In this document: positions 1 to 64,000 of the stretch, one piece after another | How positions within the stretch are numbered: the stretch's first letter is position 1 | Layout: every line of letters begins with the position of its first letter | Origin: Oscillatoriales cyanobacterium | Lineage (GTDB): Bacteria > Cyanobacteriota > Cyanobacteriia > Cyanobacteriales > Microcoleaceae | Direction of reading: 5' to 3' | NCBI GenBank assembly: GCA_004293365.1 | Contig: RDYN01000041.1 | Location: forward strand, 1-64,000 | Length of the DNA: 64,000 nt | Notes under the pieces: generated by a model | What the model was told of the DNA's origin: nothing | Database searches by the model: none | Seen by the model: only the letters and a program-made list of their open reading frames with translations | Program-made: the position numbers and the translations under genes

Positions 1-96
1 AAAATCCAGCGCCGAACTCGAATTTGTCACCAGCGCCGACAATTACTCAAAATCCAGCGCCGAACTCGAATTTGTCACCAGCGCCGACAATTACTC
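1..96 (+). repeat. 48-bp in-frame tandem repeat
   Basis: Two identical 48-bp units (1-48 and 49-96) lie inside the CHAT gene and encode the 16-residue unit NPAPNSNLSPAPTITQ twice. A degenerate third unit may follow. More copies probably lie upstream of the window, since the first base already falls in a unit. A 48-bp unit keeps the reading frame, so copy number can change without killing the gene. Confidence 0.9.
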
Positions 97-1586
97 AAAT
101 TCTCCCTGCTCCCGCACCAATCAATCTCGCACCGATACCGACACCGGAACTCGCTCCGGCGCTCTCCAGCAACGGGCTTCCCAGCACAAATCCTTTATTT
201 TCTGCCAGCTTGCAACAGCAAAACCAGATATCTAGTTCATTGCAACAGCCTAATTCACGTCGCGAAACCTCGAATATTATTGACGTTTCCAGCTTGCCAG
301 TTAACCCCAGCGCCATTATTTTTCCGGTAGAAAACAGATTTACCAGGGAGTTTGTCGATTACCTGAATTTGCCACAAACAAATAAACGCGCCACCCTGGA
401 AGAGTCTCAAAAAATTCTTCGCAGCGTCGCACAAGCCACAGGTATCAAACCAGCTCTTGTATATATGAGCTTTGTACCCAATGGTTCTACATTCGATCGA
501 CCTTACAACAGTTCGTCGCTGTTGCGCGTAGAACAGCAAATTAAAAGCTCTGACGAACTCGAAGTAATGGTAATCGCCCCCGATAGCCCGCCCTTTCGCG
601 TGCGTATCGCTGGAACCTCTCGCGCCGAGGTAATGGAAACTATTCGGAAATTTCGCAACGAACTGACTAATCCGGTAAAACGCAATACTAAAACTTATTT
701 ACCCTTGGCTCAGCAGCTTTACCAGTGGATGATAGCGCCGATCGAGGCAGAGTTACAAGCCAAAGGTATTCAGAATTTATCTTTTATTGCGGATATGGGG
801 TTGCGATCGATACCGATGGCGGCGCTGCATGACGGGAAAGGCTTTCTGATAGAGCGTTACAGCGTCGGTTCAATGCCGAGTCTGAGTTTGACAGATACCA
901 GCACCACTAAGTTGCCAAATACGCAAGTTCTGGCAATGGGGGCATCACAATTTCCCGATATGAGTCCTTTACCTGCGGTGGAAATAGAAGTATCGACAAT
1001 TATCCCGCAGGAGTCGCCCGGTAAGTCTTTCTTGAACCAAGCTTTCACTCTGGCAAATTTGAAATCGCAGCGCCAGCAGTACCCTTTTGGGAGAATTCAC
1101 TTGGCTACTCACGCCGAATTTCGATCGGGAAACCCCAGCGAATCCTTTATTCAGTTGTGGGATACTAAATTGCGTTTGAATCAGTTGCGGGACATGGGAT
1201 GGGGCAGTCCGCAGGTTGATATGTTGGTTTTGAGTGCTTGCAGGACTGCTGTGGGCGATCGAGAGGCGGAGTTGGGTTTTGGCGGTTTAGCCGTGCAAGC
1301 AGGGGTTAAATCGGCTCTAGCGACTCTTTGGTATGTCAGCGACGAGGGCAGTTTGGGATTGATGGCGGACTTTTACGGCCAGTTGAGAAGTGCTCCGATG
1401 AAGGCTGAGGCCTTGCGGCAAGCGCAATTAGAGATGTTGCGCCAAGAGGTTCGCATTGAAGGGGGGATATTGCGGACTTCTGTGGGTAACGTGCAGCTAC
1501 CTCCGTCCATGGCAAAGACGGGGACTCGGAATTTTTCTCATCCCTACTATTGGGCGGCTTTTAGAATGATTGGCAATCCTTGGTAA
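1..1586 (+). CDS. CHAT-domain (caspase-like) protein, 5' end outside window
   Basis: The frame is already open at base 3, so the true start lies upstream; about 527 codons are visible. The first ~65 residues are a Pro/Ala/Thr-rich low-complexity linker that begins with a 16-residue in-frame repeat. The C-terminal half is a CHAT domain, a caspase-like peptidase fold. Counting from the TTG at base 24, the probable catalytic His is 363 in ATHAEF and the Cys is 406 in LSACRTA. Both are followed by typical CHAT blocks (GFGGLAVQAGVKSALATLW, then YYWAAFRMIG near the end). CHAT proteins of cyanobacteria are often fused to TPR or haemagglutinin-like regions, but what precedes the linker here cannot be seen. 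The next gene on this strand is an NLR-like NTPase 635 bp away, too far for a clear operon. The family assignment is firm; the substrate is unknown. Confidence 0.88.
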   Translation, partial: NPAPNSNLSPAPTITQNPAPNSNLSPAPTITQILPAPAPINLAPIPTPELAPALSSNGLPSTNPLFSASLQQQNQISSSLQQPNSRRETSNIIDVSSLPVNPSAIIFPVENRFTREFVDYLNLPQTNKRATLEESQKILRSVAQATGIKPALVYMSFVPNGSTFDRPYNSSSLLRVEQQIKSSDELEVMVIAPDSPPFRVRIAGTSRAEVMETIRKFRNELTNPVKRNTKTYLPLAQQLYQWMIAPIEAELQAKGIQNLSFIADMGLRSIPMAALHDGKGFLIERYSVGSMPSLSLTDTSTTKLPNTQVLAMGASQFPDMSPLPAVEIEVSTIIPQESPGKSFLNQAFTLANLKSQRQQYPFGRIHLATHAEFRSGNPSESFIQLWDTKLRLNQLRDMGWGSPQVDMLVLSACRTAVGDREAELGFGGLAVQAGVKSALATLWYVSDEGSLGLMADFYGQLRSAPMKAEALRQAQLEMLRQEVRIEGGILRTSVGNVQLPPSMAKTGTRNFSHPYYWAAFRMIGNPW

Positions 1587-1597
1587 TCAGATTTGTT

Positions 1598-1879
1598 TTA
1601 TAGGTACGTAGTTGGGCCCCGGCCCTCATTATCTGCACGTCTAAAGAGCAATAATGATTGGCAATCAGAGACGAATGTTACATTAGCAGCTTGAACTGGC
1701 GGTGCTAACAGGATCAGCAGAGTGCCGATCGCAATTCCCGCAGCGGATGTTTTGGGCGATCGGGTGGTTTTGGCGATCGGTTTTGCGGATTCGGGAGTGC
1801 GATCGCTTGGTAATAGATCTACTTTGAAATGTTGAAATTTGTGACAAATCATAATAATTCCTCCATTCGACCTCTCCAC
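1598..1879 (-). pseudogene. Small ORF with signal-peptide-like segment, probable gene remnant
   Basis: This 93-codon reading frame opposes the CHAT gene. Its middle holds a convincing export signal: a basic stretch (KTTRSPKT), then a hydrophobic run (AAGIAIGTLLILLA) and a PVQA-A cleavage site. Only about 30 residues follow. The last of these are encoded by a dispersed repeat (GGTACGTAGTTG type at 1603-1650), which suggests that the original gene was truncated by repeat insertion. An ATG at 1852 is an alternative start. I do not recognise the family. It may be untranslated. Confidence 0.3.
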
Positions 1880-2221
1880 AAATTGTTACAAAACAGTGGT
1901 TTGGTCTAAACTGAATGTTTAAATTAGGTCGATGTCCAATATACTTGACATCCTGAGAATCAACTAAGCTGTTCGACATTCAAACTGCACTATTTGTGCC
2001 TCAGACCCCATGCTGTAAAGGGTTCAAGCAATAAATTTAAATGACTAACAGCTTATGATTATTTAACAACACATAACATTCCGCATAATTTCGTAAGGTG
2101 AAGGTCGTTATGGTCAATCCCAAATCCCAAATACCAAATCCCAAATCGAAAGGACATCTTTAATCCCCAACCACCAAAAAAATTGTTATAGTAGACAACA
2201 AGCTTCTCTAGATAAACTCTT
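1880..2221. other. Intergenic region with short heptamer tract
   Basis: No gene is apparent. Around 2116-2149 there is a degenerate tandem tract of TCCCAAA/TACCAAA heptamers, a kind of short tandem repeat common in filamentous cyanobacteria. It lies about 75 bp upstream of the next ATG. The promoter of the NTPase operon should be in this stretch, but I see no consensus boxes. Confidence 0.4.
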
Positions 2222-4201
2222 ATGCCGTGTGCTGTTATCCTGACTGCTCTCTCAGTTGAATACCTTGCCGTTCGTGTCTATCTGTCCGATCTTCAGGAAG
2301 AGATTCATCCCCAGGGGACGATTTATGAGCGGGGGAAGTTCGCTCAGTCTCAAGGTGTGTGGGATGTGGGTATCGTCGAAATTGGAGCCGGCAATCCCGG
2401 TGCAGCAATGGAGGCAGAAAGAGCGATCGCTCATTTCAATCCTGATGTTATCCTCTTTCTCGGAGTAGCTGGGGGAATGAAAGAGAAAGATGTAGCCCTT
2501 GGTGATGTTGTCGCATCTACTAAAGTTTACGGGTACGAGTCAGGGAAAACAGAACAGACTTTCAAGCCTCGACCTGAAATTGGCTTGTCTGCTTATAGTC
2601 TAGAGCAACGAGCCAGAGCCGAAGCCAGAAGTGGTGACTGGCTGAAAAGACTATCCGTTTGTGAGCCGATCCCTCGCGTCTTTCTTGCGCCAATTGCAGC
2701 GGGTCAGAAGGTGATTGCTTCCACGAAATCGGAGGTTTTTCAATTTCTGCGATCGAACTATGGGGATGCAGTTGCTGTTGAAATGGAAGGATTTGGTTTC
2801 CTGGAGGCAGCGCGTGCCAATCAGCAGGTGTCTGCGATGGTTATTCGGGGAATTTCTGATTTGATTGATAATAAGACTGAGGTAGATAAGATAGGGTATC
2901 AAGAAATTGCTGCTCGTCACGCTAGTGCTTTTGCATTCGAGATTTTGGCAAAGTTTAAATCAGCACCTCCGCTTGTTCGTAAACAAGTTGTTCCAGAGAC
3001 TTCCCCATCGAATTCTCGCAACTTCTTTGCATTTGATGATGCCTGGGTGGGGCGGTCAAAGCTGCTCAGGGATTTAAGCTATCGAATTCAGGAATCCTGT
3101 CGTCTACTCATGCTGGTAGGGATTACTGGCATTGGCAAAACCGCATTAGGTGAACGGCTTGCGGTAGAGTTGGCAGATTGGTTTGATAACGATTGGACTC
3201 GGTTTCATCAGGAAAACTTTGAGGATGAGCAGCAATCCTCAGATTTTGCCAGTGTTGCTGCACGCTGGCTGGAGAAGTGGGGTGAATCGATTACCACTGA
3301 AGACCGCAAAGACCCTCAGCGACTGCTGTATCGATTGGTTCGCCATCTCTGCGAGAATCGCTATCTGGTGCTGATGGATTCACTGGAGAACATTTTACAG
3401 GGCAACGGGGAACAGGGCTGGAATGACTTTCAAGATGAATGGTGGCTCAAGTTCTTTGATAGTTATTTGAAAGCACAACTCTGTCAAACCTGCATTATTC
3501 TGACTTCTCAAGACCTACCTCGACAAATTGAAGCCATCGGTACGAAATCTAGAAACTTCAAGTATTGCCAACTTTTAAAAGGTTTGGAGCAACCAGAACA
3601 GATGGCTTTGTTTGAAAAAACGCAACTAGATATAAACCCCACTTCGGCAGGAACACTCTACTTGGAACGAATTGGAACTGCCTATGAGGGACACCCTCTG
3701 GCACTGCGGGTGATTGCTGGAGAAATCAAGAATAAGCCGTTTGAAGGCAATGTTGTTGCGTACTGGAACAAATACGGAAATGAGGTTGAGGAAGTTGAAA
3801 AGGCGATCGCGGAATCTCTAGAAGGAAAGTCTAGTGGAGCCAAGGATAAGTGGCAACTCGATCAGTTTACGAAGACGCTGCGGAGAAAGGTGCGTTCGCG
3901 CTTTAACAAAGACTTTGCTCGTCTACGGAACGATGCAAAATGGGCGTACATTTTACTCTGTGAATCATCTGTCTACCGATGCCCTGTTCCAGAGGATTTT
4001 TGGTTGAGCCACCTAAAGGATTGGGATCGAAACGAAGAAGAGCAAAAAGCAGCGTTGGATACGTTACGAGAGCGATACCTTGTTGAGGAAATAGTTCAAA
4101 ACAACCAGCACTTGTTAAGACAACATAATTTGATTCGCAGCGTATCTCTGGAACATCTGAGCCAAATGGATTATGAGATAAATGGAGTAGCCGATGAGTG
4201 A
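2222..4201 (+). CDS. Nucleosidase-NB-ARC NTPase fusion (NLR-like sensor, module A)
   Basis: The 659-residue protein has three parts. Residues 1-245 are a nucleoside phosphorylase/MTAN-fold domain: it opens with AVILTALSVEYLAV, and keeps the ribose-binding EMEG (187-190) and the catalytic-type Asp in ISD (D213). Residues ~275-560 are a STAND/NB-ARC NTPase with Walker A GITGIGKT (300-307), Walker B RYLVLMDS (D386), an ILTSQD sensor strand and a GHPLAL motif. Residues ~560-659 look like the winged-helix end of such NTPases. The stop overlaps the next gene by 8 bp, so the two are probably co-translated. Nucleosidase-STAND fusions belong to NTPase-centred conflict systems related in architecture to NLR immune receptors; activity on a particular nucleoside is inferred. 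A close paralogue of the NTPase part lies at 35651-37045 with an HTH instead of the nucleosidase. The ATG has only a weak ribosome site. Confidence 0.9.
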   Translation: MPCAVILTALSVEYLAVRVYLSDLQEEIHPQGTIYERGKFAQSQGVWDVGIVEIGAGNPGAAMEAERAIAHFNPDVILFLGVAGGMKEKDVALGDVVASTKVYGYESGKTEQTFKPRPEIGLSAYSLEQRARAEARSGDWLKRLSVCEPIPRVFLAPIAAGQKVIASTKSEVFQFLRSNYGDAVAVEMEGFGFLEAARANQQVSAMVIRGISDLIDNKTEVDKIGYQEIAARHASAFAFEILAKFKSAPPLVRKQVVPETSPSNSRNFFAFDDAWVGRSKLLRDLSYRIQESCRLLMLVGITGIGKTALGERLAVELADWFDNDWTRFHQENFEDEQQSSDFASVAARWLEKWGESITTEDRKDPQRLLYRLVRHLCENRYLVLMDSLENILQGNGEQGWNDFQDEWWLKFFDSYLKAQLCQTCIILTSQDLPRQIEAIGTKSRNFKYCQLLKGLEQPEQMALFEKTQLDINPTSAGTLYLERIGTAYEGHPLALRVIAGEIKNKPFEGNVVAYWNKYGNEVEEVEKAIAESLEGKSSGAKDKWQLDQFTKTLRRKVRSRFNKDFARLRNDAKWAYILLCESSVYRCPVPEDFWLSHLKDWDRNEEEQKAALDTLRERYLVEEIVQNNQHLLRQHNLIRSVSLEHLSQMDYEINGVADE

Positions 4202-6296
4202 GATTACACCTCCCGGTCAGTATATTCTCGATCAACTCAACCTTGACTCATCTAGCTTGAAGTCGGTAAAACCAAGAGATAACCGTTCACAGTATCGAGC
4301 TGCTATTAACTGGCTTAGTAGTTATCAGCCACAACTAGATGAATCAAAACCACAACAAGTTCGATGTCTTCTAGAAGCCTTTCATCATCTTTGCGAAGTC
4401 AAAGATTTAGATAGGGTTGCTCAACTTTTTTCTATTCAAATATTTCCTTATGTCAATGAAGATCTATATAATCAACTATATATTTGGGGACAATATGATG
4501 AATTGTCTGGAATCACCATGAGATTAATGGAACTTTTAGAGCTAAGCTCAGAAACAGATAAACAAGTTTGCAATCTAAAAGTAATCTGCTTAAAAAATTT
4601 AGCATTAGTCGAGTTTGTTCGCGGTAATTGCAATGCTTCTATTGATTATTATACTCAGCAGTTAAAAACATCAATACAGATTGAAGATTTGCACGGAAAA
4701 GCTTCTGCCTTAATTGGTTTAGGGCATAACTCAAAAATTTTAGGACAGTACCCAGAAGCAAATACCTATTATCTTTCTGCTCAAGATATTGGATCAAAAC
4801 TATCATATCCAAAATTGGTCATGTCTGCAAAATCAGGATTGGGAAGTATACAGATTCACATGGGACAGTATGAGCTAGCAATCCCGTATTTTCAGGAGCA
4901 GTTGAAAATAGCAAAAGAGATATCTGATAACTTAGGAAAAATACAAGCTCTTGCCGATCTTGGCAATGTTTATTCCCTGATAGGAGATCATGAAGCAGCA
5001 GTAGAAAGCCATTTAATCGCTCTTAAAATTACCCATTTAATTGAAAATCCAGAGGGTGAGGCTAAGATGCTTTTACATTTAGGATTTACTTTCTATATTC
5101 AACAGGAATATCGCGCAGCTATTTCTTTCTATAAGCAGTCTCTCACTATTTCTCGTTCAATCGGACTTTTGCTAGAGGAAGCAGAAGCTTTAGCACGTGT
5201 GGGAGTGTTGGAGAGAAAATTAGATGATTCACGAGGTACAAAAGAGTCATCTTTGGATAAGCTTCATCAAGCTTTATATCTATTTAAAAAAGTAGGTAGT
5301 CGTTCAGATGAGGCGCGAGTCTTAAAAGAAATGGCAGAGGTATACGACGAATCGAGAGACAAAAAGCTAGCCATTAAAGCTTGTAAAGAAGCTCTGGAGA
5401 TTGCACGTGAACTAAAACTTCCTATACAAGAGGATTGTCTAAAACTAGCAATAAAAATTGATGTTGAAAAAAATGTTGAAAAACTATCTAAAACTAGAAT
5501 GTTTAGAGAAATTGACTTAAAGGAATTCGATTGGCTCAAAGATGAAATTGATATTGTCCTTATTACTGCTACTAACATAGAGCTTAACGCGGTCTTGGAT
5601 AATTTAAAGCCATATCCAACTAAAAAAAATATTTTCAAGATATTTGAGGGGCCCGAAACTTACTATTTAGGTAAATTTGCCGCGTTTAAAGCAGTTGTTA
5701 CAAAATGTCGAATTGGATCAATCGGTGAAGGATCGGTTATTTTGGCGACTGAGCAAGCGCAACGTATATGGAAGCCGAGAGCTATTATTATGGTAGGCAT
5801 TGCTTTTGGTAAAGATTCACAAAAGCAAAAGATAGGCGATGTGCTAGTTGCTTCACAAATTATTTCATACGAACCACAGCGTCTTGGTGAGCCTGTTCAA
5901 AACCGGGGTAGTATCCCACCCAGTAATACAACGCTGCTCAACCGATTCGAGAATGTTCATAATTGGGAGTTTTTTGGTATTGATGGATCTCCTTGCGATC
6001 TTCGAGTTGGACCTATTCTGTCAGGTGAAAAGCTGATTAATGATCGAGAATTCAAATCGGCTCTGTTCCAACAATTTCCACAAGCTGTAGGTGGTGAAAT
6101 GGAGGGTTCTGGTCTATGTGCAGCATCAGGGCGAGTTGGCGTTCCGTGGATTTTAGTAAAGTCTATCTCTGATTGGGCAGATGGTCAAAAAAATGAGGAG
6201 TACCAACAATTAGCTGCTGCTGCTGCCGTTTCACTGGTTCATAAGGTACTTTTGCAGAGGACAGTTCTTAACTCCATTAGAAAAGTATCTCAATAA
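4194..6296 (+). CDS. TPR protein with C-terminal nucleosidase domain (module A partner)
   Basis: This 700-residue protein starts inside the end of the NTPase gene (8-bp overlap). Residues 1-~100 form a conserved lead-in (PPGQYILDQL, LEAFHHLCEV) that matches the start of the TPR protein at 37066. Residues ~130-430 are tetratricopeptide repeats of about 40 residues (for example ALIGLGHNSKILGQYPEA). Residues ~450-700 are a second nucleoside phosphorylase-fold domain: it opens DIVLITATNIELNAV and keeps EMEG (635-638) and ISDW with D660. Both proteins of the operon thus carry a nucleosidase-like domain with intact signature residues. The likely role is ligand sensing through the TPRs and effector action through the nucleosidase, partnered with the upstream NTPase; this is inference. 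Base composition is more A+T-rich than the neighbours, in keeping with acquired DNA. Confidence 0.88.
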   Translation: MSEITPPGQYILDQLNLDSSSLKSVKPRDNRSQYRAAINWLSSYQPQLDESKPQQVRCLLEAFHHLCEVKDLDRVAQLFSIQIFPYVNEDLYNQLYIWGQYDELSGITMRLMELLELSSETDKQVCNLKVICLKNLALVEFVRGNCNASIDYYTQQLKTSIQIEDLHGKASALIGLGHNSKILGQYPEANTYYLSAQDIGSKLSYPKLVMSAKSGLGSIQIHMGQYELAIPYFQEQLKIAKEISDNLGKIQALADLGNVYSLIGDHEAAVESHLIALKITHLIENPEGEAKMLLHLGFTFYIQQEYRAAISFYKQSLTISRSIGLLLEEAEALARVGVLERKLDDSRGTKESSLDKLHQALYLFKKVGSRSDEARVLKEMAEVYDESRDKKLAIKACKEALEIARELKLPIQEDCLKLAIKIDVEKNVEKLSKTRMFREIDLKEFDWLKDEIDIVLITATNIELNAVLDNLKPYPTKKNIFKIFEGPETYYLGKFAAFKAVVTKCRIGSIGEGSVILATEQAQRIWKPRAIIMVGIAFGKDSQKQKIGDVLVASQIISYEPQRLGEPVQNRGSIPPSNTTLLNRFENVHNWEFFGIDGSPCDLRVGPILSGEKLINDREFKSALFQQFPQAVGGEMEGSGLCAASGRVGVPWILVKSISDWADGQKNEEYQQLAAAAAVSLVHKVLLQRTVLNSIRKVSQ

Positions 6297-6371
6297 ATTC
6301 AAATCAATTGCTACAGAATTAGGCATTCCCTTAGCTAAGGTTCTGACAGCCTGATCCAAGCGAGAGTTAAC

Positions 6372-6476
6372 ATGAAATTAGAACAAATCCGCCCTTCAGA
6401 TGACGTAGCTCCTGGCTATGTGTCTGTCATCGAGTTCGGCACTCCCAAAGCACGGATCGTCAAAAAATGCAGATAG
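6372..6476 (+). CDS. Hypothetical 34-residue protein
   Basis: An ATG with a GAGAG ribosome site six bases upstream opens a 34-codon frame (begins MKLEQIRPSDDVAPGYVSV). It overlaps the next gene's ATG by 10 bp. The overlap and the ribosome site favour a real small gene translated together with the following one. It could equally be the surviving N-terminus of a longer protein. No family is recognised. Confidence 0.45.
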   Translation: MKLEQIRPSDDVAPGYVSVIEFGTPKARIVKKCR

Positions 6477-6781
6477 TAGAAGCCCTTCACCACGAAGCAA
6501 TGAAACTGGTCGATCGAGCCATTCTCGCCCGTCAGCGCGGCGATATCGACCAAGTGACTGCACTCACCAGAGCGGTCTTTGCCAAAGAACGCGCCGCAGC
6601 GGATTTAGTCGCAAACGAATGGGATTTTGAGCCGACTCGTTCTGTACTGCATCGGAGCGCCGCTGTACTTGCAATTGAGTGTGCCCAACTCCGGGAAGCA
6701 GAACGGTTGATTGGACGTGCTCTGGCAGGCAATCCTCCCGCCGACATTGCTGATGAACTGCGCGACTTGCTGATAGAATAA
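6467..6781 (+). CDS. Conserved hypothetical alpha-helical protein
   Basis: The 104-residue product looks fully helical and hydrophilic, with a TPR-like pattern of paired helices (LVDRAILARQRGDIDQVTALTR, split by a turn, then VLHRSAAVLAIECAQLREAERLI). It ends with NPPADIADELRDLL. Proteins of this shape recur as small cyanobacterial hypotheticals. The start ATG sits inside the 3' end of the 34-codon gene. No catalytic motif is visible and no function can be assigned; a scaffold or interaction role would fit the helix pairs. Confidence 0.7.
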   Translation: MQIVEALHHEAMKLVDRAILARQRGDIDQVTALTRAVFAKERAAADLVANEWDFEPTRSVLHRSAAVLAIECAQLREAERLIGRALAGNPPADIADELRDLLIE

Positions 6782-6920
6782 ATTTACTCCCAGCGCCAAG
6801 CGATCGGAGCTTAATCTGCTACATAAAATTTTTCTAAACCTATCCATAGTTAACTATAGAATTGATTTAACTTCCCCTCATTCAGGCATAATGTCTGGAA
6901 ACCCGCATTTCCGATAACGA

Positions 6921-7166
6921 ATGCCCACCATCCTTAGAAAAAATGGCTTCAGAGTCGTGATTTACTTTGACGACCATCTCCCAGCTCACGTTCATGTCAT
7001 GAATGCCGACAGTGAAGTTAAAATCGATCTAGGCAGTTCAGCAAATCCCCCGCAAATTATTCAATTAAACGGTAAGCGAGGCGATGCTGTCAAAGCACTA
7101 GAACTGGTGACTGCTCATCAAAACGAGCTATTAGAAGCATGGAGACAAATTCATGGAGAAATTTGA
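6921..7166 (+). CDS. DUF4160 family protein
   Basis: This 81-residue protein carries the DUF4160 signature: MPTILRKNGFRVVIYFDDH at the start, then PAHVHV and a short beta strand KIDLG. The family has members of about 80-90 residues. It is typically encoded next to a DUF2442 gene, as here, with the two frames overlapping by 14 bp. The pair behaves genomically like a toxin-antitoxin or similar two-gene unit; which partner is toxic cannot be read from sequence. An A+T-rich stretch at 6820-6900 probably contains the promoter. Confidence 0.82.
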   Translation: MPTILRKNGFRVVIYFDDHLPAHVHVMNADSEVKIDLGSSANPPQIIQLNGKRGDAVKALELVTAHQNELLEAWRQIHGEI

Positions 7167-7512
7167 ATTCACAGAAGCAGCACTTAAAGAACAACTCGAT
7201 CGCGCCGAAGCTGCCGCCATCCTTGCCAATACCACCGAACCCCGCGCCCGTTCAGCCTGCTACGATCGCACCTCCGGCAATATCGTCATTCACCTCAAAG
7301 ATGGTTCCACCTTCATGTTCCCCCATCACCTGGGACAAGGACTAGCCAACGCCACCCCAGATGACCTCGCCGCCGTCGAAGTTACCCCATCCGGTATAGG
7401 CTTACATTGGGAAACCCTCGATGTCGATTTAACTGTCCCATCCCTCCTCCGAGGCATTTACGGCACTAAAACCTGGATGGAACAACTCCACCAGCAACAA
7501 ATTGTTGCCTAG
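7153..7512 (+). CDS. DUF2442 family protein
   Basis: This 119-residue protein contains the DUF2442 core: a basic/acidic N-terminal helix (EAALKEQLDRAEAAAI), the strand pair NIVIHLKDGSTFMFP, and VEVTPSGIGLHWETLDVDLTVPSLLRGIYG towards the end (given here as family landmarks). Its ATG lies inside the DUF4160 gene, so the two should be translated as one unit. Proteins with this fold often act as the DNA-binding or neutralising member of paired systems; that role is inferred. Codon use is like the chromosomal genes nearby. Confidence 0.82.
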   Translation: MEKFEFTEAALKEQLDRAEAAAILANTTEPRARSACYDRTSGNIVIHLKDGSTFMFPHHLGQGLANATPDDLAAVEVTPSGIGLHWETLDVDLTVPSLLRGIYGTKTWMEQLHQQQIVA

Positions 7513-7559
7513 CCCGGTTTCCGTCAAAGCACGAATCATTGATCTTAACCGAACACAAA

Positions 7560-8108
7560 ATGACTGAAGACCCCATCCTGAAAATCTGGCTGCTAGAATA
7601 CGACAAACTCAAAGCCGAGCAAACCCAGCGGATTGGCTTCCGAGATAACCTCCTCTACGTTACCTTGGGTTTGTTCGGTACGATCGTGTCCTTTGCTGTT
7701 TCCAACTCCGCCAACTACTACGCTTTTCTACTCCTCCCCTGGGCTTCCTTGATTCTCGGCTGGACGTACCTAATAAACGATGAAAAGATAAGTGCGATCG
7801 GGCGATATATTCGGCTCACCTTAGTCGAAAAGGTCAAAGAAAAGACCGGACACGCAGATGTAGAATCTCTATTTGGCTGGGAAATTGCCCACCGGAGCGA
7901 TCGTAGACGATCGCGCCGCAAGATCGAGCAACTGATTGTTGATGAAATTACCTTCGTCGTGTCAGGAATTATTGCCTTAATTTCCTTCTGGGTTTTAGTA
8001 CCGGGCGCGGCTTTAGCAATCCATATTTTGGGTGGGGTTGAACTAATCCTGCTCCTGATCTTGGGTTGGGAAATTATCGTGTATGCCGACTTGGCAAAGG
8101 GGCGATAA
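7560..8108 (+). CDS. Membrane protein of unknown function
   Basis: I chose the ATG at 7560 over the TTG at 7539, giving 182 residues (MTEDPILKIWLLEYDKLK). An amphipathic N-terminal helix is followed by four likely membrane segments in two pairs: LLYVTLGLFGTIVSFAV and YAFLLLPWASLILGW, then FVVSGIIALISFWVLV and GGVELILLLILGWEIIV. A basic cytoplasmic loop (HRSDRRRSRRKIEQ) separates the pairs. The layout resembles small membrane proteins of unknown function found beside conflict genes, but I cannot name a family. It follows the DUF2442 gene by 47 bp on the same strand. Confidence 0.7.
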   Translation: MTEDPILKIWLLEYDKLKAEQTQRIGFRDNLLYVTLGLFGTIVSFAVSNSANYYAFLLLPWASLILGWTYLINDEKISAIGRYIRLTLVEKVKEKTGHADVESLFGWEIAHRSDRRRSRRKIEQLIVDEITFVVSGIIALISFWVLVPGAALAIHILGGVELILLLILGWEIIVYADLAKGR

Positions 8109-8596
8109 ATCGATATATTTGCGAGCGATCAAATTCCGAATTTGAGCCAAAAAAGCAGATATTTTAATTTAAAAATTGACCGATTTTTTCCACTTTTATT
8201 AAAACAAAAGGGACAGCTTTGTGGCTTAATTTTGGTTGAATATTGAAAATATTTGACGGTACTTGTTGTCAATATATTTCGGGTTTTTTCTTTGACAATA
8301 TTAAGGACTGAATGGGAACTTATGTTCCAAAAATTGTTAAATATGACGCTTGTGGATTTCAGTCTGAAGTTGAAACTAACGATCCGAGACATTTCCCTCA
8401 TTCCTGGACGCACTGGTGGCCAGAAACCGGGTTTTTTTATGAAAATTCTTCGCTGTAATCCACAAATTAAGTAAAAAACCCGGTTTCTTCGATCGTGGTG
8501 CGTCCAAGGCTGTCCCTACCTCAGTATCCTCGGTAACAGCGAATGTTTCGCTTACAATACAGTATGTAGCATCTCACCAAAAAGAGCGATCGAACT
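8109..8596. other. Intergenic region with one hairpin element
   Basis: No gene is seen. It holds an A+T-rich stretch (8140-8400) and the 100-bp dispersed element at 8406-8505. The leuC-like gene's promoter probably lies in 8506-8596; TACAAT at about 8556 is a possible -10 box. Confidence 0.4.
8406..8505. repeat. GAAACCGGG-type palindromic element, copy 1
   Basis: The 100-bp element has perfect 8-bp terminal inverted repeats (GGACGCAC at the left, GTGCGTCC at the right). It also has an internal inverted pair, AGAAACCGGGTTTTTT and AAAAAACCCGGTTTCT. Related copies are at 20106-20198 and 44297-44403, with partial copies at 25936-26090 and 12255-12320. It looks like a small non-autonomous mobile or REP-like repeat. 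The hairpin with T-run could also act as a terminator. Confidence 0.8.
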
Positions 8597-9919
8597 ATGG
8601 GAATGACCCTGACCGAAAAAATCTTAGCCAAAGCATCAGGCCGCACTAAAGTCGAGCCTGGAGAAAATATTTGGGTAGAAACAGACGTGCTGATGACCCA
8701 CGATGTCTGCGGGCCCGGCACCATCGGCGTTTTCAAACGCGAATTCGGCGAGAATGCTAAAGTCTGGAATCCCGACAGCATCGTCCTCATTCCCGACCAC
8801 TACATTTTCACCAACGACGAACGCGCTAACCGCAACGTCGATATTCTCCGCGATTTTGCTGCAGAACAAGGGATAAAATACTTTTACGACATCACAGATC
8901 GATCGGACTTTAAAGCAAATCCCGACTATAAAGGAGTGTGCCACATCGCCCTAGCCCAAGAAGGCCACACGCGCCCGGGCGAAGTGCTCTTCGGGACAGA
9001 TTCCCACACCTGCAATGCCGGCGCTTTCGGACAATTTGCGACTGGAATCGGCAATACGGACGCTGCTTTTATCATGGGAACCGGCAAACTGTTAATCAAA
9101 GTTCCTGCAACTATGCGGTTTGTACTCAACGGCGAACTGCCGGATTATTTGTTAGCAAAAGACCTGATTTTGCAAATTATTGGTGATATTAGCGTTGCTG
9201 GTGCTAACTACCGGACGATGGAATTTGCGGGCGATACAGTGGAACGTTTGACGATGGAAGAACGGATGACGCTGTGCAATATGGTGATTGAAGCTGGCGG
9301 CAAAAACGGCACTGTGGCTGCGGACAAAACCACGTTTGATTACGTTAATCCTCGCACTAATGTGCCGTTTGAGGCATTTTACACTGATGCGGATGCTACA
9401 TTTTATAGCGATCGCACCTACGATGTCAGCAAACTAGAACCAGTCGTCGCCAAACCGCACTCCCCCGACAACCGCGACTTGGCGCGCAACTGCCGCGATG
9501 TCAAGATTGATCGAGTTTACATCGGTTCCTGCACCGGCGGCAAAACCTCCGACTTTTTGAGTGCCGCCCGCATTCTCAAAGGAAATCAAGTCAAAGTTCC
9601 GACATATTTAGTACCGGCAACTCAGAAAGTTTACGAAGATTTGTTTGTTACTAAATACGACGGTCAAACTCTGTCGGAAATCTTCTTAGCAGCAGGCTGC
9701 ATCGAACCCGCAGCGCCTTCTTGTGCCGCTTGTTTGGGCGGCCCGAAAGACACTTTTGGACGGATGAACGAACCGGAAATTTGCGTGTCTACAACTAACC
9801 GCAATTTCCCGGGCCGGATGGGGAACAAAGAAGCGCAAGTTTATCTCGCTTCGCCTTACACGGCGGCTGCTTCCGCGCTGACGGGACACGTCACCGATCC
9901 GCGCGAATTCCTGCGTTAG
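8597..9919 (+). CDS. leuC: LeuC-type aconitase-family hydro-lyase large subunit (probable 3-isopropylmalate dehydratase)
   Basis: The 440-residue protein belongs to the aconitase superfamily, in the shorter LeuC/homoaconitase large-subunit group (about 420-440 residues; the classical LeuC is about 465). It begins GMTLTEKILAKASGR and has the substrate-binding GTDSHTCNAG block. The three 4Fe-4S ligands are visible: C312 in IGSCTGGK, and C376 and C379 in PSCAACLGG. The expected reaction is isomerisation of 2- to 3-isopropylmalate in leucine synthesis, with a small LeuD subunit. No leuD lies in this window, so the partner must be elsewhere. A homoaconitase-like or other 2-oxoacid-elongation role cannot be excluded. 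REP-like repeats start 15 bp after the stop. Confidence 0.85.
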   Translation: MGMTLTEKILAKASGRTKVEPGENIWVETDVLMTHDVCGPGTIGVFKREFGENAKVWNPDSIVLIPDHYIFTNDERANRNVDILRDFAAEQGIKYFYDITDRSDFKANPDYKGVCHIALAQEGHTRPGEVLFGTDSHTCNAGAFGQFATGIGNTDAAFIMGTGKLLIKVPATMRFVLNGELPDYLLAKDLILQIIGDISVAGANYRTMEFAGDTVERLTMEERMTLCNMVIEAGGKNGTVAADKTTFDYVNPRTNVPFEAFYTDADATFYSDRTYDVSKLEPVVAKPHSPDNRDLARNCRDVKIDRVYIGSCTGGKTSDFLSAARILKGNQVKVPTYLVPATQKVYEDLFVTKYDGQTLSEIFLAAGCIEPAAPSCAACLGGPKDTFGRMNEPEICVSTTNRNFPGRMGNKEAQVYLASPYTAAASALTGHVTDPREFLR

Positions 9920-9933
9920 AAAGTAGCTGATTT

Positions 9934-10200
9934 AGGGTGTGCACCGCGCACCGGTCTGAGATGAGTGTAGGGTGTGCACCGCGCACCGGTCTGAGATGAG
10001 TGTAGGGTGTGCACCGCGCACCGGTCTGAGATGAGTGTAGGGTGTGCACCGCGCACCGGTCTGAAGGTGCGCAATGCGCACCCTACGAGAGGGTGTGCAC
10101 CGCGCACCGGTCTGAAGGTGCGCAATGCGCACCCTACGAGATGAGTCTAAGCGCACCGCGCATCGATCTGAGGTGCGCATTGCGCACCCTACAAGATGAG
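9934..10200. repeat. REP/BIME-like palindromic repeat cluster
   Basis: Four tandem copies of a 35-bp unit begin at 9934, 9969, 10004 and 10039, each built on GTGTGCACCGCGCACCGGTC. They grade into inverted units with the palindrome GGTGCGCAATGCGCACC (10066-10082, 10117-10133) and a variant at 10172-10188, each followed by CTAC. The cluster sits directly upstream of a RAYT transposase gene (10250), the usual partner of REP sequences. Several open frames across it are repeat artefacts. Confidence 0.88.
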
Positions 10201-10249
10201 TGTAAGATAAATGTAAGATGCCCTATCAAAAAGTAGGAGGACGATATCA

Positions 10250-10825
10250 ATGCCAAACTATCGCCGATTTTACCTTCCTGGTGGAACTTTCTTTTTAACG
10301 CTTGTTACCTACAATCGCACACCGCTATTTTCACAGCCAGAAAATGTGTCGCGACTTCGCAACGCTGTAGCAGCGATTAAATCAGAACAACCTTTTGAAA
10401 TTCTTGGGGCAGTTGTATTGCCAGATCACATCCATTTTTTGTGGAAATTGCCTCCTAATGATACTGCATACTCCAAGCGTCTTGGACGGATAAAAAAAAT
10501 ATTTACACAGTCTTTGCGCGGCCAAGGAAATTTACCTCAAAATGTTTCTGTTTCGCGTCGCAAACGTCGAGAAAGTGATGTTTGGAATCGACGCTTTTGG
10601 GAACACACTATTTGCGACGAAGATGATTTTGAAAAACATTTAAACTATATTCACTACAATCCTGTCAAGCATAATTTAATTTCTTGTCCGCATTTGTGGT
10701 CTTATTCCAGCTTTAACTTATGGGTTAAAAGAGATGTTTATTCAGTGAATTGGTGCTGTAGTTGTGATGACAGAAAGCCGAAAATACCAAATTTTGATGC
10801 CATTGCTTATAGGTGTGGTGAATAA
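10250..10825 (+). CDS. REP-associated tyrosine transposase (RAYT, IS200/IS605 Y1-type)
   Basis: This 191-residue protein is a Y1 HUH nuclease of the transposase_17 type. It starts with the family's basic YRRFYLPGGTFFLTLVTYNR. It has the metal-binding HUH motif in LPDHIHFLW (H60, H62), FWEHTICDEDDF, and the catalytic Tyr, most likely Y133 in NYIHYNPVKH. RAYTs are single-copy, domesticated relatives of IS200 transposases that bind and nick REP palindromes on single-stranded DNA. The adjacent palindrome cluster at 9934-10200 is the obvious substrate. A good ribosome site (AGGAGG at about 10235) precedes the ATG, and the frame is intact, so the gene is probably expressed. Confidence 0.92.
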   Translation: MPNYRRFYLPGGTFFLTLVTYNRTPLFSQPENVSRLRNAVAAIKSEQPFEILGAVVLPDHIHFLWKLPPNDTAYSKRLGRIKKIFTQSLRGQGNLPQNVSVSRRKRRESDVWNRRFWEHTICDEDDFEKHLNYIHYNPVKHNLISCPHLWSYSSFNLWVKRDVYSVNWCCSCDDRKPKIPNFDAIAYRCGE

Positions 10826-10901
10826 ATCAACAGGACTTACATAAAAAGTGGTTTGACCCGCTACTTATAAGCCTGCCAGTGTTCATCCCGCACCCTACGA
10901 A

Positions 10902-11027
10902 ATGTTACTGTGCAAGATAACTGCCGATTGGCGAGACTTTCGCCCCTTCACAGGCCCGATGTACCAGCCGATTGGGGCGGATGTTTTAGCTGGAAGTGCG
11001 ATCGGCTTGCACAGCAACAATCAGTAA
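10902..11027 (+). pseudogene. Short ORF, possible gene fragment
   Basis: A 41-codon frame runs from the ATG at 10902 to a TAA at 11025. It contains ADWRDFRPFTGPMYQPIG and ends AIGLHSNNQ. The composition reads like coding sequence, and the block begins right after a CACCCTACGA repeat scrap. It is probably the 3' end of a lost gene joined to repeat DNA. No family is recognised. Confidence 0.25.
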
Positions 11028-11535
11028 AATCGCGATCGCAAATTTAGGCAAGAAACCAAGTAAATTATTCTGAATCGAATAATTACTAACTCGCAGGATT
11101 TATAGAACCCATTTGACCTCTTTAAATTTTTGGATTGGGTGACAATAAATATAGAAAGAAATCCGGTTTCTGAGATTTACGCAAAATATATCTCAAATGG
11201 TTTTACATAACAATATAGCTAAATATTTACCAGAAAGTGGAACAATTTATACAAAAATTAGCTAAATATTTACCAGAAAGTGGAACAATTTATACAAAAA
11301 ATTAGCTAGGTATTGACAAGTTTTTCATAAAGTAGTAAAGTTAGCCAGATTTGTTGATTCCAAATTGTGCAATTTCAGTTAACCCAATACAGGTTCTAAG
11401 AACTAGAGCTACATATCATCAAAGGTTATCATGAGTGTTGCATCACTGGCGGAAAAAACGTAGATCCAATTGTGAAGGTTTCAGATTTAGTCAGGGTACA
11501 TAATTGACCTATCTAAAACTTTAGAGAGTGTGAAC
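11028..11535. other. A+T-rich intergenic region upstream of aquaporin
   Basis: No gene is evident. It contains the 43-bp tandem duplication at 11218-11304 and low-G+C DNA. TTGACA-like and TATAAT-like boxes are possible around 11312-11345, but none stands out. The aquaporin promoter should lie in 11310-11520. Confidence 0.35.
11218..11304. repeat. 43-bp tandem duplication
   Basis: The unit that begins GCTAAATATTTACCAGAAAG occurs at 11218-11260 and again at 11261-11304. The second copy differs only by one extra A. A third partial start (GCTAGGTATT) follows at 11305. The near identity points to a recent duplication. Confidence 0.88.
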
Positions 11536-12234
11536 ATGAACAAAAAGATAAAGATTGGAGTTGCTGAAGCTTTTGGCACTTTTGTGCTGGTATTAGGTGG
11601 ATGCGGCAGTGCCGTTTTAGCAGGAGACAAAATCGGCTTTTTGGGAGTCTCGATCGCTTTTGGGTTGTCCCTCTTAGTCATGGCTTATACAATCGGGCCT
11701 ATCTCTGGATGCCACATCAATCCAGCGGTAAGCATCGGTTTGGTAGTTGCTAAACTGATCGATGCTGTTTTGCTTCCTTATTATATAGGAGGTCAGATTT
11801 TAGGCGGAATTTTAGGCGGTCTTGTTTTGTATCTGATAGCATCCGGAAAACCGGGTTTTGATGCGGCCGCTTCGGGATTTGCGTCTAACGGTTTTGGAGA
11901 ACATTCTCCCACGGGTTACGGACTTTTGGCAGCAGCTTTGACGGAAATTGTACTGACGGCTTTTCTATTATTTACCATCATGGGTACTACCCATCCCAAA
12001 TATCCTGTCGGTTTGGGCGGAATTCCCATCGGCTTGATGCTGGTGTTGATTCACTTAGTCGGAATTCCCATCACCAATACTTCTGTTAACCCGGCTAGAA
12101 GTATCGGTGTGGCACTCTTTCAAGGAACATGGGCAATCCAACAGTTGTGGGCGTTTATTGTATTCCCGGTGATTGGTGGAATAATCGGCGTTTTGGCTTA
12201 TAATTTCATTAGACCCACTATGGAAGAAATTTGA
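11536..12234 (+). CDS. aqpZ: Aquaporin Z-type water channel
   Basis: The 232-residue protein is a major intrinsic protein. It has six predicted membrane helices and two NPA half-helices: HINPAVS (N62-A64) and SVNPARS (N185-A187). The Arg after the second NPA, part of the ar/R selectivity filter, is present. The pattern matches bacterial AqpZ, a tetrameric inner-membrane water channel, better than glycerol facilitators, which have larger loops. I chose the ATG at 11536 because GAGAG lies seven bases upstream; the in-frame GTG at 11530 has no such spacing. It stands alone, with the gluconokinase gene 127 bp downstream on the same strand. Confidence 0.93.
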   Translation: MNKKIKIGVAEAFGTFVLVLGGCGSAVLAGDKIGFLGVSIAFGLSLLVMAYTIGPISGCHINPAVSIGLVVAKLIDAVLLPYYIGGQILGGILGGLVLYLIASGKPGFDAAASGFASNGFGEHSPTGYGLLAAALTEIVLTAFLLFTIMGTTHPKYPVGLGGIPIGLMLVLIHLVGIPITNTSVNPARSIGVALFQGTWAIQQLWAFIVFPVIGGIIGVLAYNFIRPTMEEI

Positions 12235-12361
12235 TCGAGAATTAGAAATAGACTGGGTTTCTTGAAGTTTTTCTGATGCAATATTTATCAGAAAACTTGA
12301 GAAACTCGGTTTTTCGATCGCACAACGCGATCGAATCCCAAGTATTCGGTAAAGGGGCGCG

Positions 12362-12850
12362 ATGATTGTTATGGTGATGGGAGTCTCCGGTTCGGGCAAA
12401 ACTACTGTTGGCAAGTTGCTAGCGCAATCTCTCCATTGGGAATTCAGCGATGCCGACGAATTTCACCCGCCAGCTAATATCGAGAAAATGAGTCGGGGCA
12501 TTCCTTTAGAAGATGGCGATCGCCTGCCTTGGCTGCTGCACTTGCAACCTACAATAGACAGGTGGCTGTTGGAAAATAAAAATGTCGTGTTGGCTTGTTC
12601 TGCCCTAAAAGCATCTTACCGCGAAATGCTGTGCCGAGACAAGCAGCGGATGAAAATAGTTTATCTCAAAGGTGATTTTGAGCTATTTGCAGCCCGATTA
12701 AAAAATAGAGAAAATCACTACATGAAAGCAGACTTGCTGTCAAGTCAATTCGCTACTCTCGAAGAACCGGAAGATGCAATAATCGTCGATGCTTCGCAGC
12801 CCCTAGAGGTAATGGTGCTCCAAATTAAAAATCATCTGATGTGCGGTTAA
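12362..12850 (+). CDS. gntK: Gluconokinase
   Basis: This 162-residue protein matches thermoresistant-type gluconate kinases in length and layout. The P-loop GVSGSGKTT is at residues 7-15. The substrate-binding block FSDADEFHPPANIEKMSRGIPL follows in family order, then DRLPWLL, ACSALKASYRE and VYLKGD. It phosphorylates D-gluconate to 6-phosphogluconate with ATP, feeding the oxidative pentose phosphate route. The neighbour across the repeat pair is a fructokinase on the opposite strand, so sugar kinases cluster here, but the two are convergent rather than co-transcribed. Confidence 0.92.
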   Translation: MIVMVMGVSGSGKTTVGKLLAQSLHWEFSDADEFHPPANIEKMSRGIPLEDGDRLPWLLHLQPTIDRWLLENKNVVLACSALKASYREMLCRDKQRMKIVYLKGDFELFAARLKNRENHYMKADLLSSQFATLEEPEDAIIVDASQPLEVMVLQIKNHLMCG

Positions 12851-12863
12851 TCCCAAAATAAAA

Positions 12864-13009
12864 CAGGTTCGTAGTGAGGACTTTAGTCCGCAGAAAGAAG
12901 GACTAAAGTCCTCACTACGAACCTATTGATGTTATGCAGGTTCGTAGTGAGGACTTTAGTCCGCAGAAAGAAGGACTAAAGTCCTCACTACGAACCTATT
13001 GATGTTATG
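12864..13009. repeat. Tandem pair of GGTTCGTAGT-type inverted repeats
   Basis: Two identical 73-bp units (12864-12936, 12937-13009) each fold into a long hairpin: GGTTCGTAGTGAGGACTTTA at the left and its complement, ending CTACGAACC, at the right. The cluster fills the gap between the convergent gntK and fructokinase genes and could terminate both. The family recurs at 18784-18844, 43063-43336 and 58238-58425. Confidence 0.9.
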
Positions 13010-13013
13010 CGTG

Positions 13014-13991
13014 CTAATTTTTGTACAAATACAAGAAAGCTTCTACTTCAGCCGCAGTTGGTTGTGCTGCAATTGCTCCAGGTTTCATCGCTGTCATCGC
13101 ACCCACCGCGCTCGCATAGGTTACAATGTTTTGGGCGATTTCGGGATCTGCTAAATTCTTAATTCCATACTTGCACAACTGCCGCACAAAACCAGCGACA
13201 AACCCGTCGCCGGCACCTGTTGTATCCTCAACCTCTACTGCAAAGGCGGGGATTTTTCCTTCATTTTCCGACATACAATAGGAGCAACCTTTATCGCCCG
13301 CCGTCACCAAAACGCCTTCTACAGAATCGAGGCGGTAGGTAATAGCTCCAGCGTCGCTAGTTCCAAACAACCATTCGGCTTCTTCGTCAGATAACTTGAG
13401 AAAATCTACTTTTTTTAAGAGTTTTATGATGGGCGCTTTTGCTTCGTCTGGATTTGGCCAAAACACGGGACGCCAATTGATGTCAACTATAATTTTAACG
13501 TCGTAACGTTCTGCTAGTTCGATCGCTCGTGCGATCGCCTCTCGACTTTCAGGATAAGCTAATTCTAAAGTGCCGAGCACTAAAAACTCCGCATTCTCAA
13601 ACAGCGCCTCGGGTATTTGGGCAGCCTGGAAGCGGGTGTCGGCAAAATCCGCAGTATCCATTTTACCAAAACCGGCAAAAGCTCGATCGCCCGCTTCATT
13701 CCGCAAGACATAAACTTGTCGAGTCGGCGCACTCGGATGGCGCTGCACTCCAGCGATATCAACCCCTGCTTCTTGCAATACCTGCACCAGAGAATCCCCC
13801 AATTCATCCCCACCTACAGCACCGATAAATCCCACCGCCGTCCCCAATTTAGCTAAAGCACAGGCAACATTAGCAGGAGCACCGCCAGCATATGCCGTCC
13901 AAGATTCTACCTCTTCTAGAGATACTCCTGGTTTGTCTGCTAAACAATCAAATAAAATTTCACCCAGACACAGAACGCGAGGATAAGTCAT
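13014..13991 (-). CDS. PfkB-family fructokinase
   Basis: The 325-residue protein is a ribokinase/PfkB carbohydrate kinase. Its start (RVLCLGEILFDCL) and the AYAGGAPANVACALAKLG block (34-51) are typical of fructokinases. The ATP/anion-hole signature DTTGAGD is at 256-262, with the catalytic base D262. It probably makes fructose 6-phosphate from fructose, for instance after sucrose breakdown. The sub-family choice rests on the N-terminal blocks and overall length, and other sugars are possible. It is convergent with gntK, with the repeat pair between. Confidence 0.9.
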   Translation of the reverse strand: MTYPRVLCLGEILFDCLADKPGVSLEEVESWTAYAGGAPANVACALAKLGTAVGFIGAVGGDELGDSLVQVLQEAGVDIAGVQRHPSAPTRQVYVLRNEAGDRAFAGFGKMDTADFADTRFQAAQIPEALFENAEFLVLGTLELAYPESREAIARAIELAERYDVKIIVDINWRPVFWPNPDEAKAPIIKLLKKVDFLKLSDEEAEWLFGTSDAGAITYRLDSVEGVLVTAGDKGCSYCMSENEGKIPAFAVEVEDTTGAGDGFVAGFVRQLCKYGIKNLADPEIAQNIVTYASAVGAMTAMKPGAIAAQPTAAEVEAFLYLYKN

Positions 13992-14078
13992 ATTGATTTT
14001 AGATTTTAGATTTTAGATCTAAGAGCAGTAGTAGATAAGTTAATAATTATTTTTAACCCATCCTAGAAAAATTGCCAG

Positions 14079-14357
14079 CTATTTTTTAAGGGCTGCTCCT
14101 ATAATATCAGACTTACTCCTACTGACACTTACACCATCAACGTAGAAGAGCACTGCGGGCGCATCATTAGCAGTTTTAGGTGCAAACATCTGCGGTTTTT
14201 TTTGCCAGATGTCAGATTCACCCAGGTACAGCCAGCATCCGCCACCCCACACACCAGCAGTGCAGGTACTTGCGGTGTTGGTGCTGAGTTTGCAAGCAGC
14301 GATTCTGCTTGCGGTGTTGGCGCTCCCGTACCCGGGCCAATTTAATTTTCTCTTCAT
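14079..14357 (-). CDS. Hypothetical small protein
   Basis: I place the start at the ATG at 14357 because a purine-rich GAGGATGAGGGA lies just upstream; the frame itself is open to 14471. The 92-residue product begins MKRKLNWPGYGSANTAS. It has a Gly/Trp/Cys-rich middle (TAGVWGGGCWLYLGESD) and a C-terminal part VLFYVDGVSVSRSKSD. No family is recognised. The gene faces away from the LuxR-type regulator at 14418 and shares its upstream region, so the two could be co-regulated if this one is real. Confidence 0.4.
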   Translation of the reverse strand: MKRKLNWPGYGSANTASRIAACKLSTNTASTCTAGVWGGGCWLYLGESDIWQKKPQMFAPKTANDAPAVLFYVDGVSVSRSKSDIIGAALKK

Positions 14358-14417
14358 ACTAGATCCCTCATCCTCTAGAATTGTATATAGGTAAATATGC
14401 AGACATAGGAAAAATTT

Positions 14418-14693
14418 ATGAGCGGGAGCGTCTCTGGCACCCCTGTCACCCTGTCGGACAGAGAATTGCAAGTGGTAGAGTTAGTAGCGGCGGGATTGAC
14501 CAATGAGAAAATTGCTGAAAAGTTAGAGATTAGCAAGCGTACTGTTGACAACCACATTAGCAATATCTTGAACAAGACGCGGGCTGACAATCGAGTTACG
14601 CTGGTGCGCTGGGCTTTGCAGTGGGGGAAGGTATGTTTGGACAATATTAACTGTTGCCCTCTACCGGGGCCGATCGATAAAGAAGTATCTTAA
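14418..14693 (+). CDS. Small LuxR-type regulator, PedR-like
   Basis: The 91-residue protein is little more than a LuxR/GerE helix-turn-helix: LSDRELQVVELVAAGLTNEK, then IAEKLEISKRTVDNHISNIL. There is no receiver domain. Small stand-alone regulators of this kind in cyanobacteria include PedR (Ssl0564 in Synechocystis), which responds to photosynthetic electron flow through thioredoxin. The C-terminal tail carries C73, C79 and C80; from memory, Cys80 is the redox residue reported for PedR, which supports the match. AGGAA lies eight bases before the ATG. The following gene starts 31 bp downstream. Orthology with PedR is likely but not certain. Confidence 0.8.
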   Translation: MSGSVSGTPVTLSDRELQVVELVAAGLTNEKIAEKLEISKRTVDNHISNILNKTRADNRVTLVRWALQWGKVCLDNINCCPLPGPIDKEVS

Positions 14694-14724
14694 ATAGGGG
14701 TTATGGTTGGGGACAGGCAAAGAA

Positions 14725-15012
14725 ATGATGCAAACGGCACAAGAAAAACAACTCCGCTATCAAATTCAATGCCCTGGATTGCCGCTGGCGGTGTATCGGG
14801 AAGTGACAGCCCATTTGCGTCAAGTTGAAGGGGTGGAAACTGGTTTAATTCCGCAGCAGTCGCAACGGTTTGATTACAGCGACAGCCAAGTTGGGGGTTT
14901 GTGGATACAGTATCCTGATGGGTTCGATTTGGCCTGCCGCCAGCGGGTCGATCGCATTTTGGCTTATTATGGCGATCGCTACGGAGCTTGGGAATCATTA
15001 GTTATTGGTTAA
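14725..15012 (+). CDS. Conserved cyanobacterial hypothetical protein
   Basis: I use the ATG at 14725 (another at 14728) rather than the TTG at 14707, because GGGGACAGG upstream is a plausible ribosome site. The ~95-residue product has a ferredoxin-like alternation of strands and helices (YQIQCPGLPLAVYREVTAHL, then VEGVETGLIPQQ and GGLWIQYP). It ends with YYGDRYGAWESLVI. No catalytic motif is visible. It lies between the PedR-like gene and hisS on the same strand and may be co-transcribed with the former. Confidence 0.7.
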   Translation: MMQTAQEKQLRYQIQCPGLPLAVYREVTAHLRQVEGVETGLIPQQSQRFDYSDSQVGGLWIQYPDGFDLACRQRVDRILAYYGDRYGAWESLVIG

Positions 15013-15107
15013 TCCTTCGATGATTCGGCGATTGAAATCGCTGAGTTTACGGGCACACAGACGAAGTCCACTCCAAGCGGACTAAGAAATAAAGACTGAC
15101 TAAAAAA

Positions 15108-16385
15108 ATGAGTGCAATTACAACTTTAACGGGAACGCGGGATATTTTGCCCGCTGAAATTCAATATTGGCAAAATATCGAAGAAATCGCCAGAAGTATC
15201 TTAAAAAAAGCGGCTTATCGAGAAATTAGGACGCCAATTTTTGAACAAACATCTTTATTTGAACGCGGCATCGGCGAAGCTACCGATGTTGTCGGCAAAG
15301 AAATGTACACTTTTAAAGATAAGGGCGATCGATCGATTACTCTGCGCCCAGAAGGCACAGCCGGAGTAGTGCGAGCTTTTATTCAAAATAGTTTAGAAGC
15401 TCAAGGTGGATTGCAGCGTCTTTGGTACGCGGGGCCGATGTTTCGCTACGAACGTCCTCAGCAGGGACGGATGCGCCAATTTCACCAAATCGGCGTAGAA
15501 GTTTTGGGAACTGCCGATCCGCGGGCAGATGTGGAGGTAATTGCGATCGCCTGCGATATCCTGCAAGCGATCGGCTTAAAAAATTTGCGCCTCGATATCA
15601 ATTCTGTCGGAAATAAGCAAGACAGACAAAATTATCGGCAAGCATTGATTGATTATTTTACACCGTACAAATCCGAATTAGACGCGGATTCCCAAGACCG
15701 ATTGACTCGCAATCCGCTGCGGATTTTGGACAGCAAAAATCAGCGCACTCAAGAGATTGTTGCTGGTGCGCCGAGTATTTTGGAATATTTGGGCGACGAA
15801 TCGCGATCGCACTTCGAGGAAGTGCAGCAAATGCTCGCAAATTTAGGAATTACCTATCAGTTAAATCCCCGATTGGTGCGCGGTTTAGATTACTATACCT
15901 ACACCGCATTTGAAATTATCTCCGACGATTTGGGAGCGCAAGCAACAGTTTGCGGAGGCGGCCGCTACGACGGTTTAGTCAAGGAATTGGGCGGCCCCGA
16001 TACGGCGGCAGTCGGCTGGGCGATGGGTGTTGAACGGTTGATTATCCTGTTGCAAAAGTTGCAACCTTTGCCCGTTCCGGAGTTGGATTTCTATTTGGTA
16101 TCCAGGGGCAAAAAAGCCGAACAGCAATCAATATTGTTAGCTCAAAAATTGCGGAGTGCGGGCTTTAGTGTCGAGATAGATTTGAGCGGCAGTGCTTTTG
16201 GGAAACAGTTTAAAAGAGCTGACAGAAGCGGTGCAGTTGCGTGTTTGGTTTTGGGGGATGCGGAAGCTGAAAATGAGACGGTACAATTGAAGTGGTTGGC
16301 GAGTGGCGAACAAAGTGCGATCGCGCAATCTGAACTGCTAGCCATGACAGATGAACTACAGCAGAGGATAATGGCTGCATATTAA
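15108..16385 (+). CDS. hisS: Histidyl-tRNA synthetase
   Basis: The 425-residue enzyme matches bacterial HisRS throughout. It has the class II motif 1 region (REIRTPIFEQTSLFERGIGE), motif 2 (GPMFRYERPQQGRMRQFHQ), the His-specific LVRGLDYYTYTAFE block and motif 3 near GWAMGVERL. The C-terminal anticodon-binding domain begins about residue 325 (DFYLVSRGKKAE). It charges tRNA-His in the cytoplasm. The palindrome at 16391-16412 right after the stop may be its terminator. Confidence 0.97.
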   Translation: MSAITTLTGTRDILPAEIQYWQNIEEIARSILKKAAYREIRTPIFEQTSLFERGIGEATDVVGKEMYTFKDKGDRSITLRPEGTAGVVRAFIQNSLEAQGGLQRLWYAGPMFRYERPQQGRMRQFHQIGVEVLGTADPRADVEVIAIACDILQAIGLKNLRLDINSVGNKQDRQNYRQALIDYFTPYKSELDADSQDRLTRNPLRILDSKNQRTQEIVAGAPSILEYLGDESRSHFEEVQQMLANLGITYQLNPRLVRGLDYYTYTAFEIISDDLGAQATVCGGGRYDGLVKELGGPDTAAVGWAMGVERLIILLQKLQPLPVPELDFYLVSRGKKAEQQSILLAQKLRSAGFSVEIDLSGSAFGKQFKRADRSGAVACLVLGDAEAENETVQLKWLASGEQSAIAQSELLAMTDELQQRIMAAY

Positions 16386-16390
16386 GTCCG

Positions 16391-16480
16391 GCAGGGAATG
16401 AATTCCCTGCCTCAAAGCTAAAGTCCTCTGAAGAGGACTAATTATTTTAACAGTCTTCTTCTCAGTCCTCTTAAGAGGAC
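16391..16480. terminator. Palindromes after hisS, possible terminator
   Basis: GGCAGGGAAT-GA-ATTCCCTGCC (16391-16412) is a perfect 10-bp stem. A second inverted pair follows, AAAGTCCTCTGAAGAGGACT (16423 region) against AGTCCTCTTAAGAGGACTTT (16462 region). There is no long T-run, so factor-independent termination is uncertain. The second pair resembles the dispersed AAGTCC repeat family. Confidence 0.5.
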
Positions 16481-16544
16481 TTTAGCTATTAGCCAGGGGT
16501 TGAAACCCCTGGCGGATCGATAAAACTACTAACTCTGATAAACT

Positions 16545-17315
16545 ATGTTTGTAGCAACTAAAAACTCAGCCACAAAGCTCACAATCACCTGGCCGCTACT
16601 ACCAGAAGATTTCCAACTACCAGATGACCCCGTGGAAGATGAAAGCCAACCATTGTTAGCCGCAGCTTTACGCCAGCCCCTAACAGAATTTCCCGAATTA
16701 ATCCAGGATGCTTTAATAGTTTCCAACTTTGCCCTTTGTGCCGGCATAAGTTTCCCAGAAGCAGCCACCGACGAACAGCGAACTATTTGCAAAGCACCTG
16801 ATTGGATGTACGTGAAACCCGTTAATTCCCCAAATGTCTCGCAAATCCGCCGCAGTTACACGCCACACACAGAAGGGATAATTCCTCAAATCGTCATGGA
16901 ATTTCTCTCGGAAACCTACGGAGAAGAATACTCTGTAGAATTTACCTCACGGGTGGGAAAGTGGTTTTTTTACGAACAAGTAATCAAAGTCCCTAGATAC
17001 GTCATATTCCGAGCAAAAACAGCTCGTTTAGAAGTTTATGCTTTGGAATCAGAGCACTACAACTTGCAAAAAACGGATGAAAACGGGCGTTATTGGATAC
17101 CTGGATTGGACTTGTTTTTAGGAGTTTGGGAAGGAACCCACGAAGGCAGAACAGGCTGTTGGCTGAGGTGGTGGAATGCGGGCGGTGAGTTATTGTTATG
17201 GTCGGAGGAGCGGGCTGAGCAAGAACGACAACGGGCTGAAGAAGAACGGCTCCGCGCCCAAAGACTAGCAGAAAAATTGCGTCAAGCTGGAATCACCTTA
17301 GATGACGAAGAGTGA
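16545..17315 (+). CDS. Uma2 (DUF820) family protein with charged C-terminal coil
   Basis: This 256-residue protein has the Uma2 family layout, a putative PD-(D/E)XK-like nuclease fold that is strongly expanded in cyanobacteria. Visible landmarks are APDWMYVKPVN (mid-protein), IPQIVMEFLSETYGEEYSVE and YVIFRAKTARLEVYALES, then the GLDLFLGVWEG strand region. The last ~50 residues are a charged coiled coil (EERAEQERQRAEEERLRAQR), common in this group. It stands alone between hairpins and the methyltransferase gene. The nuclease function is predicted from fold; the cellular role is unknown. Confidence 0.82.
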   Translation: MFVATKNSATKLTITWPLLPEDFQLPDDPVEDESQPLLAAALRQPLTEFPELIQDALIVSNFALCAGISFPEAATDEQRTICKAPDWMYVKPVNSPNVSQIRRSYTPHTEGIIPQIVMEFLSETYGEEYSVEFTSRVGKWFFYEQVIKVPRYVIFRAKTARLEVYALESEHYNLQKTDENGRYWIPGLDLFLGVWEGTHEGRTGCWLRWWNAGGELLLWSEERAEQERQRAEEERLRAQRLAEKLRQAGITLDDEE

Positions 17316-17434
17316 AAATTTAAAGGCGATCGACTCTTAGTACGGTTTGCACAGCATACCTGACGACTATTTGGTATAATCACACCAAGAGTGTTGCGGG
17401 CATTCAGCCGGCTATTGTCCCATTGCGAACTAAT

Positions 17435-18568
17435 ATGTCACTCGAACGCCTCAAAGACGTAACCTGGAAAACCAAACCGCAACTGATATCATTGTTTTCC
17501 GGTTGCGGGGGTATGGATTTGCCATTTCACAAAGCTGGGTTTGATGTCGTTTGGGCGATCGACTCCAATCCATACGCCTGCAAAACTTTCAGCAGAAACA
17601 TTGCCCCTGTCATTATCAACGACAGCATAGAAAACATAGACATTGCACAAGTTCCCGAAGCTGAAATATGTATAGGAGGCTTCCCCTGTCAAGATTTCTC
17701 CCTAATTTGGAAGCGCCCCGGACTTGAAGGAACTAGAGGCAATTTATATACATACTTCCTCGATTTTGTCAACAAGAAAAAGCCCAAAGCTTTTGTAGCA
17801 GAAAATGTCAAAGGTTTATTAAGCGCCAATAATTATCAAGCAATCAAACAAATAATTTCCGACTTTGAAACTATTGCACCAGGTTATTTAGTCAAACCAA
17901 AACTTTACAACTTTGCCGATTACGGAGTTCCACAATTTCGGCAAAGAGTATTATTAGTTGGTATTCGGATGGATACAGGATTTGATTTCGTGCATCCTCA
18001 AGCAGAATACGGCCCTAATCGCCAAAATCATTATCGCACAGCGGGCGAAGCACTCCAAGATGTCGAGCAAGTTGTGGAAAATAACCAAAATCATCAAATT
18101 CGCGATCGCACGGTTGAAATTTTGAATCGAATCAAAGCGGGAGGAAATTTTTCAGATATTCCCAAAGACAGTCCCTACTATGTAAAAGGCATGATCAGCC
18201 ACGTTTATCGGCGAATTCATCCCGATAAACCATCATCTACAATCATTGCTGGCGGCGGCGGCGGCACCTGGGGTTATCATTATCCAGAACCGCGTGCACT
18301 GACAAATCGGGAGAGGGCGAGGCTGCAAACTTTTCCCGATAATTTTGTATTTGAAGGTTCAGTTACCGAAGTGCGCCGACAGATTGGGAATGCTGTACCG
18401 CCCGAGGGAATCGCTGCTGTTGTTCAGTCTCTAATCCCGCTATTTCAAGGCAATTATCCGCAAGTGGATTTATATAAAATGAGTGAAAAATTGCAGGGTA
18501 TGTCAATTCAAGAGCGATTAAAACACGCAGAATTAGAGGTTTCTGAGCAAAGTTTGGAGTTGCTATGA
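17435..18568 (+). CDS. DNA (cytosine-5) methyltransferase, no restriction partner
   Basis: The 377-residue enzyme (ATG at 17435; the TTG at 17423 is less likely) has the ordered C5-methyltransferase motifs: I (SLFSGCGGMD), IV with the catalytic C85 (GGFPCQDFS), VI (AENVKGL, 122-128), VIII (PQFRQRVLLVGIR) and X (IGNAVPP). It transfers a methyl group from SAM to cytosine in a short DNA site; the specificity cannot be read from sequence. No endonuclease gene is adjacent, so it appears to be an orphan. Some cyanobacterial orphans of this size methylate CGATCG inside HIP1, and that site is very frequent here, so this enzyme is a candidate. Confidence 0.93.
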   Translation: MSLERLKDVTWKTKPQLISLFSGCGGMDLPFHKAGFDVVWAIDSNPYACKTFSRNIAPVIINDSIENIDIAQVPEAEICIGGFPCQDFSLIWKRPGLEGTRGNLYTYFLDFVNKKKPKAFVAENVKGLLSANNYQAIKQIISDFETIAPGYLVKPKLYNFADYGVPQFRQRVLLVGIRMDTGFDFVHPQAEYGPNRQNHYRTAGEALQDVEQVVENNQNHQIRDRTVEILNRIKAGGNFSDIPKDSPYYVKGMISHVYRRIHPDKPSSTIIAGGGGGTWGYHYPEPRALTNRERARLQTFPDNFVFEGSVTEVRRQIGNAVPPEGIAAVVQSLIPLFQGNYPQVDLYKMSEKLQGMSIQERLKHAELEVSEQSLELL

Positions 18569-18783
18569 ATTGTTTGTTAATTGGGAGCATCTCAGTTTTG
18601 CATTTAGAGTATTGTACGCGAACTCGGGCGCGATCGCACTCAAAGAAAAAATGCTTTTTTTAATCTCAGCTCCCGTAAAAATATATCATAACTGCGGTAA
18701 AAATATCGCGCTGTGTGAGACCGAAAGCGATCGCCCTGTGGGAGAATTTGTTAGAACAGGAAGAAAAGCGCGATCGCCAAAAA

Positions 18784-18844
18784 CCGTTCGTAGTGCGGAC
18801 TTCAGTCCGCTCTTATTCTGCGGACTGAAGTCCGCACTACGAAC
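18784..18844. repeat. GGTTCGTAGT-type hairpin
   Basis: CGTTCGTAGTGCGGACTTCA at the left pairs with TGAAGTCCGCACTACGAACC at the right across a short loop. It is the same family as 12864-13009, with GCGGACTTCAG in place of GAGGACTTTAG. Confidence 0.85.
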
Positions 18845-18885
18845 CAATTCGCACACGATTTAACTTAATGAGTAGATGGTAAGCA

Positions 18886-18922
18886 CAAAAAAACCATAGT
18901 ACCTTGTAGATACTACGGTTTT
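18886..18922. terminator. Bidirectional terminator between methyltransferase and aroF
   Basis: AAAAAACCATAGTA and TACTACGGTTTTT form a hairpin with one mismatch, flanked by an A-run on one side and a T-run on the other. It lies 23 bp beyond the aroF stop on the minus strand and is well placed to end aroF transcription. Confidence 0.72.
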
Positions 18923-18945
18923 TGATGACCTACTGATTGATATTT

Positions 18946-20007
18946 CTACGCGAAAACTGGCACTGGTTGCGGCCAGCGTTTCATGACTTTACCAATTACA
19001 GCCAATTCTTCCATCAACTTGTCGAACTGATCCGGTGTTAAAGATTGCGGCCCGTCAGACAAGGCTTTTTTCGGATTCGGGTGCACTTCTATCATCAGCG
19101 AATCTGTACCCGAGGCGATCGACGCAAAGGCCATCGAAGGTACAAACTGCGCCCAACCGGTGCCGTGACTCGGGTCAACCATAACTGGTAAGTGAGTCAG
19201 GGTTCGCAGCACTGGAACCGCCGACAAATCCAGCGTATTCCGCGTATACTGCCTGTCATAGCCGCGAATTCCGCGCTCGCACAAAATCACGTTGGGATTG
19301 CCCGCAGCCATGATATACTCGGCTGCCATCAACCATTCTTCAATGGTGGCGGAAATGCCGCGCTTCAGCAAAATTGGTTTGTCTTGAGCTCCGACTTTCT
19401 TCAACAGCGAGAAATTCTGCATATTTCGGGCTCCGACTTGGATTACGTCGGCTACTTCTACGATCGCACTTAAGTCCGCCGCATCCATAACTTCGGTAAT
19501 AATTCCCAAACCGCTAGCTTCCCGCGCTGCCGCCAGCAGTCCCAAAGCACTCTCGCCGTGTCCTTGGAAAGCGTAGGGGGAAGTTCTCGGTTTGTAGGCT
19601 CCACCGCGCAAAAATTGAGCGCCAGCAGCTTTGACGCGCATTGCCGTTTCAACAATCATTTCTTCGTTTTCGACCGAGCAAGGGCCTGCTACGACTGCGA
19701 TCGGGTGATTTAAGCCGATCGTCACAATTCCCAAAGGAGTAGCGACTTCTACGGCGCTGGGTTCACCTTGGCGGTATTCCAGAGAAGCACGTTTGTAGGG
19801 TTTTTCCACCCGCAGCACTTCCTCAATCCAGGTGCTCATTTCGCGCAGTTGCATCGGTTCGAGCTCAACGGTGTCGCCTACCAAACCCATGACGGTTTTG
19901 TAACGCCCGACAATTTTTTCGGGTGTCAAACCCCAGCTAGTGCGGAGTTCTTCGTCTAGGCGATCGATCTCGGCTGCTGGAGTGCCGGCTTTCATGACAA
20001 TAATCAT
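18946..20007 (-). CDS. aroF: 3-Deoxy-7-phosphoheptulonate (DAHP) synthase
   Basis: The 353-residue protein is a type I-beta DAHP synthase. A ferredoxin-like regulatory N-terminus (MIIVMKAGTPAAEIDRL) precedes the barrel. Barrel landmarks include VVAGPCSVENEEMIVETA, LRGGAYKPRTSPYAFQG, ILLKRGISATIEEWLMAAEY, ILCERGIRGYD and PVMVDPSHGTG. It condenses phosphoenolpyruvate with erythrose 4-phosphate at the entry to the shikimate pathway. The ATG at 20007 gives the usual start. The gene stands alone, with a GAAACCGGG element upstream and a terminator downstream. Confidence 0.96.
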   Translation of the reverse strand: MIIVMKAGTPAAEIDRLDEELRTSWGLTPEKIVGRYKTVMGLVGDTVELEPMQLREMSTWIEEVLRVEKPYKRASLEYRQGEPSAVEVATPLGIVTIGLNHPIAVVAGPCSVENEEMIVETAMRVKAAGAQFLRGGAYKPRTSPYAFQGHGESALGLLAAAREASGLGIITEVMDAADLSAIVEVADVIQVGARNMQNFSLLKKVGAQDKPILLKRGISATIEEWLMAAEYIMAAGNPNVILCERGIRGYDRQYTRNTLDLSAVPVLRTLTHLPVMVDPSHGTGWAQFVPSMAFASIASGTDSLMIEVHPNPKKALSDGPQSLTPDQFDKLMEELAVIGKVMKRWPQPVPVFA

Positions 20008-20105
20008 ATTTTTTTCCCTTGGTCTGTTGCGCTAAGACACGCATTATGACATGGATGTACTGATAAAAATAGATGCCGTGCGATCGAGCTTCTATTTATA
20101 GTCTT

Positions 20106-20198
20106 GGACGCAAGCGTGGTTAGAAACCGGGTTTTTTTACGATAATTCTGCGTCGCAGCCACCATATTCGGTAAACAACCCGGTTTCTTTAGTCGTCC
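20106..20198. repeat. GAAACCGGG-type palindromic element, copy 2
   Basis: The element starts GGACGCAAGC and ends near GTCGTCC. Its inner pair is TAGAAACCGGGTTTTTTT and AAACAACCCGGTTTCTTT. It lies about 100 bp upstream of aroF. A CRISPR spacer at 22136-22175 resembles part of it. Confidence 0.78.
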
Positions 20199-20267
20199 AT
20201 CCCTCTAGCAATTCACTATTGACTAATGACTGTTGACTAATGACTGAGGACTGAGGACTGATGACTT

Positions 20268-20744
20268 CTAACTTTTCGGCTTAGCCGCGCGCCACGCTTC
20301 CCGCATCCGTCCAAAATTGGTATTAAATTCTTCCCATCCCAGAGTGCTTCCTGAAGCTTCTTCATCCCAAGAAGCCGAGAGGACTCCATAGCTCAATCCA
20401 AGTACGCCTAGACCAAAACAGCCCATGCTTACCAACAATACCGCTGTGTTGGGCAAGTCAAACCAGCCCTTGCTGACTATCAAATAACTCACAAAAAATG
20501 TGGAAATTCCCAGAATAGTCGGGGCGCCGCAGAATACCGCGATGCGGGAAATCATGCGTTTGCTGACTGCTTCTGGGATGGATTGCGCCTGCGGGCCAGT
20601 TTTTTTGGTGGCTTTGGGCTGTTTGTCTAATTTTGGTTCTTCTGTGACTGTGCTTGCTTCGGTTTCTGGGGGCTTTTTAGCGGTTTTTTTCCGATTTGAG
20701 GCCGGTTCAAAGGGTAAGCGCTGGGTGGGTGGTTCGGAGGACAT
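20268..20744 (-). CDS. PAM68-like (DUF3464) photosystem II assembly protein
   Basis: This 158-residue protein has the shape of cyanobacterial PAM68 homologues (Sll0933 type). A Pro/Lys-rich cytoplasmic N-terminus (residues 1-60) is followed by two membrane segments (AVFCGAPTILGISTFFVSYL, then AVLLVSMGCFGLGVLGLSYG). The tail SASWDEEASGSTLGWEEFNT-N-FGRMREAW is the family's most conserved block. PAM68 proteins assist the assembly of photosystem II in the thylakoid membrane. rpsO lies 170 bp upstream on the same strand. GGAGG-like purines overlap the start (GGAGGACAT seen on the plus strand is the complement region), so the exact ribosome site is not decisive. Confidence 0.88.
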   Translation of the reverse strand: MSSEPPTQRLPFEPASNRKKTAKKPPETEASTVTEEPKLDKQPKATKKTGPQAQSIPEAVSKRMISRIAVFCGAPTILGISTFFVSYLIVSKGWFDLPNTAVLLVSMGCFGLGVLGLSYGVLSASWDEEASGSTLGWEEFNTNFGRMREAWRAAKPKS

Positions 20745-20914
20745 ATTTTTTGTTTAACCTGAAATCTCGAACAATTATTCAATAAATCTTGGCGAGGGTT
20801 TACGCAACTCTGACGGTTAATCAACGGTTTGACACGGATTTGCGATCGGTGCGTAAATCCTGCTGGTGTTTGTCCAAGATTCTTGAATATTGTCGCAAAT
20901 TTTCGCTTGGCTGT

Positions 20915-21184
20915 TTAGCCGCGAATGCCTAAACGGGCAATTAATGCTTTGTAGCGATCGACATTTTCCTTTTGCAGGTAGGCCAGCAGGCGCTTGCGGC
21001 GGCTGATCATCATCATCAAACCGCGCCGGGAGGCGAAGTCTTTTTGGTTGATTTTCAGGTGGGCGCTGAGTTTGCTGATGCGATCGCTCAGCATGGCGAT
21101 TTGCACATCTGCTGAGCCTGTGTCGGTTTCATGGGTTTGAAAATCGCCCATGATTTCTTGTTTGCGTTGTTGTGTAAGTGCCAT
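20915..21184 (-). CDS. rpsO: 30S ribosomal protein S15
   Basis: The 89-residue protein is the standard length for S15. It has MALTQQRKQEIMGDFQTHET at the start, then GSADVQIAMLSDRI, LKINQKDFASRRGLMMMISR and RLLAYLQKENVDRY. It binds 16S rRNA early in small-subunit assembly. The leader (21185-21273) is short and carries AATCTGTGATACAATCGCAGATT-like symmetry (about 21219-21241): a hairpin that includes a TACAAT -10-like box. The CRISPR array ends 89 bp upstream and is probably transcribed in the same direction. Confidence 0.97.
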   Translation of the reverse strand: MALTQQRKQEIMGDFQTHETDTGSADVQIAMLSDRISKLSAHLKINQKDFASRRGLMMMISRRKRLLAYLQKENVDRYKALIARLGIRG

Positions 21185-21273
21185 GAATTGAGTTTATGTT
21201 TTTTTGTACGATCGTCACAATCTGCGATTGTATCACAGATTGAGTAACTGAGGACACGGCAATGCCCAAGGCG

Positions 21274-24200
21274 GTTTCAATCCCCTTGGGGGGAAAGATG
21301 AATTGCGGCAATTAAAGCTAATAAAGCGTTTCAATCCCCTTGCGGGGAAAGGTGAATTGCGACGGTACGTAGTTGCGCTTCAGCGCTCTTATTGAAGAGT
21401 GCTTTTTGTTTTAATCCCCTTGCGGGGAAAGGTGAATTGCGGCGAAAACTGGCACCGAAGAAGTAATGAAAGAGGTATTTTGTTTCAATCCCCTTGCGGG
21501 GAAAGGTGAATTGCGGCATTGCGGCCGGGCTCGCACTGCTCGCGGCGATGGTGCTCGGGCTCAGTTTCAGTCCCCTTGCGGGGAAAGGTGAATTGCGGCT
21601 TTGGATATATTAGTAATAATTTAGATATTTTGTTTCAATCCCCTTGCGGGGAAAGGTGAATTGCGGCCTTGATGACCTCCCAGGGATGGATAACTACCCA
21701 TCTACTAGGTAATAGTTTCAATCCCCTTGCGGGGAAAGGTGAATTGCGGCTCTATAAGACTCGGGCCCCAGTCTTGGGCATGAAGAATCCTCCACCTAAG
21801 TTTCAATCCCCTTGCGGGGAAAGGTGAATTGCGGCTTAAAGATCACATGCACCTTGGCAGCACCACTACCAGAGTTTCAATCCCCTTGCGGGGAAAGGTG
21901 AATTGCGGCATCACGTTATTCCCATCGTGAGACAGCGGGCCCTATATTAAGGTTTCAATCCCCTTGCGGGGAAAGGTGAATTGCGGCTGTGATAGCAATA
22001 TGAAGTGATCATTGATTGCCTTAGGTTTCAATCCCCTTGCGGGGAAAGGTGAATTGCGGCGTGGTACTCCATAACCCATACAGATACCGATCTCGTAGCG
22101 TTTCAATCCCCTTGCGGGGAAAGGTGAATTGCGGCATTTACCTGTTTCAATTTGGAAACCGGGCTCTTTTACGAGGTTTCAATCCCCTTGCGGGGAAAGG
22201 TGAATTGCGGCTCAGGACTACTGGGGTGAGCTGCCTTTTGACTATTTACAGTTTCAATCCCCTTGCGGGGAAAGGTGAATTGCGGCAAAGTGCGAGGACT
22301 GCCCAGGTTGGCCCAAACCTAGTTTCAATCCCCTTGCGGGGAAAGGTGAATTGCGGCTCAAAAGGGTTACCACTCTCCCGATCCTAAAATTTTTACGTTT
22401 CAATCCCCTTGCGGGGAAAGGTGAATTGCGGCCTGTATAAATTTTGTAAAGATTGGACTTTTGCTCAAGGTTTCAATCCCCTTGCGGGGAAAGGTGAATT
22501 GCGGCTATTTGGAATCGCAAAGTTTGGCATCTGGACAGCCATGTTTCAATCCCCTTGCGGGGAAAGGTGAATTGCGGCTTTTGTTTGTCTAATTTTTAAC
22601 CGCCCAGCTAGCCTGTTTCAATCCCCTTGCGGGGAAAGGTGAATTGCGGCGGCAGGTGTAGGCGGCCCTAACGCCGCACCTCAAACTCAAGTTTCAATCC
22701 CCTTGCGGGGAAAGGTGAATTGCGGCCTGCAAACCCTGCACCCTGTCAAACGGTGCACCCGGATGGTTTCAATCCCCTTGCGGGGAAAGGTGAATTGCGG
22801 CTGAATTTGAAAATGTTAAGGCAACAGAAACTATAGAGTTTCAATCCCCTTGCGGGGAAAGGTGAATTGCGGCCAAAACGCTGTGCATGTAGTTTCTGAT
22901 AATGACCAAGTGTTTCAATCCCCTTGCGGGGAAAGGTGAATTGCGGCCGTCGATTGCTCGAACGCTTCGTCCCAACAAAAAAGAAAGTTTCAATCCCCTT
23001 GCGGGGAAAGGTGAATTGCGGCGCTTATCAGTTACCATCTTCAGAGTTTGAGTTTTAAGTTTCAATCCCCTTGCGGGGAAAGGTGAATTGCGGCTTAATC
23101 TCGGCCCTGCGACTGGCTTCAAAGCCTCCGATATGTCAATGTTTCAATCCCCTTGCGGGGAAAGGTGAATTGCGGCATGTCGCCAAGATGCTCGGCTATC
23201 CAGTCGGCTTGGGTTGGCGGTTTCAATCCCCTTGCGGGGAAAGGTGAATTGCGGCAGCGTCACGTAAGATTACCGAAGCTCAATATAACCAGGAGACTCG
23301 TTTCAATCCCCTTGCGGGGAAAGGTGAATTGCGGCTTAAAAGTACAGAAGGGGCTGAATCATATATCGCAAAGTTTCAATCCCCTTGCGGGGAAAGGTGA
23401 ATTGCGGCTTCGTGGCGGCAAAAACAATGATCTGATCTCTGTAAGCCCCGTTTCAATCCCCTTGCGGGGAAAGGTGAATTGCGGCAAAAACAATGCAAGT
23501 AACAGTAAATCAAATCGAAGGTTTCAATCCCCTTGCGGGGAAAGGTGAATTGCGGCACGAGTTTAAACCTTATTCTGATACCTCGCAGTACGGAAGTTTC
23601 AATCCCCTTGCGGGGAAAGGTGAATTGCGGCCAAAAAGAGAATAGTACGAACAACAAAATTGTACAGTTTCAATCCCCTTGCGGGGAAAGGTGAATTGCG
23701 GCTGGATATCACCTGAAACGAAGCAATTTTGTGTTTTAACGAAGTTTCAATCCCCTTGCGGGGAAAGGTGAATTGCGGCGTGCTCAACTTTGGGACAGGT
23801 CAAATTGGCAATCAAACCTTTGTGTTTCAATCCCCTTGCGGGGAAAGGTGAATTGTGGCAGATGGATGGATTTTGATTGATGGAGAAATGGCACACGAAC
23901 AAGAGTTTCAATCCCCTTGCGGGGAAAGGTGAATTGCGGCCTAATTCTTTGGACAGCTTTTTGTTAAATAGGGGTAACCATACAGGCTTACAACCAATTT
24001 CAACAATTACCAACTTACAGTCTAAGTTTCAATCCCCTTGCGGGGAAAGGTGAATTGCGGCTAGTAAAAAAGTAATTTTTGCCTATCTATTCTTGCCGCT
24101 TGAGGTTTCAATCCCCTTGCGGGGAAAGGTGAATTGCGGCATCAGAAAACAATTGAGTTAAAGACAAACCAATCAAGTTTCAATCCCCTTGCGGGGAAAG

Positions 24201-25242
24201 GTGAATTGCGGCAAGCCTTACCTATCGTGCTAGAACAGTTCACAGAGCAAGTTTCAATCCCCTTGCGGGGAAAGGTGAATTGCGGCAGCGTGATAATACG
24301 CTCAATCAATTGTGGACTACTGTTTCAATCCCCTTGCGGGGAAAGGTGAATTGCGGCACTACTGGTACTACCGCTGGTTGGTGTACAGTTACCACGTTTC
24401 AATCCCCTTGCGGGGAAAGGTGAATTGCGGCAGCAGTTGCAAGAGGGTCGAAACACGGGTGTAAAATGTTTCAATCCCCTTGCGGGGAAAGGTGAATTGC
24501 GGCTCCAGACTTTCATGAGGAAGCTGCAAATTTTGTGGCTAGTTTCAATCCCCTTGCGGGGAAAGGTGAATTGCGGCTTACGATCTCCGCACTACTTGTG
24601 CTACCCCTCACTGTGAGGTTTCAATCCCCTTGCGGGGAAAGGTGAATTGCGGCGTCACCTCGATGATGTAAGCCTCAAGGTAGCTGTAGTTGGTTTCAAT
24701 CCCCTTGCGGGGAAAGGTGAATTGCGGCTCTGGTACGGTGCGTATAAGTAGTAGTACACCAAACCCTATCGTGTTTCAATCCCCTTGCGGGGAAAGGTGA
24801 ATTGCGGCCCTGGAGTGTATATACGAGGCCATGCGCTTAATGGAGAGTTTCAATCCCCTTGCGGGGAAAGGTGAATTGCGGCTACCTCCCTCTACGAACA
24901 CATCATGGATGCAGTAAGGGTTTCAATCCCCTTGCGGGGAAAGGTGAATTGCGGCGCTGTAACTGGATAGCGCACCCTCCGATGATGATAGGTTTCAATC
25001 CCCTTGCGGGGAAAGGTGAATTGCGGCAATACCATCGAGGTTCTGGGGGGGAACACCTTACCTGTTTCAATCCCCTTGCGGGGAAAGGTGAATTGCGGCT
25101 GCTAACCGATAAGGGTTACATATCATCCAGGTTTCAATCCCCTTGCGGGGAAAGGTGAATTGCGGCCTAACGACGGCAGGTGCCGCGCTACGGGCATTGG
25201 GATTAAGTTTCAATCCCCTTGCGGGGAAAGGTGAATTGCGGC
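21274..25242 (-). CRISPR. CRISPR array, 53 repeats of 36 bp by hand count
   Basis: On the plus strand each repeat starts GTTTCAATCCCCTTGCGGGG and ends GTGAATTGCGGC. I place transcription on the minus strand because the complement ends in GGGGATTGAAAC, the usual cyanobacterial 3' end and 5'-handle form, and because the decayed repeats lie at the left (trailer) end: 21274 (GGGGGG, GATG), 21328 (GCGAC), 21408 (GTTTT) and 21564 (CAGTCC). CCCC-GCAA-GGGG in the repeat makes a hairpin with a GNRA-type loop. Most spacers are about 34-47 nt; exceptions are an 18-nt spacer at 21310-21327 and an 85-nt one at 23941-24025. One interior repeat (23824) has GTGGC. Only cas2 and a broken cas1 lie nearby, so the type cannot be fixed. 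Confidence 0.97.
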
Positions 25243-25610
25243 TCCTTGACTTGAAACCCTTACCCAGTAAAGGCTCCAGAAGCGGTTTTCGACCACCTCT
25301 TATGCTCAGCTTGCTTTGGGACTCAAAATGAACCTCAAAAATGGCTGAAACCTTTACTGGACAAGACAACGGCCGTCTACACCAGAGAATCAGTGTTTCA
25401 GCCATTTAGCTTGAAGGTCGGATTGCCAAATGATTGAATTGCTAAAACACTACTTTAATCTATTCAATTTTCTAGGTACTGGCGCTATTGATTCCGGTAG
25501 TTATTCACACTGCACATTGCTTTAGCTCGTGTAAATTTCTAATTAAAATCCAGCAATTACAGAATAATAACCGAGATTTCTCGGAGTGTCAAGTGTCAAA
25601 TCAAATACTT
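25243..25610 (-). promoter_or_regulatory. Probable CRISPR leader
   Basis: This is the gene-free stretch between the last repeat and cas2. It contains two nested inverted pairs. AAATGGCTGAAAC (about 25336) matches GTTTCAGCCATTT (about 25394). CCAGTAAAGG (about 25264) matches CCTTTACTGG (about 25349). The half nearest cas2 is A+T-rich (25430-25600), as leaders often are. The leader assignment rests on repeat orientation and on the decayed repeats at the other end. Confidence 0.6.
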
Positions 25611-25892
25611 TCAGACAATAACCGAAGTAGCAGGTTTAGTCACCGGTGGGCCCAAACCCCAAGTTTCTACCTGCCCCAAAGTCCGCGCTGATACAGGATA
25701 AAAACGGATATTGTCTTCGTCCAAATTAACTCGTGCTCGCAGGCGAGTTCGCAACTCGTCAAACTGACGCCCAGAAACAGCACACTCAAAAACCGAATAT
25801 TGCACCCACGTGCCGTAACCCGATAGCAAGTTGAAAACTTTCTTGCGCCGCTTGTCGCAAGGAATATCATACACCACAACGTAAAAATACAT
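25611..25892 (-). CDS. cas2: CRISPR-associated endonuclease Cas2
   Basis: I start the protein at the ATG at 25892 (MYFYVVVYDIPCDKRRKKVF, 93 residues). The frame is open further upstream to 25928, but family alignment favours the later start. D9 is the conserved acid of the Cas2 ferredoxin-like fold. Later blocks GTWVQYSVFECAVSGRQFD and DNIRFYPVSAR are typical. Cas2 pairs with Cas1 to insert spacers; its partner here, at 26246-27240, is frameshifted, so this copy may be idle unless another Cas1 exists. Confidence 0.93.
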   Translation of the reverse strand: MYFYVVVYDIPCDKRRKKVFNLLSGYGTWVQYSVFECAVSGRQFDELRTRLRARVNLDEDNIRFYPVSARTLGQVETWGLGPPVTKPATSVIV

Positions 25893-26245
25893 GATTTTTC
25901 GGCTGAGGAAAAAGTTAATTTTGACCATTCCGCGAGACTAAAGAAACCGGGTTTTTTCGATAATTTGAGGGCGACAGCGCACTATTTCCGGGAAAAACCC
26001 GGTTTCTGACCACCCCGCGAGACTAAAGAAACCGGCTTTTTTCGATAATTTGAGGGCGACAGCGCACTATTTTTGTTAGTCCTGGACGCAACTGCTACTC
26101 TTATGGGAGGCTCATTTTTAGGTACGTAGTTGCGCTTGGGCGCTCTTTCCTAAAATCTGTAAAGAGCGCTGAAGCGCAACTACGTACCTTGAAAAACCTG
26201 GTTTCTGACTATCCCTGCCTCCACGAGCATAAGTTTTGACAGCTA
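25893..26245. repeat. Repeat-filled gap between cas2 and cas1 remnant
   Basis: A ~60-bp block beginning CCGCGAGACTAAAGAAACCG occurs at about 25931 and again at about 26017. The first copy has the full hairpin ending AAAACCCGGTTTCT and the second is cut short. A separate 68-bp inverted element (26121-26188) starts GGTACGTAGTTGCGCTTGGG and ends AGCGCAACTACGTACC. Its right arm is identical over 26 bases to the start of the CRISPR spacer at 21364. No gene is seen. These insertions separate cas2 from cas1, which are usually adjacent. Confidence 0.82.
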
Positions 26246-27240
26246 CTAATAAATTCGATAAGGCTTGTACAGCATTTGCGGATTGTAAACAAACTGCTTG
26301 TAAGCCTTAACTTGCTGCACAAATAAATCCCATCGCGGCTGTTTTTCTCCCGAATCTGTTTGAATTTCTTCTTCCATGCGCTGTAAAAAAGCATGGAGAA
26401 ATTTTGCTCTCCCGGAATCGTTCAAGAAACAGCCACTATTCCGATAAACAAAGTCGCGGGTGGCATCCATGACTTTTTTGTTGATCAGCGACAGCACTAA
26501 AGAATCGATAATCGGAGCGCGAAACTCTTCGATTAAATCTGAAGCTAAAGCAGCATGACGTTCGGAAGTTTGATGCAAACAAGCTTGATAAGGATCCAGT
26601 CCTTGGAGCTCGATTAAACAAAGTAAGTGATTCCAAAGAATTTGATATCCAAAGCTGAGCATGGCGTTAACCGGATTCCCTGGCGGACGGCGGGAACGGA
26701 AAACAAATACAAATTCGGGAACGGACAAACATTCGCCAAATGCTGAAAAATAAGTAGCTGCCCGGCTCCTTCCAATCCCATTAATCGCTCGATCGTTTCA
26801 GAACGAGAGGCTTTGTCGCTGAGACATTCTAAGCTTTTAATCGTGAAAGCAACTGTTTCTGAATCTAGGCGTTTTCGATGGATGCGCTGCAAGATAATGC
26901 GACTATCTTTCAATTTTGCAACGACAATTTGTTTGGCGGCTAATAAACGGTGGTGGAATTCGAGTTGCTGTTGATAGCGAACAAGTTGTCGGTAGCCCCG
27001 TTCTATGGGCAAGATGCGTCCGTAACAGTAGCCCATGCGAGAGAGATAGGCTATGGGTATGTTCCGCCACAAGCAAGTGCGAATTGCTTGGGTTGAAATT
27101 TGGGATTTGCCAAATACAAGGATTTGCTCTAAGAAGGGATTGATGAAAATTATGTTGTTGAAAGAAATTCTCTGCGGAGTTGCAATCTGTCAGCGGTTGA
27201 GTGTCCCGATTTCTTGGCAAAAGTATCGGGATATCGACTT
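26246..27240 (-). pseudogene. cas1: cas1, inactivated by frameshifts
   Basis: Two overlapping minus-strand frames together make most of a Cas1 protein. The upstream piece contains EQILVFGKSQISTQAIR and GYCYGRILPIERGYRQL. The downstream piece contains SRRPPGNPVNAMLSFGYQIL, then CLHQTSERHAALASDLIEEF with the catalytic His and Asp, and ends KPYRIY. They join by a frameshift near 26758-26761, at GGGCAGCTACT on the coding strand: one base lost or two gained. The N-terminus beyond about 27189 runs into a TGA and shows further frame changes, with no usable start. Full Cas1 is about 330 residues. Sequencing error could explain one shift but hardly several. Confidence 0.85.
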
Positions 27241-27506
27241 CAGGAATTATTGAGAACTTCTCTATTTATCTATCAGCCTGAATCAGCTAGTTTTATGCAA
27301 AAAAACTCAGTGTTTACAAAAGTTAAATAGTATTTTGTAGGGGAATTTTCCGGGACATTGGTGTCAACAAACACGTCATATAGCGGTTTGCAGAAAGATG
27401 AGGTATGGCTGACAGCTTATATAAGCAATAAACTAAGAGGGCTGAAGCCCAACTACGTACCTTACCTTTGTGAGAAAGGCTATGTCTAGTAGGATTAGGT
27501 AGGTGA
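27241..27506. other. Intergenic region with one repeat scrap
   Basis: No gene is seen between the cas1 remnant and ruvA. At about 27437-27464 there is AGGGCTGAAGCCCAACTACG, a half copy of the GGTACGTAGTTG family. The rest is A+T-rich. Confidence 0.5.
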
Positions 27507-28130
27507 TTATCGGCTCAAATAGGCGATCGCCTCACGAATCCAATCATCCGCATTAGCTTTTTTTGACAAGTTGCTGTCTTGACTGAGGGTTTGCAGCGCT
27601 TGCAAGACTTCCGCCGCAGTGTATCCCATCGCCAGCAAAATCATCTCCACTTCTTCTTGAATAGCTGCGGGGACTCCGGCGGCGACGGAAGTTGTCAAAC
27701 CTGCTTCCTGTCTCCATTCGGAGAGTTTGCTTTTGAGTTCCAGGGCCAGGCGTTCGGCGGTTTTTGTGCCCACTCCCGGGGTTTTGGCGAGGATGCGGGT
27801 GTTACCGCCGACGATCGCCTGAACTAAATCTTGCATTCCTAGAGTGTCGAGAAGGGCGATCGCCAGTTGAGCACCCACACCGCTAACACTCGTCAACTGT
27901 CGAAACAAATCGCGTTCTGCCGTGCTACCAAAACCGTACAATACGATTTGGTCTTCCTTAACTTGCTGGTGGGTAAAGATTTGGGCAACTTCGCCGGATG
28001 CTGGTAATTGACCCGTCACGCGGGGTAAAATTTGGATGTCATAGCCAATTCCACTGACTTCGAGAGTCAAGATAACGCGGTTGCTGCCTTTAGTGATATT
28101 GGCGACTGTGCCTTTGAGATAGCTGATCAT
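27507..28130 (-). CDS. ruvA: Holliday junction branch migration protein RuvA
   Basis: I start at the ATG at 28130 ([20 protein letters not shown], 207 residues), since the 29 codons upstream do not belong to the family. The OB-fold domain (1-62) is followed by helix-hairpin-helix motifs ([20 protein letters not shown], then [20 protein letters not shown]). The C-terminal RuvB-binding domain is at ~155-207 ([20 protein letters not shown]). RuvA tetramers clamp Holliday junctions while RuvB moves the branch point. ruvB is not adjacent, as is usual in cyanobacteria. Confidence 0.96.
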
Positions 28131-28226
28131 AGAGTTAATGGTACACCGATAGGGTAGCGCGCCTTTTAAAAGTGCGATCGGACTAATGCAAAAAAAATCG
28201 TTTTCTCCCGAATACATTAATAACTG

Positions 28227-28589
28227 CTAAGGGAAAGGTAGAAAAACAATTCTATCTTGATATTCATTTTCTTGGGATGCCAGAGCAGCTAAAATCAATT
28301 CTTCTAGGTTTTCGCCAATGCTTAAATTAGGATTTAGGATAAAAATCCCTGGGATGTGACGATTTACCGCCATATGTTCGGCTAAGTGCACTGGCATAGA
28401 AGTTCGGTTATTTGTCACCAAAACACAGTTATTATCTTCACACCAGTAGAGAATTTCTGGATCGAGAGTTCCTTTCGGTGGTGTTTCCGGTTCTCCCACT
28501 ACTTTGACGGCGATATCTGGTTCTCGTTGCCTAATTTGATTGGGATAAATAGGATTGACATTTTCATCAATTAGGTATTGCAGGTTCAT
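28227..28589 (-). CDS. DUF5615 PIN-like protein, probable toxin
   Basis: The 120-residue protein begins NLQYLIDENVNPIYPNQIRQ, with the acid pair D8/E9 typical of DUF5615 PIN-like proteins. A second acidic strand follows at ILYWCEDNNCVLVTNNRTS, where the PIN fold places further metal ligands. Its ATG overlaps the upstream DUF433 stop by 4 bp. The DUF433-DUF5615 pair is a recognised toxin-antitoxin arrangement, with the PIN-like protein as the presumed RNase toxin. Activity is inferred from fold and context. Confidence 0.82.
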   Translation of the reverse strand: MNLQYLIDENVNPIYPNQIRQREPDIAVKVVGEPETPPKGTLDPEILYWCEDNNCVLVTNNRTSMPVHLAEHMAVNRHIPGIFILNPNLSIGENLEELILAALASQENEYQDRIVFLPFP

Positions 28590-28924
28590 TGGCTACTTTT
28601 GGCTTTTCTTTCTGCCCTCAATTGGCGGAGCTTTTCAGAAACAGGCGGGGGATTAAGGCGCTGTTCTTCTCTCATTTTGTGACCGTGTTCTATCCAATTT
28701 CTGAGGTAATCACTCACAGGTTCTTGATTCTGGAGATAATACAGAATTGTCGCATAAACTTGTTCGAGGGTGAGGGAAGGATAAGTTTGGGCAATTTCAT
28801 CAGGTGCGCGACCGCAATCGATGTAATCATAAAGGATTGTTTCAATGCCAATTCTTGTCCCTTTCAGTCGAATATCGCTGGGAGTGAGAAAGTTGAAATA
28901 ATCTGTGAGCGTTTGGGTTGGCAT
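28586..28924 (-). CDS. DUF433 protein, probable antitoxin
   Basis: The 112-residue protein has the DUF433 core: YFNFLTPSDIRLKGTRIGIE, then DEIAQTYPSLTLEQVYATIL (a winged-helix-like DNA-binding fold) and YYLQNQEPVSDYL. The C-terminus is basic and probably binds the toxin or DNA. It lies first in the two-gene unit with a 4-bp overlap (ATGA type), the usual order for antitoxin then toxin. Autoregulation of the shared promoter is expected for such pairs but no operator is obvious. Confidence 0.85.
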   Translation of the reverse strand: MPTQTLTDYFNFLTPSDIRLKGTRIGIETILYDYIDCGRAPDEIAQTYPSLTLEQVYATILYYLQNQEPVSDYLRNWIEHGHKMREEQRLNPPPVSEKLRQLRAERKAKSSQ

Positions 28925-29007
28925 AATTTTGCTGCATACTCAACATAATTTATTATATCACTGATATTTGCCCGATCGAACTTGGAGTAAACCGCTCGGC
29001 TGATTTT

Positions 29008-31650
29008 TCAATTCAAAATAAGATGCTGTTTGACAAAAGACAAATCCGTATTCCCAAAATTTACCACCAAAGCCACATTCAAATTTTCCAAGGATTTTAT
29101 AAACCACATAATTTCATCAGAATTTTTACCTTCATAGTGATTGAACAAAATAGAAAATCGCTTTTCCAACTCAGGTTTAACTTTGCCAGAAAGCAGTAAT
29201 ATTTTCAGCAGCAAACCCATTGTCCGGCTGGGCCCGAGGTTGTATACCAAATCGTAAAAAACGTAGTGGTTGGGATGTTGGGAATTTTCTACCACTAAAA
29301 AGTTGAATAACTGGTTGCAAGTCCGAGCTAACAATATATTATTTAATTTCTCCGAGTTGTTTTCAGGAAATGTATTTTTGATGTATTTGTACAACTTGTC
29401 GTTAAATTGACGATTACCATATTCTGGTTCTACAGATGATATTAAATATTCATATAAATCCACTTTAAATGAGCTGTAGGATGGAGTCTTCCGGGCATCT
29501 CGCAAAAAAAATTGAGCCGATTCTTTGTGACTGCGATCGCCTGTTATTTTTCCAGCAAATTCCCTAACAGCTAAGTGCAGTTCCGCATCGTTCAAAAGTG
29601 TGGGATTTGGCGCCGGCTGCACAATTCCTATTTCTGTATTTCTCGGTTCAACCAAATAATTTAAATATTGAGACAAGTTTTTTTCAAATTGTCGCTGTCT
29701 TTGAATTTCCAGCTTTTTGATGGTTTTCTGGTCTTCCTCAACGCTGTCCTTGCTCAGCAAAGAATGCCCGTACAAATAAGGATACCGACAAATCAATTCG
29801 CCCAAAGGAGCATGACTATCTTGTTTCTGGGGTTGTGGCTCTTGTTCTACTGCTTTTACTAAGCGCTCTAGGGTCTGGAATTCGGCACTTTTAGTAAAGA
29901 ATTCTATTTGTTCTTGCAAGCGCTTGACTATATAAAATTCCATCCCGAATCTGGGAGAAGTCTGTTTAAATAAAGCAACCAGATTTGCAATACTCAATTT
30001 GTGCTGTGAGTGCAATTGCCAGCGGTTGATGGGGATGTAGCAGCAGCGGTGGATGATATATTTAAACTCCCGATCCGATCGCTTGACGGAGATGATATTG
30101 TACAAAGTTGCTTCTATTTCGCGATCGGGGTAGCCCATACCGTCGATAAATAGTTTGCGGAACCGATCGATTACCTGTGCGGGGGATTCTCGTTCCACGC
30201 AGGAGACGATGTGATCGTACAATATCTGTTCGTTGCTCCCCGATAGAAAAGTATCTGAGGGCGGGGTGAGGATTCTCTCTGTATCGATGTCTGGACTGCT
30301 TTGTACAACTTGTGGGACAATGACTGTGGGTTTTTCTTTAAAAGTTCCAGGATTCAAGAACCAATAGTGTTCTTGACTTAATTGTTTGTTGGCCGCCCAA
30401 TCCAAAGCTGACTGCAAACTTTCTCCTGTCAATAACTGCGAGTTATCTTCGCGATCGGAAGCCAGCCATGCTGCCAAGGCTTCGCGGTAGGGAGCCAGAT
30501 TTCCCAGTTCTTTTTCCACCCAAAACTGATTGAAAACAGATTGATAAATTAGGTTGGAAACTATTAATTTACCATGAGATTTAACCACTAATCCTGAAAG
30601 TTGTAATTCAATTTGTTCGGGAGAATAATCGACAGCAACTCCTGGCGCTTCTTCCGGTTTTTGGGGGTCGGGCGGTTGCAAAATTTTCTGGTACAGCGTT
30701 AACAGTTTGGTGATGTCGCAGCGGCTGTGGAAAATGCGATCGCGAATTGCTGTCAAATGTGGGGGTTCGTCCCAGTCTTCCCAATTTTTAATAATTCTGT
30801 GTTTGAGCAGTTGTTCCACCTGTTCGGCTTCGCAATTTCTGCCAATAAAAGACCCGTATTCAAGCACTAATTGGCACAGTCTTTGAGTCAGAAAAGGTTG
30901 ACCGTCCGTCCAAGTAAATATTTCTTGGAGCAGTTTTTGCGGGCGAAAAGCTTTGAGTGCCAATCCTTTTGCTAGGGGCACACTTTCGTGCAGTTGCAAT
31001 CGAGTTAAATTAATCGGCCGTCCAATATTAAAAGGGTTGCAGCTTGGATCTCGGATCAGTTGTGATGGGGCTGCTACTCCGAAAACCGCAAAATTCAGGC
31101 GATCGTATTCTGGTTGCTCTGCTCGCTTGGAATAACAACCTCGAATCGAGGCAAAAAAATCGCTGGTACTGAAATTTAGACTGTTCGTGCTGTCAATGTC
31201 ATCTATCAAAATGACTAAATTTTGCCGCAGTGACTTGAGCAAAACTTTTTCGATAAATATCTCCAATCGCTGCACCGGCGATAGCACTTCGCGATCGTTC
31301 CACCACTTGATCGCATCAAATCTGTTTGTGAGGCGCAAGCTGCTGGCGATGCGGTATACGATCGCACCATACCATTTTTCGAGGGAAATTTCTGGGCTGC
31401 TGATGCTTCTCAAGTTGACGGCTGCAAAGGCTGTACCTTCTGCTTGCAACCTTTTGGCTGTTTGCACTAGCAGGCTGGACTTTCCCATTTGTGGCGAACT
31501 CAACACGTAGCAGAAGTGTCCGGCTTTGAGTCCTTCGTAGAGTTCGCTGTCTGCCGATCGCCTGACATAGGTGGGCGCACCGGCAGGCAAATATCCTCCG
31601 ACTTGATATGGGTTGGTTGAGTGGACTTCTGCTGTCATCTGCGAATTCAT
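29008..31650 (-). CDS. AAA-like (AAA_35) ATPase with uncommon C-terminal region
   Basis: I use the ATG at 31650, giving 880 residues. Residues ~15-330 form the cyanobacterial AAA-like domain: [20 protein letters not shown], Walker [12 protein letters not shown], and Walker [11 protein letters not shown]. Such proteins usually end in WD40 repeats. This one does not: from ~440 onward there is a different helical region with RDRFRKLF-like blocks ([20 protein letters not shown], then [18 protein letters not shown]). The latter resembles a conserved cyanobacterial hypothetical domain I cannot name. The last ~200 residues look helical and solenoid-like. A signalling or conflict-related STAND-type role is possible. 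It is monocistronic. Confidence 0.8.
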
Positions 31651-32719
31651 CAAGATGGTGCGCCCCTGTGCTGTGCGATCGAAAGGTTACAAATTGCAAT
31701 AATTATTATTGCCAGCTTATACTATTTTAGACTTGAGATTGGCTAATGACTTATTGAATAAGGGTTTGGAGTTTACCTACAGTTGCGTTCTTTTTTTGAA
31801 CTGATATTACTGCGGTTGAAAATTTTGTGACTCTTTCTCTATTGTCTACTAACTCACCGTTCTTCTTCTCAATCTTTACCGTATCTTTGCAACCAACGCT
31901 AAATGCAGCCAGGAGGGCGATCGTACCCCGGCACCTTTTTCTTTATACTCGTTCGCATCATCATCTGAATTTTTACTCAACCGGATTGAAAACGCCTAAA
32001 CGCCATTTGGTTTACATTTTTTTACAATCATACTTTAAAATTCACCCGATGGTATGATGTTATTAGGGAAACTCATAACCGCAGCGCCTTTGAGGTTCTG
32101 CCTTCAGTTCTGCGATCGCGATCTGGCTACCGAATGCCGTCCTGTCCAAGGACTGGAATGGCTGCCGCCAATAAAAAACCCCAGCGTTTGGCTGAGGACT
32201 GCTTGAGTGGGAGATATCGTTAATCTGCGTTTTTTTTAGTTGACTTAGATTGCATGGAATTCCATGCCGCTGACACTTCCCCAGCTTTCGCGTGGGGGAA
32301 TTTTTAAGGACAAACTTTTGGGGATAAATCCACCACAAGTTTAATTCTTAAAAGCGCTGTCAGTGCGCTGCTAGCCACTGGCTCAACGATTAAAGTTAAG
32401 TTTGTGGCTAATTGTAGTAGAAGATGCGCCCTGATGAATTAACTACCCGATAGATGAGCACCCTGATGGCATAACTCCCTGATGGATCGACGCCCTGATG
32501 GCCTTAGCCCCACTACCCAAAAAAATCTGGTTGGTGGATGATCGTGGACATAAGTAACACGTCACTTCCGGCGTTTCCGATCGCTCTTCGGGTGTGCCTG
32601 TCTGTATTGATTATGGCAGGCAGATTTATCAGAAGACAAGTGGGCTATTGCATCAACCCACTTCTGACAGATCGGTAAGCCAAAAGGTGTCTATCTACGT
32701 TAAATCAGGGTCATCGAAC
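31651..32719. other. 1-kb intergenic region with candidate small RNA
   Basis: No convincing gene is seen on either strand. On the plus strand TATGAT at about 32052 is a possible -10. A clear terminator hairpin, TTCCCC-loop-GGGGAA followed by five T, is at about 32277-32306. Together they could bound a ~240-nt transcript. CCCTGATGG-like units recur four times at 32430-32500 (CCCTGATGA, CCCTGATGG x3). Two more hairpins (AGTGGG/CCCACT and GCCTG/CAGGC) precede the small exported-protein gene. Confidence 0.35.
32277..32306 (+). terminator. Factor-independent terminator hairpin
   Basis: TTCCCC and GGGGAA make a six-base-pair stem with an ~11-nt loop (AGCTTTCGCGT), followed directly by TTTTT on the plus strand. 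No annotated plus-strand gene ends nearby, which is the main hint of an unannotated transcript. Confidence 0.6.
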
Positions 32720-32929
32720 ATGAAAAACAGCATCTTAGTATTAGCGGTAATTGCCTCCGGTGGCATCGGCTTATTCCATACAGGTAGCGCCCGTGCTTCT
32801 GCGATCGTCCCACAATCTTCATCAACCAGCAGTTTGACGGCTTGGGAGAGTCGTCCCGACATTAACTACACTGGAACGAATGAAGATGGTGAGCAAGAAG
32901 AAGTAAAAACAGGCAAAGGCAGGAAATAA
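32720..32929 (+). CDS. Small exported protein of unknown function
   Basis: I start at the ATG at 32720, giving 69 residues. A textbook signal peptide (MKNSILVLAVIASGGIGLFH, then TGSARASA with an ASA cleavage site) leaves a mature peptide of about 40 residues that is acidic then basic (TNEDGEQEEVKTGKGRK). The reading frame is open upstream, but the hydrophobic start fixes the N-terminus. No family is recognised. The product should be periplasmic or secreted. Confidence 0.6.
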   Translation: MKNSILVLAVIASGGIGLFHTGSARASAIVPQSSSTSSLTAWESRPDINYTGTNEDGEQEEVKTGKGRK

Positions 32930-33150
32930 TTAGCCCTCTCAGGGTTCGCCGGCGCTGCGGTTGCGATCGTGATTGTGTTTGTGGTGTGTTTGTTGTCGCA
33001 ACCACCTTGGCTCAAGGGGGTGAAAACTCGCTCGGAATACTCATTCTACCTAATCCGAGGGGTTGAAGTCAGAACGGTGAATGAGAAAATAAACAGGTAA
33101 GGCGAGTCTGTCGGTGGAGTTTCCCCGCCTATCAACTGCCTTATCTTCTG

Positions 33151-33774
33151 ATGTTCGGGATTCGGATCTGGCACAATCGTATTTCATCTCGTAAAAACCC
33201 AATGGAAAATACTCTCGAAACTACCCGCAGACAGCGCGTATTGACAAGAACCCAGGAACGGCGTCAGGCGACACCCAAAGAAAAACAGTTAATTCACCTG
33301 CTGGCCAATATGGCTTGCAGTTTGATTAACTATGACTACAAACACTCAGCGGGGAAGGAAACTCTCGCGCCTTCGGAACGCAAGCGTTTAGCGGAATGGC
33401 ACTACCTGCGAGTTCAGCAAATTCGCCGGATCGAACGCTCGTTGGAGCCCGTAGCGACCCTCAAGCGCGTTTACTACAAGAGCATCCTGAGTCCGAGGGA
33501 TCTGAAGTCTTTGAAGCTTCTGTGGCTTGAGGATGACAAAAACCGCGTCAAACGGGTCGATCCTGACTTGGACGACATCCTGAGCTCCGCTTTGGATCGG
33601 GGAGATACTTTGAAACAGCTATTTCACTCGATCGAATCCAAGGAACGGATCTTTGCGGAAACTCCTCGCCCCGGCGTTGTACCGCTGTGGGTGAAGGAGT
33701 GGGAAGACTCGGAATATGACATCAACTTTTTTCCGCCTTCGTTCTCTGCATGGGTTTCCATCGTGGACGATTAG
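33151..33774 (+). CDS. Hypothetical basic protein
   Basis: The frame gives 207 residues from the ATG at 33151; an ATG at 33202 (MENTLETTRRQRVLTRTQER) is a good alternative. The N-terminal half is rich in Arg, Lys and Gln and is predicted helical. The C-terminal part has PRPGVVPLWVKEWEDSEYDI and ends FSAWVSIVDD. No domain or catalytic motif is recognised. The 221 bp before it hold no gene but include a hairpin (AGGCGAGTC and GCCT-type arms at ~33100-33130) that could end the upstream transcript. Confidence 0.55.
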   Translation: MFGIRIWHNRISSRKNPMENTLETTRRQRVLTRTQERRQATPKEKQLIHLLANMACSLINYDYKHSAGKETLAPSERKRLAEWHYLRVQQIRRIERSLEPVATLKRVYYKSILSPRDLKSLKLLWLEDDKNRVKRVDPDLDDILSSALDRGDTLKQLFHSIESKERIFAETPRPGVVPLWVKEWEDSEYDINFFPPSFSAWVSIVDD

Positions 33775-33969
33775 GTTGGAAGAGAAACGGTTTGAGATAG
33801 CAGCGATCGCCAAAATGAGATGATTAACCTTTGGTGATGGCTGCGATGGGCTGTCGAGTGTGCGATCGAGCTGGAATAGGCGACATTGCGCGCAGACATC
33901 CGAGTACAGAGAAGTAAATCGAAGTCAGTACCATTGTACAATGGGGGAAAACCAGGGCTTCAGCTAATT

Positions 33970-33997
33970 GCTGATAGCTGATAGCTGATAGCTGATA
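33970..33997. repeat. GCTGATA heptamer x4 directly before gun4
   Basis: Four perfect copies of GCTGATA end seven bases before the gun4 ATG. The tract therefore occupies the place where the ribosome site would be, and copy-number change would alter the leader by seven bases per unit. Confidence 0.9.
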
Positions 33998-34004
33998 GTT
34001 TCCC

Positions 34005-34721
34005 ATGACTGACTCGATTTCTACTTCTCCATTAGACTCGGCCGCCGATACAGCCGAACTCCGCTCACAGTTGAGGTCGGGTTCAGAGAAAACTCAACTG
34101 CAACTGCTGCAACAACACATAGCAGATGCGGGTTGGGATGTATTGATGGAATTTTTATTAGAGCGCCAGTCGGAGGAACCGACGGCGGTAATGGGTAAGG
34201 TTTACCAAATTCTTTATAGCGCTGACTCTCCGAGAGCGAGTGAGTTTTTGCGATCGAATTTTCCGACGGGAATTGTGCCGCTGCGATCGGACTCTAACAT
34301 TGACTACACTCCGCTGCAACAATTATTGGCCCTACAGGAATTTCAAGAAGCCGATCTATTGACTTTAAACAAACTTTGTGGGTTGGCGGGCGAGACAGCT
34401 TCGGCGAGAAAGTGGCTGTATTTTACAGAAGTTGAAAGTTTGCCCGTGGCAGATTTGCAAACAATTAATACCCTGTGGAAAGTGCATTCCGAAGGCAAAT
34501 TTGGCTTTTCGGTACAGCGGGAAATTTGGCTGAGTTCGGGCAAGAATTGGGATAAGTTGTGGCCGTTAATTGGCTGGAAGAAGGGGAATAATTGGACGCG
34601 GTATCCGCAAGAGTTTATTTGGGATTTGAGCGCGCCTAGGGGTCATTTGCCGCTGTCGAATCAGTTGCGGGGAGTGCAGCCGTTTGCGGCTTTGATGGCT
34701 CATCGGGCTTGGGTGAAGTAA
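34005..34721 (+). CDS. gun4: GUN4 tetrapyrrole-binding regulator
   Basis: The 238-residue protein has the two-domain form of cyanobacterial Gun4 (about 230 residues). An all-helical N-terminal bundle (residues 15-95, LRSQLRSGSEKTQLQLLQQH) is followed by the GUN4 core (105-235) with LLTLNKLCGLAGETASARKW, FPVADLQ-like VADLQTINTLWKVHSEGKFG and FSVQREIWL. It binds protoporphyrin IX and Mg-protoporphyrin and stimulates Mg-chelatase in chlorophyll synthesis. The full N-terminal domain distinguishes it from the many GUN4-fused signalling proteins. It stands alone, with the heptamer tract in its leader. Confidence 0.93.
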   Translation: MTDSISTSPLDSAADTAELRSQLRSGSEKTQLQLLQQHIADAGWDVLMEFLLERQSEEPTAVMGKVYQILYSADSPRASEFLRSNFPTGIVPLRSDSNIDYTPLQQLLALQEFQEADLLTLNKLCGLAGETASARKWLYFTEVESLPVADLQTINTLWKVHSEGKFGFSVQREIWLSSGKNWDKLWPLIGWKKGNNWTRYPQEFIWDLSAPRGHLPLSNQLRGVQPFAALMAHRAWVK

Positions 34722-34974
34722 GACGGCGGTTGAAACCGCCAGAAAGTCAAACAAAGATCCGACGGCGGTTGAAACCGCGTCTACACAAACGATGTCCGCC
34801 TCCGCGGACTTAAGAGAATAATGTAAAACGTAATTTTCACCGCCTATTCTTCAACCGGCGTCCGGCTTGTTTTGTTTGTATAGCCGCGGTTTCAACCGCC
34901 GGGTCTTTTTTTTGGAATATTGGGAAATTTTGTATAATTGATATTTGAATTAATCAGCGAGAGGGCTGGGAGTC
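34722..34974. repeat. GGCGGTTGAAACCGCC-type repeats downstream of gun4
   Basis: GACGGCGGTTGAAACCGCC is at about 34722 and GACGGCGGTTGAAACCGCGT at about 34760. The inverted form GCGGTTTCAACCGCCGGGTC lies at about 34885. A related copy is at about 50350. The outer pair could fold into a large stem and terminate gun4. A+T-rich DNA with TATAAT at about 34933 follows. Confidence 0.8.
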
Positions 34975-35058
34975 ATGGTAGGAATCGGAACCAAACTGAC
35001 TTTAGAAGAATTTCTAGCTTGGCCAGACCCAGACATATATTATGAGTTTGTCGATTGA
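34975..35058 (+). pseudogene. Uma2-family N-terminal fragment
   Basis: Twenty-seven codons from ATG to TGA read VGIGTKLTLEEFLAWPDPDI and then YYEFVD, the typical N-terminus of an Uma2 protein (TLEEFLxLPD, YELVDGE). A gene of this family needs about 190 residues, so the rest is gone. A TATAAT box and a GAGAGGG ribosome site upstream survive. HIP1-rich repeat DNA follows. Confidence 0.75.
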
Positions 35059-35113
35059 GGGCGATCGCTCTTTTCGGTTAGCTGGAGCGATCGCAGCGAG
35101 TGCAAGATGTCAG

Positions 35114-35455
35114 TTATACTTCGATGCGGATTTTGACGGTAGCACCAAAGGCTTTTCTGAAGGCTGATTCAATGTCGGGTAGTTTTTGAATTGCCATTAG
35201 CAAAAGTGCTGTTGACGATACTTTAATTCTTGCTTCCCCATCATTGAGAGCAACGAGTTTACCGTGCTGTCGCATGAGTTCTTTAGTAGTGCGTGGTGAT
35301 ATGTGAAGTAGCACAGTTTTCCATGTTAGGTCTAGCATTCCTTGGATTGCTTCTTCCATTTGCTTGAGGGTGTCCATTTTTTTAGGTAAAACGCCTGGTA
35401 GTTCTAGTTGTTTTGGGTAAGCTTGATGTTTCAAAGTCATGATTGTTCTACTCAT
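35114..35455 (-). CDS. Free-standing DnaX C-terminal-like protein
   Basis: The 113-residue protein resembles the last ~100 residues of cyanobacterial DNA polymerase III tau/gamma. It has a W-x-x-V-L block (LTWKTVLLHISPRTTKELMR), a strand pair LVALNDGEARIKVSS, and the ending LPDIESAFRKAFGATVKIRI. In DnaX this region follows the clamp-loader domains; here it stands alone. There are no ATPase motifs. Possible readings are a remnant of a dnaX duplication or a genuine small partner of the replisome. It is antisense to the flanking NLR-like operon. The similarity is by eye. Confidence 0.55.
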   Translation of the reverse strand: MSRTIMTLKHQAYPKQLELPGVLPKKMDTLKQMEEAIQGMLDLTWKTVLLHISPRTTKELMRQHGKLVALNDGEARIKVSSTALLLMAIQKLPDIESAFRKAFGATVKIRIEV

Positions 35456-35650
35456 CTAGGGTAAGTGATTGACTGCGGGGCAAGTAAGTTAGTTAACTTT
35501 TTGCTGTCCGCATCTTCAGAATGCCTGATGTGTAGGGGTTTCAACGCTTGACTTTTTGACTGACTTTTTGACTGACTTTTGACTGACTTCTGCTACTGCT
35601 GCAAAAATGAGTCAAAATTGAAGCTAATAGGAGCTAGTTAGAGGGCAAGC

Positions 35651-37045
35651 ATGGTGGCTACAATCAAAGCATCGAAAGAAGGACGGGAAAAATTTAAGGA
35701 GGCAAGAGAAAACAAGAGATGGAATCAAGAAGCTGATGCTTTGCTTACTCAAAGTGGTGTTCGGCGCTCAACCGTGCAGGCACTAGAGCAAGGGAGAAAC
35801 ATTAGGCAGGAAAACTTTGTCGCACTTTTCAAGGCTGTCGGGATAAAAAACTGGGAGACATACGTTGATAACAGCGCAACTCAGGCTTCATACATGGAGT
35901 TTTTGGTCTGTGATGATGGCTGGGTAGGTCGGGAGACACTAATTGATGAATCGATCGAGAAGGTGTGCGGATCTTGTCGAGTCTTACTTATAGTTGGCAT
36001 TACTGGTATCGGTAAAACTGCTTTGGCGGAACGTGTCGTTCAGGAATTGCGAGGAGATTGGAGGGAACACAGGGATAATTTTGAAGATGAGAAAAAAGTT
36101 TCAGATTTTGCCAGCGTCGCGCTGCAATGGCTGGAGAAGTGGGGAGAATCTGTCCCAAAAGACGATCGCAAACCAGAACAATTATTACGGCGGTTAGTCA
36201 AACACCTGCGCGAAAATCGGTATTTAATCCTGATGGATTCTCTTGAGTACCTATTGACAGGGAATGCAGAGGATGGCTGGGGTGATTTTGCTGATGAGTG
36301 GTGGGGTAAGTTTTTTGTAAGTTTCTTGGCAGAATCAGATTGTCAAAGTCGATTTATTCTGACTTCTCAGGATTTGCCAACTAAGTTTGAGAAAGCGGAG
36401 TGCGATCGCTATAAAAATCGTTGGTATTGCCAACTTTTGAAAGGATTAGAAATACCCGAACAAGTGGAGTTATTTCAAAAAGCTGAACTGGATGGCGATT
36501 TGGAACTAGCACACAGTCCCCTGCGAGTAATTGGAGAAGTTTATGACGGGCATCCTTTGGCTTTGCGGACGATCGCTGGAGAAATTAAAGAGTCTTATGG
36601 TAGGAAAGTCAGTGCTTACTGGAAAGAGAATAGCCGTTACATTGAAGAGGTGAAAGAGGCTATTGACGAAGCTCGCGATCGAGGAATAGTTAAAGGAGAT
36701 GAGGATAGGTGGCAGTTAGCATCATACACGAAAGTCTTGCGAAGGAAAGTTAAGGAACGGATCGATCGGACATTCGATCGTTTAAAAAATGATGCGTATG
36801 ATGCTTATTGTTTACTTTGTATGGCTTCGATTTATCGATGCGAAGTCAAGGAAACTTGGTGGCTGATTAATTTAGAAGATGAGGGTTATAGTGAGGAACA
36901 GCAAAAGGCAGCAATGCAAACTCTGCGCGATCGCTATTTAGTTGAAGATGGAGGAATTGATGATGAAGATAATCGGCTGGTGGGACAACATAATTTGATC
37001 CGCAGTGTGGCGATCGATCGCCGATTGATGCTACCAAAAAACTGA
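35651..37045 (+). CDS. HTH-NB-ARC NTPase (NLR-like sensor, module B)
   Basis: The 464-residue protein starts with a Cro/XRE-like helix-turn-helix (residues ~15-70, RRSTVQALEQGRNIRQENFV). A STAND/NB-ARC NTPase follows: Walker A GITGIGKT (116-123), Walker B RYLILMDS (D196), FILTSQDLP, and GHPLAL at about residue 300. A winged-helix end closes the protein (TLRDRYLVEDGGIDDE, then GQHNLIRSVA). From the Walker A onward it is a clear paralogue of 2222-4201, with most residues identical by eye (for example FEDE, SDFASVA, WLEKWGES, LMDSLE). The nucleosidase domain of module A is replaced by the HTH. A TPR gene follows 20 bp downstream. DNA binding by the HTH and a defence role are inferred. Confidence 0.9.
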   Translation: MVATIKASKEGREKFKEARENKRWNQEADALLTQSGVRRSTVQALEQGRNIRQENFVALFKAVGIKNWETYVDNSATQASYMEFLVCDDGWVGRETLIDESIEKVCGSCRVLLIVGITGIGKTALAERVVQELRGDWREHRDNFEDEKKVSDFASVALQWLEKWGESVPKDDRKPEQLLRRLVKHLRENRYLILMDSLEYLLTGNAEDGWGDFADEWWGKFFVSFLAESDCQSRFILTSQDLPTKFEKAECDRYKNRWYCQLLKGLEIPEQVELFQKAELDGDLELAHSPLRVIGEVYDGHPLALRTIAGEIKESYGRKVSAYWKENSRYIEEVKEAIDEARDRGIVKGDEDRWQLASYTKVLRRKVKERIDRTFDRLKNDAYDAYCLLCMASIYRCEVKETWWLINLEDEGYSEEQQKAAMQTLRDRYLVEDGGIDDEDNRLVGQHNLIRSVAIDRRLMLPKN

Positions 37046-37065
37046 AGAAATTGGATAAATTCACC

Positions 37066-38262
37066 ATGACAAATAACCTGACACCATCGGGAGATAAGGT
37101 TTTGGAACAATTAGGTATCAATCCTCATAATCTCAGTGTCCATTTTCCAAATCGCGAGCAGCGGCTTCAGTACAGAGCAGTTGTACAGTGGCTAACTGAT
37201 TATAAATCGAAGCCGGGTGCTTCCAATTTAGAGAAAGTAAAGGGATACTTGGAAGCGTTTCACCATCTTTGTCAGGTGGAAGATTGGATACGAAGTAGCA
37301 AAATTATATCAACTCAACTCGATACACATACCAATGACGAATTGCATCATCAATTATTACTCTGGGGCTACTATAGGGAACTGATTGAGCTGTACAACCA
37401 ACTTTGGGGCAAATTAAGCCTTAATCATGATGCTATTTTTATCGCCAATCTTTGCAATAATTTGGGCAATGCTTACTATGGACTAGGAAAATATTTCCAA
37501 GCAATTGACTATTATCAACAGAGTTTAAGTATTGCACGGGCAATTCGCGATCGCGAAGCTGAGGGAAGGGCACTGGGAAATCTGGGCAATGCTTATAATT
37601 CGCTAGAATACTATCTCAAAGCGATTGACTACCACAAACAGAGTTTAAGTATTGCAAGGGAAATCGGCGACCGCAACGGTGAGGGATGCGCGTTGGGAAG
37701 TCTGGGAGATGCTTGCAATTCGTTGGGAAATTATGGCCAAGCCATCGAATATCTCAAACAAAGTTTAGTCATTGCAAAGTCAATCGGTAATCGCAACAGT
37801 GAGGGATGCGCGTTGGGAAATCTGGGAAAGGCTTACAATTCGTTGGAAGATTATCCCCAAGCCATTGAGTATTTCCAGAAGAGTTTAACTATTTTCCAGG
37901 AAATTGGCGATCGCAACGGTGAAGGAAAAGCACTGGGAAATCTAGGACTTGTTTGCGGTTTGCTAGAAGATTATACCCAAGCCATTGAGTATCTCCAACA
38001 AAGTTTAATCATTGCAAGGGAAATTGGCGATCGCAACACTGAAGGAATCACACTGTCAGATATGGGAGTTGCTTACTATTCTCTAGGAAAATATGCTGAA
38101 GCCATCAACTATCACCAACAGAGTTTAACTATTGTACGGGAAATCGGACAACGCCACGCACAAGAGCGGGCTTTACTTAATCTAGTCAGAGCTTTCTGTG
38201 CTTTAAGAAAGTATGACAAAGCAATGGAATGCAATCAGCAGCACTTAGCTCTCATCCAATGA
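37066..38262 (+). CDS. TPR protein (module B partner)
   Basis: I start at the ATG at 37066, which aligns MTNNLTPSGDKVLEQLGINP with the start of the module A partner; the TTG at 37051 is less likely. The 398-residue protein shares the lead-in (LEAFHHLCQVEDW) with 4194-6296. It then consists of about seven 40-residue TPRs (for example NLGNAYYGLGKYFQAIDYYQ), encoded by ~120-bp DNA repeats that are still very similar to each other. The C-terminal nucleosidase of the module A partner is absent. A ligand- or partner-sensing role with the upstream NTPase is likely. The similar DNA repeats suggest active expansion or gene conversion. Confidence 0.9.
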   Translation: MTNNLTPSGDKVLEQLGINPHNLSVHFPNREQRLQYRAVVQWLTDYKSKPGASNLEKVKGYLEAFHHLCQVEDWIRSSKIISTQLDTHTNDELHHQLLLWGYYRELIELYNQLWGKLSLNHDAIFIANLCNNLGNAYYGLGKYFQAIDYYQQSLSIARAIRDREAEGRALGNLGNAYNSLEYYLKAIDYHKQSLSIAREIGDRNGEGCALGSLGDACNSLGNYGQAIEYLKQSLVIAKSIGNRNSEGCALGNLGKAYNSLEDYPQAIEYFQKSLTIFQEIGDRNGEGKALGNLGLVCGLLEDYTQAIEYLQQSLIIAREIGDRNTEGITLSDMGVAYYSLGKYAEAINYHQQSLTIVREIGQRHAQERALLNLVRAFCALRKYDKAMECNQQHLALIQ

Positions 38263-38341
38263 ACTTAACAGTAGCTGAAACTATTGATTTATGATGAGAG
38301 ATTAAGATGCGATCGCCTCAAAAATGATTAAGAGCGATCGC

Positions 38342-38707
38342 TCACAAGCCTAAAATCACACCTAGGGCTACTGCCAGCTCATCCATAAAATTTTCATCTA
38401 AATGACCGATTACCCTAATAACCCTGGATTTGTCGATGACTCGAATCTGTTCGCAAAGTATTACTGAATCTTGATTTAAACCCCCAACTCCAGATGGAAC
38501 AAATACATGAGAAGGTAAAAGAGCGCGACGAATTTTAGTAGTAAACGGTGCAATAATAGTATGAGGACTTACTGCATTAGCGCGATCGATCTGTAAGATG
38601 ACAACAGGTCTTATACCAGCTTGCTCCGTACCAACTACCGGATTCAAATCGCATAACACGACATCTCCTCTTGTATATGTTGGATTTACTGATGAAGCTG
38701 CTACCAT
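38342..38707 (-). CDS. MazF/PemK-family endoribonuclease toxin
   Basis: The 121-residue protein carries the PemK/MazF signature: TRGDVVLCDLNPVVGTEQAG, then IRPVVILQ, TIIAPFTTKIRR and VILCEQIRVIDKSRV. The Arg after the TEQAG loop and the Thr in APFTT occupy the usual active-site positions. Such toxins cleave mRNA at short sequences. Its start overlaps the upstream antitoxin by 7 bp. The reading frame is intact. Confidence 0.92.
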   Translation of the reverse strand: MVAASSVNPTYTRGDVVLCDLNPVVGTEQAGIRPVVILQIDRANAVSPHTIIAPFTTKIRRALLPSHVFVPSGVGGLNQDSVILCEQIRVIDKSRVIRVIGHLDENFMDELAVALGVILGL

Positions 38708-38901
38708 TGAACCTCTCCACGGGCTAACTTTTCTTCGTAGGCTTCTAAATTCTTTAAATAGTCAGAAAAGTCTGATTCAGTAAGCTGTGGCAATTCACTG
38801 TTGTATTTGAGGAGCAAAAAGTCTATGAAATCATTCACTTCTTGAACAAGCGACTCTGGTAGTTGGCTAATTTTAGAAATAGTTGCCTCATAAACAGTCA
38901 T
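38701..38901 (-). CDS. Antitoxin of the MazF pair
   Basis: The 66-residue protein is acidic, with a helix block typical of short cyanobacterial antitoxins: LPESLVQEVNDFIDFLLLKY (DUF2281-like). The tail ESDFSDYLKNLEAYEEKLARG probably wraps the toxin. It precedes the MazF gene with a 7-bp overlap, giving antitoxin-first order and coupled translation. Confidence 0.8.
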   Translation of the reverse strand: MTVYEATISKISQLPESLVQEVNDFIDFLLLKYNSELPQLTESDFSDYLKNLEAYEEKLARGEVQW

Positions 38902-38970
38902 ATTTTTACCTATCTATCTTATTCACTTCTTTCAATTATAGCCTAGGAAGCAGTTTTTTAAATCCAGAAC

Positions 38971-39690
38971 TCAAAGACTTTCATTGAGCTGTTTTTGTTC
39001 TCCTTCCGGCTGCACTTGCTTCTGCAAACTAATTTTGTCGCCCACTTCATAGCCAGAATTAAAACCGGCTTCGCTGCTGATTTGAGAATCTGTTCTCGTT
39101 TTAACTTTAACCCCTCGGCTTTCTAAATAATCGGCGATCGCCAGTTGATTCTTTTCAAACATCGATCGCACTACAATAGCAGGAGTACCCGCCGTATCAG
39201 CCGAGCCAGGAATCCCCGACTCCTCCATCTCCCGCTTTTGTTCCAGCAGCCTTTGCCGCAACCTTGTCGCGCATCCCACCCGAAAAGCATTCAGATACGC
39301 CAGTCCCCTGCCATTTCCTTTGCGGTATTTCGCCCTTTGCTCGATCGCAGAACTCAAATACTCATACAAGTGCGTGCAAACAATCAGGTTGGTAGAACTT
39401 CCCACCAAAAACATACTACCAGTATAAGTGTTCCGCATACCAGTACAACCGTTAGCTTCAGCAATTCCCGACAGCAGCATCATTTTCCAAGTGACGAATT
39501 TGGATGTTGTTTCAACTGAGTTTTCCTCAATCTCTTCTTGGTGATTCGGGCCTAAATCGGCGAGATCCAGATTGTACTGTGCTAGTAAAAGGGAAGCTTT
39601 TTCGGCCGCAGCAGTCGATTCGTTTTCATTGGATGAGGTGGCGAGGGCTAACAGCTTTTTGATTTTTTCGACAATACTTGTGTCTGCCAT
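38971..39690 (-). CDS. DUF2786 domain protein
   Basis: The 239-residue protein begins with the DUF2786 signature (IVEKIKKLLALATSSNENES, then AAAEKASLLLAQYNLDLADL, residues ~5-50). A second conserved region follows at ~80-200 (WKMMLLSGIAEANGCTGMRN, then FLVGSSTNLIVCTHLYEYLS and AFRVGCATRLRQRL). The combination is usual for the family, which occurs in phages and mobile regions as well as chromosomes. No biochemical function is established that I can name. It lies downstream of the DUF790-XPB gene pair on the same strand, with a 122-bp duplication between. Confidence 0.8.
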   Translation of the reverse strand: MADTSIVEKIKKLLALATSSNENESTAAAEKASLLLAQYNLDLADLGPNHQEEIEENSVETTSKFVTWKMMLLSGIAEANGCTGMRNTYTGSMFLVGSSTNLIVCTHLYEYLSSAIEQRAKYRKGNGRGLAYLNAFRVGCATRLRQRLLEQKREMEESGIPGSADTAGTPAIVVRSMFEKNQLAIADYLESRGVKVKTRTDSQISSEAGFNSGYEVGDKISLQKQVQPEGEQKQLNESL

Positions 39691-39779
39691 TTTTCGATCG
39701 GTTTTGGGTGAGGGTAGGCGGTGGTAGAGATTTGGGGATGTTTGTATTTTAATGGAGTTTGGAATGTGCGATCGATCTT

Positions 39780-40013
39780 TTAAGATTTTTTTTACCGCAG
39801 AGGGCGCAGAGGGCGCAGAGGAAGAGAGGATAGAAAGAAGTTTGCAATTTATGGGTGGATTGGTCTATTATTCGAGGATTTGTAGGACTGATATCGATTT
39901 CTTAAGATTTTTTTTACCGCAGAGGGCGCAGAGGGCGCAGAGGAAGAGAGGATAGAAAGAAGTTTGCAATTTATGGGTGGATTGGCTTACTATTCGAGGA
40001 CTTCTAGGACGGA
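39780..40013. repeat. 122-bp tandem duplication overlapping the DUF790 gene end
   Basis: The block starting TTAAGATTTTTTTTACCGCA occurs at 39780-39891 and again at 39902-40013. Each copy contains the triplet-like AGAGGGCGC repeats. The right copy includes the last codons of the DUF790 gene (stop at 39990). The left copy is a decayed duplicate of that gene end, with a few substitutions. Confidence 0.88.
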
Positions 40014-41204
40014 TTTTGGCTGCAATTTATCTTTAAACCAAACAACTTTTGCAGGAACTTCTTTGACATTTACTCCGGCTTTTTCTAGATTTAGCCGTTC
40101 GGAAATAGCTAAAATCAAGTTGTCGCATCCAGATTTGTGTACTTGTGCAAATTTCTTTTGCAAATACTCGGGCCGCCAATAGCCGACTATTTCTAATATA
40201 AATACTCGTCCGTCGGGATGGACTAACCGAAAGTCGGGAATCATCACGCTTCCGGGAATCGGAATTAGATCGACTTCTCGTTCGAGTTTCCACTCGGTTT
40301 TTAAGCCGTCCCAGCGATCGGCAAATGCTGCCTCTAACATACTATCATAGGGCTTGCCTGGGGGATAGTGGCTGACTAAACCGCAGTCGGAATTTAGGGT
40401 AAATTTACCTGTTTTGACAACGCCGCTGAAAGCATCTTTGGTTTGCAGGGTTGAGTGCATGCTCCACTTGGTAACGTGCAGGAGTGCGGGTAGCATTTTG
40501 GCGAGGGCTAAGCCGTAGCGAGTGCTGGGTTTGAACAAGCTTGTGGGGCCGTCGATTGTGAGGGTAAATCCGTGGTCTGCGTCGCCTTCGATGTAGGTCA
40601 TTAATTGAAATAGTTTCAGATAGCGAAATAGGAGTTTGTATTCTCCGGGATCGTTGCGGTGGGCGGTTAATTGGACTTGACTTGCTCGGTAAAATATGCC
40701 TTGGACTTGGGAAAGGTTGTATCTGTGAAGCAGGTTTTCCGGTGTTGGTGCGTCAAATTGGGTGAGGATTTTGTTTTCGTTTAAATCGGCGTACAAACCT
40801 GTTTTGATTTCCTCGGTTAAAACTTCTCTGTTTAAGTCTTGGCTGAGCTCTGTGGCTACGGTTTCGAGGGTTATTTGGGTGGATTGTACGCTGGGAGTCG
40901 ATCGCGCGGACAACGCAAATACCCGCTGTCGCAAGTCCGATGGTTCTAAGGGACTGATGACTTCCAAGGTGCAGAAACCGCCTTTGAGGAGGTGCGCTAA
41001 TCCCCGTTTCAGCCGATAGTCGGGGCTGTCGCCTTCTAACTCTAGCAAGCGTCCGTCGAGTTCGCCTTGGGTTTTGCCGATCGACTCTTGGAAGCAGTTT
41101 ATCATTTCGGTAGCTGCTTCTAAGTTTTTAGCATCTATCTTAAGGCGTAATGGGATAATTGATTCGCCATTTTGGCGGTGGCTTAATAAATCGGTGGGTA
41201 GCAT
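39990..41204 (-). CDS. DUF790 family nuclease (Bax1-like)
   Basis: The 404-residue protein is of the DUF790 family, which includes archaeal Bax1, the structure-specific nuclease that binds XPB. It starts MLPTDLLSHRQNGESIIPLR. The C-terminal half has a PD-(D/E)XK-like pattern: SVMIPDFRLVHPDGRVFILE followed by IVGYWRPEYLQKK, where D, E and K are the likely metal and catalytic residues. The gene directly downstream in transcription order from the XPB-like helicase (84-bp gap) makes the helicase-nuclease pair explicit. A DNA-repair or excision role is inferred from the archaeal system. Confidence 0.88.
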   Translation of the reverse strand: MLPTDLLSHRQNGESIIPLRLKIDAKNLEAATEMINCFQESIGKTQGELDGRLLELEGDSPDYRLKRGLAHLLKGGFCTLEVISPLEPSDLRQRVFALSARSTPSVQSTQITLETVATELSQDLNREVLTEEIKTGLYADLNENKILTQFDAPTPENLLHRYNLSQVQGIFYRASQVQLTAHRNDPGEYKLLFRYLKLFQLMTYIEGDADHGFTLTIDGPTSLFKPSTRYGLALAKMLPALLHVTKWSMHSTLQTKDAFSGVVKTGKFTLNSDCGLVSHYPPGKPYDSMLEAAFADRWDGLKTEWKLEREVDLIPIPGSVMIPDFRLVHPDGRVFILEIVGYWRPEYLQKKFAQVHKSGCDNLILAISERLNLEKAGVNVKEVPAKVVWFKDKLQPKSVLEVLE

Positions 41205-41288
41205 TATAGTTTTATTTTTAACGAACCGCGAAGGCGCGAAGGGCGCGAAGGGAAGAAGGAAGAAGGAAGAAGGAAGAATTTAGGCGTG

Positions 41289-42884
41289 CTACCAGGGAAT
41301 GTCATCATCATCTCCCCATTTTGTGGGTGATTCTGCTGCTTTTTTTGTTGTCTTGGGAATATCATCGTCTCCCCATTTTGCGGGTGATTCTGCTGCTTTT
41401 TTTGTTGTGTCTCGGTTGACTCCGTAAATGGGTGTTGGTTTGACAGTTTCTAATTTCGGATATTCGGTTGGTGGTGGTTCTATTTGTTGTACTTTTGGTT
41501 GGGGTTTGTGAACTTGCATTCCGCCTCGCCGGCGCTGAGATGTTCTTTCTTCGCTGGTGTCTTCGGTGACGACTTCGTAGAGAATTGCTAGTTTGTTTGC
41601 ATCGCTGCTTTTGCGGAGAACTCTACCTAATCTCTGGATGTATTCCCGTTCGCTACCAGTGCCTGAAAGTATGATAGCAATTCTCGCATCGGGAACGTCT
41701 ACTCCTTCGTTTAATACGTGGGAGGCGACTAGGGTTTTGTATTCGCCGCTGCGAAATTTAGCGAGGATTTCGTGCCTTTCTTTGACTGGGGTTTGGTGGG
41801 TAATTGTGGGGATGAGAAATTCTTGGGAAATTCGGTAGACTGTGGCGTTGTCTCCGGTGAAGATTAGGGTGCGCTGCGGAGAGTGTTCGGCTAGTATTTG
41901 AGCTAATATTCGCAGTTTTCCTTCGGTACAAAGGGCGATTTCTTTGGCTTGGCGGTGGGCGATCATGGCGCGCCTTCCTAAGGGCGATCGCGCGCTGGCC
42001 ATGATAAACTGTTTCCATCCTTCGAGGCTGGATATTTTGATGTTGGACTGTTTGAGGAAGTCGTTGCGAATGTTCATGGCTTCGCTGTAGCGGTCGGTTT
42101 CTTCTTTTGACAGTTTGACCATGATTTGAACTATTTTGTGATCTGCTAAGGCGTCGCCTGCTAAATTTTCGGGTTTTTTGCTATATACTGTCGGGCCGAT
42201 GAGAAAATGCAAGTCGCTGTGGCGTCCGTCTGTGCGATCGGGTGTTGCTGTCAGTCCGAGTCGAAAAGGCGCGATCGCATATTCGGATATTACTCGATAA
42301 AAGTCGGTTGGTAAATGGTGGCATTCGTCAAACACTAGCAAGCCGTATTTATTCCCTAAGGTTTCGGCGTGAATGCTGGCGCTGTCGTAGGTTGCGACTA
42401 AAATTGGCGTTTTGTCCCGCGAACCTCCGCCCAACAATCCAATTTCGATTTCGGGAAATGCTGCTTTTAAATTGGCGTACCACTGGTGCATTAAATCGAG
42501 AGTTGGTACTACGACTAATGTACTGCGACCTGTGACTTGCATGGCTAATTGTGCCAGATAAGTTTTGCCGGAAGCCGTGGGAAGGATGACTACTCCTTGG
42601 CTTCCTGCTTCTTGCCAAGCTGCGAGGGCTTCTTGTTGGTGCGGGTAAGGCTGCATTGCCACGCTGGGTACGAGTTCGAGTAGTTCGTAGCCCCGGGCTT
42701 CGTCGGTGAAGTTGGTACAGTCGGCCTGAAGCGATTCTACCAGCGGGCGGTAGTGAATTGCTCGAATTCGGTATTTTTCGACGCGATCGTCCCACGTCGC
42801 AAAGTCCACCCAGTCTCGGCCTCTGGGCGGCGGGTGCAGCACGAGCGTTCCGCGATCGAATGTTAATGTTGGTATGCGTGGCAT
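41289..42884 (-). CDS. XPB-like superfamily 2 DNA helicase
   Basis: The 531-residue protein has a short N-terminal damage-recognition-like region (1-75), then the two helicase lobes: Walker A LPTASGKTYLA (K107), DECHH (D186), GLTATPDRTD, and the lobe-2 blocks TLIFTGDNATVYRI, VLNEGVDVPDARIAII and YIQRLGRVLRKS. The layout is that of XPB/Rad25-type helicases found with Bax1 in archaea and some bacteria. The tail is odd: a unit reading TKKAAESPAKWGDDDIP is duplicated, with small changes, just before the stop. With the DUF790 gene it should form a helicase-nuclease repair unit. The start ATG at 42884 is well supported by MPRIPTLTFDRGTL. Confidence 0.93.
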   Translation of the reverse strand: MPRIPTLTFDRGTLVLHPPPRGRDWVDFATWDDRVEKYRIRAIHYRPLVESLQADCTNFTDEARGYELLELVPSVAMQPYPHQQEALAAWQEAGSQGVVILPTASGKTYLAQLAMQVTGRSTLVVVPTLDLMHQWYANLKAAFPEIEIGLLGGGSRDKTPILVATYDSASIHAETLGNKYGLLVFDECHHLPTDFYRVISEYAIAPFRLGLTATPDRTDGRHSDLHFLIGPTVYSKKPENLAGDALADHKIVQIMVKLSKEETDRYSEAMNIRNDFLKQSNIKISSLEGWKQFIMASARSPLGRRAMIAHRQAKEIALCTEGKLRILAQILAEHSPQRTLIFTGDNATVYRISQEFLIPTITHQTPVKERHEILAKFRSGEYKTLVASHVLNEGVDVPDARIAIILSGTGSEREYIQRLGRVLRKSSDANKLAILYEVVTEDTSEERTSQRRRGGMQVHKPQPKVQQIEPPPTEYPKLETVKPTPIYGVNRDTTKKAAESPAKWGDDDIPKTTKKAAESPTKWGDDDDIPW

Positions 42885-43384
42885 TTTTTGAGCTAGGGGG
42901 CGAGTTATGCCTGTTAAATTATAGGCGATCGATAAAATATCTTGACACCAGACTCTCTATAAGTTAGTTTTTTTTTAACCAAATCTATTCAACCACAATC
43001 TACTTTATACTGTTAGGGGCTGTTTGTTGAGATTTTTACCATTTTCTTAGCAGATAAGTTTGCGAAACTGTCAAAAGTTTGTAGTCAGGACTTTAGGGGA
43101 GCATCTCAGTTTTGCAAGAAGCATTTTTAAAGAGCGGACTCTACTGACGCACTACGAACCCTTTTTTGAGCGGGGCAGCACTGTAAATTCAAAACTGAGA
43201 TGATCCCGGACTTTAGTCCTTGCTAGTGAGTTGGTAAGAAAGGACTGAAGTCCTTACTACGAACCTGGTAAGAAAGGACTGAAGTCCTTACTACGAACCT
43301 GGTAAGAAAGGACTGAAGTCCTTACTACAAACCTGTTTCTAAAGATTTTTGCAACGATCCGAGTTCACTTATTATCAGAAAAAT
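42885..43384. repeat. Intergenic repeat cluster (MITE-like element plus hairpins)
   Basis: A MITE-like copy lies at 43101-43203 (left end GCATCTCAGTTTTGCA, right end TTCAAAACTGAGATGATC). It is nested between arms of the GGTTCGTAGT family: ACTTTAGGGG at 43091, then GGACTTTAGTCCTTGC after it. Three tandem 34-bp units (GGTAAGAAAGGACTGAAGTC followed by CTTACTACGAACCT) run from about 43232 to 43336. No gene is seen. Confidence 0.85.
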
Positions 43385-44230
43385 ATGTTTGACTTTATCA
43401 GACACAAACAAAATTTTTTCAACGCTACTGAGGGCTGGGATAACGATAAATGGAGCAATTTAAATGAAAATCCCTTCGTGATTTCTTCCCCAATTCTTCA
43501 AGATTGTCACGTTAAGAATTGTCGCTTAGTTGAAAGTCGGCCGAAGATGTTGGAATATCTGCCTAAAAATAGTGTGGTGGCTGAGGTGGGCACTCAATAC
43601 GGGCGCTTTGCTGAGAAAATTTATTCTATTACAAAACCCCAAAAACTGCATCTCATAGATTATAGTTTTGACTTGTTTAAAGAAGAGGTAAGTCAAAAAC
43701 AAAAAAATATCTTTCAAGAGGGTATAGAAAACGGCTCTATCGAACTTCACGAAGGCGATTCTTCGACAATTTTAAGCAGCTTTCCTGATGAGTATTTCGA
43801 CTGGATATATATCGATGCTGACCACGCCTATGAAGGTGTGTGCAAAGATATTCAGCAAGGCTATTCTAAAGTCAAGCCCCACGGCATGATGGTTTTTAAC
43901 GATTATACGAATTGGTCTGTAGGTGAGTTCATACCTTACGGTGTGGCGAGAGCGGTGAATGAGTTTTGTATCGCAAATAACTGGGAAGTAGTATTTCTAG
44001 CGCTTCAGTCTCTAGGCTATCACGATATTGCGATTAAGAAAAATACCTGGGAAAAGGAGGTGCGAATTCAGTTACAGGAGGCTAAGTCAGAGTTGCAGGG
44101 TTCGCAAGCTCGGATGCAGCAGCTTGAGTTAGAGTTAGAGCAGGCTAAAAGGGCGATCGACTTTATGGAAAATGATAAATTTTGGAAATTGCGATCGCAA
44201 TGGCTGAAAATCAAAAATTTGTTTTCCTAG
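43385..44230 (+). CDS. Class I SAM-dependent methyltransferase with C-terminal coiled coil
   Basis: I start at the ATG at 43385 (MFDFIRHKQNFFNATEGWDN, 281 residues) rather than the upstream TTG. Residues ~55-200 form a Rossmann methyltransferase of the Methyltransf_24 type: VVAEVGTQYGRFAEKIY (SAM loop), LHLIDYS, EYFDWIYIDADHAYEGV and GMMVFNDYTNW. The last ~60 residues are a coiled coil (LQEAKSELQGSQARMQQLEL), often seen in surface-polysaccharide enzymes of cyanobacteria. The substrate is unknown. It stands alone between repeat clusters. Confidence 0.85.
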   Translation: MFDFIRHKQNFFNATEGWDNDKWSNLNENPFVISSPILQDCHVKNCRLVESRPKMLEYLPKNSVVAEVGTQYGRFAEKIYSITKPQKLHLIDYSFDLFKEEVSQKQKNIFQEGIENGSIELHEGDSSTILSSFPDEYFDWIYIDADHAYEGVCKDIQQGYSKVKPHGMMVFNDYTNWSVGEFIPYGVARAVNEFCIANNWEVVFLALQSLGYHDIAIKKNTWEKEVRIQLQEAKSELQGSQARMQQLELELEQAKRAIDFMENDKFWKLRSQWLKIKNLFS

Positions 44231-44296
44231 CTGAGTCTGATTTCCGAATCTACAATCTACAATGGTATTATCCCAGCGGGGATGGTTTTTAGGTTA

Positions 44297-44403
44297 GGAC
44301 TTACGCACGAGTGGTGAGAAACCGGGTTTTTTCTGAAAATCCTTCGTTGTTACCCGCAGATTGGGTAAAAAACCCGGTTTCTTTGGTCTGGATGCGTCAG
44401 TCC
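44297..44403. repeat. GAAACCGGG-type palindromic element, copy 3
   Basis: The ends are GGACTTACGCA and TGCGTCAGTCC, inverted with one mismatch. The inner pair is GAGAAACCGGGTTTTTTC and TAAAAAACCCGGTTTCT. It lies between the methyltransferase and the alanine dehydrogenase genes and is in the same orientation as copy 1. Confidence 0.82.
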
Positions 44404-44448
44404 TGTAGGTTAAATTCGATCGACATAAGCCTGAGATTAGAGGTATAG

Positions 44449-45537
44449 ATGGAAATAGGCGTCCCCAAGGAAATCAAAGATTTGGAGTTTCGAGTTGGGC
44501 TCAGTCCAACCAGTGTCCGGGCTTGTTCGGACAAAGGCCACACAGTTTTTGTCGAAACCAATGCTGGTGCTGGGGCCGGTTTTGCCGACGAGGACTACCT
44601 TCAAGCCGGGGCTAAAATTGTCTCAAAAGCTTCAGATGTCTGGAACCGACAACTAATTGTTAAAGTTAAGGAACCCCTACCTGCTGAGTACCCGCTGATT
44701 GAAAAAGAGCAGTTGCTATTTACATATTTGCACTTGGCTGCCGATCGCACATTAACCGAGCACTTAATCAGCAGCGGAGTCCAGGCTATCGCCTACGAAA
44801 CCGTCGAACTCCCCGACAGAAAATTGCCGCTGCTGACACCGATGAGCATTATTGCAGGGCGTTTGGCCGTGCAGTTCGGTGCTCGGTTTCTGGAACGGCA
44901 GCAAGGTGGCAGAGGCGTACTTTTGGGGGGCGTACCGGGGGTAAGACCGGGCAAAGTTGTAATTTTGGGCGGCGGAATCGTCGGCACAGAAGCAGCCCGC
45001 ATTGCTGTAGGAATGGGCGCTAGGGTGCAGATTTTGGATGTAAATGTCGATCGGCTCGCTTATTTAGAAACTCTATTCGGTTCCAGAGTAGAATACCTCT
45101 ACAGCAGTCCTTTGCAAATAGAAGCAGTTGTTCCCGATGCTGACTTATTAATCGGCGCAGTTTTAGTCTTAGGAAAAAGAGCTCCGGTGCTACTTTCGCG
45201 CGAATTTGTCGCCAAAATGCAGCCCGGTTCTGTAATTGTTGACGTAGCCGTCGATCAAGGTGGCTGCGTGGAAACTTTGCGAGTAACTTCTCACACCAAT
45301 CCTACCTATGTAGAGGAAGGAGTTGTGCATTACGGCGTACCAAATATGCCGGGTGCCGTGCCTTGGACTGCAACTCAAGCTTTGAATAACAGCACTTTGC
45401 CTTATGTTTTGCAGTTGGCAAATAACGGGATTAAAGCTTTGGAAATGAATCCGAGTTTGGCGAAGGGTTTGAACGTGCAGAATCACCAATTGGTGCATCC
45501 GGCTGTGCGCGAAGTTTTCCCAGATTTAGCTGATTAA
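44449..45537 (+). CDS. ald: Alanine dehydrogenase
   Basis: The 362-residue enzyme matches Ald/PntAA-type dehydrogenases. It starts MEIGVPKEIKDLEFRVGLSP. It has the substrate-site region LFTYLHLAADRTLTEHLI and the Rossmann NAD site KVVILGGGIVGTEAARIAVG (about residues 168-187). Near the end come IVDVAVDQGGCVETL and GVPNMPGAVPWTATQALNN. It converts L-alanine and NAD+ to pyruvate, ammonia and NADH, linking nitrogen and carbon use. Length excludes the pyridine nucleotide transhydrogenase subunit. No operon partner is adjacent. Confidence 0.96.
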   Translation: MEIGVPKEIKDLEFRVGLSPTSVRACSDKGHTVFVETNAGAGAGFADEDYLQAGAKIVSKASDVWNRQLIVKVKEPLPAEYPLIEKEQLLFTYLHLAADRTLTEHLISSGVQAIAYETVELPDRKLPLLTPMSIIAGRLAVQFGARFLERQQGGRGVLLGGVPGVRPGKVVILGGGIVGTEAARIAVGMGARVQILDVNVDRLAYLETLFGSRVEYLYSSPLQIEAVVPDADLLIGAVLVLGKRAPVLLSREFVAKMQPGSVIVDVAVDQGGCVETLRVTSHTNPTYVEEGVVHYGVPNMPGAVPWTATQALNNSTLPYVLQLANNGIKALEMNPSLAKGLNVQNHQLVHPAVREVFPDLAD

Positions 45538-45875
45538 TACCATTTTTATAACAGTGTACAACACTCTTCGACCCCCCTAGCGCCCCTTGCTAAGGGGGGG
45601 AGAAGAATACTGTTGCATTCTTTTTTTCAATTGGTATAAATTGTATTTTGGTGCGGGCAGGATGCCTACCCACAACAAACTTAATGTGTTGTGAAATAGG
45701 CATCTAAATTGTCTTTTGGTGCGGGCAGGATATCCAACCCCTACTCCCCACAACAAACTTGATCTGTTGTGGAATAGGCATCTTGCTTGTTCCCCAAAAA
45801 AGTGGAATGGGCATCTTGCCCGTTCCCAAGATGGGACAATATGAACGATAGGAGTTACCGATGCTTTAGCAAGTC
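45538..45875. other. Intergenic repeat debris downstream of ald
   Basis: A C/G-rich hairpin (CCCCTAGCGCCCCTTGC against AAGGGGG, about 45572-45600) could end ald transcription. Three imperfect copies of a GGTGCGGGCAGGAT / CACAACAAACTT unit follow (45648-45780), then AAGTGGAATGGGCATCTTGC. No gene is seen. Confidence 0.6.
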
Positions 45876-46598
45876 TCAAATATCCAGTTTTGCCAAACCC
45901 AAATACCGCAAACCTTCGGGAGTTACGTCAAACCGGCAAGGCAAAACTTCCACACCTTCACTCATCGCCTGTCTGAACAATTGTCCGTAAAGGCGATCGG
46001 CATTATCGCCCGGAGCAAAATCCGTACAATCGCCGCGATTAATAAAATACAGCATTACAGCCCTCGAACCCTGCCGCACCACATCGATCAATTCTCTCAA
46101 ATGTTTCTGTCCCCTCTCCGTCACTGTATCGGGAAATAAAGCCAATGTATCTTTGACATAAGTTGTATTTTTAACTTCCAGAAAAATCGGTTTTTCCCCA
46201 CCAGTCAGCCAGAAATCAACTCTACTTTTTTTATCTTTTCCATAAACAACTTCCGGCTGAATTAAACTATAATTTCCCAACTCAGGAAACAATTGCAATT
46301 CCAAAGCTAATTTAATTACTCGATTTGGCAGTCCGGTATTAACTCCCACCCAAGTTGGCACAGTATCGCAAACTTTAATTAATTCCCAAGTGTAAGCTAA
46401 TTTGCGTTTGGGATTGTCGCTGGGAGATACTAGCACGGGATTGCCGGGAATTAAAACACCAGTCATCGGCCCCGTATTCGGACAGTGCGCGGTGATGATT
46501 TCTCCCGAATCTAATTCGATTTCGGCGAAAAATCGTTTGTACCGCTTGATTAAAGTTCCGGGCAAAAGAGGAGGATATTTGTAAATTAAGTCAGTCAT
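45876..46598 (-). CDS. sfsA: SfsA family DNA-binding protein/nuclease
   Basis: The 240-residue protein is a standard-length SfsA. It has an OB-like N-terminus (LLPGTLIKRYKRFFAEIELD, then AHCPNTGPMTGVLIPGNPV) and a PD-(D/E)XK-like core: SRVDFWLTGGEKPIFLEVKN, then VTERGQKHLRELIDV. The RVDF, LEVKN and E/K residues are the expected metal site. SfsA was named for sugar fermentation stimulation in Escherichia coli; nuclease activity is predicted from fold. Neighbouring genes give no further clue. Confidence 0.93.
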   Translation of the reverse strand: MTDLIYKYPPLLPGTLIKRYKRFFAEIELDSGEIITAHCPNTGPMTGVLIPGNPVLVSPSDNPKRKLAYTWELIKVCDTVPTWVGVNTGLPNRVIKLALELQLFPELGNYSLIQPEVVYGKDKKSRVDFWLTGGEKPIFLEVKNTTYVKDTLALFPDTVTERGQKHLRELIDVVRQGSRAVMLYFINRGDCTDFAPGDNADRLYGQLFRQAMSEGVEVLPCRFDVTPEGLRYLGLAKLDI

Positions 46599-46710
46599 GG
46601 GGCCTGGGGCATTAGTAAATAGACATAATTATTGTAGGGGCGGGTTAACCAACAATACCAGCCAATAATTGACAATCTCAAAAACCCGCCCCCACCCAAC
46701 CGTAAATCAC

Positions 46711-46738
46711 TGTCAACAGTCAACCGTCAACTGTCAAC
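46711..46738. repeat. GTCAAC heptamer tract overlapping the GST gene end
   Basis: Four degenerate heptamers (TGTCAAC, AGTCAAC, CGTCAAC, TGTCAAC) run from 46711 to 46738 and supply the last codons and stop of the GST gene (LTVDG then TGA on the minus strand). The same heptamer forms the tract at 59786-59841. Confidence 0.85.
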
Positions 46739-47445
46739 TGTTTATCTTCTTTTCTCAACTGATTAATCTCATCATTCAAAGACTGATTTGACTGACCTTT
46801 CATCAACTGTTTCATCTGCACTTTAAAAGCTTCCACCAGTTCGGGACTGGCTTGTGTTTGTTGCCAAGAAGCGCGGGAATTTAAGCGATCGCACCAAGCC
46901 TGCAATTTGGGGTAATTTTCCAACGACAGGCCTAGCTCGGGCAACCAAGGCACGGAAACACCAGCCACAACATCCGCGAGGGTAATCGTGTTACTGCCAC
47001 CAAAAAAAGCTCGATCGCCCAACAACTCCTCAAAAAAGCTCAATACCGCCGCCACTTGCTGCCCGGATTTTTCCAGCTTTTCCGGGTCGCCTGCACCGCC
47101 GAAAGTCTGACGGACAAAGGGACTCAGCGCTGGCGTCAATTCGTTAACCGTGACTGTTTCTACCATGCGGACGATCGCCAAATCCCGAGGATTCTGCGGC
47201 AATAGGGCGATCGCCGGATACTTAGCTTCCAGATAATCCAGAATAGCCAGACTTTCTATTACATGAAAATCGCCATCAGCCAAAACCGGGACGTGGTGAA
47301 AAGGGCTAATAGCCAAAAAATTCGGTTGAAACTGATCGCCGTTTAATTTGAGTGCCACCAATTCAAACTCAATCTCTTTTTCCAGCAAAGCAATCCAGAC
47401 ACGGCGAGCATTACTAGAGAGCGGATTATAATAAAGTTTCAGCAA
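46720..47445 (-). CDS. Glutathione S-transferase family protein
   Basis: I prefer the TTG at 47445 (reads LKLYYNPLSSNARRVWIALL after the start), because AGGAG lies eight bases upstream; a TTG at 47451 is the alternative. The ~241-residue protein has a thioredoxin-like N-terminal domain (NARRVWIALLEKEIEFELV, HHVPVLADGDFHVIESLAIL) with the conserved ESLAI turn. An all-helical C-terminal domain follows (ITLADVVAGVSVPWL). The N-terminal Ser in LSSNARR is where many bacterial GSTs place the catalytic residue. The substrate is unknown. The C-terminus has been rewritten by a heptamer repeat tract. Confidence 0.88.
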   Translation of the reverse strand: MLKLYYNPLSSNARRVWIALLEKEIEFELVALKLNGDQFQPNFLAISPFHHVPVLADGDFHVIESLAILDYLEAKYPAIALLPQNPRDLAIVRMVETVTVNELTPALSPFVRQTFGGAGDPEKLEKSGQQVAAVLSFFEELLGDRAFFGGSNTITLADVVAGVSVPWLPELGLSLENYPKLQAWCDRLNSRASWQQTQASPELVEAFKVQMKQLMKGQSNQSLNDEINQLRKEDKQLTVDG

Positions 47446-47451
47446 AGTCAA

Positions 47452-47914
47452 ATCTCCTAAAAGTCAAATTACTAAAATCTTGGGAGTTATTAGAGAGTGC
47501 ATCTCTGTTTTGCAAGAAGCATTTTTTAAAGAGCGGACTCTACTGACGTACTACGAACCTTTTTTGAGCGGGGATCGCACTGTAAATGCAAAACTGAGAT
47601 GCACCCGTTACTAGAGCCAATTAACGCCAAAACATCCTAGCACGAAACCCAGATACATAGAAAAATGCCAAATTTATGGTAATTGCTCAACTACCCCCCT
47701 CTTCTGAAGCAGCCTCAAGCGAGACAGTTTCAGATAGTGAATTTTGAATTTGTGAATTTTAAGCAAAAAGCTTCTTCTTCAATAAAATTAAGGAGAGAAT
47801 GAGGGTTTCAGCGATCGAAACTGAAACATGAAATAATTGTCTTCAAACTTGGCAATACTTGCCTACAAAGGGTTTCAGATATTTTATTTTTGTCCGTAGG
47901 GGGTGTCAAACCTA
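47452..47914. other. Intergenic region with MITE-like element and inverted-pair arm
   Basis: No gene is seen. It contains the MITE-like element at 47497-47604 and a 47-bp sequence at 47678-47724 whose inverted copy lies at 53402-53448. A further MITE-like copy in opposite orientation starts at 53124, so the two sides of the 47.5-53.4 kb segment mirror each other. Confidence 0.65.
47497..47604. repeat. MITE-like element, best-preserved copy
   Basis: The 108-bp element has 18-bp terminal inverted repeats with one mismatch: GTGCATCTCTGTTTTGCA at the left and TGCAAAACTGAGATGCAC at the right. The interior includes ACTACGAACC, shared with the GGTTCGTAGT family. Other copies are at 43101-43203, at 53124 (inverted interior) and at 18587 (decayed). 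Confidence 0.88.
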
Positions 47915-48580
47915 TCAATCCTGGGTGGAAGCTGGCAAAGAATGGGCAAAGACAGCAGCTTGAGTTCGATCGCGCAGATTCAGACGGCTGAGAATACTGG
48001 AGACGTGATTTTTAACCGTTTTTTCAGAAATACAGAGCATCTCTGCAATTTCACGATTACTAGATCCGATCGCGATCAAACTTAAAACCTCTTGTTCGCG
48101 AGGGGTTAGCTCTTCGACAGGGTTCTTATCCTGAACTAAACCCGATCTAATCGCGAGTAAAGAATTTGAGCGCTGGGGAAATATTTTGTCAAATAATCCT
48201 GGACTAAATTGGGTATAGCCGCGATGGGCCGATCGAATAGCTTGAGCTAATTCTTCTGATGGCGTATCTTTCAAAAGATAACCCACTGCGCCAATTTGCA
48301 TTAATTTTTCAATATATTGTTCATCATCAAAAGTCGTTAGAATTAAAACCTTCACCTTTGGAAAGCGATCGCAAATGATTGGTGTTGCAGTCAAGCCATC
48401 CATAATTGGCATTCGGATATCCATCAAAACTAGATCCGGTAAATATTGAGCAACTTGCTCGATCGCCTGTTGTCCATTTTCAGCTTCACCAACAATCTGT
48501 AAGTCAGGCTGCGCTTCCAACAGTCGCCGCAATCCTTGTCGAACGATCGTTTGATCTTCCACAATCAAGACACGAATCAT
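47915..48580 (-). CDS. NarL/FixJ-family response regulator
   Basis: I start at the ATG at 48580 because GGAGG lies eight bases upstream and the receiver fold begins there (MIRVLIVEDQTIVRQGLRRL, 221 residues). The receiver has acidic residues at E8/D9 and the phospho-acceptor D54 in VLMDIRMP; Thr and Lys follow in LTTFDD and YLLKDTP. The LuxR-type helix-turn-helix is at ~150-210 (LTPREQEVLSLIAIGSSNRE, then ISEKTVKNHVSSIL). The histidine kinase gene overlaps its start by 4 bp, so it is certainly the cognate pair. The signal is unknown. Confidence 0.95.
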   Translation of the reverse strand: MIRVLIVEDQTIVRQGLRRLLEAQPDLQIVGEAENGQQAIEQVAQYLPDLVLMDIRMPIMDGLTATPIICDRFPKVKVLILTTFDDEQYIEKLMQIGAVGYLLKDTPSEELAQAIRSAHRGYTQFSPGLFDKIFPQRSNSLLAIRSGLVQDKNPVEELTPREQEVLSLIAIGSSNREIAEMLCISEKTVKNHVSSILSRLNLRDRTQAAVFAHSLPASTQD

Positions 48581-49989
48581 CTGGAAACCTCCAACAAAGG
48601 GATACGAACAATGATGCAGCAACCGGATTGAACCTCGAATTCAAGGGTTCCAGAAAGACTTTCAACCCTCTCCCGCATCCCTTGCAGCCCAAAACCCGAT
48701 CGGGTTTGCTGCGGATTGAATCCAATCCCATTATCCATAACTTTGAGCAATATCTGAGGGATTTCGTCCTCACTGGTTTCAAGTATTAGGTGAATGGTGA
48801 CGCGATCGGCTTGACTGTGTTTTTGAATATTGGTGAGGGCTTCTTCCAGAATCCGATAGAGGACAACTTGATAACGCCCCGGTAATGTCAGGTTCGGATC
48901 CAGATCGACCACTGGACGAATACCAGTTACCTGCATAAATTGTTGGACTAAATCGGCGATCGCTTGAGGGAGAGATTTGCCTTGCATCGGGTCAGTCCGC
49001 AGCATCCAGACAGCCTGTCGGAGTTCTCGTCGCGCTTCTTTTCCCAATCTTTGACTCTCATCTAGAAACGATCGTGCATCATTTTTACCATCATTTTCAC
49101 CATCATTTGCGCCATCAAGAGACATCGTTGTATTTTCCAGCATTACACTTTGTGCTGTCAGTAAATGTCCTAAGGAATCATGAATTTCGCGGGCAATGCG
49201 AGTACGTTCTTGAAGGGTAGCTTGGTCTTCGATTTGTAAGGAATATTGATAAAGCTGTTGGTGGGCAATTGCAAGTTTTTTACGTCCTTGACGTTCATTC
49301 ACCAATGAATCCACCAAGAGCAACATAAAGAGAAGAATCAACCCAGAAGAGAGAAACGTGTCAAGTAGAAAGGGGAATAATGTACGTTTTGACAAGATAA
49401 TGAATTGACTCACTTGAGTCGCAGAAAGATTTAATGTCCACTGTATGCCCCCATCACCCAGAACAACCAATCCAGGAATCATACTGAGCAAGTCTTTAAT
49501 CGTCTTAGATTGAAAAGTAGTCACCCAGAACAGGAACAGAGCAAGCAAGGTTGTCACCACATAACTCAGCCAGACTAAACTCGCAATCATCCATCGTCCG
49601 CGTCGTTGAAAAATTAAACAGCCTCGCATCACAAGGATAGTTACCAAGGGTAGTAATTCACCTACATTGATATATCCAATTGCCCCGATCGTTAAAAAGG
49701 AGAAACTTATATAACAGAATTTACTCAAGCGATCGGTTGGCAATCTGAAACCTAACAGCCCAAAGACAGTTAGCAACCCAACAAATCCTAGAACTTGCAT
49801 GGGGTAAGATGGATTCCTTTCGGGAAAGCCTAATTCCCTTAAGGAGATCGGTTGCCCCCAGAGCGGCATTTCGATCAGCTCAGGACTGAGCAACTTAAAT
49901 ATAGTCATTCCCAATAAAATCCACTCTAATCTTAAGAGGAGCCCAAAGGGGTGTGGCTTGAAGGATAATGCAAATGTAGGAATTTTCAT
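48577..49989 (-). CDS. Membrane sensor histidine kinase, HisKA_3 (NarX/DesK-like) type
   Basis: The 470-residue protein has an N-terminal membrane region of about six segments (residues ~15-235, for example VLGFVGLLTVFGLLGF and LVWLSYVVTTLLALFLFWV). A HisKA_3 dimerisation domain follows with H270 in RIAREIHDSLGHLL, then a HATPase domain with EEALTNIQKHS (N box), DNGIGF and GFGLQGMRERV. An Asp/Asn-rich insert (NDGENDGKND) encoded by short DNA repeats sits just after the H box. It has no PAS or other known sensor domain, so sensing is probably by the membrane segments. It is co-translated with the response regulator. Confidence 0.94.
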   Translation of the reverse strand: MKIPTFALSFKPHPFGLLLRLEWILLGMTIFKLLSPELIEMPLWGQPISLRELGFPERNPSYPMQVLGFVGLLTVFGLLGFRLPTDRLSKFCYISFSFLTIGAIGYINVGELLPLVTILVMRGCLIFQRRGRWMIASLVWLSYVVTTLLALFLFWVTTFQSKTIKDLLSMIPGLVVLGDGGIQWTLNLSATQVSQFIILSKRTLFPFLLDTFLSSGLILLFMLLLVDSLVNERQGRKKLAIAHQQLYQYSLQIEDQATLQERTRIAREIHDSLGHLLTAQSVMLENTTMSLDGANDGENDGKNDARSFLDESQRLGKEARRELRQAVWMLRTDPMQGKSLPQAIADLVQQFMQVTGIRPVVDLDPNLTLPGRYQVVLYRILEEALTNIQKHSQADRVTIHLILETSEDEIPQILLKVMDNGIGFNPQQTRSGFGLQGMRERVESLSGTLEFEVQSGCCIIVRIPLLEVSR

Positions 49990-50503
49990 AGAGCAATTAT
50001 GTGGAGCGACACTATATAGCCTTTCTCGGATATAGCGATCGCAAATGATTTGTAAATATCTTGCCCCCTCCCCTTAGTAAGGGGAGGGTTGGGGTGGGGT
50101 AAAAAATTTACAAATGATTTATGACTGCATGAAATTTCAAGAATCAAGTCCCCGCCGCGGAACGCCGGGGATTGTTAACATCATTGTTTGGGCTTCATTG
50201 TTGGGCTTCCTCTTTCTGTGACTCGGCTTACTTTAAGGAGTTTCCTCTACCCTGTACCTCGCCTCACTGAGAAAGCTTAATCTTATACCAAATCCGGGTT
50301 TCCAACCCCCTTTATCCCTCAAACCCGCGCAGGCGGGTTTTGTTTGTATAGTAGCGGTTTCAACCGCCGAGTCTTGCGGGGATATTTAACCCGAATTTGG
50401 TATTAAGCTGTTCTGCATTTAAATTGCATATCACAAATAATCAAACAATAAGTGGGCTGGGCGTCTCGCCCGCTCTAAATATACAATTTAAATGTATGAC
50501 AGC
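49990..50503. other. Intergenic region with repeat fragments
   Basis: No gene is seen. It has CCCTCCCCTTAGTAAGGGGA (about 50068), a hairpin. GCGGTTTCAACCGCCGAGTC (about 50352) belongs to the gun4-downstream family, and an inverted TACCAAAT...ATTTGGTA pair spans about 50284-50402. The 3' flank of the cyclophilin-RTX gene begins at about 50490. Confidence 0.5.
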
Positions 50504-51919
50504 TTACTCGATTCTCAAAGCCGCATCGCCAGTCGGTAAATCGTCGGGACGGCGAATCCCAGGTATCCCAATTGTAAAGACTGCATTGCGTACCGATGCA
50601 ACAGTAGTATTTTGCACGATCGCCCCAGATCCTGCCAAATTAATTACAGTGTTGTTTCCCGATTGAATGAATTCAATGTCGGCTAAATTTCCTGTTAGGG
50701 CAATGCGATCGCCCTCTTGGGGTCTAAAATCAACTATTGTCTGATTCGTCGGAAGTAGCAGAATAAAAGGCAAAGTAGCGGGATCGACTCCGATCGCAAC
50801 AAAAGTATCCGCACCGCTACCTCCAGTAAGAGTATTGATGCCCGGATCGCCAATCAAAATATCGTTACCGTCGCCACCATTTAAGACATCATCGCCCACA
50901 CCGCCGCGCAAAAAGTCATTACCGGCATCGCCATTTAAAGTGTCGTTGCCGAAATTTCCACTCAGAATATCGTTGCCTGCACCGCCACTAATTAAGTCGC
51001 TACCTTTGCCGCCTCTGAGATAGTCGTCACCGCCTTCTCCGGTTATCGTATCGTTGCCTCGATCGCCATTAATTGCATCATTAGTTGGCGAACCGACGAT
51101 TCGATCGTTTCCCGCCCCGCCCCGCACGCCGCCGGGATTTTGCTGGGAATCTTGAGACGTTACTTGATAGTTATCGCCGCCATCAGACAATCTGAGCGAT
51201 CGCAAAGGCAGATCGAGAAGGTTGGTAGTATTGATGGCATTGTTGAGCCAGTTAACATCTTTAACTATGTTAGAAACCCGACTGGGAACAATTCCTTGAA
51301 CTACTTTGGCACTGGAAATGCGATCGCCCTGTTTCACTCGATCGACCGTATCAAAACCTTGAGTTACATAACCAAAAACTGCATAACTCCCATCTAGAAA
51401 CGGCCAGTCACCTAAACTAAAATAAAACTGCGAAGAAGCCGTATTTAAAGCAGTAGCCCTCGCCATTGCCACGGCCCCGCGAGTGTGCCGTAACTGCGGT
51501 CTTTCGGGGACTAATTTATTGTATACCGGTTGCGCTGCTACTAGCGGTTTGATTTCCAAAGGAATCGATCGCGTTTGATTAGTCTCCGGGTCAACAAAAC
51601 CGCCGACTTCTAATCGTTCGGCTGGAATTGAAGTATCTCTGCTGCGCGGATTTCCCCCTTGGACTACAAAGGGTTCTGGCTGGCGGACGACTCGGTGAAA
51701 CATCGTCCCGTCGTAAATTCCGCGTTCGACTAAATCGACAAAATTTCCAGCAGTAATCGGGGCATTCGTACCGTCAACTTCGATGGTAACTGGTTGACCG
51801 TTTATGATTTGGATAACTGTGGCTTTGCCTTGTAATGGCAGCGGAGGCGGAACGATGCTGTTTTCGATCGTAACTGTTGGACTGTCTGTTTTAGAACTCG
51901 GATTAAATGGATCGTTCAT
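50504..51919 (-). CDS. Cyclophilin-type peptidyl-prolyl isomerase fused to RTX calcium-binding repeats
   Basis: I start at the ATG at 51919 ([20 protein letters not shown], 471 residues). Residues ~25-210 are a cyclophilin domain: [33 protein letters not shown] and [20 protein letters not shown], with active-site R and Q positions visible. Residues ~255-380 are hemolysin-type GGxGxDxLx nonapeptides (for example [20 protein letters not shown]). The final ~80 residues ([15 protein letters not shown]) resemble the post-RTX region used for type I secretion. There is no Sec signal peptide. The fusion suggests an extracellular, calcium-folded isomerase; this is inference. It stands alone between repeat-bearing gaps. 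Confidence 0.93.
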
Positions 51920-52012
51920 GGTAAATAGCAAAGTCTTAGAACCTTGAGTCTTGTGATGTGATGAGAAAAATTTTTTGCAGCAAATTGAGCGCGATCTAAC
52001 AATTTAATAGGG

Positions 52013-53068
52013 TCAGTGTTCCAATTTTTGAGGGCAGAGGCGATTCACATTACCGTAGTAGACCATTGGCTGGCGACTGGTTATAACAGCGCAGAGATCG
52101 CGTTGTGCGGTGGCTTGCAGGGCTTCTTGAGAAGGAGGAGTTTGAGCGGCGAATAATCCCGCTAAAATATCTGTTTGTTGTTGGGGGCGAATGAGTTGGA
52201 AATTTTGGCCGACTTTGGCGCGGTTTGCCAAATCGGCGATCGCATCTTTCTGATTTTTCGTACCGTCAATTAATTTAAATTGCTGGGCGGTTTTATTATC
52301 AAACAACAGCGCGCCCATCTTGTCTCGAATCAGTTTTGGATCGATCTTGCGCGCTTGTGCTACTCGATCTACGAAGTTGTTGTATTCTGCGATCGTTCCT
52401 TGGCGCAACACCCTCAATTCCTCTTCCGTGGGTTTGCGAAATGGATTGCCAATATCTTTACTGCGCCCTGCCGAGATGATGGTTTGTTGAATGCCGTTGC
52501 GCGTGGTGATTCCGCCACCGAGAATGCCATTATCGATCGCAGTGGGAGTGTCATAATAAATCAACTGTGCGCCGACGACACCAATGCTACCGATTAAACT
52601 GCCCGGTGCCGCATAGACGACATCAGCACCAACCATGGACATTACACCGCCGGATGCTGATAATCCATCGATATAAGCCACCACAGGCTTTTTCGTCGTT
52701 TCGCGGTAGCGTTTTAAGGCTTCAAAAACCGCGTTTGAGCCAACGATCGTGCCGCCCGGTGTGGACAATCGTAAAAAGACTCCTTTAATCTTATCATCTT
52801 TGCTGGCGCGTTCTAATAATCGTTCAATTTCATAGCCATAGGCGATCGTTCCAGGAAAACCAAATGCGTCAGAGGAAGAATTGAGAATGGGGCCGTTAAT
52901 TTGAATTTCTAAGAGTCGGTTTTGGCTATCTTTTTCGCCGGAGATAAACTTATAGGTGAGTTCTGTCTCGCTTTGAATGCCGCCTGTCTGCCGCCCGCAA
53001 GATAAGAAAGAAAGACCGATTAGTAATCCAACCACTCCCGCAAGCGTATATTTCAAAAAGGGTTTCAT
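52013..53068 (-). CDS. sppA: S49-family signal peptide peptidase (SppA-like)
   Basis: I start at the ATG at 53068, since AAGGAG lies nine bases upstream; the TTG at 53086 has no ribosome site. The 351-residue protein has an N-terminal membrane anchor (TLAGVVGLLIGLSFLSC), then the S49 catalytic core. The nucleophile Ser is in IDGLSASGGVMSMVGAD and the general-base Lys in ISAGRSKDIGNPF. LSTPGGTIVGS and GSLIGSIGVVG are further family blocks. It is the short, single-domain form, half the size of E. coli SppA. It probably degrades cleaved signal peptides at the membrane. FLSC is a poor lipobox, so lipidation is doubtful. Confidence 0.92.
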   Translation of the reverse strand: MKPFLKYTLAGVVGLLIGLSFLSCGRQTGGIQSETELTYKFISGEKDSQNRLLEIQINGPILNSSSDAFGFPGTIAYGYEIERLLERASKDDKIKGVFLRLSTPGGTIVGSNAVFEALKRYRETTKKPVVAYIDGLSASGGVMSMVGADVVYAAPGSLIGSIGVVGAQLIYYDTPTAIDNGILGGGITTRNGIQQTIISAGRSKDIGNPFRKPTEEELRVLRQGTIAEYNNFVDRVAQARKIDPKLIRDKMGALLFDNKTAQQFKLIDGTKNQKDAIADLANRAKVGQNFQLIRPQQQTDILAGLFAAQTPPSQEALQATAQRDLCAVITSRQPMVYYGNVNRLCPQKLEH

Positions 53069-53523
53069 ACCGTGTTGCTCCTTCAATTAAAGAATGGCGA
53101 TAGTCGAGTCTTTCAATAAGGGAGCATCTCAGTTTTGCATTTACAGTGCTATCCCGCTTCAAAAAAGGTTCGTAGTACGTCAAGAGTGTCCGCTCTTTTA
53201 AAAATGCTTATTACAAAATTTAGCTTATTGATAGAACATGAGGCTACCGACTCATCCTACATACCTTCTAGGTCTTAAGACCTATAGAACTCATTTGACA
53301 TCTTTTCTTGACGGATAAGGCTTGCAAGTAAACCGTTTGGTATAATTCAATAAACTGTTGACGATAGCTGGGTAAGCAACTCTACCAAAACAGCCAAAAT
53401 CTATCTCGCTTGAGGCAGTTTCAGGGGAGGGGGGTAGTTGAGCAATTACAATTCATGTTACGATCTTCCACATTTGCTATTAAACTTAGCAAAGCCTTTT
53501 AGCACTAGCGTTAGTAACCATTT
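53069..53523. repeat. Intergenic repeats upstream of murJ
   Basis: A MITE-like copy starts at 53124 (GCATCTCAGTTTTGCATTTA). Its interior is inverted relative to 47497-47604 and its right end is decayed near 53215. A 14-bp palindrome AGGTCTTAAGACCT is at about 53268. The arm at 53402-53448 is the inverted copy of 47678-47724. The murJ promoter is probably near TTGGTATAAT at about 53337. Confidence 0.78.
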
Positions 53524-55137
53524 GTGTCTGAAACCCAGAAGCCCTCTCGTTCCCTAGCAGGGATTGCCGGCATTGTCGCAGTCGCCACTCTGATTAGCAA
53601 AGTCTTTGGATTGGTACGCCAAATTGCGATCGCCGCAGCCTTTGGAGTCGGTGTCGCCGTCGATGCCTACAACTACGCCTACGTCATCCCCGGTTTCCTA
53701 TTTATTTTGCTCGGAGGCATTAACGGGCCGTTTCACAGCGCGATCGTCAGCGTTTTATCCCGTCGCGACAAAAAAGAAGCTGCACCCTTAGTCGAGACAA
53801 TCACCACCTTAGTTGGCGGCATATTGCTGCTGGTAACAATTGCTTTAATTATTTTTGCAGATCCGGCGATCGATTTAGTAGCACCGGGATTAAACAGAAC
53901 ACCCGAAGGTTTAGAAATCAAAGCAATAGCCGTCCAACAATTTCGGATTATGGCGCCGATGGCATTACTTTCAGGCTTAATCGGCATTGGTTTCGGCACA
54001 CTCAACGCCGCCGATATGTACTGGCTTCCATCTATCAGCCCTTTATTTTCCAGCGTTGCACTTGTCGGCGGTTTAGGAATTCTCGCACTGCAACTCGGAG
54101 ACAAAATAACTGATCCGCAATACGCACTAATCGGCGGCTTAGTATTAGCTTGGGGAACTTTAGCGGGAGCAGTTTTGCAGTGGTTGGTGCAACTGACGGC
54201 GCAGTGGCGCGCGGGCTTGGGAAAATTGCGTTTGCGGTTTAATTTTAAACGCCCCGGAGTGCAAGAAGTAGTTAAGGTGATGGTTCCTGCTACCTTGTCT
54301 TCGGGAATGCTGCAAATAAATGTCTATACCGACTTATTCTTCGCATCCTACATCCCTCAAGCTGCATCTGCCATGGGTTATGCAGGCTTGTTGGTCATGA
54401 CTCCTTTAGGCATTATTTCTAATGTAATTTTAGTACCATTTTTGCCAATTTTTTCTCGCCTTGCCGAACCCGAAGACTGGCCGGAATTAAAAGATAAAAT
54501 TCGTCAAGCTTTAATTTTGACTGCGCTGACAATGCTACCGCTGAGCGCTTTAATGGTAACACTTGCCGGGCCGATCGTCCGCATTGTTTACGAACGCTAT
54601 GCTTTTAATCAGTCAGCATCGCAGTTTGTCACCCCGATATTGATGGCTTACGGTATTGGAATGTTTGTGTATTTGGGCCGCGACGTTTTGGTACGGGTGT
54701 TTTACGCTTTGGGAGATGGGGAAACGCCTTTTAGGGTCAGTATTATCAATATCTTTTTGAACGGACTGCTGGATTATTTGTTAGTAGGAGCTTTCGGCGC
54801 GCCCGGATTAGTTCTGGCGACGGTGGGAGTGAATCTGGTTTCGACGATTATGTTTTTGTACTTATTAGATAAAAAGTTGGGTGGCTTGCCTTGGGGAGAG
54901 TGGAGTTTGCCTTTTTTGGGGTTAGCTTGTGGTAGTTCTCTAACTGCTTTCGTGTCTTTGGCTACTCTGCAAGCTTGTCAAAGAGTTTTGGGTACAGAAG
55001 GTTTGGTCATTCAATTAGTGCAGTTGGGTGTGGCGAGTTTGGCAGGATTGGCAGTTTTTGCCCTGTTTGTCAATCAGATGAAGTTGCCGGAAGTTGAGAT
55101 GTTTGTCGATCGCATTCGCGGCCGTTTTGGGAAATAA
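53524..55137 (+). CDS. murJ: Lipid II flippase MurJ
   Basis: The 537-residue protein starts at a GTG (SETQKPSRSLAGIAGIVAVA) and has the MurJ/MviN layout of about 14 membrane helices. Family blocks include ATLISKVFGLVRQIAIAAAF, NYAYVIPGFLFILLGGINGP, VMVPATLSSGMLQINVYTDL and FVYLGRDVLVRVFYALGDGE, with the conserved TPF turn after it. It flips lipid II across the cytoplasmic membrane for peptidoglycan synthesis. No in-frame ATG exists close by, so the GTG is well supported by the conserved start. Confidence 0.95.
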   Translation: MSETQKPSRSLAGIAGIVAVATLISKVFGLVRQIAIAAAFGVGVAVDAYNYAYVIPGFLFILLGGINGPFHSAIVSVLSRRDKKEAAPLVETITTLVGGILLLVTIALIIFADPAIDLVAPGLNRTPEGLEIKAIAVQQFRIMAPMALLSGLIGIGFGTLNAADMYWLPSISPLFSSVALVGGLGILALQLGDKITDPQYALIGGLVLAWGTLAGAVLQWLVQLTAQWRAGLGKLRLRFNFKRPGVQEVVKVMVPATLSSGMLQINVYTDLFFASYIPQAASAMGYAGLLVMTPLGIISNVILVPFLPIFSRLAEPEDWPELKDKIRQALILTALTMLPLSALMVTLAGPIVRIVYERYAFNQSASQFVTPILMAYGIGMFVYLGRDVLVRVFYALGDGETPFRVSIINIFLNGLLDYLLVGAFGAPGLVLATVGVNLVSTIMFLYLLDKKLGGLPWGEWSLPFLGLACGSSLTAFVSLATLQACQRVLGTEGLVIQLVQLGVASLAGLAVFALFVNQMKLPEVEMFVDRIRGRFGK

Positions 55138-55819
55138 TATTGTTTTTGTTGCCATCTGATTCGTAGGGGCTCTCCTCGCCAAGCATTCATGGCAAAAACA
55201 AATAATCTCTTAAACTCGCCCCACCCAACAAACAATAATAATTTACAGTTAATTTATTGATACAATATCAATATAAATTGATAACAATCACCCAAATCTG
55301 TAGGGGCTCTCCTCGCCAACCATTCATGGTAAAAATGAATAATCTCATAAACCCGCCCCCACCCAAGTAAATAATCGCTGGGATGGGGCGGGTTTATCAG
55401 ATTGTTTGTGGGTTTCATAGATATCGGCGAACCCGCCCCTTGTATCTTAAAAGAGTCAGGCGATCAAACCGTAGACCGCAGGCTATAGAACCGCAGACAC
55501 GGTTGTAATCAAACCGCAGACACGGTTGTAACTGAATCGTAACACGAGTAAAGATAAAGAAACCATTAAAGTTTCTTGCTTAAGGTACAAATGACAGTAG
55601 AAAGTGTTGTGATCGGACATCAGAAATTGGTGAAGTTGGCCCGCCCCTTAGACGAAAAAAGTCTGTTGCGTAGATAAGCTCCCATGACTGATGACAGGCG
55701 CACATAAAAAAACTGGACAGTATCTTAGGCGCTCGTTTTCACGGGACAGCCTGCATTTATAAGGTTAGTTAAATTGCCTGTCATGTTCTTTCATGCAAAC
55801 AGGGAGCAGGGAGCAAACA
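55138..55819. other. Intergenic region with repeat fragments and an ORF stub
   Basis: GTAGGGGCTCTCCTCGCCAA occurs twice (about 55164 and 55301), followed by ACCCGCCCC repeats. A 23-bp unit (AACCGCAGACACGGTTGTAA) is tandem at about 55490-55535. A 28-codon ORF at 55591-55677 (begins MTVESVVIGHQKL) has a ribosome site and may be the start of a gene cut off by the IS110 insertion. The left end of that element is probably near 55700. Confidence 0.45.
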
Positions 55820-56794
55820 ATGACACCCACATTTTTAGGCATAGATATCAGTAAAAACGACTTTCATGTCGTTTTACTGAAAGAAGAACGTGGCTCAAAA
55901 CCAAAAAAGTTCACGAATAATACCGCAGGATTTGAGAGCTTAAATCAGTGGCTCAAAAAACAAGGTGTTGAAGAAGTTCATGCCTGTAGGTCAGCCACCA
56001 GCATTTACGGGGATGCCCTAGCTGAATTTCTGTATGAAGCAGGCTACCAGGTGAGTGTGCTTAATCCGGCTCGGATTTTCATGGTTTGCTAAAAGCGAAC
56101 TTTTGCTTACCAAAACTGACTCGGTAGATGCAGCATTGATTGCTCGTTTTTGTGCGGCAATTAAACCTTCATCTTGGAAGCCAACCCCGTTTGAAGTCAA
56201 GGAATTACAAGCTTTACTGCGACGACTAGAATCTTTGACTCAGATGTATCAACAGGAAGAGAATCGGAGAGGAAACAGCTACGGAAACTGTAGCTAAACT
56301 TAGGAGAGCTCATTGGTCATACATCAAAGAACAACAAGCAGAAATCAAAAAAATGATTAGCGATCATTTTGATCGACATCCACATTTAAAACAGCAGCGT
56401 GAGCTTTTGACTTCGATTCCAGGTATGGGAGAACAGACGGCTGCTGCAAGAGTTGGCTGAAGTTGGTCGGATTGAAGATTACAAGAATGCTCGTCAATTA
56501 GCAGCATACGCTGGTTTAACTCCCTGTGAGCGTAGCTCAGGAACTTCTGTACATGGCAAAACTCGTTTGTCTTGTACGGGAAATGTCAGATTGCGAAAGG
56601 CATTGTATATGCCTGCGGTGGTGGCGATGCGTTGTAATCCTTTGCTCAAAGCCATGACTGAGCGATTATTGGGTCGAGGTAAGGTCAAAATGCAGGTAAT
56701 TGGTGCGCTTATGAGGAAGTTGGTGCATTTGGCTTTTGGCATTTTAAAATCCCAAAAGCCTTTCGTTCCAACTTATTTGCTTGCTACCCCTTGA
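55820..56794 (+). mobile_element. IS110-family element, transposase broken by frameshifts
   Basis: Three plus-strand frames add up to one IS110 transposase. Part 1 (from ATG 55820) has FLGIDISKNDFHVVLLKEER, the DEDD first acid. Part 2 (about 56080-56270) has TKTDSVDAALIARFC. Part 3, from about 56450, has ARQLAAYAGLTPCERSSGTS and LRKALYMPAVVAMRCNPLLK of the transposase_20 domain. Frame breaks lie near 56078, 56265 and 56445, so the protein cannot be made. IS110 elements lack long terminal inverted repeats, and the ends cannot be fixed; an outer limit of about 55700-56815 is likely from GACAGTATCT copies at both sides. Confidence 0.88.
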
Positions 56795-56845
56795 CAGGTC
56801 AAGACAGTATCTACAACAATTATGCACGATCGATCGCACATCAGA

Positions 56846-57148
56846 TCACATATCCCGTTGAAATTCCTCAAGCACATCCATCAACTGAACTTGACACTGC
56901 ATCGGAATCAAATCAGCCAGGGGCACTTCGCGCTTACCGCCGCCCAACTTAACAGAAATTCCTTGCAAAACTTGTCTAACTCTGTCAGCATCTAAATTGC
57001 CATTTTCCAGCATCGGGTAAAGTTGTTGGGCAACAACGGTATGCAGGTGAGCATCACGGAGATACAAATGCCACTTGGCAATGTCTATGTAGACATTTTC
57101 GCCGATTTGGGCGGCTAAGGATTCGATCGCCAGCGTAGTATTAGCCAT
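56846..57148 (-). CDS. DUF3181 family protein
   Basis: The 100-residue protein matches the small cyanobacteria-specific DUF3181 family: LAIESLAAQIGENVYIDIAK, then WHLYLRDAHLHTVVAQQLYP and ISVKLGGGKREVPLADLIPM. It is soluble, mostly helical and of unknown function. The wide occurrence in cyanobacteria suggests a core role, possibly linked to photosynthesis; this is inference from distribution only. The 2TM gene is 61 bp upstream on the same strand and may be co-transcribed. Confidence 0.85.
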   Translation of the reverse strand: MANTTLAIESLAAQIGENVYIDIAKWHLYLRDAHLHTVVAQQLYPMLENGNLDADRVRQVLQGISVKLGGGKREVPLADLIPMQCQVQLMDVLEEFQRDM

Positions 57149-57209
57149 ATTAAAAAAGAAAGTTATTTGTTATCAATCAACACAGTTAACAAATCGCCGA
57201 CAACTGCCA

Positions 57210-57467
57210 TCAGCCCGAATCTTTAGTCAGAGGCGAATAATCGGCGATCGCAAAAATGAAAATCGCGTGGGCCAAAACTACTAGAGCCCAGACACCCGTT
57301 ACTGTAACTGCCCAAGGCCAATCAGCCTTTTGCAAATTTTGAAGAAACCACAAACCAGAATTGGTAGCAGAAAAAAGACCGACGTGGATCGCAAAATTCA
57401 TGCGATCGTCTAATTGACGGTACTCTGGGTCTTTGCGATCGGGTTTGCGGGGCCAACGAGGAGGCAT
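57210..57467 (-). CDS. 2TM-domain membrane protein
   Basis: This 85-residue protein has a basic/acidic cytoplasmic start (PPRWPRKPDRKDPEYRQLDD) and two membrane segments, AIHVGLFSATNSGLWFLQNL and WAVTVTGVWALVVLAHAIFIF. This is the 2TM pattern (short loop with KADWPWAV). Members are common in cyanobacteria, often next to kinases or regulators, and may be small membrane partners. No catalytic residue is present. Confidence 0.8.
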   Translation of the reverse strand: MPPRWPRKPDRKDPEYRQLDDRMNFAIHVGLFSATNSGLWFLQNLQKADWPWAVTVTGVWALVVLAHAIFIFAIADYSPLTKDSG

Positions 57468-57554
57468 AGTTTTTCACTTGATATTAGTAGTTCTGTGCCT
57501 ATTTTAATCATAAGTGCTACTTTTTGAATTCTGCCTCCCCCCAAGGCATGAACT

Positions 57555-58076
57555 TTATGCCTCTAAATTTTCATAGTCTCCCGATTTCCCGCCACTTTTG
57601 CTGACTAGGCGAATCGATTCAATGGCGATCGACTTTTCCAACGCCTTAGCCATATCGTACAGAGTCAGGGCCGCGATCGAAACCGCCGTCATCGCCTCCA
57701 TTTCCACCCCAGTTTCCCCCTTAATTTTCACCGTCGCCCGAATTTGATACCCCGGCAACTCCGCATCTGGAATCAACTGCACTTCCACGCTGCTGATGGG
57801 CAGAGGGTGACACAGAGGAATCAAATTCGCCGTCTGCTTGGCCGCCATAATTCCAGCCAGCCTTGCAGTGCCCAATACATCACCCTTCGGCGCATTCCCC
57901 GCTTCGATCGCCGCCAACGTCTCCGGTAGCATCCGCACCCGGCCTGCAGCCACAGCTTGTCGCACAGTTACCACTTTCGCTGAAATGTCCACCATCTGGG
58001 CTTCCCCGCTGTTGTCGAGGTGAGTTAGCTGCGCGCGATCGGGCAATTTAGAAAAAGTTTCGGAAAGGTCTTGCAT
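57555..58076 (-). CDS. moaC: Cyclic pyranopterin monophosphate synthase MoaC
   Basis: The 173-residue protein is a standard Moa[21 protein letters not shown], then [40 protein letters not shown] and [20 protein letters not shown]. The Lys, His, Asp and Glu residues in these blocks are the known active-site set. It makes cyclic pyranopterin monophosphate in molybdenum cofactor synthesis. moaA is not adjacent. A tRNA-Arg lies 79 bp upstream, on the opposite strand. Confidence 0.96.
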
Positions 58077-58154
58077 TATTTTAGTAAAGGTGTTACTGTT
58101 AGATTCTGTGAGAAAAGAACTTAATCAATTTTAGATTAAGTCTGAACTCGACAG

Positions 58155-58228
58155 GGGCTTGTAGCTTAGTTGGATAGAGTGCATGGCTACGAACCATGAG
58201 GTCGGGGGTTCGAATCCCTCCAAGCCCA
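58155..58228 (+). tRNA. tRNA-Arg (anticodon ACG)
   Basis: The cloverleaf is complete in 74 bases: acceptor GGGCTTG with CAAGCCC plus discriminator A; D-arm GCTTAGTTGGATAGAGT region; anticodon arm CATGG-CTACGAA-CCATG, giving anticodon ACG; and a T-arm with GGTTCGAATCC. The CCA end is not encoded, as is normal in cyanobacteria. A34 would be edited to inosine to read CGN codons. Confidence 0.97.
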
Positions 58229-58237
58229 TCCAAAAAA

Positions 58238-58425
58238 TTATATAGGTTAGTAGTGAGGACTTCAGTCCTCTATTTTGTATATAGGTTAGTAGTAAGGACT
58301 TCAGTCCTCTCTTAAAGTTAGTAGTAAGGACTTCAGTCCTCTCTTAAAGTTCGTAGTAAGGACTTCAGTCCTCTCTTTTGGTTTCATTTAAGAAGGACTA
58401 AAGTCCTTACTACAAACAGGTTATC
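58238..58425. repeat. AAGGACTTCAGTCCTCT-type repeat cluster after the tRNA
   Basis: Four tandem units of GTTAGTAGTAAGGACTTCAG (or GTTCGTAGT) followed by TCCTCT run from about 58244 to 58375. The last is followed by an inverted unit AAGGACTAAAGTCCTTACTAC (58392-58412). Same family as 12864-13009. The cluster lies between the tRNA and the convergent MFS gene. Confidence 0.88.
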
Positions 58426-58426
58426 A

Positions 58427-59704
58427 TCACTCATTCAAAGCATAAACATCTTTGCCGCGCCCGATCGCAAATTTCAGCGAATGAGACAAATTCTTGCTAG
58501 ACAAAGTAACAAAAATCAGCAAAGCCAAGCCAGCGAGTGAAGCCGCCAAACCAAACATATTTCTGTAGCCGACTTGTTCCGCAACAAAGCCCAAAGTCGG
58601 GCCAGCAACCGCAATCCCCAAATCAAACCCACCAATACAAATCGAAAACAAACGACCTCTTTCTTGAGGTTCGCACCTGTCCGACATCAGCGTCACCATC
58701 ATCGGCATAACAGTACCGGCAGCCGTACCTTCAATCAAAGCCGCAATTAAAAAAGCACCGCTACTTTTAGCAGAATACAACAATAACATAGATAGGGCGT
58801 AACAGATTAAGCCACCAGAAATAAACAAGCCGCGCCCGTATTTGTCCGAAGCCCGCCCCGTCACCAACCGCAGACTAAAACTAGCGATAGCCGCCGTAGA
58901 ATAAAACAACCCCGGATTCAAATTAACCTTAGTTTCTTGGATAAACAAAGGCATAAAAGTGCTCAAAGTTCCGAATACCAAACCAACCAGCAATAGCACC
59001 AAAGCCGGAATCCGCACCCGGGGATTCCACAGCATTTGCCAGTATTTTTGGCTATTTTTGTCCTCAGATAGCGAGTCAGACTTTGTTAACTCGGCAAAAT
59101 TCGGTTCCGCGATTTTGCTGGTAAAAAATATAGCGATTGCTGCGAAAGCCGCCGACATCGCAAACAAAGCAGGATAACCAACCCCAGCTTGGACAAATCC
59201 GCCCATCGCCGGGCCAAATGCCAAACCGATAGGGGCGGCCAAACTCATGTAACCGATTAATTCGCCCCGCTTTCCTGGTGGCGACAAATCTGTTACCAAA
59301 GCGCTGTAAGCTGTGGTAAAAGCAGCGATGCTAATGCCGTGAAAAGCCCGGAGAAACAACAGTAATGGGACAGATTGAGCTAACAGGTAGCCGATCGGGG
59401 CGATCGCAGCTACTGACACTCCTATAAGTAAAACTTGTTTTCGCCCCGTGCGATCGGCTATTTTACCCAACTGCGGCCTCGATAGCAAAAGCCCGATCGC
59501 AAATGCACCCATCACAAAGCCAATTTGCTGCTTGCTACCGCCCACAGATTGAACGTACAGAGGCAAAGTTGGCAGCAGCGAAGCCAAACTGCACCAGAAT
59601 AGCAAGCCTGCGGTGAATAAAGTCACCAAGCTGCGTTTGGGTTGGGGTTCGATGTCCCTAAAAATATTCAAGATGCCAATTCCTGTAAAACCTTCCGAAT
59701 CCAC
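58427..59704 (-). CDS. Major facilitator superfamily transporter
   Basis: The 425-residue protein starts at a GTG at 59704; no ATG is near, so the exact start is uncertain. It has 12 predicted membrane segments. The MFS motif A is in the loop after helix 2 (GKIADRTGRKQVLLIGVSVA), and a related copy in the second half reads GRASDKYGRGLFISGGLIC. The helix-5 motif GPAMGGF is also present. This is the drug-efflux-like branch of MFS proteins, exchanging protons for a small substrate that cannot be named. It is monocistronic and points towards the repeat cluster. Confidence 0.9.
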   Translation of the reverse strand: MDSEGFTGIGILNIFRDIEPQPKRSLVTLFTAGLLFWCSLASLLPTLPLYVQSVGGSKQQIGFVMGAFAIGLLLSRPQLGKIADRTGRKQVLLIGVSVAAIAPIGYLLAQSVPLLLFLRAFHGISIAAFTTAYSALVTDLSPPGKRGELIGYMSLAAPIGLAFGPAMGGFVQAGVGYPALFAMSAAFAAIAIFFTSKIAEPNFAELTKSDSLSEDKNSQKYWQMLWNPRVRIPALVLLLVGLVFGTLSTFMPLFIQETKVNLNPGLFYSTAAIASFSLRLVTGRASDKYGRGLFISGGLICYALSMLLLYSAKSSGAFLIAALIEGTAAGTVMPMMVTLMSDRCEPQERGRLFSICIGGFDLGIAVAGPTLGFVAEQVGYRNMFGLAASLAGLALLIFVTLSSKNLSHSLKFAIGRGKDVYALNE

Positions 59705-59846
59705 TCAAGCTAACGTCGAGTGTATCTATATCATTGTGTTACAATTCCTTAATATTTGCCACCTAAAAAGTTGATATTCGACTCACAGTCAACAGTCAAC
59801 AGTCAACAGTCAACAGTCAACAGTCAACAGTCAACAGTCAACATTC
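59705..59846. other. Short gap with heptamer tract
   Basis: No gene. The tract at 59786-59841 fills the end of the glycosyltransferase 3' flank. The remainder is A+T-rich and should carry the MFS gene's promoter. Confidence 0.5.
59786..59841. repeat. CAGTCAA heptamer x8
   Basis: Eight perfect copies of CAGTCAA end five bases before the 3' end of the glycosyltransferase gene. It is the same heptamer class as at 46711-46738. Such tracts in cyanobacteria change copy number by slippage. Confidence 0.95.
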
Positions 59847-61034
59847 TTACCAATCAACCTCTGCCCTTTCCTCCACCACCCGCTGATAAACCCACTCAGT
59901 TTCCATCGCCAACTTCGGCCAACTAAATCGGCGTTCCAAATCCTCATAAGCATTATCAACCAGCCACCGCCCGTAACCAGGATTTTTCAGTACCTCCAAA
60001 ATCCCCCAGGCCAAAGAATCGCGATTGTTTGCCTCAGTAACAACACCAGTTTTCGTATGCTGAACTACCTCCGGCAAGCCGCCCGCATTCGAGACCACCA
60101 CAGGTACTCTTGCAGCAAAGCTTTCTAATGCTACAATCCCAAAAGGTTCGTAAAGACTGGGGAAAACCGCGCAGTCAGCCACCGTCTGGAATTTGTCGAG
60201 ATGTTCCTCAAACATGAAGCCAGTAAAATAACACTTATTCCAAATTCCTAAATTCCAAGCCATAACTTTGAGATGGTCTGTATTGCCACCACCAACAATA
60301 ACAATTTTGGCGTTACCCCCCATTTCCCTAATTACTTGAGGTGCCGCATTGAGAAATACAGCAATGCCTTTTTCGTAGCTAATTCTGCCTACATAATAGA
60401 CTATTTTTTCGTGGTCTGCTGCAAACTTGCGCCGGAAATCCATCGCGTCAAACTCGTCCCTCCGCGGCTTTTTTTCCGGTCTAATTCCGTTATAAATTAC
60501 CTCTATTTTGTTCCACGGAGTCGATAGTACCAGTTCGGCTTCCCGCCGCATATAGTCGCTGCAAACAATGACGCGCCAAGCGTTGTAAGCGAGGTCGTTT
60601 TCCTTGGCGTTAATGTAGCACTGCCCGTCATTGTGGAGGCCGCTGAATCGCCCGTATTCGGTGGCGTGGATGGTGGCAATTAGCGGTACTTTAAAGGTAT
60701 GCTTGAGGGCGATCGCCGCATCTCCCACCAACCAATCGTGAGCGTGGATCAAATCAAAGGGGCCTTCTTCTAGCATTAGTTTGCCGCCTTGGTGCCCCAT
60801 GCTTTGGTTGAGGTTCGCCACCCAGTGAAAAAAGTCCCGCGCGTGTCCCACCACCACCCGATGCACGTGTATTCCTTCCACCACTTCGTACATCGGCGCG
60901 TGGCCGAACTCTACTGTAATTAAGTGAATCGAGTGGCCCAGCTTCACCAATTCTGGATACAGTTCCGATACGTGGCGGGCGATACCGCCTACTATTCTGG
61001 GAGGAAACTCCCATGCCAATACCAAAATTTTCAT
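59847..61034 (-). CDS. Family 4 glycosyltransferase
   Basis: I start at the ATG at 61034, preceded by GGAGGGAAG (MKILVLAWEFPPRIVGGIAR, 395 residues). It is a GT-B fold enzyme. The N-terminal domain has GGIARHVSELYPELVKLGHS and LIHAHDWLVGDAAIALKH. The C-terminal sugar-nucleotide site has YVGRISYEKGI and SLYEPFGIVALESFAARVPV, the E-x7-E motif of GT4. The sequence is similar in style to cyanobacterial glycogen-synthase-like GT4 proteins that open with AWEFPPRIVGGI. The acceptor is unknown; a polysaccharide or glucan role is plausible. The DUF2079 membrane gene is upstream on the same strand, 238 bp away. Confidence 0.9.
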   Translation of the reverse strand: MKILVLAWEFPPRIVGGIARHVSELYPELVKLGHSIHLITVEFGHAPMYEVVEGIHVHRVVVGHARDFFHWVANLNQSMGHQGGKLMLEEGPFDLIHAHDWLVGDAAIALKHTFKVPLIATIHATEYGRFSGLHNDGQCYINAKENDLAYNAWRVIVCSDYMRREAELVLSTPWNKIEVIYNGIRPEKKPRRDEFDAMDFRRKFAADHEKIVYYVGRISYEKGIAVFLNAAPQVIREMGGNAKIVIVGGGNTDHLKVMAWNLGIWNKCYFTGFMFEEHLDKFQTVADCAVFPSLYEPFGIVALESFAARVPVVVSNAGGLPEVVQHTKTGVVTEANNRDSLAWGILEVLKNPGYGRWLVDNAYEDLERRFSWPKLAMETEWVYQRVVEERAEVDW

Positions 61035-61271
61035 CTTTCTTCCCTCCACAGCTTTTATATATCTTAATGTTTATGATTAACAGATTTATTGTATAATCCA
61101 CACCCTAAAATGTTGGTAGATCGCCAATTTATGCCCTCGGGCTGACATTTGACAGCAATAATAAGCCCTCGGCCATCTTGCATTGTATTTTTAGGGCGGG
61201 CGGGACGCCCACCCCACAAGAATTCATCAAACTTGACTGTAAACTGTAAAATTTAGATCGCGCGTACCCGA

Positions 61272-62960
61272 TTACCCTTGCTTCAAAATCGGTGCCAACT
61301 CCTGGCGAAAACGAGTCCAAGCCGCAGCCGGTGCCGCATTGGAAGCAGTACCTTTCCGCATCAAAATCGCGCCGTCTTCAAAGCCAACAATCCCGTACTC
61401 TCCAGATTTGGACATTCGATCGATCGCCGGTACGATTTCCCGCAACTGTCCCCGTTCTCGCCTAAACGCAGCTTGATACTGCTGCAACTGCCACATATCG
61501 GCAATTACATATTCCATCTTCACGGCCTCTCCCGCATCATTCCGCAGTTCAAACATTGGAAACCGGAGAATTTCGCGGCGGCTTGACAAAATCGGCACAA
61601 TAGTATTCGTTGCAGCCACGCTAGCATTAGCAGGAATTTGAGCCAACAGCGGGCGCACTTGAGAAACGTGCTGCCACTGTCTGATCAGAGGAACCTGCAC
61701 CCAAGGATCGATCGCATCGGGCAAAATAAACGAAAAAGTCCGATTTGGGTTAGACGTGAAGGTAAAAAATAGCGACAAGCAGATGCAAAACGCCCAAAAG
61801 CGGCGAAACTTTGAAGACGAAGGGAAAGGAAACATCGCACTCGGAAAACGCAAGATTGTTTGTTCTCCCCTCCTAATTTTATCTTCTTCCTTTTGACGAG
61901 CAGCCCACCACAGGATTGCCCCGTAAAACAGTCCAGGAACTACAGTCATCGCATAGCGAATATTAATCGCCAACACCGACTCTCCTTTAGCTGAAAATAG
62001 CTTCAGCAGCGGGAAACCTGCGATCGTCCAAGATGCGGGCGCTACGGCAGGAACCAAGGCTAGCGGCAACCACTGACCGAGTAGGTATCTAATCTTACCA
62101 AAAAACGGCGTAAATAGCTCAGTCAGCAACCGCCCCGGATTGCTAACCATTCCCCAAAGAATTTCCAGCGTCGAAGCTTCATCTCCATCGGCATATTGAC
62201 CGAAGCGTTCCATCATAAACCGCTGGGAGATATCAGCAGAAAACAAAGGCATAATCAAATTAGTTAGCGCGATCGTGTAACCAAAACTGAGAATGCAGAC
62301 AGCCAAACCAGTCCGAGGGTAGCGCCGGCTCAAAATCATGTAAGCCCCCACGCCAAACAACACAATTCCCGAATCTTCTCGCACGGCCAAAATTAAAGTT
62401 GCCAGAATCCCAAACAGCGGCCAAGCGCGCTTCTCCATCGCCAGCAGCAAGCCGAAGACATAAAGCGGAATTTGACAAACATCGTGAAAATTGCCCATAG
62501 TCGGGCCGATAACCGCGTTAGCTGCGTAATAGCTCACCACAATTGTCGCCGACAACCGCGGTTCTAGATGGTGTCTGGCGAGAGCGTACAAAACTAAACC
62601 AGCCGCTGTAATTAAAGTCACCTGCAACACCGTCAAAGTGACTGGCGAGGGGAACAGCGAGTAAATTGGCAGCCACAGCATTAGGGCCGGGGTGAAATGC
62701 TGCCCCAACCGATAGTAGGATACTTCCGGGAGCTGGTTGTCATGAACGACATTAGTGGACAAAGCCGAAGACAGGGAACTCTCAAACAAGTGACCCCGAG
62801 TGCCGTTCCAAAAAAGTTGATTGAAAATGCCTTGGTCGTAGGTAGCGTAGAAGTTGTAGTAGCGGTGCAGCGTCAGCAGCAGGCACAGCACAAAAAAGGC
62901 GATCGCCACTTTAACCACTACCTGCAGCGACTCATTTTTCTTCCATCTCAAAAATGTCAT
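61272..62960 (-). CDS. DUF2079 multi-spanning membrane protein
   Basis: The 562-residue protein has about ten membrane segments, beginning with VVVKVAIAFFVLCLLLTLH and the conserved YYNFYATYDQGIFNQLFW start. Further DUF2079 blocks are YRLGQHFTPALMLWLPIYSL, GNFHDVCQIPLYVFGLLLAM and ILAVREDSGIVLFGVGAYM. The C-terminal ~140 residues are extracytoplasmic (AATNTIVPILSSRREILRF). The fold resembles GT-C glycosyltransferases, with acidic residues after the first helix (YDQG), so a lipid-linked sugar transferase role is possible but unproven. The GT4 gene downstream on the same strand fits a glycan context. Confidence 0.86.
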   Translation of the reverse strand: MTFLRWKKNESLQVVVKVAIAFFVLCLLLTLHRYYNFYATYDQGIFNQLFWNGTRGHLFESSLSSALSTNVVHDNQLPEVSYYRLGQHFTPALMLWLPIYSLFPSPVTLTVLQVTLITAAGLVLYALARHHLEPRLSATIVVSYYAANAVIGPTMGNFHDVCQIPLYVFGLLLAMEKRAWPLFGILATLILAVREDSGIVLFGVGAYMILSRRYPRTGLAVCILSFGYTIALTNLIMPLFSADISQRFMMERFGQYADGDEASTLEILWGMVSNPGRLLTELFTPFFGKIRYLLGQWLPLALVPAVAPASWTIAGFPLLKLFSAKGESVLAINIRYAMTVVPGLFYGAILWWAARQKEEDKIRRGEQTILRFPSAMFPFPSSSKFRRFWAFCICLSLFFTFTSNPNRTFSFILPDAIDPWVQVPLIRQWQHVSQVRPLLAQIPANASVAATNTIVPILSSRREILRFPMFELRNDAGEAVKMEYVIADMWQLQQYQAAFRRERGQLREIVPAIDRMSKSGEYGIVGFEDGAILMRKGTASNAAPAAAWTRFRQELAPILKQG

Positions 62961-63048
62961 TGGCCCGCCGTAATGAAATCATCGGACAATAGCATAAATC
63001 TAAAGTAAGTATTAAATTAAAGTAGAAGTGAAATAACTCGGCTCGGCA

Positions 63049-64000
63049 ATGGTCAATTATTTTCACCCGATCGAAAAAGTCAACAGCGTCAATCCGACAC
63101 CCGGCACCGGCGACACCGACTGTTCTCCCGAACAGGCGGCAAATTCCGCACCGCTTTTACAGCTTTTGCTGTTCGTAGACAAGCGTCCCTCTTCCAGGGA
63201 ACAGACCAGACACATCCGCAAGTACCTAAAGGATTTGAAGGCAGAGTGCGAATTTGAGCTTCAAGTCATCGACGTAGGAGAACAGCCGGATTTAGCCGAA
63301 CACTTTAAACTCGTAGCCACTCCCTCCCTGCTCAAAATTCATCCCGAGCCCAGACAAACTCTCGCCGGCAGCAATTTGATCGCCCAACTCGAACACTCGT
63401 GGCCCCGCTGGAAGCGTTCTGTAGAAGAATACGCTGCTCAGCAGCAGTCAGCGGAGGCTCTGGCTGCCAATCTGGTAGACCCAAAACCCATCTATTCCGT
63501 TGCTTGCGCCACCGAACTCGTGCAGCTTGCGGATGAAGTTTTTCGGCTCAAACAGGAAAAAGAACACCTGCAAGAGCAGTTGCAGTTGAAAGACCGGATT
63601 ATTGCGATGCTGGCTCACGACTTACGCAATCCCTTGACAGCCGCATCTTTGGCTTTGGAAACTTTGGAGTCAAATCAGAAGGTGAAGGAGGGGCAAAAGT
63701 CCCGTTTGACACCGACTCTAGCGGCTCATTTGATGAAACAAGCCCGCCGCCAAATCCGAATTGTCGATCGCATGATTACAGATATCCTGCAAGCAGCACG
63801 GGGTACTAACGCTCAACTCCACATTGAACCCAAAAAAATCGAACTGAGGGGAATTTGTCAAGATGTAATCCTGCAATTTGCCGACAAATTTCAGGCTAAA
63901 AGTCTGAATTTAGAAACAGACATTCCCGCAGATTTGCCCTTGGTTTATGCCGATCCCGATCGCATCAAACAAGTCATGGTCAACCTGCTGGACAACGCCA
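63049..64000 (+). CDS. sasA: Circadian clock-associated sensor kinase SasA, 3' end outside window
   Basis: The frame runs from the ATG at 63049 to the window edge without a stop, giving 317 residues. Residues ~35-125 are a thioredoxin-like KaiB-type domain ([40 protein letters not shown]), which binds KaiC. A linker coil ([15 protein letters not shown]) follows, then HisKA with H190 in [20 protein letters not shown]. The HATPase N box begins at the edge ([15 protein letters not shown]). SasA passes the KaiC signal to the response regulator RpaA to drive circadian transcription. The KaiB-like plus kinase arrangement is diagnostic. The real 3' end should lie about 70-80 codons beyond the window. 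Confidence 0.95.

What the first reader, a model, noticed from the sequence alone, without database searches (positions are those of the whole stretch)
2222..6296. NLR-like operon carrying two nucleosidase-type domains
Two overlapping genes (8 bp) encode a nucleosidase-NB-ARC NTPase and a TPR-nucleosidase. Both nucleosidase domains keep the EMEG and S-D signature residues (E187-G190 and D213; E635-G638 and D660), so neither looks like a dead sensor domain. STAND NTPases with nucleoside-phosphorylase-like domains are known as a class of conflict systems, but one operon with the domain at the N-terminus of the NTPase and at the C-terminus of the TPR partner is unusual as far as I know. A model: the TPRs bind a phage or stress cue, the NTPase assembles, and paired nucleosidases deplete a nucleotide or nucleoside second messenger.
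Basis: partly seen in the sequence, partly recalled or inferred. Interest (0 to 1): 0.85.

Follow-up and report, generated by a model that had tools for sequence, protein, structure and literature searches.

The report
Twin-nucleosidase immune receptor with membrane partner

Summary
Gene A (2222-4201) is a PNP-superfamily nucleosidase fused to an intact STAND NTPase; gene B (4194-6296) is TPR repeats fused to a second PNP; both keep all four catalytic-site acidic residues. The PNPs are 28% identical and fall in separate clades: recruitment, not recent duplication. The NTPase family usually carries an HTH-like domain instead; such a paralogue operon lies at 35651-38262. The A-then-B order recurs in Stenomitos rutilans and Oscillatoria PCC 10802; Leptolyngbya boryana has two PNPs (clades A and C) on one NTPase chain.

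New: a 182-residue membrane protein, "TM4" (7560-8108), outside the finding. In 388 class genomes, 24 of 25 with this PNP also have TM4; 33 of 36 TM4 genes have a PNP within 8 kb, on varied receptor scaffolds. The few TM4 proteins scanned met no Pfam, NCBIfam or PADLOC family.

Best reading: an NLR-like conflict system whose PNPs cleave a purine nucleotide, with TM4 as a membrane partner. Substrate, trigger and TM4's role are untested. PNP effectors in NLR-like systems are known; twin PNPs plus TM4 is a new variant.

The parts
2222..4201 (+). Gene A, 659 aa: PNP_A nucleosidase domain (aa 1-246) fused to a STAND NTPase (aa ~263-652)
2222..2959 (+). PNP_A domain; E13, E187, E189, D213 present; K163, R209 and K218 kept together in 52 of 59 clade-A rows
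3008..4177 (+). STAND NTPase core (Walker A GITGIGKT aa 300-307, Walker B-like LVLMDS aa 382-387); 74% identical to the NTPase of L105, 55% to the paralogue in the same window
4194..4201 (+). 8-bp overlap ATGAGTGA between genes A and B (probable translational coupling; inference)
4194..6296 (+). Gene B, 700 aa: N-terminal module and TPR repeats (aa 1-425) fused to C-terminal PNP_B
5541..6278 (+). PNP_B domain (aa 450-695); E463, E635, E637, D660 present
7560..8108 (+). 'TM4' (my label): 182-aa membrane protein, four long predicted helices, no described family matched; recurrent partner of PNP_A (the ORF lister starts it at TTG 7539; ATG 7560 fits the family alignment)
35651..37045 (+). Comparison, not part of the system: paralogous NTPase with an HTH-like N-terminus (HTH_3, 19.0 bits, below the cut-off of 23) in place of the PNP
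37051..38262 (+). Comparison: TPR partner of the paralogue, without a PNP

Best explanation
An NLR-like conflict (probably anti-phage or self/non-self) system of three proteins. Shown by sequence: gene A is a nucleosidase-fold domain on a STAND NTPase; overlapping gene B supplies TPR repeats and a second, distantly related nucleosidase; a four-helix membrane protein (TM4) is the recurrent partner of the first nucleosidase's family. Inferred: the TPR protein recognises a cue and holds the NTPase inactive; on activation the NTPase binds ATP and oligomerises, bringing PNP_A copies together with PNP_B (relatives of this fold work as dimers or hexamers; recalled). The PNPs hydrolyse the base-sugar bond of a purine nucleotide, most likely (d)ATP or a near relative as in the Cap17 effectors. 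TM4 converts the result into a membrane event: my preferred order is that TM4 lies downstream and responds to the product or to the fall in nucleotide. The outcome would be growth arrest or death of the infected cell.
For: PNP_UDP_1 at both ends, intact catalytic columns and Walker motifs. The NTPase + TPR-partner pairing is general: 20 of 20 PNP-less loci fetched have a related partner gene next door, 18 of them with TPR-repeat matches. The same PNP clade sits on NB-ARC, NACHT-HEAT, SEFIR-NTPase and NTPase-EAD8 scaffolds and beside MoxR/vWA ternary-system genes. Same A-B gene order in two further genera. Congener G003 has, at the same chromosomal site (LeuC and aquaporin neighbours), a 90%-identical PNP_A on another NB-ARC with another TPR partner: turnover typical of conflict genes. 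PADLOC effector models match both proteins. TM4: 24 of 25 PNP_A genomes also have TM4 (Fisher p=1e-28 in 388 genomes; 12 of 14, p=1e-11, in 98 relatives); of 36 TM4 genes 26 lie within 400 bp of a PNP match and 18 are divergent from it; absent from 20 of 20 PNP-less NTPase loci. Published: PF01048 is Cap17 in CBASS, Detocs, pAgo, DRT8 and NLR-like systems, 'Degradation of (d)ATP/cell death' (PMC10952713, table passage).
Against: No experiment. Substrate not shown: the PDB sequence matches (26 for A, 40 for B) are MTA/SAH, adenosylhomocysteine or aminodeoxyfutalosine nucleosidases and plant relatives, none an ATP nucleosidase. In this window TM4 is not adjacent: it starts 1.26 kb past gene B with three small ORFs between. 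Of 16 early loci with a PNP_A match (L054-L067, L070, L071), TM4 was found in 10 (a truncated one in L070); L058 to L061 and L067 had none, some on short contigs. 11 of 35 TM4 genomes lack a PNP_A of 100 bits. 15 of 80 named TM4 loci carry no detected PNP, and nine of these show no recognised partner. Cap17 effectors are reported without a membrane partner (recalled), so TM4 is not needed for depletion as such. TM4 has no fold match beyond generic helical bundles, and no dedicated membrane-topology predictor was run. Gene A's structure prediction was poor (pLDDT 65.8), so no complex could be judged.
Confidence: 0.55

Rival explanations
1. Pure depletion: PNP_A and PNP_B destroy (d)ATP directly; TM4 is an accessory (membrane anchor, brake or exporter), not an effector.
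For: Cap17 PNPs are listed with (d)ATP degradation and cell death, NLR-like systems included (PMC10952713 passage). TM4 is a separate gene, divergent from the nearest PNP match in 18 of 33 cases, as regulators and antidotes often are.
Against: TM4 follows the PNP through varied sensor scaffolds and into other phyla, more than depletion alone would need. Known depleting PNPs need no such partner (recalled).
Confidence: 0.25
2. Split labour: only one PNP is the toxic effector; the other is a sensor, decoy or regulatory partner that binds or edits the first one's product.
For: The clades differ (28% identity). Clade B is on EAD8 adaptors in L056 and L068, and Kaur 2020 assign EAD8 to recruiting effectors (PMC7159879 passage). 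In four other loci (L119, L120, L121, L140) one PNP_A has lost catalytic residues while another keeps the pattern.
Against: In this window both PNPs keep every catalytic column.
Confidence: 0.3
3. Metabolic or regulatory role (MTA/SAH salvage or nucleoside sensing), not conflict.
For: Closest solved relatives are MTA/SAH nucleosidases; PNP-less relatives of the NTPase carry HTH-like domains, so the family may include regulators.
Against: NCBIfam MTA/SAH nucleosidase models score 19-76 bits against cut-offs of 73.8-768, none met. The genome holds a third, stronger PNP_UDP_1 gene (152 bits), apparently MTAP-like (motif recalled). Distribution is patchy: PNP_A of 100 bits or more in 25 of 388 genomes. 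Partners change at the same locus.
Confidence: 0.1

Closest known systems
Cap17 PNP effectors (CBASS, Detocs, pAgo, DRT8, NLR-like systems; Rousset et al. 2023, seen only as a table passage in PMC10952713)
   Same: PF01048 enzyme domain coupled to an immune sensor, including NLR-like ones; PADLOC 'PN-superfamily' effector model matches both proteins
   Different: Two PNPs of distinct clades on two proteins; a recurrent four-helix membrane partner; activity untested here
Conflict systems of Kaur et al. 2020 and 2021 (VMAP or iSTAND-MoxR-vWA ternary systems, EADs, AP-ATPase-TPR); passages read only
   Same: PNPase as predicted signal generator, EAD8, SEFIR/TIR, NTPase and TPR modules; PNP_A lies beside such genes in L056, L059, L063-L066
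   Different: The window operon has no MoxR, vWA or EAD match; the passages read mention 2TM SLATT proteins, not this TM4 family
Fungal NLRs with N-terminal PNP_UDP (PMC9815663, PMC10197012 passages)
   Same: PNP_UDP at the N-terminus of a STAND receptor
   Different: Receptor on one chain there (recalled); here the repeats are a second protein with its own PNP
HTH-like STAND + TPR-partner operons (common form of this NTPase family)
   Same: Same NTPase core and related partner, same two-gene order (20 of 20 loci fetched for lacking a PNP match; paralogue at 35651-38262)
   Different: HTH-like domain in place of PNP, no PNP on the partner, no TM4 nearby

Membership tests
Phosphorylase superfamily (PF01048) | Match over the curated cut-off at both ends | tested here: met
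   89 and 62.3 bits against a cut-off of 25.1
Phosphorylase superfamily (PF01048) | Conserved acidic catalytic columns intact | tested here: met
   E13/E187/E189/D213 and E463/E635/E637/D660; that these are the catalytic positions is recalled from MTA/SAH nucleosidase
STAND NTPase / NLR-like receptor | Walker A and Walker B with superstructure-forming repeats in the system | tested here: met
   GITGIGKT and LVLMDS; TPR_12 E=5e-30 in gene B
NB-ARC (PF00931) proper | Score over the curated cut-off | tested here: not met
   21.2 bits against 23.5; 4 of 6 PNP-less relatives scanned pass
Cap17 ATP nucleosidase effector | Cleaves (d)ATP on phage infection | not testable with these tools
   needs enzymology; only the sequence family was tested
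MTA/SAH nucleosidase (housekeeping) | NCBIfam equivalog cut-offs | tested here: not met
   A: 71.6 against 169 (PRK05584) and 42.6 against 73.8 (TIGR01704); B: 76.2 and 33.0
SLATT / S-4TM pore-forming effectors (for TM4) | Sequence match to a Pfam SLATT-type model | tested here: not met
   5 TM4 proteins (of 46 collected) against Pfam at E<=1: none of the listed matches is SLATT-type; HMMER filters drop most matches above about 0.1
SLATT / S-4TM pore-forming effectors (for TM4) | Shared fold and gated pore function | tested here: inconclusive
   Model pLDDT 87.6; only generic helical bundles matched; function not testable
VMAP/iSTAND-MoxR-vWA ternary systems | MoxR and vWA genes in the locus | tested here: not met
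   no match in the window to the L056 MoxR-like and vWA-like proteins (phmmer; these labels are mine, from Kaur-type context); matches in L056, L059, L063-L066, L137

The most novel reading that the evidence does not exclude
PNP and TM4 form a two-part output module not named in the libraries searched: the nucleosidase is a signal generator whose nucleotide-derived product (or the released base or sugar phosphate) gates or activates the four-helix membrane protein, and this module has been plugged into many receptor scaffolds (STAND-TPR, NACHT-HEAT, SEFIR, SIR2, SNF2, MoxR-vWA) in Cyanobacteria, Actinomycetota and other phyla. The twin-PNP operon would be a two-step version in which the second PNP makes, edits or removes the signal.
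Probability: 0.33. Interest if true: 0.85.

Novelty: new variant of a known kind. Interest (0 to 1): 0.62.

Why it matters
PNP effectors are described as enzymes that degrade ATP. A membrane protein family that follows the PNP through many different immune scaffolds points to an extra, membrane-based step that none of the family libraries searched here names. It is directly testable by gene deletion in a cyanobacterium that carries the one-chain twin-PNP version. The window pair also gives a natural case with two catalytically intact PNPs of different clades in one receptor.

Tried and rejected
Housekeeping salvage: rejected as the main reading; NCBIfam cut-offs are not met and a separate, stronger PNP_UDP_1 gene exists.

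Recent duplication of one PNP: rejected; 28% identity and separate clades with 100/100 support.

Dead sensor domain: rejected for both window PNPs; probable for four other PNP_A copies.

Upstream CHAT gene (24-1586) as a partner: not supported; the CHAT queries hit only the window among the loci held then (L001-L073).

Gene A structure: the alignment mixed partial rows and gave pLDDT 65.8 with much of the PNP under 50; not used.

TM4 fold search: Foldseek best E 0.5; VIA best Z 12.0 against a designed nanopore, within the range the tool warns about for helical bundles; no relationship claimed. TM4 profile against PDB sequences: none. TM4 in viral contigs: 1 locus, no PNP detected in the 10.5 kb held.

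Literature: Burroughs 2015 is not held. Searches, judged by titles and abstract starts, listed no paper on a PNP with a 4TM partner; one search was badly phrased and returned mostly unrelated medicine. This is absence in that library and those terms only.
Full report
WHAT IS THERE. Gene A (2222-4201, 659 aa) and gene B (4194-6296, 700 aa) overlap by ATGAGTGA. Pfam PNP_UDP_1 matches A at residues 5-238 (89 bits) and B at 454-686 (62 bits). The middle of A matches AAA_22, NACHT, AAA_16 and NB-ARC weakly, each below its cut-off; B has strong TPR matches. Walker A (GITGIGKT) and a Walker B-like motif are intact. The acidic columns E13, E187, E189, D213 (A) and E463, E635, E637, D660 (B) are present. 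Across 96 distinct PNP domains the pattern EEED is kept in 52 of 59 clade-A, 11 of 12 clade-B and 20 of 25 clade-C rows; two of the deviating clade-A rows and three of the clade-C rows deviate only by gaps. That these columns correspond to catalytic residues of E. coli MTA/SAH nucleosidase (Glu12, Glu174, Asp197; E187 is the extra one) is recalled. The solved sequences found are MTA/SAH-type nucleosidases and their kin.

THE GENOME. The window is part of a 7.3 Mb assembly with 218 contigs; the closest named relative by TM4 is Microcoleus sp. CAN_BIN18 (91%), so Microcoleus is the likely genus (inference). The genome has three PNP_UDP_1 matches: the two here and one at 152 bits elsewhere.

WHERE THE NTPase COMES FROM. 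A search with gene A in 98 relative genomes gave a match in 89; most listed rows cover only the NTPase region. I fetched 20 loci whose listed match covered only that region, so the lack of a PNP in them is by choice. In 18 of 20 the N-terminus resembles that of the window paralogue (phmmer), which Pfam reads as HTH_3 at 19.0 bits, below its cut-off of 23; one of the other two has a LuxR-type HTH above its cut-off (GerE, 34.2 bits) and one starts at a contig end. So 'HTH' is likely but weakly scored. All 20 have a partner gene related to the N-terminal part of gene B or of the paralogue's partner, 18 of them with TPR-repeat matches. One such operon lies in the same window (35651-37045 and 37051-38262). 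In a tree of 36 NTPases, that of gene A is closest to L105 (100/99). Ten of the 11 PNP-bearing NTPases fall in one 13-row group (87/99), which also holds three rows without an N-terminal PNP; the eleventh (L055, long branch) falls elsewhere.

TWO KINDS OF PNP. PNP_A (59 rows) and PNP_B (12 rows) are each one side of a branch with 100/100 support; PNP_C (25 rows) is not resolved as one group. In the window A and B share 28% identity. PNP_B of the window groups (100/97) with an EAD8-PNP_B protein of congener G003 (L056) and a TPR-PNP_B protein of Oscillatoria sp. PCC 10802 (L148). PNP_A of the window instead groups (100/98) with two congeners (L057, L058) whose NTPases differ, not with L056 or L148. 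So the N-terminal PNP has been exchanged independently of PNP_B (inference from the two groupings). At the site next to LeuC and aquaporin, G003 carries a 90%-identical PNP_A on another NB-ARC with another TPR protein that shows no PNP.

HOW RARE THE TWIN ARRANGEMENT IS. Same order as the window (PNP_A-NTPase gene, then TPR-PNP_B gene): Stenomitos rutilans HA7619-LM2 (L104 = L169; PNP_A-NB-ARC-TPR 993 aa, TPR-PNP_B 579 aa; its NB-ARC did not match the window NTPase in the phmmer map) and Oscillatoria PCC 10802 (L148; PNP_A-SEFIR-NTPase 853 aa, TPR-PNP_B 803 aa, overlapping). Variant: G003 (L056), X-PNP_A-SEFIR-NTPase-TPR 1618 aa plus EAD8-PNP_B 413 aa. One-chain version: PNP_A-PNP_C-NTPase in L105 and in Leptolyngbya boryana NIES-2135 plasmid1 (BAY59304.1). 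After removing loci that share an identical PNP domain, 78 PNP loci remained; 15 had two or more PNP domains and 8 of these combined different clades. These loci were gathered through PNP, TM4 or NTPase hits, so the fractions are not population rates. Other attachments of clade B: SIR2 (L180, L194), GUN4 (L113), and four rows (L106, L110, L111, L112) with no second domain identified, of which only L110 was scanned against Pfam.

THE MISSED PARTNER. Among loci held, TM4 was found in 10 of the 16 fetched loci with a PNP_A match (window not counted) and in none of the 20 PNP-less NTPase loci. Independent searches: in 388 genomes of the class, TM4 in 35 and PNP_A at 100 bits or more in 25, both in 24 (exception G207); Fisher p = 9.6e-29. 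Of the 11 TM4 genomes without such a PNP_A, several have a weaker PNP next to TM4 (G252, G270, G359, G366, G409). In 98 relatives, TM4 in 14 (one, G046, degraded), PNP_A matches of 80 bits or more in 14 (some fragments), both in 12; p = 9.8e-12. The samples share some genomes, and related genomes are not independent, so the p-values overstate. Of 36 TM4 matches at 150 bits or more, 33 have a PNP match within 8 kb on the same contig, 26 of them within 400 bp; relative to the nearest PNP match 18 are divergent, 11 co-directional, 4 convergent; PNP matches as weak as 23 bits were accepted. The three without are G372, G336 and G153:C246. As a rough yardstick, three PNP genes in 7.3 Mb put about 0.7% of positions within 8 kb of one. 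A scan of one genome for each of 84,980 species gave 274 TM4 relatives; of the best 80, 65 have a PNP match (E <= 1e-3, fragments included) on the fetched stretch, 55 within 500 bp, including Candidatus Halobeggiatoa (L221) and an alphaproteobacterium (L220). Of the 15 without, L178 has a SEFIR-NTPase, L150 has two related NTPases, L183 has a TIR gene nearby, three Thiotrichaceae loci (L208, L214, L218) have neighbours that look unrelated, and nine show no recognised partner, some on short contigs. On plasmids, 6 records hold TM4; in the four opened, a PNP gene is the direct neighbour or in the same run of genes: Nostoc pn6, L. boryana plasmid1, Nostoc pNOS3756_1, and Streptomyces sp. M54 pLBRS, where the order is PNP, a 656-aa protein, TM4; a fifth record, the Calothrix NIES-4105 plasmid, is locus L159 with PNPs on both sides.

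WHAT TM4 IS. 22 invariant columns in 45 sequences; four long helices, pLDDT 87.6; hydrophobic stretches near 29-74 and 122-181, the 51-74 part weaker. No model is met: Pfam for 5 proteins, NCBIfam for 5 (best 21.9 bits against a cut-off of 100), PADLOC for 4 (PDC-M67B at E=0.015 for one). Nothing in PDB by sequence, only generic helical bundles by fold.

SCAFFOLDS SEEN WITH PNP + TM4: STAND NTPase + TPR; PNP-NACHT-HEAT (L123) and NACHT-HEAT-PNP (L122); PNP-SEFIR-NTPase (L056, L148); PNP-SIR2 (L108, L180, L194); SNF2 helicase-PNP (L151); PNP-caspase (L221); PNP beside MoxR/vWA-like genes (L056, L063-L066, L137). The recurrent pair is PNP and TM4; the sensor varies.

MECHANISM. Shown: domain content, intact motifs, recurrent order, PNP-TM4 association. 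[quoted passage not shown] PNPases are predicted signal generators and on several occasions occur with 2TM SLATT proteins (PMC7159879, passages). Inferred: TPR sensing, NTPase assembly, PNP activation, TM4 output. The lysine of the GxK motif (K163/K613) and R/K before the catalytic Asp (R209/K656) could bind phosphate, but no structure supports this yet.

VERDICT. Observation right; interpretation partly right; the most informative part was just outside the coordinates. A new variant of a known kind, with a partner family that the libraries searched do not name.

Noticed in passing
window 35651-38262: Paralogous operon: HTH-like N-terminus on the same NTPase family, followed by a TPR gene; the common form of the family.
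   Followed up: yes
window 24-1586: CHAT-domain protein (225 bits) directly upstream on the same strand; no match to it in the fetched stretch of the corresponding site in G003 (L057).
   Followed up: partly
window 1598-1879 (-): 93-aa ORF that by eye looks like a shortened copy of the 286-aa protein at L057 5023-5883, so the left edge of the locus seems rearranged.
   Followed up: no
window 6467-7512: Three small genes between gene B and TM4: a 104-aa protein conserved at the same place in L057 and, by eye, next to TM4 in L183; then DUF4160 and DUF2442.
   Followed up: partly
L119 1341, L120 4635, L121 2, L140 10040: PNP_A copies that lost catalytic residues, each in a locus with another PNP_A that keeps them; three of the four group at 99/99 in the tree.
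   Followed up: partly
L151, L155, L157, L160: C-terminal PNP_C in 879-944-aa proteins within 80 bp of TM4; the one scanned (L151) is a SNF2-family helicase fusion.
   Followed up: partly
L108, L180, L194: PNP fused to a SIR2-like domain next to TM4: two nucleotide-cleaving folds in one protein.
   Followed up: partly
L104 2710-4347: PNP_C-SAVED protein (CBASS-type effector architecture) 3.3 kb from the twin-PNP pair in Stenomitos rutilans.
   Followed up: no
L208, L214, L218: N-terminally extended TM4 homologues in Thiotrichaceae without a detected PNP nearby; perhaps a free-standing family.
   Followed up: no
window 9932-10825: Short repeats followed by a small ORF (10250-10825) that resembles REP-associated transposases (recalled, not tested).
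   Followed up: no

Follow-up and report, generated by a model that had tools for sequence, protein, structure and literature searches.

STAND and NLR proteins have usually been studied as single chains in which an arm and a sensor keep the motor shut. Two TPR-containing examples, PH0952 of Pyrococcus horikoshii (PDB 6MFV) and MalT, follow the order NOD, arm, TPR (PMC6468293); in PH0952 the arm spans residues 394-496, and the NBD of the resting form is contacted by both arm and TPR (PMC6468293). Apaf-1, CED-4 and the plant NLR resistosomes have an NB-ARC/winged-helix NOD fold with a variable N-terminal output and a C-terminal sensor, and in plant NLR networks several sensors may act through one helper. 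Avs and bNACHT proteins combine an N-terminal effector, a central STAND NTPase and a repeat sensor. Conflict-system proteins of multicellular hosts join AP-ATPase and TPR to TIR-like and nucleoside-phosphorylase domains (PMC7159879, PMC8195603), and diversified STAND sensors occur in multicellular bacteria (PMC10907252).

The locus described here lies in a 64,000-nucleotide stretch of cyanobacterial DNA (the window), and resembles each of these systems in its domains while departing from them in being split. PH0952 and MalT are one chain, whereas here the arm and sensor form a separate gene that can multiply and be exchanged; moreover, the HTH of MalT is C-terminal and that of the present module N-terminal. 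In plants each sensor is a whole NLR that includes a NOD, which the sensor chain here lacks. Avs and bNACHT are antiviral systems of single chains, in contrast to the two-gene module here, and the AP-ATPase of the conflict-system proteins is described as fused to TPR (PMC7159879, PMC8195603). In searches of open-access literature, the coverage of which was incomplete, a split NOD/arm-TPR pair did not come up, and the novelty of the split form is therefore provisional. The module consists of two ORFs, found where the first-pass annotation had placed them (35651-38262), with the following features.

35651-37045, + strand: gene 1, an ORF of 464 aa encoding an XRE-like HTH and a NOD
35996-36019, + strand: Walker A (GITGIGKT), at positions invariant in the alignments
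36986-37003, + strand: QHNLIR, at the end of the winged helix, with H447 and L449 invariant in the alignment
37066-38262, + strand: gene 2, an ORF encoding a lead-in, read as an arm from its alignment, and a TPR sensor (TPR_12, E 2e-79)
37066-37425, + strand: gene 2 lead-in, kept in partner genes adjoining the NTPase and read as the STAND arm (HD2)
37459-38144, + strand: gene 2 TPR array, 5.7 copies of a 120-bp unit (Tandem Repeats Finder)

In gene 1, the XRE-like HTH occupies residues 9-62 and the NOD (NB-ARC and winged helix) residues 84-457. A Pfam scan placed NB-ARC above the cut-off; the N-terminus gave a weak HTH_3 match (E 0.0015) below it, and the HTH helices were seen in the AlphaFold model (pLDDT 83). 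Foldseek matches of this model included plant resistosomes (their NODs), Apaf-1, CED-4 and Avs3. The protein carries a P-loop NBD, Walker A and B, a GxP-type motif and a winged helix, and GxxGIGKT, D196, GHPLAL and H447 were invariant in the NTPase alignment; QHNLIR presumably takes the place of the NLR MHD motif, with which we equate it by position. Judged by sequence and model, the gene 1 NTPase is a member of the STAND/AP-ATPase (NB-ARC) family, and ADP/ATP switching and oligomerisation are predicted for it. The ORF of gene 2 can be opened at a TTG (37051-38262, 403 aa), but the ATG at 37066 is the more likely start, as it is conserved in the family.

The lead-in of gene 2 is most likely a STAND arm (HD2), judging by its position, size and predicted helices, although an arm sequence profile found no significant match among PDB sequences. 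In relatives in which the two genes are fused, the arm directly follows the winged helix. One natural fusion (L121) gave an AlphaFold model of pLDDT 84, with arm helices at ~470-554 (low confidence at 491-494 and 525-541), that matched 6MFV over 766 alignment columns, the closest full-length solved fold found for it. If the lead-in is the arm, and given the order in PH0952, the split thus falls between winged helix and arm. The order NOD, arm, TPR typical of TPR-sensor STANDs was found both across the gene pair and within the fused single chains. In contrast to the usual single polypeptide, the domains are on separate ORFs here and in most relatives, and hence the module is a variant rather than a plain member of the TPR-sensor STANDs. 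An alignment that combined split with fused chains was set aside because it put the NTPases out of register.

The best 80 of 175 loci of relatives were taken from species genomes (individual loci carry L-numbers below). Cyanobacteria, mostly filamentous genera, hosted 78 of these best 80, the other two being Thiomargarita and Parabeggiatoa. Relatives were found on nine cyanobacterial plasmid records; searches of IMG/VR and of 50,697 phage records yielded none, and phage carriage was rejected on that basis. The output position was most commonly taken by an XRE-like HTH (62 of 94 rows), and otherwise by a LuxR-type HTH, nucleosidase, SEFIR, nucleosidase plus SEFIR, CHAT or unknown domains. Of 84 core hits, 69 had arm-TPR as the ORF following the NTPase and five had it fused in frame; L039 and L041 are further fusions, giving seven fused loci. 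For the remaining ten core hits, some at contig ends, an arm gene was not found close by. In the relatives, a comparison of positions by hand put strong arm matches beside the NTPase or in its cluster; the exceptions were a single match at a contig end and three weak matches. Two to four arm-TPR genes surrounded one NTPase at several loci (L058, L061, L072, L080 and L083); their arms were mostly 30-60% identical, and therefore they are not fresh copies. A Leptolyngbya boryana plasmid has the annotated order membrane protein, NTPase, three TPR genes. In a Tolypothrix PCC 7712 plasmid (L149:5455-8185), the partner region behind the NTPase is broken by an IS701-family transposase, and in a conjugative Gloeothece PCC 7822 plasmid (L151:3737-9176) the NTPase-TPR pair adjoins cas1. 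The TPR partners at L044:7095-9059 and L056:1245-3215 end in hydrophobic, nearly identical membrane segments, and their NTPases are 56% identical. PADLOC gave only generic P-loop and TPR matches for the HTH module, none of its defence-system models being matched.

The HTH module is likely a sensor-gated, NLR-like switch with an HTH output, and we hold with moderate confidence that it works as two chains, the sensor chain shutting the motor in trans and the HTH domains clustering on release. Chain 1 would comprise the output domain and NOD (NBD, helical domain, winged helix), and chain 2 the arm (HD2) and TPR sensor. At rest, by analogy, the arm of chain 2 would dock on chain 1 and keep the NOD closed around ADP; this predicted docking in trans is modelled on the covalent arm and TPR of PH0952 and MalT. 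A predicted ligand at the TPR array would free the NOD, leading to ADP/ATP exchange and ring assembly and bringing the N-terminal domains together. With an HTH in this position the output would probably be transcriptional, most likely an alteration of transcription, and in a sister clade the same motor would drive nucleosidase, SEFIR or other effectors. With the sensor encoded by a gene of its own, several sensors could serve one motor. Counting against this reading are the ten core hits without a nearby arm gene, the lack of a significant arm match among solved structures, the low confidence of some predicted arm helices, the below-cut-off HTH match with its strong divergence between alleles, and the movement of whole partner genes described below.

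The module is located between two genes that are widely retained in the genus.

34005-34721, + strand: gun4, one border of the slot (Pfam GUN4, E 2e-62)
38971-39690, - strand: DUF2786/DUF7168 gene, the other border (Pfam)

Of the 29 further genomes of the genus that were searched, 27 have a gun4 copy 88-97% identical to this one, and the DUF2786 gene was present in 30 of 30 same-genus genomes. The interval between them is a variable slot; in other Microcoleus genomes it contains divergent alleles or a NACHT protein, or lacks an NTPase. Clade-A alleles (core identity 78-94%) were found in L044, L045, L052, L146 and L147, alleles of 52-54% identity next to these border genes in L056, L057, L069 and L117, and an allele of 46% in L144; at some of these loci the retrieved sequence includes just one of the border genes. 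An NTPase was absent from the slot in L135, L136, L137, L138, L139, L142 and L143. In L140 and L141 the slot is taken by a one-chain NACHT protein whose N-terminus is LuxR-like, a further likeness to bNACHT. In these two proteins (L140:1206-3698 and L141:1617-4097) a LuxR-like HTH is joined to NACHT-NCH2 by a linker that keeps 'YDDETWVG'; this resembles how the NB-ARC core begins and suggests a chimera. Neighbours identified with Pfam were GUN4, DUF2786, DUF790 and an XPB-type helicase; the MoxR AAA+ and vWA genes that mark MoxR-vWA ternary conflict systems were not seen among the scanned genes.

Breakpoints between slot alleles were located by a change-point fit and by DNA identity profiles.

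35975-35993, no strand: 5' breakpoint, DNA identity changing from 56-58% to 86-90% against L047, L048, L049 and L051
37272, no strand: 3' breakpoint against L044, inside the arm, DNA identity changing from 94% to 56% (change-point fit, logLR 170)

The 5' breakpoint falls just before Walker A. L050 and L057 showed the converse pattern, with 63% DNA identity through the NTPase, rising to 93% where the winged helix ends and beyond, and between L044 and L056 identity changed inside the arm, from 60% to 84%; L048 and L050 belong to a single MAG, in which strains may be mixed. Alleles whose cores were 79-87% identical had HTHs only 32-54% identical. Breakpoints at both ends together with divergent HTHs thus indicate, from the DNA of the alleles, that output and sensor are exchanged by recombination around a conserved motor. 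Since whole partner genes move between NTPases that are 54% identical (L050/L057), contacts between the chains must be tolerant. Tight core-arm coevolution was rejected, since core and arm identity correlated only moderately (r 0.45) and the exchange of partners obscures the relation. The recognition helix was not specially variable; helix 2 varied equally or more, and we make no claim about it.

The same divergence, down to 32-54% beside well-conserved cores, counts against the HTH being a regulator, since a conserved regulator would not need it, and lends some weight to a different reading, in which the HTH serves as the adaptor or specificity tag of a defence or kin-discrimination receptor whose killing effector is encoded elsewhere or on the TPR chain. 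The variability of the chromosomal slot fits such a receptor, as do the partners that end in membrane segments and the nucleosidase, SEFIR and CHAT domains of the sister clade, which serve as effectors in conflict systems (PMC8195603). However, no effector gene recurred beside the HTH types, and the nearest HTH relative in the genome, 30% identical, is part of another STAND protein and not of an effector. We consider the adaptor role possible, though rather unlikely. A homotypic version, in which the HTH pairs with a partner effector in the same genome, was rejected, as no close HTH was found there.

A TPR protein that acts downstream of the NTPase as effector or scaffold, rather than as its sensor, would account for the C-terminal nucleosidase of some partners and the membrane segments of others, but we regard this as improbable. 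Fused members carry the TPR protein right after the winged helix, where PH0952 and MalT have arm and sensor, and the TPR array is replaced between near-identical alleles, as expected for a sensor. It is more improbable still that programmed frameshifting yields one fused protein from the two ORFs, even though these overlap or nearly touch and true fusions exist. Offsets at the junctions were mixed (+1 in 32, -1 in 25 and in frame behind a stop in eight), which led to the rejection of a programmed frameshift; start codons were present at the junctions and slippery runs were rare. Mixed offsets and start codons make two translationally coupled chains likelier than a frameshift product, consistent with the two-chain switch.

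The window contains a second pair of this family, the first module.

2222-4201, + strand: first module gene 1, PNP_UDP nucleosidase and NOD
4194-6296, + strand: first module gene 2, arm, TPRs and a C-terminal PNP_UDP nucleosidase

Upstream of it, at 24-1586, is a gene for a CHAT-domain protein. The first-pass annotation had described the two pairs as paralogous, with shared NTPase blocks and a shared TPR lead-in, and this was borne out. Over 383 residues the two NTPases share 54% identity (E 4e-130), with FEDE, SDFASVA, WLEKWGES, LMDSLE and DLP all aligned in register. Their alignment begins at residue 84 of the HTH copy and residue 268 of the nucleosidase copy, which is the start of NB-ARC, and stops in the last residues of the winged helix; the similarity is therefore bounded by the domain. 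The partner proteins, in both of which Pfam found TPRs, are 30% identical over ~400 aa, with a clear common lead-in of ~110 residues (T-P-x-G, LEAFHHLC) followed by diverging TPRs. Generic P-loop similarity of unrelated STANDs was rejected as an explanation, given 54% identity against a background of 23-29% in the same genome: a search of the 7.3 Mb found only two NTPases of the family, the other 17 matches being STAND NTPases at 23-29% identity. The lead-in was likewise present at the two modules only, and no third copy of the module was found in this genome. The attached domains do differ, with an HTH on one NTPase and a nucleosidase on the other, to which it should be added that Pfam places two nucleosidase domains in the first module, one per chain.

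The origin proposed for the two pairs did not hold. We built a maximum-likelihood tree of 94 cores (quick search, SH-aLRT support), which was unrooted and from which no direction of change is claimed. The HTH copy fell in a 12-row, all-HTH clade (support 97, starred), and the nucleosidase copy belonged to an effector clade of 18 rows with nucleosidase, SEFIR and related outputs (98, starred); a nucleosidase output was also seen in L112, within an otherwise HTH clade (100, starred). The nearest rows were L044 (94%) to the HTH copy and L067 (74%) to the nucleosidase copy, whereas the copies were 56% identical to each other. By this phylogeny the two cores are old relatives that share one contig by chance, their clades having members in other genera. 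A local duplication of the pair with outputs swapped within 30 kb, suggested by one contig and equal orientation and order, can practically be dismissed, because the copies are only 54-56% identical and sit in separate starred clades with their nearest relatives in other genomes. The idea of a natural experiment survives for a conserved NTPase/TPR pair with exchangeable outputs, although the informative swaps are found among the alleles of other strains and not in the two window copies; the DNA breakpoints of the strain alleles are the sharper experiment.

A companion gene also separates the two types of module.

7539-8108, + strand: membrane-protein gene, predicted multi-helix, no Pfam family

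Its relatives occurred at nine other loci, all of the effector type (nucleosidase/SEFIR-type), L112 included, and none was found near HTH-type modules among the loci examined (Fisher p 4e-9, counting loci as independent despite their relatedness). The lack of this gene in HTH types favours a regulatory output, although the HTH match is weak and its DNA binding putative.

In this family, a chain of the NLR kind has apparently been divided where motor would pass into arm, its sensor part can occur in several copies, and output and sensor are cleanly swapped among strains with the motor nearly unchanged. More speculatively, the family may form a split-NLR network, in which several side-by-side arm-TPR sensors serve one NOD in trans, and the gun4 slot of Microcoleus would shuffle motor, output and sensor between strains, like the polymorphic immune and allorecognition receptors of plants and fungi, making it an exchangeable recognition locus of a multicellular bacterium. 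We offer this tentatively. If the two-chain switch is true, natural alleles could be used to test whether autoinhibition requires a covalent link and in what way specificity is kept apart from output, and would provide a simple bacterial comparison for sensor/helper NLR networks.

Two further elements flank the HTH module. An array (35549-35589) consisting of 3.5 copies of the 12-bp direct repeat TGACTTTTTGAC lies approximately 60-100 bp upstream of the HTH gene and is a possible operator; the repeat also occurs in L045 with a different copy number. Just downstream, on the - strand (38342-38707), lies a putative toxin gene of MazF/PemK-like sequence, which occurs in only some of the slot alleles.
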